The notes under the pieces were generated by a model. That model ran no database searches. It saw only the letters and a list, made by a program, of their open reading frames with translations, and was not told the origin of the DNA. Made by a program: the position numbers and the translations under genes. This document shows positions 1 through 33,970 of a stretch of 33,970 bases of DNA, piece after piece; positions within the stretch are counted from its first letter, which is position 1, and the number at the start of each line of letters is the position of its first letter. This DNA comes from a virus: IMG/VR virus record IMGVR_UViG_3300034021_000264, positions 1 through 33,970 of that record. One strand, 5' to 3'.

Positions 1-177
1 TACAACCCATACGTAGCGGTCACATTCATGGGCAAGTCAATTGACAAGGCGGCTAACCTCCGAGTAGGGCAGGACGTTACGATTGACGTGAACATCGGCA
101 GCCGAGAATACAACGGCAAATGGTTCACCGAAGTAAGCGGATGGAAGGTGTCAATTGATAACGATGAGTTGCCATGA
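1..177 (+). CDS. DUF3127-like OB-fold protein, 3' part
   Basis: The reading frame is open from the first base to a TGA at 175-177, so only the last 58 residues are present. The segment has the pattern of the DUF3127 family of Bacteroidota: a strand of the form YVAVTFMGKS, a conserved LRVGQDVTIDVNI block, and the closing pattern REYNGKWFTEVSGWKV. Proteins of this family are predicted OB-folds, often encoded with phage replication genes, and are thought to bind single-stranded DNA; that role is inferred, not shown here. The next gene starts inside the stop codon (ATGA), which points to translational coupling. Confidence 0.75.
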   Translation, partial: YNPYVAVTFMGKSIDKAANLRVGQDVTIDVNIGSREYNGKWFTEVSGWKVSIDNDELP

Positions 178-602
178 CAAAGAACAACGACCAATTCCGC
201 GAACTAATGTACAGGCACAATGACAACATTGACCTAGCCGTTGCCGAACTTCATCAAGAGTTGATGGTAACCATGTTTGAGGGCAGAATGAAGGAGGACA
301 GATTCAAGCCGCCTGTCAAGGATGTGTTTCTTGAAGTGTGCCGAGAGTTCACCGTTACGCCTGAGATCGCTTTAGCAAAGACGCGGATACCATACGCAAC
401 GACACCGCGCCACGTTATTAGATGGTACTTGACCAGACGGCTTGAATTGACTGGACACATAACGGCAAAGGTCACCAACTCAGTAAACCACGCTACGGTA
501 ATTCATTCGACCAAACAGGTTGACAATTGGATGCGAACAGATTTAGCGTTCAAAGCAAAAGTGGATAGGATAATCAACAGGTTAGAACGCAATGCGGCAT
601 AA
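174..602 (+). CDS. DnaA domain IV-like DNA-binding protein
   Basis: A protein of 142 residues. Residues 47-118 resemble the C-terminal DNA-binding domain of the replication initiator DnaA (Bac_DnaA_C): a helix ending in CREFTVTPEIALAKTR, then a helix ending in VIRWYLTRRLELTG, then the signature-like NHATVIHSTKQVDN at 105-118, comparable to the DHSTVxHA motif of DnaA that contacts the DnaA box. There is no AAA+ ATPase domain, so it cannot be an initiator on its own. It could bind DnaA boxes in the phage or host, as a regulator or replication accessory. It lies between a probable OB-fold protein and small genes, consistent with a replication-linked module. Domain call is fairly sure; function is inferred. 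Confidence 0.7.
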   Translation: MTKNNDQFRELMYRHNDNIDLAVAELHQELMVTMFEGRMKEDRFKPPVKDVFLEVCREFTVTPEIALAKTRIPYATTPRHVIRWYLTRRLELTGHITAKVTNSVNHATVIHSTKQVDNWMRTDLAFKAKVDRIINRLERNAA

Positions 603-753
603 GACCACACCTTCATTCACGTATCAAGGCCGAACTTTCCGATGCGTTGGAACATTCAGAACGGCCAACGGATGGGAGCATGATGTACAGGATGTGGAAA
701 CAAGAGAGGTTAAACGAAAGCCCGATTCATGGGTAATTAAAGCGATGAAATGA
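592..753 (+). CDS. Small hypothetical protein (53 aa)
   Basis: ATG at 592 lies 11 bases inside the end of the DnaA-like gene and the TGA at 751-753 overlaps the ATG of the next gene. The 53-residue product starts MRHKTTPSFTYQGRTFRCVG and is basic, with a compact beta-strand-like pattern (FTYQGRTFRCVGTF) and a basic end (VKRKPDSWVIKAMK). Coding is supported by tight packing on both sides and by the fact that it closes what would otherwise be a gap of about 150 bases. No family recognised. Confidence 0.6.
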   Translation: MRHKTTPSFTYQGRTFRCVGTFRTANGWEHDVQDVETREVKRKPDSWVIKAMK

Positions 754-1031
754 AAGCCGAAACACTCCTACTATTGGCATTGACCGCGTTGGTTCTTATT
801 GGAGGTCACATATACTTGGCACTCACATACCATGAACCACCAATCCAACCATGCGGTGACTTCCACAACTGCCGAATCATTCAGATAGACACAGATGGCG
901 ATTCAGCTATCTATGACGCTGTCCTACTGGACACTTGCCGACACTCTCACCTAGTTCACTTCAAGGCCGAAGCGGATAGGTTCAATGCAGGTGACACGGC
1001 TCAGGGGAATTTCTTTGGGCAATCAAAATAA
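750..1031 (+). CDS. Small single-pass membrane protein
   Basis: A 93-residue protein with an N-terminal hydrophobic segment (about residues 5-27, LLLLALTALVLIGGHIYLAL) followed by a polar domain with three cysteines (C35, C41, C63). The topology suggests an inner-membrane anchor with the rest in the periplasm, or an uncleaved signal. ATGA overlap with the upstream gene fixes the start. No family recognised; could be an accessory lysis or envelope protein, but nothing shows this. Confidence 0.55.
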   Translation: MKAETLLLLALTALVLIGGHIYLALTYHEPPIQPCGDFHNCRIIQIDTDGDSAIYDAVLLDTCRHSHLVHFKAEADRFNAGDTAQGNFFGQSK

Positions 1032-1044
1032 AACATTACATTTG
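1014..1044 (+). promoter_or_regulatory. Bacteroidota-type promoter before 1050
   Basis: TTTG at 1014-1017, 19 bases, then TACATTTG at 1037-1044, matching the TTTG / TAnnTTTG consensus. The ATG of the next gene is only five bases after the -7 box, so the transcript may be leaderless. Confidence 0.5.
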
Positions 1045-1049
1045 CAAAC

Positions 1050-1286
1050 ATGGGAACAAGATTAGGCGTTGAGCCGCAAAGATTCAGATACACCGCTTTA
1101 CTTGAGGACGGCACGAAGATCACCAAGGTCTGCTCGCTTCAAAGGTTTGTGGACGCTTTGCCTCAAGAGTTGGGGATTAAGTACGCGACACTCGCGAAGA
1201 ACAAATGCAGCTTTACACATAAGGGCGTGAAGTTTGAGCGCAGAAGAATAGTTGAAACCGTAACCAAGAAAGAGATAGTAGGATGA
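1050..1286 (+). CDS. Hypothetical protein (78 aa)
   Basis: A basic protein of 78 residues, no signal peptide or membrane segment. It starts with MGTRLGVEPQRFRYTALLED and has a central helix-like stretch (LQRFVDALPQELGIKYATLA) reminiscent of a small DNA-binding fold, followed by a basic strand (GVKFERRRIVETVTKKE). No family recognised. Its own promoter-like sequence lies immediately upstream, and the following gene overlaps its end by four bases. Confidence 0.6.
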   Translation: MGTRLGVEPQRFRYTALLEDGTKITKVCSLQRFVDALPQELGIKYATLAKNKCSFTHKGVKFERRRIVETVTKKEIVG

Positions 1287-1549
1287 CACCACTCCTGATC
1301 ATAATCATCATCTCGCTACTCGGATTCATCGGGTTCCTAAAGCTGAGGATTGATTCGCTAAAGGCCGATCACGATGCGCTACTTGAACAGGCATCTAAAG
1401 ACCACGCGAGCAACCGAACGGAGTTGGCCGTCTGCAAAACCAACTACGCTATCATAAAGGAAGCCAACGAACGCATGAAGGCCGACCGCGCTAATCTGTA
1501 TTTCAGGAATGAGAAGGGGCAGATTGAGGCGATGAGTAAGAAGAAATAG
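1283..1549 (+). CDS. Membrane-anchored coiled-coil protein
   Basis: 88 residues. Residues 2-21 are a strongly hydrophobic helix (TPLLIIIIISLLGFIGFLKL), followed by a charged, helical and probably coiled-coil region to the end. This N-in single-pass layout is typical of Rz-type inner-membrane spanins and of many small phage membrane proteins. Two other spanin-like proteins are encoded at 30282-30999, so a lysis role here is only one possibility. Overlaps the upstream gene by four bases; a promoter follows before the next gene. Confidence 0.55.
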   Translation: MTPLLIIIIISLLGFIGFLKLRIDSLKADHDALLEQASKDHASNRTELAVCKTNYAIIKEANERMKADRANLYFRNEKGQIEAMSKKK

Positions 1550-1555
1550 ACGCGG

Positions 1556-1583
1556 TTTGCAAAGTAGAATTTTTATATCTTTG
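1556..1583 (+). promoter_or_regulatory. Promoter of the probable tail tube gene
   Basis: TTTG at 1556-1559, 16 bases, then TATCTTTG at 1576-1583. The gene start is 24 bases after the -7 box, preceded by the A-rich CTTTAAAACG typical of Bacteroidota translation starts, which lack strong Shine-Dalgarno sites. A dedicated promoter fits a high-copy structural protein. Confidence 0.6.
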
Positions 1584-1607
1584 TAGCGAACCTTTAAAAC
1601 GATTGAT

Positions 1608-2171
1608 ATGTCAACCTGCTCAACATACTGCGCTACACCATTTCCAGATCATACTAACACCGACTGCGGAGATACAGTAGGGGGTGGCGTTCAGAACCTC
1701 GTTCTATTCTCTTGCCAATCAGTGGCCGTTGAAAATGACGACTACACCACAGCAACCATCAACTCAGACATTGCCAACGGATACGCCACAATGGTACTTG
1801 GCATCAAGGGCAGTTCTGCGGCTGGTTCACCAAATGCAAACTCAGCTTCATACGTTGCGGGTGGTGTTCCAAAGGTCGGAAGCTACACTATCGACTTCTC
1901 TTTGATGGATGAGAACTTCTCACTTGCCAACGATACGGCTTGGGGAACACTCAACTCAACAAGCGGAACAGAGATAGCCGCTATTCTTGGGCAGACCGTT
2001 GGAGAGACTGCGGTTGCGGTTCTTTACAAGCCACTTTCATCATTCCAACTTATCGGAACAGCCGTTGTTCCTGATTCGGAGGATGATGTGATCCACTATG
2101 AGTTCAACGTTTCAGGCAAGAGCCGACTTGGGCCAGTAGCCGTTGCGATGCCTGTCGCGTTGTTCCCATAA
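1608..2171 (+). CDS. Probable major tail (tube) protein
   Basis: A 187-residue protein with a beta-rich, Ser/Thr/Gly-rich composition and no signal peptide. It has three cysteines near the N terminus (C4, C8, C20). The middle pattern PKVGSYTIDFSLMDENFSLA and the C-terminal part (VIHYEFNVSGKSRLGPVAVA) fit the beta-sandwich layout of siphovirus tail tube proteins, which are of this size. It has its own promoter, as expected for an abundant virion subunit. It lies upstream of terminase and tail genes. The alternative is another abundant structural protein such as a decoration protein. The tail tube call is inference from size, fold-like pattern and expression signals. Confidence 0.5.
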   Translation: MSTCSTYCATPFPDHTNTDCGDTVGGGVQNLVLFSCQSVAVENDDYTTATINSDIANGYATMVLGIKGSSAAGSPNANSASYVAGGVPKVGSYTIDFSLMDENFSLANDTAWGTLNSTSGTEIAAILGQTVGETAVAVLYKPLSSFQLIGTAVVPDSEDDVIHYEFNVSGKSRLGPVAVAMPVALFP

Positions 2172-2180
2172 AAAGACTGT

Positions 2181-3047
2181 TTGTTCCTACTTTGTGCATT
2201 CGGGAAGCGGGGTTATGCGTTAATGGCGTATAACCTCGCTTTTTCAATCAAGCGACTTAATCCGAACGCACGAATATCATTATGGATTGACGGAGGTATC
2301 GCGTATCACATCCAAGACCCATCCGTGTTTGACCACGTTGATCATTTGACCCGCGATCAGTTCACAGACGAACGCGGAGGTGTTGACCCCGCAAAAGTCA
2401 AGACCATCGTTTACAAACTTGGCAGAAAGTACTTTGATAGATTCATGTATCTTGATGTTGACGCTATCTGCATGAACGACCCTATGCCTATGTTTGAAAG
2501 CATGAACGGGCTTGTCGTATCAACTGACGTTCTCGGAAGGGGCGGCAGAAATGACGCTATCGGTTATTCACTTTGGGCAACGAATGAGAACATTTGGCGA
2601 ACGTTCGGACTTGACGAATCGGCTACCGTTTGCGGTATTCAATCCAGTTGGATGTACTTTGAGGCTTCGGAAACGTGCGACATCATGCAGGATTACATAG
2701 ATCACTTCATGTCGGTCGGAATACCTCGCCACGTTCTTTCTCAGGCTTGGGGTGGAACGCTACCCGATGAACTTGTCTATCAAGGCGTATTTGCGAAGAT
2801 GGGATTGATTCCCGACCATCCTGACGAAATAAGGCCACTACTGTTCGGAACGCCACACGTTACCATTACAGAAGATGAAGCACGGAAACATTACTCGTTC
2901 CTTTCAATTTACGGCACAGGGCGTGACGGCACTACCACTCAGAAGAAATGGTTGAGGCTATACGACACCATTGTAAAGGAAATGAAAGCACCTTACTTAT
3001 ACCTTCAATCCGAACTAATGAAGGACAAACACCTGAACGCGAAATGA
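2181..3047 (+). CDS. Glycosyltransferase, GT-A fold (GT8-like)
   Basis: 288 residues from a TTG start. The N terminus (FLLCAFGKRGYALMAYNLAF) matches the start of GT8-like nucleotide-sugar transferases, which begin with a strand and an AxxLxxSI-type helix. LDVDAICMNDP at 91-101 holds the DxD motif (D92, D94) that binds the metal and nucleotide sugar. The only ATG near the start (2223) would cut off the first strand, so the TTG at 2181 is preferred. It is in the same frame as the upstream tail gene, nine bases after that gene's TAA. The adjacent gmd gene suggests a GDP-sugar donor. Acceptor unknown: virion protein or host surface polymer. Confidence 0.7.
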   Translation: MFLLCAFGKRGYALMAYNLAFSIKRLNPNARISLWIDGGIAYHIQDPSVFDHVDHLTRDQFTDERGGVDPAKVKTIVYKLGRKYFDRFMYLDVDAICMNDPMPMFESMNGLVVSTDVLGRGGRNDAIGYSLWATNENIWRTFGLDESATVCGIQSSWMYFEASETCDIMQDYIDHFMSVGIPRHVLSQAWGGTLPDELVYQGVFAKMGLIPDHPDEIRPLLFGTPHVTITEDEARKHYSFLSIYGTGRDGTTTQKKWLRLYDTIVKEMKAPYLYLQSELMKDKHLNAK

Positions 3048-4018
3048 AGGCATTGATAACGGGGGCAAACGGCCAAATTGCCTCATATATGGCCGAACTA
3101 CTCATTGAGAAGGGCTACGAAGTTCACGGAACGATTCGCAGAAACTCAGTACCCGAATCTCAGACCACGCGGATTGAAGGGTTACACGCTGACGGATCAA
3201 TCAAACTTCACTACGCTGACCTGACAGACCCTAACAGTATTCAGGGTGTAATATCCGAAGTTCAACCCGACCTGCTATTCCACTACGCGGCACAATCGCA
3301 CGTTCAAATATCATACGAACTCCCTCAGTACACTCTTGACACGAACGGAGGCGGTACGCTTTCGATACTGGAGGCGGTTCGGAAGTTCTCGCCACATACG
3401 CGCATCTACAATAGTTCTACATCTGAAATGTTCGGGAACAATGTCGATGCAGACGGATATCAGCGCGAGACAACGCCAATGAATCCAGTTTCACCTTACG
3501 GTTGTTCCAAACTCTACGCTCATACCCTTTGCGCCAACTATCGGAACGCTTACGGCCTGAAAGTCTATTCAGGTATCATGTTCAATTCGGAAAGCCCAAG
3601 ACGCGGAATCAACTTCGTAACGAACAAGGTGGTGAAAGAGGCAGTCAACATTCACCTCGGCAAATCGCAATATCTTACATTGGGCAATCTTAATTCATTC
3701 AGGGATTGGTCACACGCTAAAGATTCAGTTCGGGCGCATTACGCACTACTTCAATTGCCAGAAGCTGCCGATTACGTGATAGCAACTGGCATCACTCATT
3801 CGGTTCAAACACTCGTAGATGTGGTTTTCAATAAACTTGGATTAGACCCAATTAAGCACGTCCGAACATCTGAAAAGTACCTAAGACCCGAAGAACTACA
3901 CTACCTACGCGGTGACGCTTCAAAGTTCAAAGATGCCACAGGATGGAAACCCGAACATTCCTTTGATTCTCTTATTGATGACATGATCGCGTACTGGCTG
4001 AATGATAACGGTAAATGA
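3044..4018 (+). CDS. gmd: GDP-mannose 4,6-dehydratase
   Basis: 324 residues from the ATG at 3044, which overlaps the previous stop (ATGA). An extended short-chain dehydrogenase: the NAD(P) loop is GANGQIAS at 7-14 (the last glycine of GxxGxxG is alanine), STSEMFG at 125-131 gives the catalytic Thr126 and Glu128, and SPYGCSK at 150-156 gives Tyr152 and Lys156. The long sequence match to the Gmd pattern (for example GYEVHGTIRR, SFRDWSHAKD) separates it from other SDRs. It converts GDP-mannose to GDP-4-keto-6-deoxymannose, the substrate of the Fcl encoded at 15140. It is somewhat shorter than typical bacterial Gmd, with a compact C terminus. The terminase gene overlaps its 3' end by 17 bases. 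Confidence 0.9.
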   Translation: MKALITGANGQIASYMAELLIEKGYEVHGTIRRNSVPESQTTRIEGLHADGSIKLHYADLTDPNSIQGVISEVQPDLLFHYAAQSHVQISYELPQYTLDTNGGGTLSILEAVRKFSPHTRIYNSSTSEMFGNNVDADGYQRETTPMNPVSPYGCSKLYAHTLCANYRNAYGLKVYSGIMFNSESPRRGINFVTNKVVKEAVNIHLGKSQYLTLGNLNSFRDWSHAKDSVRAHYALLQLPEAADYVIATGITHSVQTLVDVVFNKLGLDPIKHVRTSEKYLRPEELHYLRGDASKFKDATGWKPEHSFDSLIDDMIAYWLNDNGK

Positions 4019-5291
4019 ACACTTTTGGGAATGTCTGAAAGCACCACACCGTTACGTTCACAGCTACGGTGGTCGTGGTAGCGGCAAGTCTCGACAGGAG
4101 GCAATAGGGTTCGTTCTTGACATCGTTTCGCCTGAATACTTCCGTGGCGTTATGGTCAGAGAGGTTTCCGATACTATCCGACATTCGCAATTCGCTGAGA
4201 TAAAGGCCGTAATTGAGGCTTCGGGTCTTGGTGAACGTATCGAGGTAAATGAAACCCGAATGGAGTTCCATTGTCCGTCAACTGGAAACTCAATCATTTC
4301 ACGCGGCCTTAAACAGTCAAGCAAGAAGGACACCGCACGTTTTAAATCAATTGTCAACCCAACAAAGGTTTGGATTGAGGAGGCCGAGGAAATAAGCGAA
4401 AGCGACTTTGATAAGATAGACGGTTCGGTCAGAAAGAAGAACGCGAAATGTCAGATCCGAATGACATACAACACGTCAATTCCACCTGACCACTGGATAC
4501 GTAAGCGATTCCACGAACCACAGCGCGAGGATACTTTCTACCTTCATTCAACATACCGCGTCAATATCGAGAACCTTGATGTTCAATACATCATTTCTCG
4601 TGAACAGTTGGCGGCATCGAATCCAGAAAGGTACGCGGTGGAGGTTGAGGGTCAGTGGGGCGTTCACCAAGTTATCCGACCGTTTGCCACGCAATACGAC
4701 CACATCAAGCATCGCGGGTTCACATCGCTTCAACCACATCGGACGCTTTACATTTCATTCGACTTCAACCTTGACCCGTTCGCGGTGGTGTTCGGCCATA
4801 TTTGGGAAGATCGTAACGGATTCCATTTCCACATCTTTGACGAACTTTCAATTCAAGGCGGGTCACTTGACGAAGCGGCAAGGCAGATAAAGGCCAAATA
4901 CGGCCACTTGTCGCATAATATGCACGTAACGGGTGACTTCTCAGGCACGGCACGGTCAATGCAATCTCCAGACAACGCGTCTAACTTCAAGACCATACAA
5001 CGGCTACTTAGATTGAGAGACGGCCAACTCGAAGTAAGACCGAACCCGCGACACTCAAATAGCCGAACGGATTGTAATTTTCTTTTAGCAAACATAGAGG
5101 ACTTCACCGTGTCAGATAAATGCCTAAATTTGGATCGTGACCTAAGAACGGTCGAAGTAGATGCCAACGAAGGTATTATCAAAGCAGATAGAAAGAACAT
5201 CGGGCAACGTGCCGACCACTTGGACGCTTGGAGGTATCTGGTCAACATCAAGGTCATTCAGGAATGGATAAAGAGAAAGCAAATAAGGTAG
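4002..5291 (+). CDS. terL: Terminase large subunit (TerL)
   Basis: 429 residues, the packaging motor and nuclease. The ATPase domain has Walker A GGRGSGKS at 23-30 and Walker B VWIEEAEE at 123-130. The C-terminal RNase H-like nuclease shows its acidic residues in SFDFNLDPFA (D254), TGDFSGTARS (D312) and HLDAWRY (D408). Length and motif style fit the PBSX/Terminase_3 group. ATG at 4002 overlaps the end of gmd by 17 bases. The small subunit follows rather than precedes it, the reverse of the usual order. Confidence 0.95.
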   Translation: MITVNEHFWECLKAPHRYVHSYGGRGSGKSRQEAIGFVLDIVSPEYFRGVMVREVSDTIRHSQFAEIKAVIEASGLGERIEVNETRMEFHCPSTGNSIISRGLKQSSKKDTARFKSIVNPTKVWIEEAEEISESDFDKIDGSVRKKNAKCQIRMTYNTSIPPDHWIRKRFHEPQREDTFYLHSTYRVNIENLDVQYIISREQLAASNPERYAVEVEGQWGVHQVIRPFATQYDHIKHRGFTSLQPHRTLYISFDFNLDPFAVVFGHIWEDRNGFHFHIFDELSIQGGSLDEAARQIKAKYGHLSHNMHVTGDFSGTARSMQSPDNASNFKTIQRLLRLRDGQLEVRPNPRHSNSRTDCNFLLANIEDFTVSDKCLNLDRDLRTVEVDANEGIIKADRKNIGQRADHLDAWRYLVNIKVIQEWIKRKQIR

Positions 5292-5665
5292 GTAGGCCGA
5301 AAGAATGGATTGAGAATTTTCCAGACAATTGGTACGAAATCATCATATCACTTTACAAAGAGGGAGGTTCTGACGTTGAGGTTAAGGCGTTGATCTATGA
5401 ATGGAGGGGTTCGTTATCCAATGGCCTTTGGGAAAGGTGGATTAAAGAAATACCTGAATTTTCGGAAACCATAAAAGTAGGAAAGGTTCTTTCTGAGGCA
5501 TGGTGGAACAAAAAAGGTAGGTTAGGACTTGAAAATAAAGAGTTTAACTATACGGGTTGGTACATGAACATGAAGAACCGATTCGGATGGAAAGACCGTT
5601 CTGAGGTTGAACAGAACATAAGCGGCAACCAATTGGAGGTTGTAATAAAACGAATGGACAAATGA
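5264..5665 (+). CDS. Terminase small subunit-like protein
   Basis: 133 residues from the ATG at 5264, overlapping TerL by 28 bases. The protein starts MDKEKANKVGRPKEWIENFP and has a predicted helix-turn-helix region (about 25-60, YEIIISLYKEGGSDVEVKAL) followed by WERWIKEIPEFSETIKVGK and the pattern EAWWNKKGRLGLENKEFNYT then NMKNRFGWKDR, which is typical of small terminase-like DNA-recognition proteins. It should bind the packaging site and deliver DNA to TerL. An earlier in-frame ATG at 5228 would extend it into TerL by another 12 residues and is less likely. Confidence 0.75.
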   Translation: MDKEKANKVGRPKEWIENFPDNWYEIIISLYKEGGSDVEVKALIYEWRGSLSNGLWERWIKEIPEFSETIKVGKVLSEAWWNKKGRLGLENKEFNYTGWYMNMKNRFGWKDRSEVEQNISGNQLEVVIKRMDK

Positions 5666-5841
5666 GGCGGCTTTTCATTATTGTGACCGCGTACATTTCT
5701 AATCGGATACTCGAAAACCGCTACCCGTCCAAATGTGACTGGATTAAACCCGACATTGAAGACCTCTCAAAAGAGAACGCCATACACAATGCCACGTACT
5801 TAGCTTACCTACTATTTGACTACCGTAAACTGAAATCATGA
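5662..5841 (+). CDS. Small hypothetical protein (59 aa)
   Basis: ATG at 5662 overlaps the stop of the terminase small subunit (ATGA) and its TGA at 5839-5841 overlaps the ATG of the next gene. The product starts MRRLFIIVTAYISNRILENR and ends in a Tyr-rich helix (NATYLAYLLFDYRKLKS). No family recognised. The ATGA junctions on both sides make it a convincing gene, filling a 170-base gap. Confidence 0.65.
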   Translation: MRRLFIIVTAYISNRILENRYPSKCDWIKPDIEDLSKENAIHNATYLAYLLFDYRKLKS

Positions 5842-6188
5842 GTTGCTACAATTGCACGGGCTGCACCCCGACAGAAGATATGAATGCCTGTTTCGCTTCG
5901 GTGAACTTCGGGCAGTTCGCTAACGGGGCGGTGACGCTTACTTTCAAGAACACGGCAGACGGTTCGGTACACATCGCCACAGGAACGGCAGCGGGCGGGT
6001 CGCTCAGTATCACATCGGCAAACCTACCTTCATTCATTGGAGGCGTTGGATACACGGTTACTTCGAGTGCCACGTGGACACTTGGCGGCACGATTCGGAC
6101 GTGTGTTTCCGTTCGGTTCGTATTTAGGAAGGACAAGGACGGGGCGGTGGTAACTGGAACATCTGAGACATTGACCGTATGCAGTTGA
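5838..6188 (+). CDS. Cysteine-rich beta-sandwich virion protein (putative)
   Basis: 116 residues. The N terminus has cysteines in CxxCxxC spacing (MSCYNCTGCTPTEDMNACFA; C3, C6, C9, C18) with two more near the end (C88, C115). The rest is rich in Thr, Ser, Gly and Val with alternating hydrophobic residues, an immunoglobulin-like or beta-sandwich pattern. Its position between terminase and tail chaperone genes and its resemblance in composition to other structural genes here suggest a minor structural or decoration protein. No specific family recognised. Confidence 0.5.
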   Translation: MSCYNCTGCTPTEDMNACFASVNFGQFANGAVTLTFKNTADGSVHIATGTAAGGSLSITSANLPSFIGGVGYTVTSSATWTLGGTIRTCVSVRFVFRKDKDGAVVTGTSETLTVCS

Positions 6189-6466
6189 TCCCACAGGCGT
6201 TATTCATTTCCATTGTCACGATGGGCTTTCATGTTGTAGCCAATCAGTTGTATTTTGAATTTCATGGCGACCCATCGTTGAACTACCATCAATGGCACAA
6301 GTGGAAACAGATTATCAATAAACCATTGTGGTATTGCCCGACCTGTATGGCTTCGGTTCACGGCACGTTCTGGCATTTCATTCTTGGCGGTTCATTGACA
6401 TGGTGGCTTCCGACATTGTTAATCGTTGCACTATTCAACACCCTTATCAGTAAATGGGTAAACTGA
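6179..6466 (+). CDS. Small membrane protein with CPTC motif
   Basis: 95 residues with two hydrophobic segments, about 3-24 and 66-90 (WLPTLLIVALFNTLI in the second). Between them is KPLWYCPTCMASVHGTFWHF, a CxxC followed by a conserved-looking turn, as in small phage membrane proteins of the DUF1360-like type. Function unknown; location between structural genes says little. Overlaps the previous gene by ten bases and the next by thirteen. Confidence 0.55.
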   Translation: MQLIPQALFISIVTMGFHVVANQLYFEFHGDPSLNYHQWHKWKQIINKPLWYCPTCMASVHGTFWHFILGGSLTWWLPTLLIVALFNTLISKWVN

Positions 6467-6657
6467 CACACGCCTTTGACTTCGGGTCAGAGGTTTACAT
6501 CAAAACAGACCGTGAACAGATACCATGTCAGATCACAGCCGTCCGTTTCTTTGTCGGTGGCACTATCACATACACGGTTGCTTGCAATGGCACTTACATT
6601 GACGTTTATGAAATTGAATTGGCAGACGAACTTGACACGTTGAAAAAGGTTACATGA
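6454..6657 (+). CDS. Hypothetical protein (67 aa), SH3/beta-barrel-like
   Basis: 67 residues, beta-strand rich. The pattern FGSEVYIKTDREQIPCQITA then GGTITYTVACNGTYIDVYEI resembles small barrel proteins found in phages of Bacteroidota, where a leading strand with VYIKTD is followed by a strand with a conserved G-T and an acidic end. No assigned function. Overlaps its neighbours on both sides, the downstream one by four bases. Confidence 0.5.
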   Translation: MGKLTHAFDFGSEVYIKTDREQIPCQITAVRFFVGGTITYTVACNGTYIDVYEIELADELDTLKKVT

Positions 6658-7262
6658 AACTATTTGAGAACTACATACTGCGCCAACACAAGCGCATACT
6701 TGCCAAGCAATCAAAGGCGAAGTTACAAGCGCAGTTCAAGGATGACATGGGGCGTTGGTGGTCAACATTCCGAGACGCGGCAGACTTTCCAGTTTCACGC
6801 CTTGCAGCCCAACAGACCCAAATGCAATTTCTAGCAAGTGGACTAACGGGCAAGCAAATGGATGACGCTTTAAGTGCTGTACTTGACGCATGGGCAAACA
6901 ACAAGCTGGACGTTGCAGGGGCTATCATTCAATCGCTTCGTGAACTTCCAAAAAAGGTATTCAACCTCCATGTATTGGTCAACATCATTGCCGTTAGTTA
7001 CGTGCGGTCTGACGAAGATGAGAGCGTCTTTAACGAGGCCATACACTCAGAGAAATGCGATTGGTTGCTTGGCGAGATTGAACGCGGCACTTTTTTTTTC
7101 GAGCGTCCGCACTTGATACAACTCTTGTCTCAGTACGGGATTTCTGGGGATCAGTTGACAAGCAGTTTCTACGCCTCAAAAGCGGCAGCAAGAAGCCTGT
7201 CAAGTCTCTTGGATTCCAGTCGTTTGATGACACGTACAAGCGAATCAGAAAAGACGGGCTGA
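6654..7262 (+). CDS. Putative tail assembly chaperone, zero-frame product
   Basis: 202 residues, mostly helical, no signal or membrane segment. It lies directly before the tape measure gene, the place of the tail assembly chaperone (lambda G/GT-like) genes. At codons 146-149 the gene reads ACT TTT TTT TTC, a run of nine T at 7091-7099. The zero-frame product ends at 7262 with a Ser-rich tail (AAARSLSSLLDSSRLMTRTS). The minus-one frame is open across the run and on to 7453, so a longer product is likely (see 7100-7453). The function is inferred from position and frameshift layout; the sequence shows no recognised domain. Confidence 0.6.
   Translation: MKLFENYILRQHKRILAKQSKAKLQAQFKDDMGRWWSTFRDAADFPVSRLAAQQTQMQFLASGLTGKQMDDALSAVLDAWANNKLDVAGAIIQSLRELPKKVFNLHVLVNIIAVSYVRSDEDESVFNEAIHSEKCDWLLGEIERGTFFFERPHLIQLLSQYGISGDQLTSSFYASKAAARSLSSLLDSSRLMTRTSESEKTG
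7091..7100 (+). promoter_or_regulatory. T9 slippery site for -1 frameshift
   Basis: Nine T followed by C. In phase with the upstream gene the last seven bases read T TTT TTC, a canonical minus-one slippery heptamer. Both P-site and A-site Phe tRNAs can re-pair. A T9 run also allows polymerase slippage; insertion of one T gives the same frame. The minus-one frame has a stop at 7079-7081, just before the run, and is open from 7082 to 7453. Confidence 0.65.
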
Positions 7263-7453
7263 ATCTGTCTTTGTTCATGCAGAACCACATGGGAGGCGCA
7301 ACACGCGCATATCGTCTTTCAAGGGCAGATTTCATGATCGAATTAGTTACCTTTGTCAATTCAGAATTAGCCCGAAGAAACCATGAGCGAAGTAGTAGGC
7401 AAGTATCGTCTGGAGGTGGAGGGGGCAATCGCAAGCCTCCGAAAGTTAGCTGA
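7100..7453 (+). CDS. -1 frame extension of the tail assembly chaperone
   Basis: Minus-one frame continuation after the T9 run, 117 codons to the TGA at 7451-7453. Joined to the first 149 residues it makes a 266-residue protein. The only in-frame starts are a late TTG (7271) and ATG (7277), yet the sequence upstream of them looks like real protein (for example SFDDTYKRIRKDGLNLSLFM). The extension then continues as a helical segment (RADFMIELVTFVNSELARRN) and a Gly-rich end that overlaps the tape measure gene by 71 bases. This mirrors the G-T organisation in siphoviruses. Alternatives: an independent gene starting at 7277, or a sequencing error in the homopolymer hiding one continuous gene. Confidence 0.6.
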   Translation, partial: RASALDTTLVSVRDFWGSVDKQFLRLKSGSKKPVKSLGFQSFDDTYKRIRKDGLNLSLFMQNHMGGATRAYRLSRADFMIELVTFVNSELARRNHERSSRQVSSGGGGGNRKPPKVS

Positions 7454-9908
7454 CACATCCGATCAGGCCGCTGCCAAAGCAGAACGCGCAGCAAAGGCAA
7501 TGTCTGACTCTTTCGTTAAGGGTTCTGACGGTGCTAAAAGGCTGGATGCCGAGTTAAGAAAGCAACCTCAGACGTTGGCCGAGATGGAGTTGAAACTCCA
7601 AAGGCTAAAAGAGTTGCTTCGTGACGATACCAAGATAGGCACGGAGGGGTTCAAACAGGTCACTAAGGCGATCAATGACACTACGGCTGCGATTGGTAAG
7701 TCTAATGCTGGGCTAAAGGAGACAAATACAGTTGGTAATACTCTTGTTTCCACATTCAAAAGCGTTGGCGTTACTCTGTTGGCAGCGTTCGGAGTTCAAC
7801 AGATAATCGCGTTCGGAAAAGAGGCCGTAATGCTTGCGGCAAAGGTCGAAGGTGTTGAACGTGCTTTCAAGCGTATCGGTTCGCCTGAACTATTGCAGGG
7901 GCTTCGTGATGCAACGAGGGGAACGGTCACGGACGTGGTTCTCATGCAGAACGCTGTCAAGGCAAACAACTTCAAGATACCACTTGATCAGTTAGCGACC
8001 CTATTCAAGTTTGCTCAGACACGCGCACGGGCAACGGGTGAAAGCGTTGATTACCTTGTGGACTCGATAATCCTTGGTATTGGACGTAAGTCCATTCCTA
8101 TCCTTGATAACCTTGGTATCAGCGCGGTTGAACTAAAGGATAAGTTAGGCGATACGGCCAAATCAGCCGCCACAATTGGTGACGTTGCTAAAGCGGTCGG
8201 TGACATTGCAACGGCTGAACTTGCGCGGGTTGGAACGGAGGCCGATACCGCAGCCGACCAATTGGCTCAACTTACTGTCGTTTGGGAAAACTTCAAAACT
8301 AAAGTAGGTGGGTTTGTGATTGCGGGGCTTACTGAATTTGCAAAAGGACTGCAACTCATATCTCAGGACGCGGCAGCGGTTATGCGGATTCAAGATGAAA
8401 TGGCGGAAAAGACAATCCCGCAATTAAATGAAGCCTATGAAAAGCAATCTGAAATACTTGCTAAGGCCACCAAAGAGGGACTTGGTAAAAACTCAAAAGA
8501 ACTTCGAGACAACATAATACTGCAAGCTGAGTTGTTGAAGGTTATTGGAAATCAGATTGAGCAACGAAAGAATGCGCGGAAATCCGATTTCGGTAGTGAG
8601 GCTTTCGACCTGAAGGAAATAGCATCTGCAATGTCAGCTTTGGACAAGGATCGTGAAGATGCGGCCAATGGTCAGATACGCAACCCCTTTTTTCTGAAAG
8701 CTGCGATAGATGACTTGACTGAATCAATAGAATCTGAGGGCATCGCAAGGGAAGCTATAATGCCCTTGGTCAAGCAACGCATTGAACTTGAAGAAGAACT
8801 TGCCCGACTACTTGGAAAGGAAACGGACGCGCAAAAGAAACTACGTGAACAACTTGAGTTGACCAACAAACTGAGGGCGCAAGTATTCACGGGTGCTGAA
8901 ATGGCCGATGGGATTCCAGTGGTAACCGCATTGTCATCTACACTTAACGGCCTTAATGCACTTTTAAAAGAACAGCAAGACATTCTAAATAGTTCTCCAG
9001 AATTTTCACAGAGGTACAAGGATGCGTCTGATGAGATTGATAAGCTAACAACTAAGGTTAAGGATTTCAATGACGATACCATAGATCCAGCGTTGGGATT
9101 CCCTAACGCATCTGCTAGTAGTATCGATGGTCATCCAGCAGGAGACGAGGAAGAGTGTGACTTCGACTGTCAGTTAAAAAAATTTCAGCAGTATGCCCAA
9201 GCCGTAGGCAACATCGTAGATGGTATAAGCGAAGCGATCGCTGCTGGTCATGCGGCAGAATTGGCCAGTCTTGATGAACGGCTAGAAAAAGGTCAAATAT
9301 CACGTGAACAATACGACAAGAAGAGAAGGGATTTAGAACGAAAAGCAGCTATTGACCAAAAAAACGCTGCAATATTCCAGTCAATAATCAACACAGCATT
9401 AGCCGTATCTTCGGCACTGACAATAGCTCCGCCAGCTGGTTATATTTTAGCTGGTATATCGGCAGCATTGGGAGCGGTGGAAATAGGTGTTATAGCGGCT
9501 CAACCGTTGCCGCAATTCGCAACGGGTGGAGCGGTGGTTAAGGAAACAGGGGCAATTATTGGAAGAAAACATAAGCAAGGTGGTGTAGTGATAGAGGCTG
9601 AGGGTGGTGAGTTTATCACAAACGCCAAGCAATCCAGTAAACACGCAGACCTATTGGCCGCAGTAAACAAAGGGATTGGTGAAAAGTACATCGCACAGCA
9701 CTACGTGAAGCCCGCACTTGATAGGGCGTTACTTAATGGATTCTCAGACATTGGAAGGTCAGCCGAACTTAATGGACTCACGGCCAGTCTAAAGGATACA
9801 AACATAATTCACGCTTTGGACAAGAATAGACACGCGACAATCAGAGGGTTTGAAATGATGGCCTCGAAGCTAAAGATGAATCAAAATAAGAGGGGCGGAT
9901 ATGCTTAG
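7383..9908 (+). CDS. Tail tape measure protein
   Basis: 841 residues, the longest gene in the window. It sets tail length and helps DNA entry. Long charged, heptad-like helical regions dominate (about 15-115, 330-500, 610-660). Hydrophobic segments lie at about 127-145 and 662-705 (LAVSSALTIAPPAGYILAGI), as is usual for tape measures. Near the C terminus is FATGGAV followed by KHKQGGVVIEAEGGEFIT, a common end pattern in this family. A short acidic, Cys-containing insert (EEECDFDC) occurs near residue 590. It begins inside the chaperone extension and overlaps the next gene by eight bases. The family is clear from length, composition and position. Confidence 0.9.
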   Translation: MSEVVGKYRLEVEGAIASLRKLADTSDQAAAKAERAAKAMSDSFVKGSDGAKRLDAELRKQPQTLAEMELKLQRLKELLRDDTKIGTEGFKQVTKAINDTTAAIGKSNAGLKETNTVGNTLVSTFKSVGVTLLAAFGVQQIIAFGKEAVMLAAKVEGVERAFKRIGSPELLQGLRDATRGTVTDVVLMQNAVKANNFKIPLDQLATLFKFAQTRARATGESVDYLVDSIILGIGRKSIPILDNLGISAVELKDKLGDTAKSAATIGDVAKAVGDIATAELARVGTEADTAADQLAQLTVVWENFKTKVGGFVIAGLTEFAKGLQLISQDAAAVMRIQDEMAEKTIPQLNEAYEKQSEILAKATKEGLGKNSKELRDNIILQAELLKVIGNQIEQRKNARKSDFGSEAFDLKEIASAMSALDKDREDAANGQIRNPFFLKAAIDDLTESIESEGIAREAIMPLVKQRIELEEELARLLGKETDAQKKLREQLELTNKLRAQVFTGAEMADGIPVVTALSSTLNGLNALLKEQQDILNSSPEFSQRYKDASDEIDKLTTKVKDFNDDTIDPALGFPNASASSIDGHPAGDEEECDFDCQLKKFQQYAQAVGNIVDGISEAIAAGHAAELASLDERLEKGQISREQYDKKRRDLERKAAIDQKNAAIFQSIINTALAVSSALTIAPPAGYILAGISAALGAVEIGVIAAQPLPQFATGGAVVKETGAIIGRKHKQGGVVIEAEGGEFITNAKQSSKHADLLAAVNKGIGEKYIAQHYVKPALDRALLNGFSDIGRSAELNGLTASLKDTNIIHALDKNRHATIRGFEMMASKLKMNQNKRGGYA

Positions 9909-11826
9909 TATAACGTCCTCCCAGTTTAGTATTTCAAGAGAACCAGAGGGTCTGCGTGAGTTGGAACATCGGGTGTACTACTCATCTGAGTTGCGTGGGT
10001 ACTTGGAAGAGTTCAATGGCGACCTCACGTTTTATGGAGACGACTACACTTATCTCAGGAGACAATATATAACAGGTGCTTGTTCAGTGATTCCCGTGGT
10101 AGTTACCGACTCATGGGGGCTTACATTGAATGGTAATCTTTTTCTGAATGACGCTGAATGGCGGCCAGATATATGCAGCGTCAAGCTTCAAGTAGTTGAT
10201 GGTGGTTTCTTGTCGCTGATAGACCAGAACATGGGAATAAAAGCATATGTAAATGTTCCTAGATCAAAGAATGATGTTGACATTACTTCTTATGTTTCAG
10301 TTCAGACCGACCTAGAGTTTAAGTCAAACACGGCAAGTGGAACATCCGCAACAAACAGAAGCGGAGTCCGTGTATATGACGCGCTTAAAATGTTGATAGG
10401 ATTTATGACGGACGGGTTGCTTGGGTTTGAAAGCGACTTTCTGTACCCAGACGATGACGATGATGACGTTCGTATTCCTGTATTGGTTACGGCAGACGAG
10501 TTAAGAACTGGTAGCGGTGATTATTTCCCTTACATATCATTCGAGGAACTATTTACTGACGTTTCTAGTCTATACAATCTCACGTTCTCAGTTCAAAATG
10601 GTGTGTTTAGAGTGGAACAGGACAGCTACTTCAAGCAATCAACAACACCTTCATCATTTCAGTATCCAGAAAAGGTTGAACAGCGTTCTGACGAAAAGAG
10701 CTTTGTGCAAAAGGTAATGTTTGGAAGTCAGATTGATGAGAATGAGGATTTTGACTATTACCCGAATATCACGTTTCTTGGTTTCAGGCAAGAGGAATAC
10801 CACATGGGCGGCCAGTGCAACACCAAGGCTACGCTTGATTTACAGCTTACCACTATAACTACCGACCCAAATATAATAATGGCAAATCTGCCAAACGCAT
10901 CGGGTGGAGGTGTCGATTTTACGGGTAAAAATGAGGACATATACATGGTCACGTTTGGGTCGGACAATATAAGCGTCAGGTATCAACATCCAGTGACATC
11001 AACCCTACGATATTACAATGACCTTCTTACCAACTTCCGTGTTGCTACAAGGTGGGGAGATGGCGTTCCTTTTCCAATATATCTGTTCTTAGGAGCAGAT
11101 CAGAACGGTGCAAGGGCTATAATGGTATTGAATTACCTACCTACTTACGTTCAGGTTCTGCCAACCATATTATCTGCTACTTACCTTACTTTCCCGTTAA
11201 CATACCCACCTTTCGGTTTTGACCCAAACTTAAACATCAGCTATTCGACATCCACTTTTGACCTTAACACGGTAACTCCACTTACACCGATAATTAATAC
11301 ATATTCGGCAGGCAACACCATCTATACTGCTCCCGTGTCATCAATATATACCGTGTCGTTCATGGTTCGTGTTGCCGATACTTTTGGCGGAATAACGGGG
11401 GTAAGTGTGTGCCGTTTTGGGTCTTCGTCATCAGCAATACTCGAACAACAGATGTTTCAAAACTGGGCGTTCATCAATGGGGCGTATCAATGTACAAACA
11501 GCTACACGCTTAACGCCAATATTGGAGATAGGATTGCTATTCGTGTGATCGGTGGGCTTGATATATTGTCAGATTCGTTTTTTCAAGTGAATGGTCTTGA
11601 CTTTATAACAAAGACATACAACCCGTATAACACGTACTTAGTTGAGACGGCATTTGAAATTCCAATGGGGTCGCAGGATTGGCAGACGTTTTTAGCCGAT
11701 AGGAACGGGAGAATCAGCGTAACACATAAAAACGGAACAATCAGAGGCTATTTGAAGGACGTTACGCGCAACTTAGAAAGTGGTATGGCAGATTGGACAA
11801 TTCGTTCTACCTTTGGAGATAGCTAA
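9901..11826 (+). CDS. Tail tip / distal tail protein (putative)
   Basis: 641 residues, beta-rich. Directly after the tape measure gene, where distal tail and tail-associated (Dit/Tal-like) proteins are encoded. The N terminus (SQFSISREPEGLRELEHRVY, then LRGYLEEFNGDLTFYGDDYT) is like the first proteins after the tape measure in phages of Bacteroidota. Around residue 181-187 is a run of six aspartates (YPDDDDDDVRIPVL), a possible metal-binding turn. The central and C-terminal parts have the look of beta-sandwich domains. No enzymatic motif seen. Probably the baseplate hub or an adaptor for receptor-binding proteins. Confidence 0.6.
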   Translation: MLSITSSQFSISREPEGLRELEHRVYYSSELRGYLEEFNGDLTFYGDDYTYLRRQYITGACSVIPVVVTDSWGLTLNGNLFLNDAEWRPDICSVKLQVVDGGFLSLIDQNMGIKAYVNVPRSKNDVDITSYVSVQTDLEFKSNTASGTSATNRSGVRVYDALKMLIGFMTDGLLGFESDFLYPDDDDDDVRIPVLVTADELRTGSGDYFPYISFEELFTDVSSLYNLTFSVQNGVFRVEQDSYFKQSTTPSSFQYPEKVEQRSDEKSFVQKVMFGSQIDENEDFDYYPNITFLGFRQEEYHMGGQCNTKATLDLQLTTITTDPNIIMANLPNASGGGVDFTGKNEDIYMVTFGSDNISVRYQHPVTSTLRYYNDLLTNFRVATRWGDGVPFPIYLFLGADQNGARAIMVLNYLPTYVQVLPTILSATYLTFPLTYPPFGFDPNLNISYSTSTFDLNTVTPLTPIINTYSAGNTIYTAPVSSIYTVSFMVRVADTFGGITGVSVCRFGSSSSAILEQQMFQNWAFINGAYQCTNSYTLNANIGDRIAIRVIGGLDILSDSFFQVNGLDFITKTYNPYNTYLVETAFEIPMGSQDWQTFLADRNGRISVTHKNGTIRGYLKDVTRNLESGMADWTIRSTFGDS

Positions 11827-13485
11827 ATGGGTCTTGGATTAATACCATATCAACCTTTGCCGTTCGGACTTGAACCGAACTGTACGCTTCCATGCGCTAA
11901 CTGGATTCAGAAGATAGAACGGGGGGATAGAACGTCAATGCAGTTCACCTTCGGGGCTTGTGGCAATACAGGAAGCATATTGACCAACGGTAATTTCGCT
12001 AGTGGCAGTACGGGGTGGACGGTAAACGGAACATGGGTTTTCGCGGCCAATGTGGCATCTTCTCCAATAGGCGGTAGCGGTTACATTCAGCAATCAATAA
12101 CAGGCGCGGCAGGTTTGTATTATGAGTTGTCATTCGACCTTACTCTGTACAATGGGGTACTGATTCTCTCGTCTAATCTTGGCATTACTCAGACCTTCTA
12201 TGTAAGCGGTGGTCAAACGCTGATATTCGACAGCGCGGGAATGACAAACCTTAACTTTTACTTTCCAGAGGCTTTAGGTGGTACGCTTTCAAATATTCTA
12301 TTAAAGCCAGTCAGCACAGACGTATCGGTTGACGTGGTTGATCTTGACGATGTTGTTGTTGATAGTATTTCAGATGAGTACTTCACATTCACGGGAGGTT
12401 ATTTGACTGTTTCGATTGAAAGTTGGGCTGCGGTCGGATTAGCAGATGGTTGCTATAAATTGGCGATATACGACCCTTGCCAATGTTCGCAGTTCGGGTT
12501 CATTGGCGATGACTTTGACACGCCTAATCAGTTTGCTGTAACCACAAATACGGTATCGACAACCGTGACCATAACAGGCGGAGACATGGATGTGGTTAAC
12601 GGTGGGGCGGTTGCGGGTTCGGTCGTGGTTCAAAAGTTGGCCGCACTTTGTCCTGACGTTAGTTACACCGTCACATACACCGTTTCAGGTCTTGCGGCCA
12701 GTGATAATTTCAGGACTTCATCTGGACTGACCAATGGTATTCTTAGAACGGCAGACGGCACTTACACCGAAACATTGACGGTAACGGCCAATAATGACAC
12801 TCAGCAAGGTCTTAGGTTCGTGTTTGGACTGGGTGCGGTCGGAGGGCTTCACACCATTACCATCACAGACTTTTCAATCGAGGCGGTTGAACCAGTGGTG
12901 GCGTGGTATTCAGAGCCGTTCAATTTAAAGGACGACCACAAATGCACCCTATTAATAGAGGCTTGTGGCGACTCTGATCAGTTCAATTTCGGATTCAATC
13001 AAACGGGATTCAAACCAACTATCCGACTTGAAGGAACTTATCGCGGAGGTGGTCACCCAATGTCAAAGACGGGCTACGAATATAGTAGTGGAACAAAGGA
13101 TGTTCCATATATGCGAACACGCAAATCAAAGACCCTTATGTTCGGTGCGCCTGAGTATGTGCATGACTTCGCGGTTCTTTGGCTTGGCTTTAGCAATGTG
13201 TTCATTGACGGGGTTTTGAAAGCGTCTGACGATGACGATGAGCCTACCGTTGCATTGGAGGAAGATTACGACTTCGGAATAGTGACGTATCAATTCAGCG
13301 ATAAGACCGAATTGACAGAAAAGACATCGTGCAATCCGACCAAAGGAATATCGTGTTCATCTGATTACACGGACGCGCAACAGGGTTATTCAATCACAGT
13401 TCCATCGACAGGCGGAATCACAATATCAAGCAGGCTTGCAACAGGTGCGGGTCAAGTAATACTAATCAATTCAACAAATGGCTAA
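11827..13485 (+). CDS. Tail protein with carbohydrate-binding-like domains
   Basis: 552 residues, starting one base after the previous stop. Residues about 55-160 contain NGNFASGSTGWTVNGTW, a pattern typical of jelly-roll carbohydrate-binding modules; a second similar sandwich covers about 225-350 (DDFDTPNQFAVTT, then VVVQKLAALCPDVSYTVTYT). An N-terminal segment has paired cysteines (CTLPCANW). An acidic run ASDDDDEPTV lies near 462. It is probably part of the tail tip and a candidate host-recognition protein. Domain calls are by pattern only. Confidence 0.55.
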   Translation: MGLGLIPYQPLPFGLEPNCTLPCANWIQKIERGDRTSMQFTFGACGNTGSILTNGNFASGSTGWTVNGTWVFAANVASSPIGGSGYIQQSITGAAGLYYELSFDLTLYNGVLILSSNLGITQTFYVSGGQTLIFDSAGMTNLNFYFPEALGGTLSNILLKPVSTDVSVDVVDLDDVVVDSISDEYFTFTGGYLTVSIESWAAVGLADGCYKLAIYDPCQCSQFGFIGDDFDTPNQFAVTTNTVSTTVTITGGDMDVVNGGAVAGSVVVQKLAALCPDVSYTVTYTVSGLAASDNFRTSSGLTNGILRTADGTYTETLTVTANNDTQQGLRFVFGLGAVGGLHTITITDFSIEAVEPVVAWYSEPFNLKDDHKCTLLIEACGDSDQFNFGFNQTGFKPTIRLEGTYRGGGHPMSKTGYEYSSGTKDVPYMRTRKSKTLMFGAPEYVHDFAVLWLGFSNVFIDGVLKASDDDDEPTVALEEDYDFGIVTYQFSDKTELTEKTSCNPTKGISCSSDYTDAQQGYSITVPSTGGITISSRLATGAGQVILINSTNG

Positions 13486-14026
13486 CGAGATCAACATTAC
13501 AGACCTATCGGTTAAAGCGGCTGCGGCACTAACTACGGCAGACTACTTAGTGACGTTCACTGATGACGGCAATACGACAAAAACACCAGTATTTGAGGCT
13601 ATATCACAGGCCAACACGGAGAATGGATGCTTGTGTGTTAAGGTTGCTAAATTGGTAATTCCCACGGCTCAGGTGTTGACAGGAAACACTACGCCAATCG
13701 CGTTCGGGTTGACTGTTCCAAGTGGGTATTATACGCAGGTACTTGGGGCTTCGGCTTCCATCGTTTACAACAGCGCAGCCTATGCCACAAACACGCAATT
13801 GCAATTGACAAACGGAGGCGCGGCAGCACTTGGAACGATAGGCAATAACTTCCTTGCATCGACCGTTAGCAAGACCACCACATCATATTCACCTGAAAAT
13901 CCGACTGCAGGACAAACACAAGTGCTTTCGGCCACCGATGTATTCGTAATAGTTAGAACAGGTGACCCAACGGCAGGCGATTCAGACATTACAGTTTATC
14001 TCACCTATACACTGATTGAAATATAA
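13478..14026 (+). CDS. Distal tail or fibre-associated protein (putative)
   Basis: 182 residues, overlapping the previous gene by eight bases. Start MANEINITDLSVKAAAALTT followed by ADYLVTFTDDGNTTKTPVFE resembles the N-terminal attachment part of tail fibre proteins, which often list a property name and a parsing-like repeat. The rest (about 60-182) is Thr/Ala/Gly-rich beta structure ending in DITVYLTYTLIEI. It is short for a full fibre. Probably a small receptor-binding or tail-tip subunit. Confidence 0.45.
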   Translation: MANEINITDLSVKAAAALTTADYLVTFTDDGNTTKTPVFEAISQANTENGCLCVKVAKLVIPTAQVLTGNTTPIAFGLTVPSGYYTQVLGASASIVYNSAAYATNTQLQLTNGGAAALGTIGNNFLASTVSKTTTSYSPENPTAGQTQVLSATDVFVIVRTGDPTAGDSDITVYLTYTLIEI

Positions 14027-14031
14027 CCTAA

Positions 14032-14973
14032 TTGCCCACCGCAGCCGAAATACTCAAAGCGAAATTAGACGCGCTAACGGACGTTCCTGACGGTTGGGCT
14101 AGGTCGATAGACGCTTATCAACCGAGGCTACTGACACGGCTAAATAGACTACTGGCAGACCTTGAATTGGTCGATGGTAGAATAGCCATGACAGAGGCTA
14201 ATCTTTACCTAATTGATGACATTGTTTTGGGTCTAAGAAAATACTTGACACAAGGCGAATACCTCGAAATTGTCACAGAGTTCAGTAATGAGTTTCTAGT
14301 TCAGCAAGGTCGAACGGTAAGCTACTTTGGTGCGTTAGTATCGGGTGAAGTTCCTGTTACTTCGTTCGCTTCGGCCATGTATCAAAGGAATAGGGCGTTA
14401 GCCGTTGAATCGGTACTCGGTAACGTGGCTTTAGATTCGATGCTATTGAATGACGTTAGGAACACTTTGATAGAGGCTGTGGCATCCAACAGCCGCTACA
14501 CGCTGACATTGGAGGCGATGCAGAACCTTGTGATCGGTGACCCGCAAAAAGAGGGGCAGTTACTCAGGTATTCAAGACAGATAGTTTCGGACACATTCGC
14601 AACCACCGACAGGGCTTTTACTAAGATAGTGGGCGATGAGTTGGGGCTTCAATTTTACCGATACTTAGGTGGCAAGATGAAAACGACACGGTGCTTCTGC
14701 GATGTTCGTAACGGTGGTTTCTTCCATCGAAAAGAGATAGAGGGGTGGGGCAATGGCGTAGGTATCGGCAAATGCGACACGGGCAAAGGTTGGGCGGGTA
14801 TGATGCCAAATACCAATGAAGATACTATATTTGTCAACGCAGGTGGCTACAATTGCCAACACTCAATACTACCTATTTCTACATTTGCAGTTCCTAAAGA
14901 GGTCGGATTGAGCGCATTTGAGAAAGGCTACTTTGAGCCAACAAGAACGGAAAAAGAATACTTCGGAATCTAA
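14032..14973 (+). CDS. MuF-like minor head protein (putative)
   Basis: 313 residues from a TTG start at 14032; no ATG occurs in frame before residue 53, and the N-terminal helix (AAEILKAKLDALTDVP) would be lost otherwise. The first 200 residues are helical. Residues 208-285 carry the pattern of a MuF C-terminal domain: YRYLGGKMKTTRCFC, an acidic/hydrophobic HRKEIEGWG, and GGYNCQHSILPIS with the Cys-x-His pair near the end. Such proteins sit inside or under the portal. The location, after tail genes rather than beside the portal, is unusual. Some MuF proteins carry toxin domains, but none is visible here. Confidence 0.6.
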   Translation: MPTAAEILKAKLDALTDVPDGWARSIDAYQPRLLTRLNRLLADLELVDGRIAMTEANLYLIDDIVLGLRKYLTQGEYLEIVTEFSNEFLVQQGRTVSYFGALVSGEVPVTSFASAMYQRNRALAVESVLGNVALDSMLLNDVRNTLIEAVASNSRYTLTLEAMQNLVIGDPQKEGQLLRYSRQIVSDTFATTDRAFTKIVGDELGLQFYRYLGGKMKTTRCFCDVRNGGFFHRKEIEGWGNGVGIGKCDTGKGWAGMMPNTNEDTIFVNAGGYNCQHSILPISTFAVPKEVGLSAFEKGYFEPTRTEKEYFGI

Positions 14974-14975
14974 AC

Positions 14976-15143
14976 ATGGGGCAAATAATACTAGCCGTAA
15001 TAATACTAGCAATCTACTTTGCGCCTTCAATAATGGGGTGGGATAAAAAGAATATCGCTGCAATTATCGCGCTTAACCTATTTCTAGGTTGGACATTCAT
15101 TGGATGGGTGGTTGCCCTTGTTTGGTCGTTGACTAAGGAATGA
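14976..15143 (+). CDS. imm: Superinfection immunity protein (Imm family)
   Basis: 55 residues, starting MGQIILAVIILAIYFAPSIM. The arrangement of a first hydrophobic helix ending in YFAPSIMG, a short basic loop (WDKKN), then ALNLFLGWTFIGWVVALVW matches the superinfection immunity family (PF14373-type, including phage T4 Imm), whose hallmark is NxxxGWTxxGWxxALxW. T4 Imm acts at the inner membrane to block DNA entry by related phages. Two transmembrane helices are expected. The gene starts three bases after the minor head gene and its stop overlaps the ATG of fcl. The family call rests on the well-conserved second helix; the role in exclusion is from known members. Confidence 0.85.
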   Translation: MGQIILAVIILAIYFAPSIMGWDKKNIAAIIALNLFLGWTFIGWVVALVWSLTKE

Positions 15144-16033
15144 GCGTATATGTAGCTGGACATACTGGAATGGTCGGTTCATCCATCGTTAGGAGGCTTG
15201 GAAAAGACAACGTAATTACCCGAACATCAAGCGAATTAGACCTTCGGAATCAAGCCGAGGTTAATGCGTTCTTTGCTGAGAATAGACCCGAATACGTGTA
15301 TCTATGCGCTGCAAAGGTCGGAGGCATCAATGCCAATAATAAGTACCGTGCTGAGTTCATTTACGACAACCTTATCATTCATACCAACGTCATACACGCG
15401 GCCTATCTTAACGGAGTGAAAAGGCTCATTTTTCTAGGCTCGTCATGTGTATATCCTAAGTTTGCACCACAGCCTATCAAAGAGGAATATTTATTGACAG
15501 GCGAACTTGAACCGACAAACGAGCCTTATGCCATCGCCAAGATCGCAGGGTTGAAAATGTGTGAAGCGTATCGTCATCAATACGGGTGTGATTTCTTTAC
15601 GGTCATGCCGCCTAATCTATTCGGTATAGGTGACAATTACCATCCGCATGATTCGCATGTCATCGCATCTATGATGCGTAAATTCCATCATGCCAAGGAG
15701 AACGGAACTGATGTTGAACTTTGGGGAGATGGCACACCATTAAGGGAGGTGATGTGCGTAGACGCTTTGGCCGCGTCAATCGTTGAACTGATGGAGAACG
15801 GAACGGAACACAATTACATGAACATCGGTTCGGGTCAAGAGTTTTCAGTAAGCGAACTGGCCGAAATAATCGCCACGGTTATAGGGTTCAATGGTCGGGT
15901 CGTTTGGAATGCCGAATATCCGAACGGAACGCCCCGTAAGCTGATGGATTCAAGCCGTCACGGGTCTGTTGATTTCGACATGGTCGAATCTTTACGGAAA
16001 GCATATAACGACTACCTTAGCCGTCACGCATGA
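15140..16033 (+). CDS. fcl: GDP-L-fucose synthase
   Basis: 297 residues, an epimerase-reductase of the SDR family. The NADP loop is GHTGMVGS at 7-14. GSSCVYPKFAPQPIKEEYL at 100-118 gives the catalytic Ser101 and Cys103, and PYAIAKIAG at 129-137 gives Tyr130 and Lys134; the histidine of DSHVIASMMRKFH corresponds to the catalytic His of the E. coli enzyme. PLREVMCVDALA replaces the usual PLREFLHVDDLA. The enzyme turns GDP-4-keto-6-deoxymannose into GDP-L-fucose, so it completes the pathway begun by Gmd at 3044. It is about 20 residues shorter than the E. coli enzyme at the C-terminal end. Its start overlaps the immunity gene and its end overlaps the next glycosyltransferase-like gene. Confidence 0.92.
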   Translation: MSVYVAGHTGMVGSSIVRRLGKDNVITRTSSELDLRNQAEVNAFFAENRPEYVYLCAAKVGGINANNKYRAEFIYDNLIIHTNVIHAAYLNGVKRLIFLGSSCVYPKFAPQPIKEEYLLTGELEPTNEPYAIAKIAGLKMCEAYRHQYGCDFFTVMPPNLFGIGDNYHPHDSHVIASMMRKFHHAKENGTDVELWGDGTPLREVMCVDALAASIVELMENGTEHNYMNIGSGQEFSVSELAEIIATVIGFNGRVVWNAEYPNGTPRKLMDSSRHGSVDFDMVESLRKAYNDYLSRHA

Positions 16034-16725
16034 CAGTAGTAATGACATCCATATCACCGAAGCATACAAACGGTGACGTGCAGAAACAAGCGATTGAAAG
16101 TTGGAAGGAATTCGGCTTTCGGGTGTTGTCGTTCAACGCACCTTCAGAGATTGAAGTTCTGAAAGCCGACTATGACGTTGAGTTTGTGCCATGCTTCCGA
16201 ACGATGGAAGGTCTTTTCAATATTCCTTACGTGCCGATTTCAGCGTTCATTGACTACGCCAAAGAACACGGATTGGAGCAAGTAATGCTTATCAATTCGG
16301 ACATCGTTATCAAAGACCCAACGAACCGACTTAACGACTATCTCCATCACGCACATCACGGTTTGATATTCAGCAACAGGCACGATCATAACGGAGACTT
16401 TGCTAACCCGATCGTGTATTCATTCGGTTTCGATGTTTTCGTTATTCACAAGAACTTTTACCACCTGATACCGCAGTCTATGTTCTGTATGGGGCAGACG
16501 TGGTGGGATTACTGGATTCCATACCGCTTCATAACGAATAAGATTCCCGCGTACTTGGTCAAGGAAATAATGTTCTATCACATGAGGCACAACGTCCAAT
16601 ACTCAACCGAACAATGGAATTACATGACGCGTCACTTCCAATGGATTGAGAACTTTATGCCAAGTCAAACACCCGCAGGGGTCAACCACAGGGTTTACAG
16701 AACTATTAGACAATCAGCTATATGA
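16030..16725 (+). CDS. Glycosyltransferase-like protein (GT-A type)
   Basis: 231 residues, no signal peptide. QVMLINSDIVIKDP around 84-97 has the hydrophobic strand followed by SD of a GT-A metal-binding motif. The first 60 residues follow a GT-A nucleotide-binding pattern (TVVMTSISP, AIESWKEFGFRVLSF). WWDYWIPYRF and FYHMRH in the C-terminal half resemble acceptor-side motifs seen in many capsular or surface glycosyltransferases. Gene overlap with fcl (ATGA) suggests a fucose-related acceptor or donor, but specificity cannot be read from the sequence. Confidence 0.6.
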   Translation: MTVVMTSISPKHTNGDVQKQAIESWKEFGFRVLSFNAPSEIEVLKADYDVEFVPCFRTMEGLFNIPYVPISAFIDYAKEHGLEQVMLINSDIVIKDPTNRLNDYLHHAHHGLIFSNRHDHNGDFANPIVYSFGFDVFVIHKNFYHLIPQSMFCMGQTWWDYWIPYRFITNKIPAYLVKEIMFYHMRHNVQYSTEQWNYMTRHFQWIENFMPSQTPAGVNHRVYRTIRQSAI

Positions 16726-17414
16726 ACGTAGATATTTTTATTCGCACGTATTCAAAAGACATTGACTGGCTGCACATCGCTTTAGCATCAATTCAGCGTC
16801 ACGTCACGGGCTATCGGAATATCATAATCACTATTCCAGACAAGAATCTGCTATCAATGTTGACCATTGAGAAGGTGATTCAGGTTGACGATATGCAGGA
16901 CGGTTATATCGGCCAACAGTTGACAAAGATGGAGGCTTGGAAATACACCGATGCCGATGCCATTGTATTTTGGGATTCTGACGTTATAGCTTGTGAACCC
17001 GTGGACGTTTCGGAATGGATCAAGGACGGTAAGCCGATCATTTGGAAAACCAAATATGAACTTACACAAACACCTTGGAGGCCGATAACTGAAAAGGCGG
17101 TCGGTTTTGATGTTGAGTGGGAATACATGCGAAGGATGCCGTTGACCTATCTACGTTCAACGTTAGTTGATTGTCAGGCGTTTATAGAGGGTGTTCATAA
17201 ACGGCCGTTGCGTAATTACCTTAGTTCCGTGCCGCACAGGGCTTTCAGCGAGTTCAACGCGATCGGGGCTTATGCTGAAAAGTACCTAGCCGACCAGTAC
17301 CACTTTCAAGACACCGAAACGGGCGATCTACCAAAGAACAAGGTTAGGCAGTTTTGGAGTTGGGGCGGGTTGACCGATGAAGTTATGGCAGAAATTGGAA
17401 CATACTTAACATGA
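16722..17414 (+). CDS. Glycosyltransferase, DUF6492-like
   Basis: 230 residues. The start MNVDIFIRTYSKDIDWLHIA and the DxD-containing strand IVFWDSDVIACEP (D85, D87) fit the DUF6492 family, a GT-A-fold group often found in polysaccharide loci. IRTYSKD near the N terminus corresponds to the nucleotide-binding strand. A C-terminal segment (HFQDTETGDLPKNKVRQFWS) completes the domain. ATGA overlaps on both sides place it in one operon with fcl and the methyltransferases. The sugar donor is unknown; GDP-fucose is the obvious candidate because its synthase is in the same operon. Confidence 0.65.
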   Translation: MNVDIFIRTYSKDIDWLHIALASIQRHVTGYRNIIITIPDKNLLSMLTIEKVIQVDDMQDGYIGQQLTKMEAWKYTDADAIVFWDSDVIACEPVDVSEWIKDGKPIIWKTKYELTQTPWRPITEKAVGFDVEWEYMRRMPLTYLRSTLVDCQAFIEGVHKRPLRNYLSSVPHRAFSEFNAIGAYAEKYLADQYHFQDTETGDLPKNKVRQFWSWGGLTDEVMAEIGTYLT

Positions 17415-17977
17415 AACTGACCGACCTTAAAAGCCGATACGACATAGGCCACGTACTCACTGAAATGGGTCTGTTAGGCCGTGGTGTTGAGGTTGGCGTT
17501 GCGTTCGGTGAAAATGCTGAGATCATTCTTGACAGTTGCGAAATAAGCCAATTGATATTGGTTGACCCTTGGAACTACGTACCGAACGAGAACCCGAAAG
17601 GCTTTGCCGATGCTATCAAGGATTGGAGTGGTTGCTATCTATACTGTGAGGATAAGTTGAGGCGGTTCGGTGACCGTGCCGTTATGACAAGGCTTTCAAG
17701 CGTTCAGGGTGCAAGGGCATTCCAGAACAACTCACTTGACTTCGTTTACATTGACGCTAACCACATGAGGCCGTACATTGACAACGACCTGAATGCGTGG
17801 TTTGATAAGGTCAAGAAAGGCGGTATCTTCGGAGGTCACGATTACCATAACGTCAACACCGAAAACTATCAATGCAATGTCAAAGATGCGGTTGACGAGT
17901 TCTTTTCACAGACGAATTACACTATTCACGTAACCAACGCGGAGGGCGATGCACCTTCGTGGTACATTATCAAATGA
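17411..17977 (+). CDS. Class I SAM-dependent methyltransferase
   Basis: 188 residues, Rossmann-like. Motif I is GVEVGVAFGE (25-34), followed by the acidic strand end ILVDPWN that binds the SAM ribose, then NSLDFVYIDANHM for motif III and KKGGIFGGHDYHN for the next strand. The pattern matches the Methyltransf_24 group, which includes sugar O-methyltransferases of surface polysaccharide clusters. It overlaps both neighbours by four bases and is followed by another methyltransferase. A likely job is to methylate a sugar placed by the nearby glycosyltransferases; this is inference. Confidence 0.8.
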   Translation: MKLTDLKSRYDIGHVLTEMGLLGRGVEVGVAFGENAEIILDSCEISQLILVDPWNYVPNENPKGFADAIKDWSGCYLYCEDKLRRFGDRAVMTRLSSVQGARAFQNNSLDFVYIDANHMRPYIDNDLNAWFDKVKKGGIFGGHDYHNVNTENYQCNVKDAVDEFFSQTNYTIHVTNAEGDAPSWYIIK

Positions 17978-18654
17978 GAAAAGTAGAACTAAAGAACGGT
18001 AGAACCGTTGGGCTGATTGAAGGTGACTCACATATAGGAAAGTGGGTCGAAATGGAGGGGCGATTAGACCACGACAGAAACATGCTCCCACTACTCGACC
18101 CATACATTCACAAAGGATTCACAGTTCTTGACGTTGGCGGATACGTTGGCGATCATACGGAATACTATGTCGAACGTGTCGGCAGAACAGGCAAGGTCTA
18201 TGCGTTTGAACCGAACCCGAAAGCGTTTGAATGTTTGGAGTTCAACATGCGTGACCATAAGAACGTGCTATGCTTGAATGTCGGGGCAAGCGATAAGGAA
18301 CATTCAATTTCACTGGCTCAGGATGCCAACGGTGGCGCGGCCTATGCGATTGAGGGCGATGACTTCAAATGTATCACCATTGATTCCCTTGGACTTGATG
18401 CGTGTGACTTCATTAAGATGGACTGTGAGGGCTTTGAGTGGAACGCATTAAAAGGGGCTGAAAAGACAATAGCGAAATTTCGCCCAACAATGTTGCTTGA
18501 AATAAACAAGGGCGCGTTACTTCGTCAGGGTGCGAGTGTGAGTTACGTATTCGGTTGGTTGTCGGCTAATGGGTATTCGTACAGGAACATCTATTCCGAG
18601 CAAGGAATGGACGATGACCAGTTCGATATACTTTGCCAACCTATTAATTCGTAA
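17974..18654 (+). CDS. FkbM family methyltransferase
   Basis: 226 residues from the ATG at 17974 (ATGA overlap); an in-frame GTG at 17959 is possible but less likely. SAM-binding motif I is VLDVGGYVGDHT at 51-62; YAFEPNPKAFECLEFN and FIKMDCEGFEWNALKGAE are hallmark segments of the FkbM family, whose members often O-methylate sugars. It ends the operon that begins with the immunity gene at 14976, and a new promoter lies at its 3' end. With the preceding methyltransferase it suggests two methylation steps on one glycan. Confidence 0.88.
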   Translation: MRKVELKNGRTVGLIEGDSHIGKWVEMEGRLDHDRNMLPLLDPYIHKGFTVLDVGGYVGDHTEYYVERVGRTGKVYAFEPNPKAFECLEFNMRDHKNVLCLNVGASDKEHSISLAQDANGGAAYAIEGDDFKCITIDSLGLDACDFIKMDCEGFEWNALKGAEKTIAKFRPTMLLEINKGALLRQGASVSYVFGWLSANGYSYRNIYSEQGMDDDQFDILCQPINS

Positions 18655-18659
18655 TTTTG
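18632..18659 (+). promoter_or_regulatory. Promoter before the portal operon
   Basis: TTTG at 18632-18635, 16 bases, then TAATTTTG at 18652-18659, the same spacing as the promoter at 1556-1583. It overlaps the end of the FkbM gene, and the next ATG is five bases after the -7 box. Confidence 0.55.
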
Positions 18660-18664
18660 CAAGT

Positions 18665-18784
18665 ATGAATAAGCCGATAGTTATACGGATAAGGCCACAG
18701 GACGAAAGTGTTAAAGCTAAGTGCGGTGGCCGTTCTGGATGCACGTTGACCGACTTTTACATCACCATGAAGAAAGCCGCCTAA
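18665..18784 (+). CDS. Small cysteine-containing protein (39 aa)
   Basis: Starts MNKPIVIRIRPQDESVKAKC and contains KCGGRSGC, a short CxxxxxC turn, before ending in FYITMKKAA. Its ATG is five bases after a strong promoter-like -7 box and its stop (TAA at 18782-18784) shares one base with the ATG of the portal gene. Those two facts make it a likely first gene of the portal operon, possibly a leader peptide coupled to portal translation. No family recognised. Confidence 0.55.
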   Translation: MNKPIVIRIRPQDESVKAKCGGRSGCTLTDFYITMKKAA

Positions 18785-20589
18785 TGCTACTTGAACAAGC
18801 GCAAGCGTTGATAGCATCGCTCCTTGACCGCGAAAAGCGGAAGATGGGTAAGCCCGAAGAAATGTACGGCAAGATGTACGTGGATGCCGTTAAACAGACA
18901 AAGCGCATCAAGGCACATTCAGACCCTGAACACTTCCCCTCTGAACTATTCGCGGTACGTGCGCCAAATGCCACAGACGACCAATTCAAATACGTCAAGG
19001 CGAATTACAAATGTACCACCAACCCAATTTGGCAGGAACTAATGTCAGTTGTCGGACGTGCGTTCATTGACAACAATTGGCAGATGATTTGGGGCGAGGG
19101 AAGCGATGAACTGAAAACGTATTGCACCGAAAATTTCCCCGTTTATCATTCAACGGAATATTTCGTAAAGAATGTCCTGCCATCAATCAAGTTGAGTGAT
19201 GCGAACGGTATTATAGCTATCCGTCCACACGGGTTTAAATTCATTCAGAACGAACAGGGTGAATTTATCCTTGACGATACCCAACTACCCGAACCCGCTA
19301 TCTTTTACCATCCATCTGAGAAGGTGTTGGTGCGTGAAAGGGATGTAGTGGTTGTGATTGACGATGAAAGGTCGGTCGTTACGGTTTCGGGGAAACATGC
19401 AAAAGAGGGGCGTGTATTGTTCATCTACACACCCGAAGCAATCTACCGTTCAGAACAGGTAGGGGTAAAGAGCGAGAACAAGTATAACACCTATCTATAC
19501 TTCGCTCATGGTGAGGATAAGATGCCATGTATTGACCTTGGCGGCATTCCACAGATATCGGCCAACGGTTCGATATATTGGATAAGTCCTTTCAGGTTCG
19601 CAACCGACCTACTTGACCTTGCATTGACCAATAGGAACATCATGCAAGTGTCCATCGCTTCGGTGGTGTTTCCTTTTAAGATTATGATGTCGGACGAATG
19701 TGACTTTGAAGATTCAACGTCACGATGTTCGATGGGTAAATTGGTCAGCCTTGATACGGGTGACCTTATGGGTAAATGTCATTCGTGCGGAGGTAGTGGG
19801 CAACGGTTGCCATATTCGCCCCTTGGTCAATACCTATGGAAGAAACCAGAAGGAACAACCACAGGAGGCCAATATCCATACAAGCCAGTTGAGTTCGTTG
19901 AAGCACCCGTTAGCGGCTTAGAGTTCGTCCGTGAACAGGTTTCTCTGGACACCGAAAAAGCACGGTCAATCCTTCACCTTCACACGTCTAATTCAAATGT
20001 CAAGGGTTCGCAGGATATGACGGCTACTGGAATGGCAATTGACCGAGAAAGTCAATTCGCTTTTATCCGTGGCATTTCAGACCAAATATTCGGGTTGTGG
20101 GATTGGATGTTCAAACGAATATCATTTCAGCGTTACGGGAATTACGAGCAAGTACCAACGCTCATTTATCCTCAGTCTTTCAATTTCAGAACTGAGGCCG
20201 ACATTTGGGCGCAGATTAAAACGGCACGGGAGGCCGAAGCACCCGCGTACATCATTCAGGAGTTGTTCTATTCGCTTTTGAACAATCTACTTTCATCGTC
20301 TCCAGACGCATTGAAGATATTTGAAACGATAACAAACGCGGATAAACTGTTTTCCGTTTCGGCCACGGCAGTTGCCGCACGTAAGGCATCCAATGCCATT
20401 GAACCTTGGCAGCTTACTATTCACGATTCAGCATTGCAGATTGTCAATGGATTGATACGAGAAAACCCGAAGTATCTTGATCTTGATATTACCGAAAGAA
20501 TCAATATTTTGGAAAGCAAGGCAAAAGAGGTTACATTTGTAGCACCGATTGACAACGCAGTCAATCGTGCATTAGGACTGAATGGGTAA
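18784..20589 (+). CDS. Portal protein
   Basis: 601 residues from the ATG at 18784. An earlier frame-open start at 18721 would add 21 residues overlapping the upstream peptide and is unlikely. Length, position before scaffold and capsid, and a mixed alpha-beta core fit a portal (for example YWISPFRFATDLLDLALTNR, and TATGMAIDRESQFAFIRGIS, a helical stem-like part). Residues about 334-363 hold two cysteines (DECDFEDSTSRCSMGK) and then GKCHSCGGSGQR, a zinc-ribbon-like insert found in portals of Bacteroidota phages. The portal forms the dodecameric ring through which TerL packages DNA. Confidence 0.75.
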   Translation: MLLEQAQALIASLLDREKRKMGKPEEMYGKMYVDAVKQTKRIKAHSDPEHFPSELFAVRAPNATDDQFKYVKANYKCTTNPIWQELMSVVGRAFIDNNWQMIWGEGSDELKTYCTENFPVYHSTEYFVKNVLPSIKLSDANGIIAIRPHGFKFIQNEQGEFILDDTQLPEPAIFYHPSEKVLVRERDVVVVIDDERSVVTVSGKHAKEGRVLFIYTPEAIYRSEQVGVKSENKYNTYLYFAHGEDKMPCIDLGGIPQISANGSIYWISPFRFATDLLDLALTNRNIMQVSIASVVFPFKIMMSDECDFEDSTSRCSMGKLVSLDTGDLMGKCHSCGGSGQRLPYSPLGQYLWKKPEGTTTGGQYPYKPVEFVEAPVSGLEFVREQVSLDTEKARSILHLHTSNSNVKGSQDMTATGMAIDRESQFAFIRGISDQIFGLWDWMFKRISFQRYGNYEQVPTLIYPQSFNFRTEADIWAQIKTAREAEAPAYIIQELFYSLLNNLLSSSPDALKIFETITNADKLFSVSATAVAARKASNAIEPWQLTIHDSALQIVNGLIRENPKYLDLDITERINILESKAKEVTFVAPIDNAVNRALGLNG

Positions 20590-20983
20590 AGACACATTGA
20601 TTCGTACCGTTTGCGGGGGCAAAGTTCCGCGCGAGTTCAAACTTGCCGCTTTAATCGGTGACTTCTTTGAACGATTGGAAAAGCATTATGGAGTTGCTGA
20701 AATTGCAGACCCTGACCTGAAAGAAAAGTTGACGGAGGAGGAGTTGAAATTGCTTTACGCCAAGTTCAAATACCTTGACCCTAATCGCGTAATTCCAGCG
20801 ATGCCGACACATGGGGCTATACCGTTCAGGAATGCATCACCCGTGTCAGTTCCACCACCGTCTGAGCCGAACAACCCGATACCAGTACCCGTTCCAACTC
20901 CGACACCGAATGAAGGTGAAATAGTTACCGAACCGATACAAGTAGAAACCAAGAAACGAGGCCGAAAGCCTGCAAACAAATAG
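20582..20983 (+). CDS. Hypothetical protein with Pro-rich and AT-hook-like end
   Basis: 133 residues between portal and scaffold. The N-terminal part is helical (FKLAALIGDFFERLEKHYGV), then a proline-valine-threonine-rich linker with IPVPVPTPTPNEGE, then KKRGRKPANK, an AT-hook-like basic end. The linker suggests a flexible tether, and the basic end suggests DNA or capsid-interior contact. No family recognised. Overlaps the portal gene by eight bases. Confidence 0.55.
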   Translation: MGKDTLIRTVCGGKVPREFKLAALIGDFFERLEKHYGVAEIADPDLKEKLTEEELKLLYAKFKYLDPNRVIPAMPTHGAIPFRNASPVSVPPPSEPNNPIPVPVPTPTPNEGEIVTEPIQVETKKRGRKPANK

Positions 20984-20986
20984 ACC

Positions 20987-21769
20987 ATGCCGTTAGAATT
21001 AAAAGACATTTCCGCATTTACAGGTATCGAACTAAAAGACGATATGACACCCGAACAATTAGCCGACGCGTTCAACGCTAAGTATGTGCCAGTTGAAACG
21101 CACTCAAAGGCGTTGGGCGAGTTGAACGGAAAGGTGGTACATGCCATCAAGAAGGGATTCCGAGACATTGGCGTTGAGGTTGATTCGGCTGAATTGAAGG
21201 ACAAGAACCTGACTGATCTACCTTCAATCTTCGCATCTGCCGTTAAGGTTAAATTCGATGAACTTGATTCTCAGAAAGGTGCAACGGCTGAAACAATCGA
21301 GGCAAAGTACAAAGGAGACATTGAGAAATACAAAGGCATTGCAGCCGAAAAAGAAACAATGTTAAAGACCGTTGCGGCTGACTTTGATGGTTTCAAAGCA
21401 ACCGTTGAGCAAGATAAAAGGACTTCAAAGATTGATTCCGAGTTCTCCAAGCATTACGGAGCGTTGAGGTTTTCAGAGACTGCAAATCAATACGCCAAGG
21501 TCGGATTCCAAACGGAACTGACCAAGAAATACACGTTTGACCTTGACGCGGAAGGCAAGCACATCGTAAAGGATAAGGACGGCAAACCCGTTATGTCTAA
21601 GGTGAAAGCGGCAGAACCCGCATCATATCAAGAAGTGATAGATGCGGAATTTAAGGAGGCAAAACTTGGACAGGTTGTAAATCCAAATAAAGTTCATACA
21701 TTTGCTCCGACACCAGCGATACCGACAACCACAGGCACAGGCCGTCAAGTTGCACCGCGTCATCAGTAA
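20987..21769 (+). CDS. Capsid scaffold protein (putative)
   Basis: 260 residues immediately before the major capsid gene. It is highly charged and helical, with a predicted coiled coil at about 95-160 (for example YKGDIEKYKGIAAEKETMLK), and ends in a flexible Pro/Thr tail with VAPRHQ. These are features of scaffold proteins that template the capsid and leave before packaging. No protease motif is visible, and no separate protease gene was found nearby. Confidence 0.65.
   Translation: MPLELKDISAFTGIELKDDMTPEQLADAFNAKYVPVETHSKALGELNGKVVHAIKKGFRDIGVEVDSAELKDKNLTDLPSIFASAVKVKFDELDSQKGATAETIEAKYKGDIEKYKGIAAEKETMLKTVAADFDGFKATVEQDKRTSKIDSEFSKHYGALRFSETANQYAKVGFQTELTKKYTFDLDAEGKHIVKDKDGKPVMSKVKAAEPASYQEVIDAEFKEAKLGQVVNPNKVHTFAPTPAIPTTTGTGRQVAPRHQ
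21675..21704 (+). promoter_or_regulatory. Candidate capsid gene promoter
   Basis: TTG at 21675-21677, 19 bases, then TACATTTG at 21697-21704, inside the end of the scaffold gene. It would give the capsid gene a leader of about 150 bases. A chance match is possible, since it lies in coding sequence. Confidence 0.4.
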
Positions 21770-21859
21770 AGTGTCTCTCAGGGCGTGACTTCCCTAATAG
21801 GTCTTCAGGCGTTTTCATTCGGCCTACTGAATGGATAAACAAACCTAAAGACCTTTAAA

Positions 21860-22945
21860 ATGTCATATTCATTATGTGAAAGAGTAATTATGAACGCCAT
21901 CCAAGACAGACTGGATGATGTTTATTTGGGTGCAAGTAACCTTACTGCCACCAAAACACCGTTTCTTGATTTCGTTCTATCTCCTGAGAACGTAGCGACC
22001 TTCGACCTTCAAAAGCGAATGTCACGAGACGGTAAGGTGCGAAGCGTTGAACTTAGGTTCGATCAAGCGAAACTAGCGTCAGAAGTTTCTTCAAACCTTT
22101 CAGGATGTACCGCAACAGGCACAGACTGTCAGAACACGAAGGACTACACGTTTAATCCTGACCTCAACCGAGGAATGGACTTTACGCTTGGGCTGACCGA
22201 ACTGACCGAATCGTTTGAAACGAACACCGAAACCATTGCCAAGGCATTGCGTCTGAGAATGGATGCCATCAAAGAGGCTATCTCAATCGACCTTGCAACC
22301 GCTGCCGTAGCTGCCGCAGGTGCGTGGTCTGGAGACACTTCTGACATTGACGGTGTGGCAGTTGCTAACGATGTTCTGCAAGTCAACACCACTCTTGCAA
22401 ACGGAACAGGTGCTGCTAGAATCGCTAATCCAGTTCTTTTCGAGCAGATCCGAACCGCTTTGGAAATGTCAAACTATGGAACTACTGGAATCTTCGGTGG
22501 TAACGAGTTGGCATCTTACGTAAGACGTGCGATTGCGGGTTCTGACAGCGCGGTTGGTTACAACCTTCGTGCAATGTTGGACGCTTACGGAATCGGAGCA
22601 ACTTACGACCGAAACCTTGCAACGGTTCTGTCAGGTGTTGGTGCAGCCACTAACCTTGCAGTTGGACTTGGCTCAATTGCACCTGTTGGATTCTCATTGT
22701 ATGCTGCCGATGGCGCGAAGATTCGTCAGGAGGACAGCATCGCTGACACCATCTACGATCCAGCAACTGGAATGATGTTCGACTTCCGAATGACACGCCC
22801 ATGTGATGAGTGGTTGATCCAAGTTCGTTCTACTTACCAATTCTTCTACCTTCCAGACGATCGCTACAAAGCTGGTCACAACTTGGAGCGTGTGAACGGT
22901 ATTGGGCAGATAGGCGTTACTTGTGCCGACCTAGCAAGCTGCTAA
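21860..22945 (+). CDS. Major capsid protein
   Basis: 361 residues, the expected size for an HK97-fold capsid protein, right after the scaffold gene. The N-terminal part is helical, with KTPFLDFVLSPENVATFDLQ and LRFDQAKLASEVSSN like an E-loop and spine helix, followed by a long helix rich in Glu and Ala (about 120-155). A C-terminal block (YDPATGMMFDFRMTRPCDEW, YQFFYLPDDRYK) completes the axial domain. Several cysteines occur (C83, C89 and others). Codon choice is uniform, and the start is preceded by the A-rich CTTTAAA typical of well-expressed genes here. A terminator follows. Confidence 0.75.
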   Translation: MSYSLCERVIMNAIQDRLDDVYLGASNLTATKTPFLDFVLSPENVATFDLQKRMSRDGKVRSVELRFDQAKLASEVSSNLSGCTATGTDCQNTKDYTFNPDLNRGMDFTLGLTELTESFETNTETIAKALRLRMDAIKEAISIDLATAAVAAAGAWSGDTSDIDGVAVANDVLQVNTTLANGTGAARIANPVLFEQIRTALEMSNYGTTGIFGGNELASYVRRAIAGSDSAVGYNLRAMLDAYGIGATYDRNLATVLSGVGAATNLAVGLGSIAPVGFSLYAADGAKIRQEDSIADTIYDPATGMMFDFRMTRPCDEWLIQVRSTYQFFYLPDDRYKAGHNLERVNGIGQIGVTCADLASC

Positions 22946-22965
22946 GATCATTGAAAGCCATTTAA

Positions 22966-23003
22966 AAAGGGGCGTGGCTAATTGCTTCGCCCCTTTCTTT
23001 TTA
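22966..23003 (+). terminator. Rho-independent terminator after capsid gene
   Basis: AAAGGGGCG at 22966-22974 pairs perfectly with CGCCCCTTT at 22988-22996, loop 13 bases, followed by a T-rich tail (CTTTTTATT). It ends the capsid transcript, and a new promoter overlaps the tail. Confidence 0.75.
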
Positions 23004-23014
23004 TTCTAAATTTG
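22982..23014 (+). promoter_or_regulatory. Promoter after the capsid terminator
   Basis: TAAATTTG at 23007-23014 is a good -7 box, with a possible TTG at 22982-22984, 22 bases upstream, inside the terminator stem-loop. The next ATG is five bases after the box. The upstream half is weak. Confidence 0.45.
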
Positions 23015-23019
23015 TAGCT

Positions 23020-24006
23020 ATGGAATGTTTGAATACGCTTATCGGTCTAAAAGGTGGGTGCGCTGAGATTGCGGCCGATGCTTCTCTTTTCCTTAACTCA
23101 AAGGTCACTTATTCGGAATTGTCCGACATAATCGACCAGAACGACTATGCAAGCGTTGACGAGTTCTTTACCGACATTCGTGAAACGGCTGTAAAGTTTG
23201 TCCTTGCCGAGATTCAGAACCATATGCGAGAAAAGTACATCGCGCGAACGGTTATCAATCAGCAGTCACTTGGTAATTATTCAAACGGTCTTATTGCTTC
23301 GGGTGCTGCCGCATTATACAAAGGTGTATTCTTTGACAGATGCACCGTATTTCCGAGCCTTGGGTATCGCATAACTTCAATCGGATTCATTGGTAATTAC
23401 TCGGGTAATGTTGTGGTCAAGTACATCAACGGATTGACGGGCGTAACACTTGCAACCGATACAATTGTGGCCGTTGCTGGCTCGCCTGTTAAAGTGGATG
23501 TCAACAGGTTATTCAATGTTCAAAAGCTACTGATCGTATATGATGCCACAGCGATAGGCGGTTACGAAACGCGGATTGATTACAACATCGCAGGGTGCGT
23601 TTCCTGCAACAATTGGAGGGTCAATGTTCACACCACAGCCCGACCCGTTACAACACCACTTGCAACCCCACTTGTACCGACATACGGCTATGACATGGGC
23701 GGTCTTATGGTTGACGTTTCAATGGAGTGCGACAACGAATCATGGTTGTGTGGCATCAAGCAACAGATAGCCATCCCGATCATGTACAAGATAGCTGAAC
23801 TGATGATGGAATATGCGGTAACATCAAGTTCACGCGGCAACACAAAGACGATGAGAGATTATGACAAATTGAAGGAAAGACACGGGTTCTATAAGGCTGA
23901 ATACGATTCGTCAATGAAGACGGCTTTGATGCGGGTGATACTTCCGAATGATCCCGTTTGTTTCCATTGTCAGAAGCGCAACGGGATATACCAATCAATA
24001 CCATGA
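23020..24006 (+). CDS. Neck / head-tail connector protein (putative)
   Basis: 328 residues directly after the capsid gene. It mixes helices at the start (about 28-80) and end (about 255-310) with a beta-rich middle (VFPSLGYRITSIGFIGNYSG, then VVVKYINGLTGVTLAT). Paired cysteines occur at the end (CFHCQKRNG). In phages of Bacteroidota, proteins of this kind follow the capsid gene and are probably head-completion or adaptor proteins. No specific fold can be named. Confidence 0.45.
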   Translation: MECLNTLIGLKGGCAEIAADASLFLNSKVTYSELSDIIDQNDYASVDEFFTDIRETAVKFVLAEIQNHMREKYIARTVINQQSLGNYSNGLIASGAAALYKGVFFDRCTVFPSLGYRITSIGFIGNYSGNVVVKYINGLTGVTLATDTIVAVAGSPVKVDVNRLFNVQKLLIVYDATAIGGYETRIDYNIAGCVSCNNWRVNVHTTARPVTTPLATPLVPTYGYDMGGLMVDVSMECDNESWLCGIKQQIAIPIMYKIAELMMEYAVTSSSRGNTKTMRDYDKLKERHGFYKAEYDSSMKTALMRVILPNDPVCFHCQKRNGIYQSIP

Positions 24007-24080
24007 AAGTAAAACACGCTGAACAGGAAATATTGGTAAGCGCAAATCGAAAACGATTGATACGGATATGGCTCAACTGA
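24003..24080 (+). CDS. Possible 25-residue peptide gene
   Basis: ATG overlaps the previous stop (ATGA) and the frame ends at 24080, thirteen bases inside the next gene. The predicted product begins MKVKHAEQEILVSANRKRLI and is basic. It may simply bridge translation between neighbours. Evidence is only position; coding is uncertain. Confidence 0.25.
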   Translation: MKVKHAEQEILVSANRKRLIRIWLN

Positions 24081-24601
24081 CACCCGCACAATTTTCATCG
24101 CAACTCCGAAAACAGGCCGACCAGTTGGCGGATGGTAAGGCGTTACAAATAGCCGCGCAGACCGTTCATGCCATGCGTGTTGAAAGGATATTCGACAAAG
24201 GTCTTGACGGGGCTAAATATTCAGACCGTTCACCTATCTACATTTCCGCGAAAAACTCACGTAGTTCAGTAAGCGGAAAGTTTAAGGATTACGGGGCGTT
24301 CAAATCAGCTATCGGTTTTGACGGGTCAAAGGTCAATCTTCGCGTGACGAACGACCTTCAATCAGACTTCGCAAACAGCAATACTAATTCAGGAACTGGA
24401 AAGGCCGACTCAGGAAAAGTGATAAAAGTCAGTAACGACCTATTCGTTGAGGAATTAAGGTCTGAAAAGAACGTTGACAAATGGAACGGCAATATTGAGC
24501 GGTTCGGTGATTTTGGAGAATTTACAACCGAGGAAAAAGAAACGTTCGATAGGGTCTTACTTTTGGAGTTGACCGCTATTTTAAGAGGCGAAAGAAAATG
24601 A
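24068..24601 (+). CDS. Head-tail joining / tail completion protein (putative)
   Basis: 177 residues, helical at both ends with a charged middle (PAQFSSQLRKQADQLADGKA; IYISAKNSRSSVSGKFKDYG). Size and position between capsid and a tail-terminator-like gene fit the HK97 gp10-like neck proteins, and the GKFKDYGAFKSAIGF segment resembles that group. Name by context; confidence moderate to low. Confidence 0.45.
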   Translation: MAQLTPAQFSSQLRKQADQLADGKALQIAAQTVHAMRVERIFDKGLDGAKYSDRSPIYISAKNSRSSVSGKFKDYGAFKSAIGFDGSKVNLRVTNDLQSDFANSNTNSGTGKADSGKVIKVSNDLFVEELRSEKNVDKWNGNIERFGDFGEFTTEEKETFDRVLLLELTAILRGERK

Positions 24602-26814
24602 CAGACCTAATATTACAATATCTCAATACGCTCGTTTCAACTGTTGGAAACATCGAACGAACATACTGCATCGTTGAAAGGCGTAGTGGTTCTGACGGCA
24701 CAACAATGCCTTACGAGTATGTAGGTGGTGGCAATTTCAAGCCCGTTGAGGTTGACGGTGGTAGTGTAAGTTATTTCAGACTTCGTGCCGCTAGAACGCT
24801 AGAAACCGTTGACGGAAGAACAGCCGAGAAACCCATACAAGCAACTTACCCATTGCGATTTGTGGCAATGATCAGGCGCGATGACAATAACCCAGAAGTT
24901 TATTCTCAGGACGTTGCGAATATTCTTACAGGAACGAATCAAGACCTACGCACGATACTTGGCGCAAATCGGGCTGTCATCACGGTAACCTCAATTGAAA
25001 CCGACACGCCCAAGATATGGCAGGAGGAATTTACAACACCGATAACCGAACCGAAATATTCGCGGTCAATGGTTATGATAGACCTTACTGTGACGGTCGT
25101 TGCAACTAGATCATGTTGGGCTGACTGTGCTGATTATCCAGACATTCTACAAATGTTCCCGTGGTGTAATCCAGCGACGCTTGAAAGACTTACGCCCGAA
25201 CAGTTAGCTTGCATTGAAGGTGAACTGTGCGTTCCACTTTGTGATCAGTTATCAGACGTTCTTCCAGAAGATGTTGTGGCAGATGTGTTTGATTGCTTGA
25301 CATTAGCCGCGCAGACCGAATTATTGGATCAAGAGTGTGTCATTCCACCTTGCGCAGACGCTACCATTGAAATCAACGGCACGGCATTTGGCACGGTGGC
25401 AAGTGGCGGCACGGTTGACATTCCTGTGATTAACGGAGGGTCTAATGCAGTAGGCTCATTGCAGGGGTCTGATTGGGTTATAGGCAACAATGCCACATTC
25501 ATTAATTCCGTTCAGGTCACGGATCAAGAGGCAGAAGTTGATGCAAATATCGCGGTTGAACTTGACGGCAACCCATCGGGTTCGTGGAATGCTGGAACGC
25601 AGACATGGGAGGTGGCGAGTAGCCCATGCGCGGATGCAACGGTCACTATCAACGGGGCTTCATTGGGCGCAACGGGTGACATTCCAAGTGGAGGTTCTGA
25701 GGATTTGGACGTGTTGCAAGGAGGTTCGGCAGTAGGTAGCTGGAACGGTTCAGCTTGGATCATTCCCGCGTGTCCAGTTGTTCCATCGTTATCAATAGCA
25801 CTAAGCGATTCAACTCCGAACTTCGGTGATGCGGTTACAATTACTGTGACACCGACAGGTATAACTCCAACGAGTTACACGTTCGGGCTTCCAAATAAGT
25901 ACGGGGACTTGGTTAACGTTACACAGGCATCAAACGTCTATGTGTGGACTGCTAATAACATAGGCGCGGATTCAGTAGTTGTCACGGCCACGGATGGTGC
26001 AAGTATTGCGGCTAATTCAATCTCAGTAACGACCACGGTAGATGTTCCGTTTGTAAGCCCTAAAGCAGTATTCAGCTACTACAAATTGATCGCGGCTTAT
26101 GCGGGTCAATGGATAAGGGTAAGACGGACGGACACAGGGACTGAATCAGACATTCCATATACAAACGGAGTAGGCGATATATCCGCTATAACCGCGTTTG
26201 TAGGCACTTCTGCATTTACGGTTGTCACCCGTTACAATCAGGCATCGAACGGAAATCAAACGCAGACAACGGCAAGTTTGCAACCCGTTTTAAAAGGTGA
26301 TTCGTTTGACGTGTTTCCAGAGTGGTACGGTGTAGCTGCGCAAAGAATGCCTGTTACATTGGTTTCAGGACTGGCAGCAAATCAGACAAGCACCGAGTAT
26401 CTTGTGCAGAAGATGAGTTTCAACATTACGAGCAACACCCGAATATCGGTCGATCCCGCAACTGCCGTACTGATAAATGTTTCATTAGCTGGCGGGATAA
26501 ATAGTGTCAATCTTTATGATGGCCCGAATTTACTTTATACTCCCGCGCTTCGATTGACATCAAAGCACTTATTGACCGCGCAGTTTAAGAATGCAGATCC
26601 ACGCGTACGCTACAATGGGGCAAATCAAGCATTGACGGTATCAACTGGATCGGCCGCAGCATTTTTAACAAAAGCATACACGACAAAATACTTATACGCT
26701 GATAATAGCGGAAACTTCAAATCGAATGAGGTAGCAAGTTACGCCTACTGCATTGATGCGGGTGATCTAAGTACGACAGTCGAGGCACTATTAATGGAAC
26801 TATACGACATCTAA
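24598..26814 (+). CDS. Tail-terminator-like domain fused to adhesin region
   Basis: 738 residues, overlapping the previous gene by four bases. Residues 1-170 look like a small neck or tail-terminator domain (QYLNTLVSTVGNIERTYCIV, then a strand-rich part). Residues 173-250 are Cys-rich (CWADCADYPDI, CIEGELCVPLC). Residues 252-389 contain a beta repeat found three times (see repeat entry), residues 390-480 an Ig-like domain with TPNFGDAVTITVTPTGI, and 492-565 a segment (YYKLIAAYAGQWIRVRRTD, TVVTRYNQASNGNQTQ) like the arabinofuranosidase/lectin-type domains of other phage adhesins, followed by a sandwich to the end. A neck protein bearing binding domains would put adhesins at the head-tail joint. 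No catalytic residues are seen. Confidence 0.6.
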   Translation: MTDLILQYLNTLVSTVGNIERTYCIVERRSGSDGTTMPYEYVGGGNFKPVEVDGGSVSYFRLRAARTLETVDGRTAEKPIQATYPLRFVAMIRRDDNNPEVYSQDVANILTGTNQDLRTILGANRAVITVTSIETDTPKIWQEEFTTPITEPKYSRSMVMIDLTVTVVATRSCWADCADYPDILQMFPWCNPATLERLTPEQLACIEGELCVPLCDQLSDVLPEDVVADVFDCLTLAAQTELLDQECVIPPCADATIEINGTAFGTVASGGTVDIPVINGGSNAVGSLQGSDWVIGNNATFINSVQVTDQEAEVDANIAVELDGNPSGSWNAGTQTWEVASSPCADATVTINGASLGATGDIPSGGSEDLDVLQGGSAVGSWNGSAWIIPACPVVPSLSIALSDSTPNFGDAVTITVTPTGITPTSYTFGLPNKYGDLVNVTQASNVYVWTANNIGADSVVVTATDGASIAANSISVTTTVDVPFVSPKAVFSYYKLIAAYAGQWIRVRRTDTGTESDIPYTNGVGDISAITAFVGTSAFTVVTRYNQASNGNQTQTTASLQPVLKGDSFDVFPEWYGVAAQRMPVTLVSGLAANQTSTEYLVQKMSFNITSNTRISVDPATAVLINVSLAGGINSVNLYDGPNLLYTPALRLTSKHLLTAQFKNADPRVRYNGANQALTVSTGSAAAFLTKAYTTKYLYADNSGNFKSNEVASYAYCIDAGDLSTTVEALLMELYDI
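25351..25764 (+). repeat. Internal protein repeat, three copies
   Basis: Copies at residues 252-295 and 344-389 of the 24598 gene share CADATIEIN / CADATVTIN, a short Gly-rich turn, and a closing GSLQGSDWVI / GSWNGSAWII. A third, worn copy lies between (GSWNAGTQTWEV, about 298-338). Typical of short beta modules in adhesins and tail fibres. Confidence 0.65.
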
Positions 26815-26815
26815 A

Positions 26816-27007
26816 ATGCTATACCTAATACTACCCACAGCAGAAGCGCAAGAGCGAAACTCGATACACATCAACGGGGTCGTGACGGAGTATTTATGGG
26901 AGTATAAAGACCTCGAAAATGGAACGACAGCCCTATTTGTAAATCACGGAGATGGTCTGAGCGAAGATGAACTGGCAATGTGCGTAAACAAATTGCCCAA
27001 TGATTGA
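26816..27007 (+). CDS. Hypothetical protein (63 aa)
   Basis: 63 residues between the adhesin gene and a coiled-coil gene, starting one base after the previous stop. Composition is mixed with an acidic end (GDGLSEDELAMCVNKLPND) and a helix-like start. No membrane segment is clear. Nothing recognised. Overlaps the next gene by eight bases. Confidence 0.5.
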   Translation: MLYLILPTAEAQERNSIHINGVVTEYLWEYKDLENGTTALFVNHGDGLSEDELAMCVNKLPND

Positions 27008-27338
27008 CATCATGGACACTATATCACACGGGGTTAGCGCGTTGCTAGGTGGCGCGGGCGGGTTACTCGGAGGCGTTGCAGCCGAAAGACGGGCGGCTAA
27101 ATCAGAGGCGGTTCAGGAACTGCGAATGCTGAAAACAGAATATAAGGAGTTTGCAGATTACACCCGCGAAGAACTTGACCGAAGCCGCGAAGATCGTAAG
27201 GACTGTTTGAGTGAGAATGAGCGGATGAAGAGCGAGATTGACGGGCTAAAAGTGTCCGTAAATCAGTTATCAATGGCGATGCACAATGTCATTAAAACTC
27301 CAAAGGCCAAACGCAAACCATTGAACCCGAACTCATGA
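27000..27338 (+). CDS. Coiled-coil protein with Gly-rich N terminus
   Basis: 112 residues. A Gly/Ala-rich start (about residues 9-27, ALLGGAGGLLGGVAAE) could insert into or cross a membrane, followed by a long charged helix (about 30-98) with heptad-like spacing, and a basic end (KAKRKPLNPNS). An internal ATG at 27012 is an alternative start. The layout (small hydrophobic start, coiled coil) resembles accessory lysis proteins, and the next gene is holin-like, but function is unproven. Confidence 0.5.
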   Translation: MIDIMDTISHGVSALLGGAGGLLGGVAAERRAAKSEAVQELRMLKTEYKEFADYTREELDRSREDRKDCLSENERMKSEIDGLKVSVNQLSMAMHNVIKTPKAKRKPLNPNS

Positions 27339-27592
27339 ACCAACTCGAAAAGATACACGATGACGGCAAAGGCAACCTATCATGGATGCGGGTAGCGTGT
27401 TCGTTGGCTTTGTTAACGGGCGTTCTTGCCATCTTCATTCAGTTGATCACAGCGTGTGCCGTAGTGTTCTTTACGGCTAAAGGAATGGAAGAACTGACAC
27501 ACATCGAATGGATGCAACCGATCGCGTTGATAGGTCTATCATTTACGGGCAAGGCGGCACAAAAGCAAATTGAAAAAGATGGCAAAGGTTAA
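27335..27592 (+). CDS. Holin-like membrane protein
   Basis: 85 residues, overlapping the previous stop (ATGA). A short polar N terminus with DDGKGNLSWMRVA precedes a long hydrophobic stretch at 19-49 (LALLTGVLAIFIQLITACAV) and a weaker one at 61-72, ending in a basic tail (KAAQKQIEKDGKG). Small size, two membrane segments and a charged end fit holins, which open the inner membrane for the endolysin at 29648. Confidence is moderate because no holin family motif is certain. Confidence 0.5.
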   Translation: MNQLEKIHDDGKGNLSWMRVACSLALLTGVLAIFIQLITACAVVFFTAKGMEELTHIEWMQPIALIGLSFTGKAAQKQIEKDGKG

Positions 27593-27704
27593 GCAAGCAA
27601 GCGCGGTCACGTTTAGGCCAAAGACACGAATCAAGTTAGGTCGGCACGTTAAGTCGGCCAATAAGCACAGGTCAAAGAAAGCGTATAAGGGGCAAGGTAG
27701 GTAA
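27579..27704 (+). CDS. Small basic protein (41 aa)
   Basis: Starts MAKVKQASAVTFRPKTRIKL and ends KHRSKKAYKGQGR; about a third of the residues are Lys, Arg or His. Short proteins ending in a KxYxGQGR pattern are common in tailed phages near lysis or packaging genes. The gene overlaps the holin-like gene and ends exactly one base before the next ATG. It could bind nucleic acid or condense DNA, but no function is established. Confidence 0.65.
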   Translation: MAKVKQASAVTFRPKTRIKLGRHVKSANKHRSKKAYKGQGR

Positions 27705-28721
27705 ATGAGAAAGGCGGAAGTATCGGGAAATGTGGTACTTGCCGCGCTAAAAGAGTGGCCGAACTTAGCAACCTTGACGCTTGCTAAAAAGTTATACACC
27801 GAGAACCCTACACTATTCGCGACCATTGAATCAACACGGTCAATGATCCGCTATTATCGCGGAACAATCGGAACATACAATAGACAAACAAGAAACATGG
27901 AAAAGCCTGAATATGCCTTACACGCTAACGCGATGGGAATACCTAACCCGTTCTATTTACCTGAATCGGATGAGGTCGAATGGGATCCTTACATCATACC
28001 GCCATCGGTTACGCGGTTGCTTATCCTGTCTGACATTCACATCCCATACCACAACGTCAATGCTTTGACTTTGGCTATCCAATACGGCAAGGACAAGAAC
28101 GCAAACGGCATCATGCTCAACGGTGACATCCTTGACTTTTACGGGCTGTCAACGTTTGAAAAAGACCCGCGCAAAAGACGGTTCTCCGAGGAGTTGGAAA
28201 TGGGTCGGCAGTTCCTTTCTGTGATCAGAAAAGAGTTCGATGGAGTTCCTATTTATTACAAATTAGGAAATCATGAAGAAAGGTATGAGCGTTATTTGCG
28301 TATCAAAGCACCTGAACTATTGGACGTTTCGGAGTTCAGAATGGATGTGCTATTGAAGTTCGGGGAATTGGGCATTGAGTTGATTGACGACAAGCGGATA
28401 ACCAAGTTCGGCAATCTCAATATAATGCACGGCCACGAGTTCGGCAAGTCTGTTTTCTCGCCAGTTAACCCTGCAAGGGGTCTATACATGAGGGGTAAAG
28501 AGAATTGCATTGCAGGCCACAATCACCAAACGAGTAGCCACGTTGAGCCGAGTATGAACGGCCACGTGGTGAACACTTGGTCAACGGGTTGCCTTTGCGA
28601 GTTGCACCCGTCTTATATGCCGATAAACAAGTGGAATTTGGGTTTTGCCTATGCCGAGCGTGAAGCCGACAATGGTTTCACGGTTCATAACCACACGATC
28701 ATTAAGGGCAAAATCCGATAG
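27705..28721 (+). CDS. Calcineurin-like metallophosphoesterase
   Basis: 338 residues. The five metal-binding blocks are all present: SDIHIPYH (D110, H112), NGDILDF (D141), LGNHEER (N189, H190), MHGHEFG (H242, H244) and AGHNHQ (H272, H274). The first ~60 residues form a separate helical part (LAALKEWPNLATLTLAKKLY) that looks like a small HTH-type domain for binding DNA or a partner. Phage enzymes of this type may act on DNA ends, cyclic nucleotides or ADP-ribosylated products; the substrate cannot be told. It follows the lysis-like genes and precedes the repeat region at 28733, where a regulatory element begins. Confidence 0.85.
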   Translation: MRKAEVSGNVVLAALKEWPNLATLTLAKKLYTENPTLFATIESTRSMIRYYRGTIGTYNRQTRNMEKPEYALHANAMGIPNPFYLPESDEVEWDPYIIPPSVTRLLILSDIHIPYHNVNALTLAIQYGKDKNANGIMLNGDILDFYGLSTFEKDPRKRRFSEELEMGRQFLSVIRKEFDGVPIYYKLGNHEERYERYLRIKAPELLDVSEFRMDVLLKFGELGIELIDDKRITKFGNLNIMHGHEFGKSVFSPVNPARGLYMRGKENCIAGHNHQTSSHVEPSMNGHVVNTWSTGCLCELHPSYMPINKWNLGFAYAEREADNGFTVHNHTIIKGKIR

Positions 28722-28732
28722 TATTGCCATGC

Positions 28733-28783
28733 GTTCACAAAATCAACGCGTTCACAAAACATGAACGTGTGCAAAATATGAAC
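28733..28783 (+). repeat. Three tandem 17-bp repeats
   Basis: Units GTTCACAAAATCAACGC (28733-28749), GTTCACAAAACATGAAC (28750-28766) and GTGTGCAAAATATGAAC (28767-28783), followed at 28786 by another GTTCA half-site. Each unit shares a CAAAA core; GTTCA and TGAAC half-sites are inverted. Lies in a noncoding region after the metallophosphoesterase gene. Likely protein-binding iterons or operators. Confidence 0.6.
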
Positions 28784-28886
28784 ACGTTCAACTAACGCAT
28801 CAAAAAAGTATCGTTAGCCGTTGATTGGCCGCGTTGTGAATCAAATTAGATGCTAAATTTACCACCTCTGTTTTCTTGTTCTGTTT

Positions 28887-28920
28887 GAAGCCCGTGTCAT
28901 TGATTTGATGCGGGTTTCTT
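28887..28920 (+). terminator. Rho-independent terminator
   Basis: GAAGCCCG at 28887-28894 pairs with CGGGTTTC at 28911-28918 (one G-U pair), followed by TTCTTATTT. It should end transcription from the lysis-like genes before the next promoter. The 28722-29029 stretch holds only these repeats, this terminator, and the operator and promoter. Confidence 0.6.
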
Positions 28921-28939
28921 ATTTAGAATCATTCTAAAT
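28921..28939 (+). promoter_or_regulatory. 19-bp palindromic operator, copy 1
   Basis: ATTTAGAAT-C-ATTCTAAAT, a perfect palindrome with one central base. An identical palindrome (central G) occurs at 31004-31022 at the same distance from the following promoter (31 bases from the palindrome centre to the -33 box in both). Probable repressor or activator site. Confidence 0.65.
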
Positions 28940-28960
28940 TACGGTTAAATCAAAAATTAA

Positions 28961-28991
28961 TTTGGTAGTTCAGAATTGTTGTGTACATTTG
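28961..28991 (+). promoter_or_regulatory. Promoter, cassette copy 1
   Basis: TTTG at 28961-28964, 19 bases, then TACATTTG at 28984-28991. About 80 bases around it are repeated nearly intact at 31001-31079. Confidence 0.8.
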
Positions 28992-29029
28992 TCAGGTCGA
29001 AACGGTTCGGCAATAAAAACTACCACGAA

Positions 29030-29215
29030 ATGCAAGTAGCAACAGTAACAGTGAAATTTGAAACAAGACAACAGGCCGAGACATTTGCAACGCTTTGGGC
29101 AAGACGAACCAAAAGAGGTCATATAGTTGGTTCGGGTACTGAAAACGTAGAGGTGATTCTGCACGATGTAACGCCTGACGAATTGGAATGGGTAAAGCAG
29201 CTGATAAACGAATAA
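29030..29215 (+). CDS. Small hypothetical protein (61 aa)
   Basis: 61 residues from the ATG at 29030. An upstream in-frame start would lie inside the promoter and is rejected. The pattern QVATVTVKFETRQQAETFAT, then RGHIVGSGTENVEVILHDVT, looks like a ferredoxin-like alpha-beta fold that is common in phages of Bacteroidota. No function known. It is the first gene after the operator-promoter cassette, and its start is preceded by ACTACCACGA, a leader element also present before the gene at 31104. Confidence 0.65.
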   Translation: MQVATVTVKFETRQQAETFATLWARRTKRGHIVGSGTENVEVILHDVTPDELEWVKQLINE

Positions 29216-29279
29216 GTAACCGTGGTAGGTCGGGGGATTGGCACTTGCCATGAACCCGTTACCGCACTAAACGAGAAAG

Positions 29280-29507
29280 ATGAAAGGATTAGACAGATAC
29301 CTGACAACCGAACCCGATTGCTCATTTGACTATTGGATTGAGTACGTTATGGAAGCAATGACTGAAACATTCTTTGATGCTAATGAAGATTGGATTATGA
29401 CTACCTACGGCCAATGCGACAAGTGGTTATGGAAGCTGAGACACAAATCACCGAATCAAGCCGCAGCGATTATTGAACGAGCGTTTAACATTTACCTGAG
29501 CAACTAA
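29280..29507 (+). CDS. Hypothetical protein (75 aa)
   Basis: 75 residues, mostly helical and rich in aromatic residues (FDYWIEYVMEAMTETFFDAN; GQCDKWLWKLRHK). No membrane segment or signal. ATG at 29280 follows a 64-base gap that contains a short hairpin (TGGCACTTGCCA) and no promoter-like box, so it is probably in the same transcript as the gene before it. No family recognised. Confidence 0.55.
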   Translation: MKGLDRYLTTEPDCSFDYWIEYVMEAMTETFFDANEDWIMTTYGQCDKWLWKLRHKSPNQAAAIIERAFNIYLSN

Positions 29508-29513
29508 AGAACG

Positions 29514-29651
29514 ATGAAAAAGACCTACGACTTCACAAAGACACCCGATGCTAACTTCGCGGATTTCTTTAAGCCGAAAAAGAAAGTATCAACCAAGGCC
29601 GAACTAAAGCGGCTTATCGCTGAAATGAACCGATTGATCAACGAGATATGA
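29514..29651 (+). CDS. Small helical protein (45 aa)
   Basis: 45 residues starting MKKTYDFTKTPDANFADFFK, with a lysine-rich centre and a heptad-like helix at the end (AELKRLIAEMNRLINEI) that suggests self-association. ATG at 29514 lies six bases after the previous stop, and its TGA overlaps the ATG of the endolysin (ATGA). No family recognised; it could be a regulator of the lysis gene. Confidence 0.6.
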   Translation: MKKTYDFTKTPDANFADFFKPKKKVSTKAELKRLIAEMNRLINEI

Positions 29652-30067
29652 AACCCTACAAACTATCCAAGACAAGCCGCGAACGGCTGAACGGCATCAA
29701 GCCCATCCTTATCGAAATAATCGAGGAGGCGATCAAGACAAGCCCGATTGACTTCGGGATACCTCAAGACGGTGGACTTCGCACGGCATACAGGCAGAAC
29801 GCCATGTACGCTCAGGGGCGCACAGATTTGACCAAGCCGAAGATAACCAACGCAGACGGACACAAGAAACTGAGCCGACACCAATCGGGCGAAGCGTTCG
29901 ACATTTACGCTTTCGTTGACGGCAAAGCGTCATGGGATATTCAGCACCTGACAACGATAGCCCGACACTTGCAGGCCGTGGCGAAGTCTAAGGGTGTTGA
30001 GTTGGAATATGGAGGCGATTGGGTCAAGTTCAAAGATTATCCACACCTCCAGCTGTTAAGACCATGA
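29648..30067 (+). CDS. Endolysin, M15-family peptidase
   Basis: 139 residues, no signal peptide, so release needs a holin. Motifs of the M15 (VanY-like) D,D- or L,D-peptidases are clear: GLRTAYRQN (43-51), SRHQSGEAFDIYAF (76-89) with zinc ligands H78 and D85, and KDYPHLQL (129-136) with H133. Members cut peptide bonds in peptidoglycan. It overlaps its neighbours by four bases and is followed by a small gene and two spanin-like genes, so the whole reads as a lysis cassette. Confidence 0.88.
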   Translation: MKPYKLSKTSRERLNGIKPILIEIIEEAIKTSPIDFGIPQDGGLRTAYRQNAMYAQGRTDLTKPKITNADGHKKLSRHQSGEAFDIYAFVDGKASWDIQHLTTIARHLQAVAKSKGVELEYGGDWVKFKDYPHLQLLRP

Positions 30068-30285
30068 CAGTCAAAAAAACAAAGGTATTGGTGTCGAAAT
30101 GGATTGAACCCGAAAACGTCAGACCTATTGCTGGTCAGAAAATAATATTCGTTGACGCGGTTGGAATGTTCAGCGGGGTTTACCAACCGATAAAAACGGG
30201 GGTTGTCTATGTTGACGGGAAAATGACAGATGCCGTTGATTTGGAAGATGTTTACCAATGGATACCATACCCAACCGAACCATGA
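30064..30285 (+). CDS. Hypothetical protein, DUF551-like (73 aa)
   Basis: 73 residues from the ATG at 30064 (ATGA overlap with the endolysin). The protein begins MTVKKTKVLVSKWIEPENVR and ends with VYQWIPYPTEP, a pattern like the small DUF551-type proteins that end with a W-x-P-x-P motif. A function is not known for that group. Overlaps the next gene by four bases. Confidence 0.5.
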   Translation: MTVKKTKVLVSKWIEPENVRPIAGQKIIFVDAVGMFSGVYQPIKTGVVYVDGKMTDAVDLEDVYQWIPYPTEP

Positions 30286-30659
30286 CAGCACTCGACCCAA
30301 AGCCGTACCGCTACATTCTCATTGCAGCCGTCACGTTAGCCGCTATTCTTATCGCTCTCATCATATTCCTATCCGTTCAACTATGGATGAGCAACCAAAG
30401 AGAAAAGGCTGTTAACAAAGCACAGATAAACCAACTGCTCCAAACGCGGCAAGATGCTGAATATAAGGTGCAACAGGCCGTTGATTCTGTCAGTATAATT
30501 CACATTGAACTGCAATCGAATCAAGCCAAACTATCCGAATCAATCAACCGTTACAACAAACTCAAAAAACATGAACCGAATCTTATCTTATTGCGTGGCG
30601 ATACTTCTGCTATCCTGGGCGAACTCCAACGTATCCGCTCAGAAGTTGGTCAGGATTGA
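30282..30659 (+). CDS. Inner-membrane spanin-like protein (Rz-like)
   Basis: 125 residues from the ATG at 30282 (ATGA). One transmembrane segment at about 11-32 (YILIAAVTLAAILIALIIFL) follows a short cytoplasmic start; residues 37-120 form a charged coiled coil. This is the layout of Rz-type inner-membrane spanins, which work with an outer-membrane partner to fuse the two membranes at lysis. The next gene starts 89 bases before its end in another frame, as Rz1 genes do. No Rz motif is certain, so this is inference from layout. Confidence 0.5.
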   Translation: MTALDPKPYRYILIAAVTLAAILIALIIFLSVQLWMSNQREKAVNKAQINQLLQTRQDAEYKVQQAVDSVSIIHIELQSNQAKLSESINRYNKLKKHEPNLILLRGDTSAILGELQRIRSEVGQD

Positions 30660-30999
30660 CGGGCAACCGTACTACTGCAACTCAGAACCCGTTACCATCG
30701 CTTTGATAGGCGCGTGGAAATCTAAGGACAAGGTTATTGAACTTGAAACTCAGGTCACGCATTGGCAGACCCGATCCGAACTGCTTGAATTGAACATCGA
30801 GCAACTGGAGTTAATTGTCGCGGCAAAGGACACTATTATCGAGGTCGCGGATGACGTGACCGAACTAACGGAAAAAGAGGTTAAACGATTGAAGCGACAG
30901 GCCGTAGCCAAGTGGTTCAAGTCAACGATTGGAATGGTTGCAACGGGGGTGGCGGGTCTTGGTGTCGGCATAGGCGCAGGACTAATAATAGCTAAGTGA
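30571..30999 (+). CDS. Secreted, membrane-anchored spanin-like protein
   Basis: 142 residues from the ATG at 30571, nested in the upstream gene. It has a signal peptide (MNRILSYCVAILLLSWANSN then VSA, cleavage after A23 expected, no lipobox), a charged coiled-coil middle (about 55-110, LETQVTHWQTRSELLELN) and a hydrophobic Gly-rich C terminus (119-141, TIGMVATGVAGLGVGIGAGL). Signal plus C-terminal anchor is similar in layout to unimolecular spanins, but the lipid-attachment cysteine is missing. It may be the periplasmic partner of the upstream protein. An earlier in-frame ATG (30505) would place residues before the signal and is unlikely. Confidence 0.5.
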   Translation: MNRILSYCVAILLLSWANSNVSAQKLVRIDGQPYYCNSEPVTIALIGAWKSKDKVIELETQVTHWQTRSELLELNIEQLELIVAAKDTIIEVADDVTELTEKEVKRLKRQAVAKWFKSTIGMVATGVAGLGVGIGAGLIIAK

Positions 31000-31003
31000 C
31001 CTT

Positions 31004-31022
31004 ATTTAGAATGATTCTAAAT
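31004..31022 (+). promoter_or_regulatory. 19-bp palindromic operator, copy 2
   Basis: ATTTAGAAT-G-ATTCTAAAT. Differs from the copy at 28921-28939 only in the central base. Starts five bases after the previous stop codon. Confidence 0.65.
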
Positions 31023-31043
31023 TAGCGCAAAATCAAAGATTAA

Positions 31044-31074
31044 TTTGGTAGTGCCGAAATCATCCGTACATTTG
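31044..31074 (+). promoter_or_regulatory. Promoter, cassette copy 2
   Basis: TTTG at 31044-31047, 19 bases, then TACATTTG at 31067-31074, identical in layout to the copy at 28961-28991. The start codon at 31104 is preceded by the same ACTACCACGA element. Confidence 0.8.
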
Positions 31075-31103
31075 TCAGACAAACAAACAAAAACACTACC
31101 ACG

Positions 31104-31427
31104 ATGAAAAAACAATTCACACTTCAAGACTGGATGACCGAAAACAGAGAGTTGGTCATTGCCTCTTACAACGACCTGAAAGAAGAGAAATTCTTTAGTG
31201 GGATTTCAATGAAAGAATTTGGTCTTTCGGTTTTCCGAGCGATGTCTAACAACAACCCAAAGAGCGCAAACAGAGCAGCCTCTTTGCTTCCTAACGTGCT
31301 TGGAATGGCCTACTCAAATAACACCACTTGCGGTGTGTCTTACTCTACTCCTTACGCTGAAAGTAACCACGCGAAACAAGTAGCTTACTTTGGTGCTGAG
31401 AAAACTAATCAACTAAACGCCATCTGA
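31104..31427 (+). CDS. Hypothetical early-type protein (107 aa)
   Basis: 107 residues, no signal or membrane segment. The start MKKQFTLQDWMTENRELVIA is helical, followed by FGLSVFRAMSNNNPKSANRA, and ends in a polar Ser/Asn/Gln-rich tail. It has its own promoter with operator copy 2, and a short leader. Nothing recognised. First gene of a small operon running to 32339. Confidence 0.6.
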   Translation: MKKQFTLQDWMTENRELVIASYNDLKEEKFFSGISMKEFGLSVFRAMSNNNPKSANRAASLLPNVLGMAYSNNTTCGVSYSTPYAESNHAKQVAYFGAEKTNQLNAI

Positions 31428-31430
31428 GCC

Positions 31431-31592
31431 ATGAGAAAGTACGTAAATAAGATAGAGATAAATGGATCGGTGTACACGCACACCGTGGAGGCTAACAGCT
31501 ACAGAGATGCTGTTGAAATCAATGACGCTCACAAGGTGTTGGCTGCAAGAAAGGGTCGCAAAATATTTGGCAGACTTTACAGAAACGACTAA
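31431..31592 (+). CDS. Small basic protein (53 aa)
   Basis: 53 residues starting MRKYVNKIEINGSVYTHTVE and ending with a basic helix (AARKGRKIFGRLYRND). The ATG is three bases after the previous stop and the TAA is two bases before the next ATG. A strand pair followed by a helix suggests a small DNA- or RNA-binding fold, but no family is recognised. A larger frame on the same strand (31462-31746) is a shadow. Confidence 0.65.
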   Translation: MRKYVNKIEINGSVYTHTVEANSYRDAVEINDAHKVLAARKGRKIFGRLYRND

Positions 31593-31594
31593 CC

Positions 31595-31870
31595 ATGCAA
31601 ACCAACCACATCACAGTCACCACAACGGACGGGTGTTATCAGTTTCACGCTGCGGTTCAATTCGAGCAGGGCAGTACGCGATATACCCGCGATTCAATAG
31701 CCGAGGACATACCCGACAGAGTTGTGTCAATCTACACATACATTGAGGACGAGGTTACGGATTGGCTACTTAGCCACTTCGATGAGTGCGACCTATGCAA
31801 CGACACGACCTTCACGGTAAATGATTTTCCAAGCGAATTAAAAACAGAACCTTATACAATAGCGGAATGA
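31595..31870 (+). CDS. Hypothetical acidic protein (91 aa)
   Basis: 91 residues, strongly acidic in the C-terminal half (DWLLSHFDECDLCNDTTFTV) with a CxxC pair (C69, C72 region). The N-terminal half is beta-rich (HITVTTTDGCYQFHAAVQFE). No function recognised. Overlaps the next gene by four bases, in the same operon as the gene at 31104. Confidence 0.6.
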   Translation: MQTNHITVTTTDGCYQFHAAVQFEQGSTRYTRDSIAEDIPDRVVSIYTYIEDEVTDWLLSHFDECDLCNDTTFTVNDFPSELKTEPYTIAE

Positions 31871-32151
31871 TCACATCGACAGAACTGGAGTTGAAACTTT
31901 CCAACACGAAGATACCGACCTTTGTACGCAACGAGGGCATCAAGGCGGTAGTTAGGCTAAAGATGGAGTGTTACGACCACATCATCACAGACCGTAAGAC
32001 GCTGCATCTACTGGCCGAAGCAATAGGCGTTAAGCCGATCAAATCAGGCCGTTACACATTCATTCGCGTATTCGATGAGTTGCAGAACGCGGTGGATATT
32101 CAATACGACAACGGTAGCTTTTTCATCTTCGGGCAAGGTGATGAGCAATAG
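31867..32151 (+). CDS. Hypothetical protein (94 aa)
   Basis: 94 residues, helical start (TSTELELKLSNTKIPTFVRN), basic middle (AVVRLKMECYDHIITDRKTL) and a beta end (QYDNGSFFIFGQGDEQ). No recognised family. Overlaps the previous gene by four bases; two bases separate it from the next. Confidence 0.55.
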   Translation: MITSTELELKLSNTKIPTFVRNEGIKAVVRLKMECYDHIITDRKTLHLLAEAIGVKPIKSGRYTFIRVFDELQNAVDIQYDNGSFFIFGQGDEQ

Positions 32152-32153
32152 GA

Positions 32154-32339
32154 ATGGCGAGATCTAAACCACAGGAATCGCCCGCGCTCATGCCCGGAGT
32201 AGTAACGGGTTGGGTTATGAAGTCGGACGGCTTTTGGTGGTATGGTAACGGTGACATTCAACCAAAGCTGATGTTCCCGTCCCCACCTTGGCCGAAACGA
32301 CACAAACCGAAAGCGGGTGAACAGCTTAAACTTTTCTAA
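32154..32339 (+). CDS. Hypothetical protein (61 aa), Trp/Pro-rich
   Basis: 61 residues with many Trp, Pro and Lys (GVVTGWVMKSDGFWWYGN; PSPPWPKRHKPKAGEQLKLF). The end KAGEQLKLF is typical of a short sorted tail or a clamp/partner-binding motif of type QLxLF, which binds the bacterial sliding clamp in other proteins; this is only a pattern resemblance. A terminator follows at once, so it closes the operon. Confidence 0.55.
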   Translation: MARSKPQESPALMPGVVTGWVMKSDGFWWYGNGDIQPKLMFPSPPWPKRHKPKAGEQLKLF

Positions 32340-32342
32340 CCG

Positions 32343-32371
32343 AAAGCCTCCGTAACTGGGGGCTTTTTTTT
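32343..32371 (+). terminator. Rho-independent terminator
   Basis: AAAGCCTCC at 32343-32351 pairs with GGGGGCTTT at 32358-32366 (one T-G pair), loop six bases, followed by a run of eight T from 32364. Strong terminator of the operon from 31104. Confidence 0.8.
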
Positions 32372-32377
32372 GTTTTT

Positions 32378-32639
32378 GGACGTATTGTTTTGACCGGTGG
32401 GCGAACGTTATTTTTAACGCGTCCTAAATTTACCCAATAAAAATAGGCATTGGACTCTTTGGACGAATTAAAGCGTTCCTATACGTTATATCTATTTGCT
32501 TTTGATAAAAGATAAGTTTTTATTTTTTTGTTTAAAAAATCAAATCAATTCGTCCATACGTCCAAAGTCAATAGCAGTAAAGGTTTGATAAAGTCCGAAT
32601 CTGTATTTTAATTAATCCAAACATCCTTTTTATACGTCC
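32378..32639. repeat. Six degenerate CGTCC repeats
   Basis: Copies at 32378-32382 and 32461-32465 (as GGACG) and 32420-32424, 32551-32555, 32559-32563, 32635-32639 (as CGTCC). Flanks agree with (A/T)CGTCC(A/T)AAA, for example TACGTCCAAAG, TTCGTCCAAAG and ACGTCCTAAAAC. The region 32380-32690 is AT-rich with poly-T and poly-A runs. This looks like an iteron cluster of a replication origin or a set of regulator sites; no gene is seen in 32340-32799. Confidence 0.6.
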
Positions 32640-32662
32640 TAAAACAAATTTTAACCTATAGG

Positions 32663-32691
32663 TTGTATATTCAAATAGTTTTGTATATTTG
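32663..32691 (+). promoter_or_regulatory. Promoter of the leader RNA and 32800 gene
   Basis: TTG at 32663-32665, 18 bases, then TATATTTG at 32684-32691, a good Bacteroidota match. Transcription should start near 32698, just before hairpin 1 of the leader RNA. Confidence 0.65.
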
Positions 32692-32700
32692 CACCGTTCC

Positions 32701-32788
32701 ATCGGGTAGCAGACCGATAAACTGAATAAAGACATTTAAGACCCATTCGAGGGAGGAGCTGCTACTCCAAACTCGGCTGGGTTTTTTT
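32701..32788 (+). ncRNA. Structured leader RNA with attenuator-like terminator
   Basis: Hairpin 1: ATCGG (32701-32705) and CCGAT (32714-32718) around the loop GTAGCAGA. Hairpin 2: ACCCA (32741-32745) with TGGGT (32778-32782), CGAG (32748-32751) with CTCG (32772-32775), and an inner GGAG (32755-32758) with CTCC (32765-32768) around CTGCTA, followed by T7 at 32782-32788. GTAGCAG in loop 1 is the exact complement of CTGCTAC at 32759-32765, so the loops could kiss. The T7 run makes hairpin 2 a terminator; 12 bases later the next gene starts. Either a stand-alone small RNA or an attenuator. Confidence 0.6.
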
Positions 32789-32799
32789 ATTGTAAAAAA

Positions 32800-33069
32800 A
32801 TGGAAAATATAATGTGTTGCAGAAGTGATGGAGGAGGCTTTACTCCATACGATAAACGGGTAAAAAGTGCTATATTAAGCGCAAAAAAAAGTGGGGCAGA
32901 TTTGTCAGGCTTATTAGTTGCGGAAGATCATAAGGGTCTTTTATGGCTAACGTTTGTAGTAGGTGATTTTAAGCACGGAGTTACAGTAAAAGATTTGCAT
33001 TTGATAGCCAAGGCTTGGGAGGATGAAGGTGAGTTATACGAGGAAGTTTACATAATTCAAATTCAATGA
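32800..33069 (+). CDS. Hypothetical protein (89 aa)
   Basis: 89 residues starting MENIMCCRSDGGGFTPYDKR; the ATG at 32812 is an alternative start. The middle is beta-rich (GLLVAEDHKGLLWLTFVVGD), the end helical and acidic. Nothing recognised. It follows the leader RNA terminator directly and overlaps the next gene by four bases. Codons are clearly more AT-rich than in the structural genes, as in the next gene. Confidence 0.55.
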   Translation: MENIMCCRSDGGGFTPYDKRVKSAILSAKKSGADLSGLLVAEDHKGLLWLTFVVGDFKHGVTVKDLHLIAKAWEDEGELYEEVYIIQIQ

Positions 33070-33970
33070 GCCAGTTAGTCACAATATTTAAAAATATTAC
33101 TTCATCAGCAACAGGATTTAATAGGTCAGTTGACTTTTGTTTAGACCGTATCCGGAACGGAAATAGTAAAGAACTATTGAACCGAATTAGATTAGAACCC
33201 GAAAAGGATGCAAGAAATAAATTAAAGATGGGTTTGCCATCAATATGTTTTTCTGGTACTTTTTCAAATAGGTCTGCTGCTGGTTTAATTCAACATAGTA
33301 GTTTAATCTGTTTAGATTTTGATGGGTTTAAGGATAGCGAAGAAATGCAAGCCTACCGTGATACCATACAAGCATGGGAATATACGTTTGCTCTTTTTAC
33401 ATCTCCAAGCGGTGATGGGTTAAAGGTGTTGGTTCGAATACCACCAGATGCAGAAAATCACAAAGGTTACTTTGATTCGTTAGCTGAAAAATGGGATTGC
33501 GAGCAATTTGATAAAGGCACAAGCGATGTAAGCCGTGTATGTTACGAAAGTTATGATCCTAATTTGTATCATAATCCTGACGCATTGGTATGGATGACAA
33601 TCGCAGAACCTGACGAGGATGGAGTAGGTGGACATTGCGACCAAGTAATGATACCAGTTGCAAGCGAGAATCAAATAATTGAAAGGTTGCAAAAGTGGTG
33701 GAGTATGAAATACGGTTCTACAAAAGGAAGTCGAAATAATAACCTATACCGTTTTGCAAATGCTTTAAATTCTTTTGGAATATCTCAATCTGAAGCAGAT
33801 AGGTATTTAAAACAGTTTGCAGAAAAAGACTTTAAGACAGACGAAATAGAACGATTAGTAAAGTCTGCATACAAGCACCGTGATCGTTTTCACACACGTT
33901 TTTTTGAGGATAAAGCGGCACAGGCTAAAATAGAAAAGCTGGTTCGAAGTGGTAAAAAGGATAGTGAGAT
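33066..33970 (+). CDS. Primase-type protein, BT4734/VirE-N-like, 5' part
   Basis: ATG at 33066 overlaps the previous stop and the frame stays open to the window end (301 codons). The N-terminal domain matches the BT4734-like / VirE N-terminal family of Bacteroidota: GLPSICFSGTFSNR, then LICLDFDGFKD (D84, D86, the metal-binding acidic pair of primase-polymerases) and TSPSGDGLKVLVRIP. Residues about 200-280 form a helical region (GSRNNNLYRFANALNSFGIS) like the primase C-terminal domain that links to a helicase. Probably the replication primase(-helicase) of the phage. The 3' part is beyond the window. Confidence 0.82.
   Translation, partial: MSQLVTIFKNITSSATGFNRSVDFCLDRIRNGNSKELLNRIRLEPEKDARNKLKMGLPSICFSGTFSNRSAAGLIQHSSLICLDFDGFKDSEEMQAYRDTIQAWEYTFALFTSPSGDGLKVLVRIPPDAENHKGYFDSLAEKWDCEQFDKGTSDVSRVCYESYDPNLYHNPDALVWMTIAEPDEDGVGGHCDQVMIPVASENQIIERLQKWWSMKYGSTKGSRNNNLYRFANALNSFGISQSEADRYLKQFAEKDFKTDEIERLVKSAYKHRDRFHTRFFEDKAAQAKIEKLVRSGKKDSE

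Follow-up and report, generated by a model that had tools for sequence, protein, structure and literature searches.

The right end of this phage fragment raises a specific question: is the short RNA encoded just ahead of the primase gene a switch for that gene, and how would such a switch work? The window, meaning the whole stretch of DNA analysed, is a linear fragment of 33,970 bp from an IMG/VR virus, and its source is judged to be a Bacteroidota phage from its promoters and from primase relatives in Flavobacterium and other Bacteroidota phages. A sequence-only reading had proposed that two hairpins with complementary loops form a kissing-loop RNA, one that could govern whether transcription continues into the primase and the gene at 32800, and had named a stand-alone small RNA as the alternative.

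Parts of the leader in the window

In order, the right end of the window holds a -33 element, a -7 element, a 5' hairpin (H1), a linker, an intrinsic terminator, an ATG and the primase (Table 1). The published consensus for Bacteroidota promoters is TTTG/TAnnTTTG, and the -7 element of Flavobacterium spans -12 to -5 (PMC6847099). The promoter that had been read upstream of the hairpins is of this Bacteroidota type, with its TTG and -7 element spaced by 18 nt, and a sigma-70 scan of the promoter region gave no match. From the published -7 spacing, transcription is predicted to start at about 32696 (PMC6847099), which would place H1 at the extreme 5' end of the RNA.

Table 1 Features of the leader and of the genes behind it, in window coordinates
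Feature	Position	Strand	Basis
-33 promoter element, TTG	32663-32665	+	Sequence and published Bacteroidota consensus (PMC6847099)
-7 promoter element, TATATTTG	32684-32691	+	Sequence; Flavobacterium position (PMC6847099)
5' hairpin H1, 5 bp stem ATCGG/CCGAT, 8-nt loop GTAGCAGA	32701-32718	+	Fold; pairing kept in L337
Kissing sequence K, GTAGCAG	32706-32712	+	Exact complement of K'; covaries with K' in relatives
A-rich linker, 19 nt	32719-32737	+	13-23 nt in 15 tabulated representatives
Intrinsic terminator hairpin, 17 pairs, about -22 kcal/mol	32738-32785	+	MFE fold
Kissing sequence K', CTGCTAC, at terminator apical loop	32759-32765	+	Complement of K
Terminator U-tract (T7)	32782-32788	+	Sequence
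First gene after terminator, 89 aa, overlaps primase start	32800-33069	+	ORF
Primase, BT4734-like N-terminal domain and PriCT_1, runs off window	33066-33968	+	Domains

H1 appears in the fold exactly where it had been read, with its stem arms at 32701-32705 and 32714-32718, and in the relative L337 the stem is ACCAA/TTGGT, the letters replaced and the pairing kept. The terminator hairpin is also present, although the limits first given for it, 32741-32782, are a few bases inside those of the MFE fold. Its apical stem GGAG/CTCC (32755-32758/32765-32768) encloses the loop CTGCTA (32759-32764). The seven bases described as complementary between the loops do match exactly, but C32765 closes the apical stem, leaving six of the seven strictly in the loop. 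The distance from the T run to the ATG at 32800 had been put at 12 bases and is 11. The leader has a fold z-score of -2.4, and a homologue search with the 89-aa ORF gave none. A leader-peptide attenuator was considered and rejected: by eye, positions 32696-32790 hold no ATG or GTG ORF, and an ATG ORF of 5 to 15 codons is confined to one lineage (the L036-type leaders) and absent from the others.

The gene upstream ends in a clear intrinsic terminator (32342-32367), and the leader's operon would therefore be insulated from upstream transcription. Between that terminator and the leader, the AT-rich region 32375-32640 contains GGACG/CGTCC repeats in both orientations, which are possibly replication-origin iterons; primase relatives have different repeated words at the same place (e.g., CGACAT, GTACAC). 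Elsewhere, within the phage structural region, genes at 2948-4018 and 15140-18654 resemble nucleotide-sugar enzymes by eye, the candidates being a GDP-mannose dehydratase, a GDP-fucose synthase, and glycosyltransferase-like and methyltransferase-like proteins.

Recurrence of the leader among phages

Searching GenBank phages for DNA-level relatives of the leader gave none that was convincing, and terminase relatives (98%) stop short of this genome end. Contigs were recruited via homology to neighbouring proteins, not via the RNA, and were scanned with a structural script that seeks a terminator preceded by a hairpin, the two having complementary loops; exact complementarity of at least 6 was required, so diverged members are missed by the scanner. 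Loops that drift without staying complementary had been named beforehand as the sign that the kissing-loop reading was wrong. The relatives contradict this, as the arrangement of promoter, hairpin, complementary-loop terminator and AUG is found in about 18 lineages with 14 distinct loop sequences, varied and yet complementary.

Leaders directly 5' of primase relatives include those with loops GTCCCAT/ATGGGAC (L240) and GTACCAT/ATGGTAC (L250, L251, L253), and another kissing leader lies 5' of the primase relative in L319. Relatives of the L250 primase supplied further GTACCAT members and one with GTGCAG (L326). The window's own loops, GTAGCAG/CTGCTAC, are found in L036, L038 and L076; these came from a pattern scan with the GTAGCAG code, so that their code is not independent, though their protein relatives are, and the relatives of the L036 helicase (L296-L305) carry leaders of the GTAGCAG and GTAGCGG types. 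Relatives of the window's phosphoesterase with a leader nearby were found in L337, L338, L357, L358-L363, L378-L389, L409 and L410. Both L337 and L338 have the GTAGCAG code (with a different H1 stem in L337 and the same one in L338), eight members recruited in this way have a long H1 with the loop GTAGTGTG or GTAGTGC, and the codes of L409 and L410 are CCAGCAC and GTTCAG. A 139-bp island made up of promoter, RNA and terminator is common to the window and L338, set in unrelated flanks.

The leader is absent at 76 of 80 primase-relative loci and from the more distant relatives of the L036 helicase, at 62% (L306-L314), and it is thus optional. L332 is closely related to the window phage, but at about 15440-15620 a different structured leader occupies this place. 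It consists of a hairpin TTCGG-AATGACAC-CCGAA and a large hairpin with the apical loop CTGTCAA; the loop match is just 5 bp (TGACA/TGTCA), and a clear U-tract was not seen. Terminators about 180 nt 5' of primases in L182-L261 were rejected as kissing leaders, being the 3' ends of the upstream gene. When 395 Bacteroidota genomes were scanned for the GTAGCAG code as a pattern, 4 matches were obtained; the control with the pattern reversed gave at least as many, indicating no enrichment in bacterial chromosomes.

How often would such loops arise by chance? Units were defined as TAnnTT[TC]G followed by a leader, a terminator and a nearby ATG, and every leader was shuffled with its dinucleotides kept. 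Among the 580 distinct units in the DNA examined, a match of at least 6 between a hairpin loop and the terminator loop occurs in 26, against 2.5 in the shuffles. A match of at least 7 occurs in 23, the window's unit among them, against 0.3; near relatives are counted separately here, so that the 23 units stand for about ten lineages, and some (L036/L038) were recruited by the code itself. The earlier view that seven perfect bases are unlikely by chance is thus upheld.

Covariation can be followed within and between lineages. Nine L036-type RNAs, nearly identical elsewhere, form 30 of 30 pairs in all nine; kiss pair 22-67 is AU in five and GC in four, two pairs of H1 swap on both sides, and the terminator stem is almost unchanged. 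A double change in the kiss separates L240 from L250/L319, and loop code and length change together between L361 and L358-L389. In 14 representatives, all seven kiss pairs show changes on both sides, a count made on trimmed pieces that is partly circular (the sequences were picked for complementarity) and that illustrates rather than proves. Pairs were counted within lineages and on trimmed pieces because a MAFFT alignment of all members is structurally wrong.

Cultured carriers of the leader are Flavobacterium phages lillamy9-1, tooticki6-1 and snork6-2, Olleya phage Harreka_1, Cellulophaga phage phi19:3 and Bacteroides phage BF702P1. All but the last belong to a prediction test in which cultured phages were fetched solely via a relative of the L409 initiator protein. 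Directly 5' of the initiator gene group, the three Flavobacterium phages have GTGAGACG/CGTCTCAC, Harreka_1 has GTGGTGG/CCACCAC and phi19:3, in which the H1 stem is weak, has CTCTCACA/TGTGAGAG. A leader-loop match as long as the longest one occurred in 77 of 2000 shuffled leaders for lillamy9-1 (a figure that counts six of its eight bases), 25 of 2000 for Harreka_1 and 2 of 2000 for phi19:3, these cases having been chosen from 37 units after scanning. A second leader, GTCGTCG/CGACGAC, lies 5' of an HNH endonuclease gene in tooticki6-1 and snork6-2 (L422, L430; 3596-3692; 8 of 2000 shuffles), so one phage can carry two different loop codes. In lillamy9-1, a DUF805b RNA (RF02914, 52 bits; L421 3315-3349) lies near the position that the second leader and endonuclease hold in its relatives. 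BF702P1 (L411 13803-13960), fetched as a relative of a different initiator, has CCGCCA/TGGCGG 5' of a Bro-N/KilAC antirepressor gene; its sister phage, vB_BfrS_23, has neither leader nor antirepressor at that place. For initiator relatives in fecal, Dulem and Chlorobi phages, a promoter-terminator leader was not found 5' of that gene, and the scanned PDS1 and elemovirus regions gave no match.

Across 15 representatives the leader is 81 to 98 nt long with a linker of 13 to 23 nt, and K and K' lie within hairpin loops of the MFE fold in nearly all. The helices of H1, kiss and terminator sum to 25 to 34 bp, including L360 and L361 with their long H1 and short terminator, and the linker has roughly the length needed to bridge the helix stack. 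This geometry is consistent with an intramolecular kiss, though the point rests on one long-H1 lineage. Complementarity ends at the loop edges, or at most 1 to 3 bases beyond them, in most lineages, which argues for a kiss rather than strand exchange; lillamy is an exception, its MFE fold using long-range pairing. Between lineages, H1, linker and terminator show no relationship in sequence, and a riboswitch was rejected since no conserved ligand-binding core was found. From U-tract to ATG the distance is about 0 to 20 nt in nearly all.

The proximity to replication genes seen in the window recurs more widely, and in nearly every case a replication gene starts a few bases past the terminator. 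The proteins behind it are mostly BT4734_N primases or replication initiators whose N-terminal parts are of several unrelated types (HTH_36, Lin1244_N, DUF6291, DnaD-like), and the only others are one antirepressor (BF702P1) and one HNH endonuclease (tooticki6-1, snork6-2). The RNA is kept while the gene behind it is swapped, so that leader and gene are exchanged independently. In L294-L305, unrelated initiator genes are swapped behind near-identical leaders, and the helicase gene further on stays.

A proposed kiss at the terminator loop and its alternatives

What is observed is the structure, the fact that it recurs with compensatory changes in the loops, and its position immediately 5' of replication genes. 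This anatomy and conservation give good support to the proposed control of read-through; from the conservation we infer that the kiss alters termination. The reading we favour, and consider probable on these sequences, is that the leader is a cis-acting transcription attenuator gripped at its terminator loop by H1. Starting from the promoter (32663-32691), RNA polymerase would make H1 first, next the short linker, and then the terminator with a loop complementary to that of H1. The loops would kiss (6-9 bp, confined to the loops) while the terminator leaves RNA polymerase, shortly before the U-tract, and the kiss would set the split between a stop at the U-tract, giving an RNA of about 90 nt, and read-through to the gene at 32800 and the primase. 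In L036-type phages the upstream gene is transcribed away from the operon, so that transcripts from the promoter closest to the operon have to pass H1 and the terminator, and attenuation is therefore the simplest reading. As to direction, we lean towards a kiss that would oppose termination in cis, because a strong terminator needs no help. Such a terminator works without the kiss, which could also serve stability or a role in trans.

A further step is more speculative, and we offer it tentatively: the accumulating short RNA, which bears both loops, might compete in trans and so exert negative feedback on the replication genes. With similar reserve, it can be suggested that the terminator loop itself is the regulatory site, with lineage-specific orthogonal loop codes and copy-number-sensing feedback via the terminated RNA. 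Feedback could also be self-directed, as in plasmid copy-number control, with the loops of the short RNA pairing with nascent leaders of other genome copies and termination rising with copy number. Every RNA has both complementary loops, and the loop pairs differ between lineages and between the two leaders of one phage, as self-specific recognition predicts. However, intramolecular pairing over a linker of 13 to 23 nt should win over pairing in trans, and the similar helix sum (25-34 bp) suggests an intramolecular geometry, though the long-H1 members are one lineage group. Self-directed feedback is thus possible rather than expected, and it is compatible with cis attenuation as an added layer.

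The conservation of geometry but not of loop sequence can be read in another way. Rop recognises the ColE1 RNAI-RNAII complex by its shape, and a phage or host protein might similarly read the shape of the kissing complex and set termination. The downstream genes differ, however, and a common candidate protein was not identified, which makes a protein sensor rather unlikely. Slightly less likely still is a stand-alone small RNA, in which the terminated RNA of about 90 nt would be the product and have its targets in trans among other RNAs of phage or host; the kiss would then shield or display the loops, with read-through incidental. Its terminator is strong, one short RNA bears both loops, and IsrK of a prophage provides a precedent with a short terminated form and a read-through mRNA (PMC4825925). 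Under this explanation it is hard to see why an AUG should lie 0 to 20 nt past the U-tract in nearly every lineage, with swapped genes, and the loop 7-mer occurs just once more in the fragment, which is chance level. An origin RNA, a transcript that would prime or open an origin of replication among the intergenic repeats, would suit the adjoining GGACG/CGTCC repeats and replication genes, but copies of the leader also precede an antirepressor (BF702P1) and an HNH endonuclease (tooticki6-1), and we consider this very improbable. Chance complementarity in one window, which the mere 7 bases picked from 34 kb might have suggested, is refuted by recurrence and covariation.

Known systems and meaning for Bacteroidota phages

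Taken as a cis-acting attenuator, the leader can be set beside several known regulators. The ColE1 RNAI-RNAII pair with Rop controls replication through fully complementary 7-nt loops, as are found here in the L250 type, but it consists of two RNAs from opposite strands, whereas the leader is a single self-folding RNA in which one hairpin is the terminator. The P4 cI and P1-P22 c4 antisense RNAs are early-ending phage leader RNAs that control replication or antirepressor genes, a likeness to the leader; c4, in contrast, pairs with separate target sites. Attenuators of the pT181 type (the repC leader; also pIP501) have a similar layout: transcription ends early at an intrinsic terminator in the leader ahead of a replication-initiator gene, and hairpin-loop kissing serves for recognition. 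An intrinsic terminator is likewise found here in the leader of replication initiators, together with the layout of a cis attenuator: promoter, structured leader, intrinsic terminator and a gene start just behind. Control in pT181 relies on an antisense RNA made separately and on an anti-terminator helix that excludes the terminator (PMC4878617), whereas both kissing loops are here on one RNA. In a search limited to consensus-type promoters, TAnnTTTG was not found on the minus strand from 30087 to the window end. Complementarity covers 0 to 3 stem bases in most lineages (lillamy excepted), and an anti-terminator pairing like that of pT181 was rejected for most lineages because pairing stops at the loops.

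IsrK of the Gifsy-1 prophage also gives a short terminated RNA and a longer read-through mRNA from one phage promoter, as is presumed for the leader. IsrK enables translation of the longer form by acting on it in trans (PMC4825925), and no sequence kinship with the leader was seen in Rfam. Both isrK and c4 were rejected, their Rfam models giving no match at the leader. Skipping-rope RNA (RF02924), a family reported in phage sequence (PMC8501573), was rejected as well, with no covariance-model match at E<=10 in nine leader-carrying records. Across 4227 Rfam families, no match at gathering score was found at the leader in the window or in 14 leader-carrying loci, permissive searches likewise, and DUF805b at L421 3315-3349, away from the leader, was the sole match among the searched loci. 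The impression from the sequence that no known RNA family was present is thereby borne out. Because there is no Rfam match and no description of such a leader was found in the open-access papers searched, we regard the leader as a new class of RNA that belongs to a known type of regulation. It is probably, to judge from these genomes, a widespread and undescribed RNA switch for DNA-replication genes in many unrelated Bacteroidota viruses.

Bacteroidota are major gut and water bacteria, and the regulatory RNAs of their phages are little known. With the leader, it can be tested directly whether a tertiary contact between loops is able to set intrinsic termination, and the orthogonal loop pairs that occur naturally could be used as ready-made parts for RNA control. 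A compact leader that stands 5' of an antirepressor gene, an endonuclease gene and exchanged replication genes, with natural sets of matching loop codes, would show how these phages tune early genes in the absence of a conserved protein regulator.
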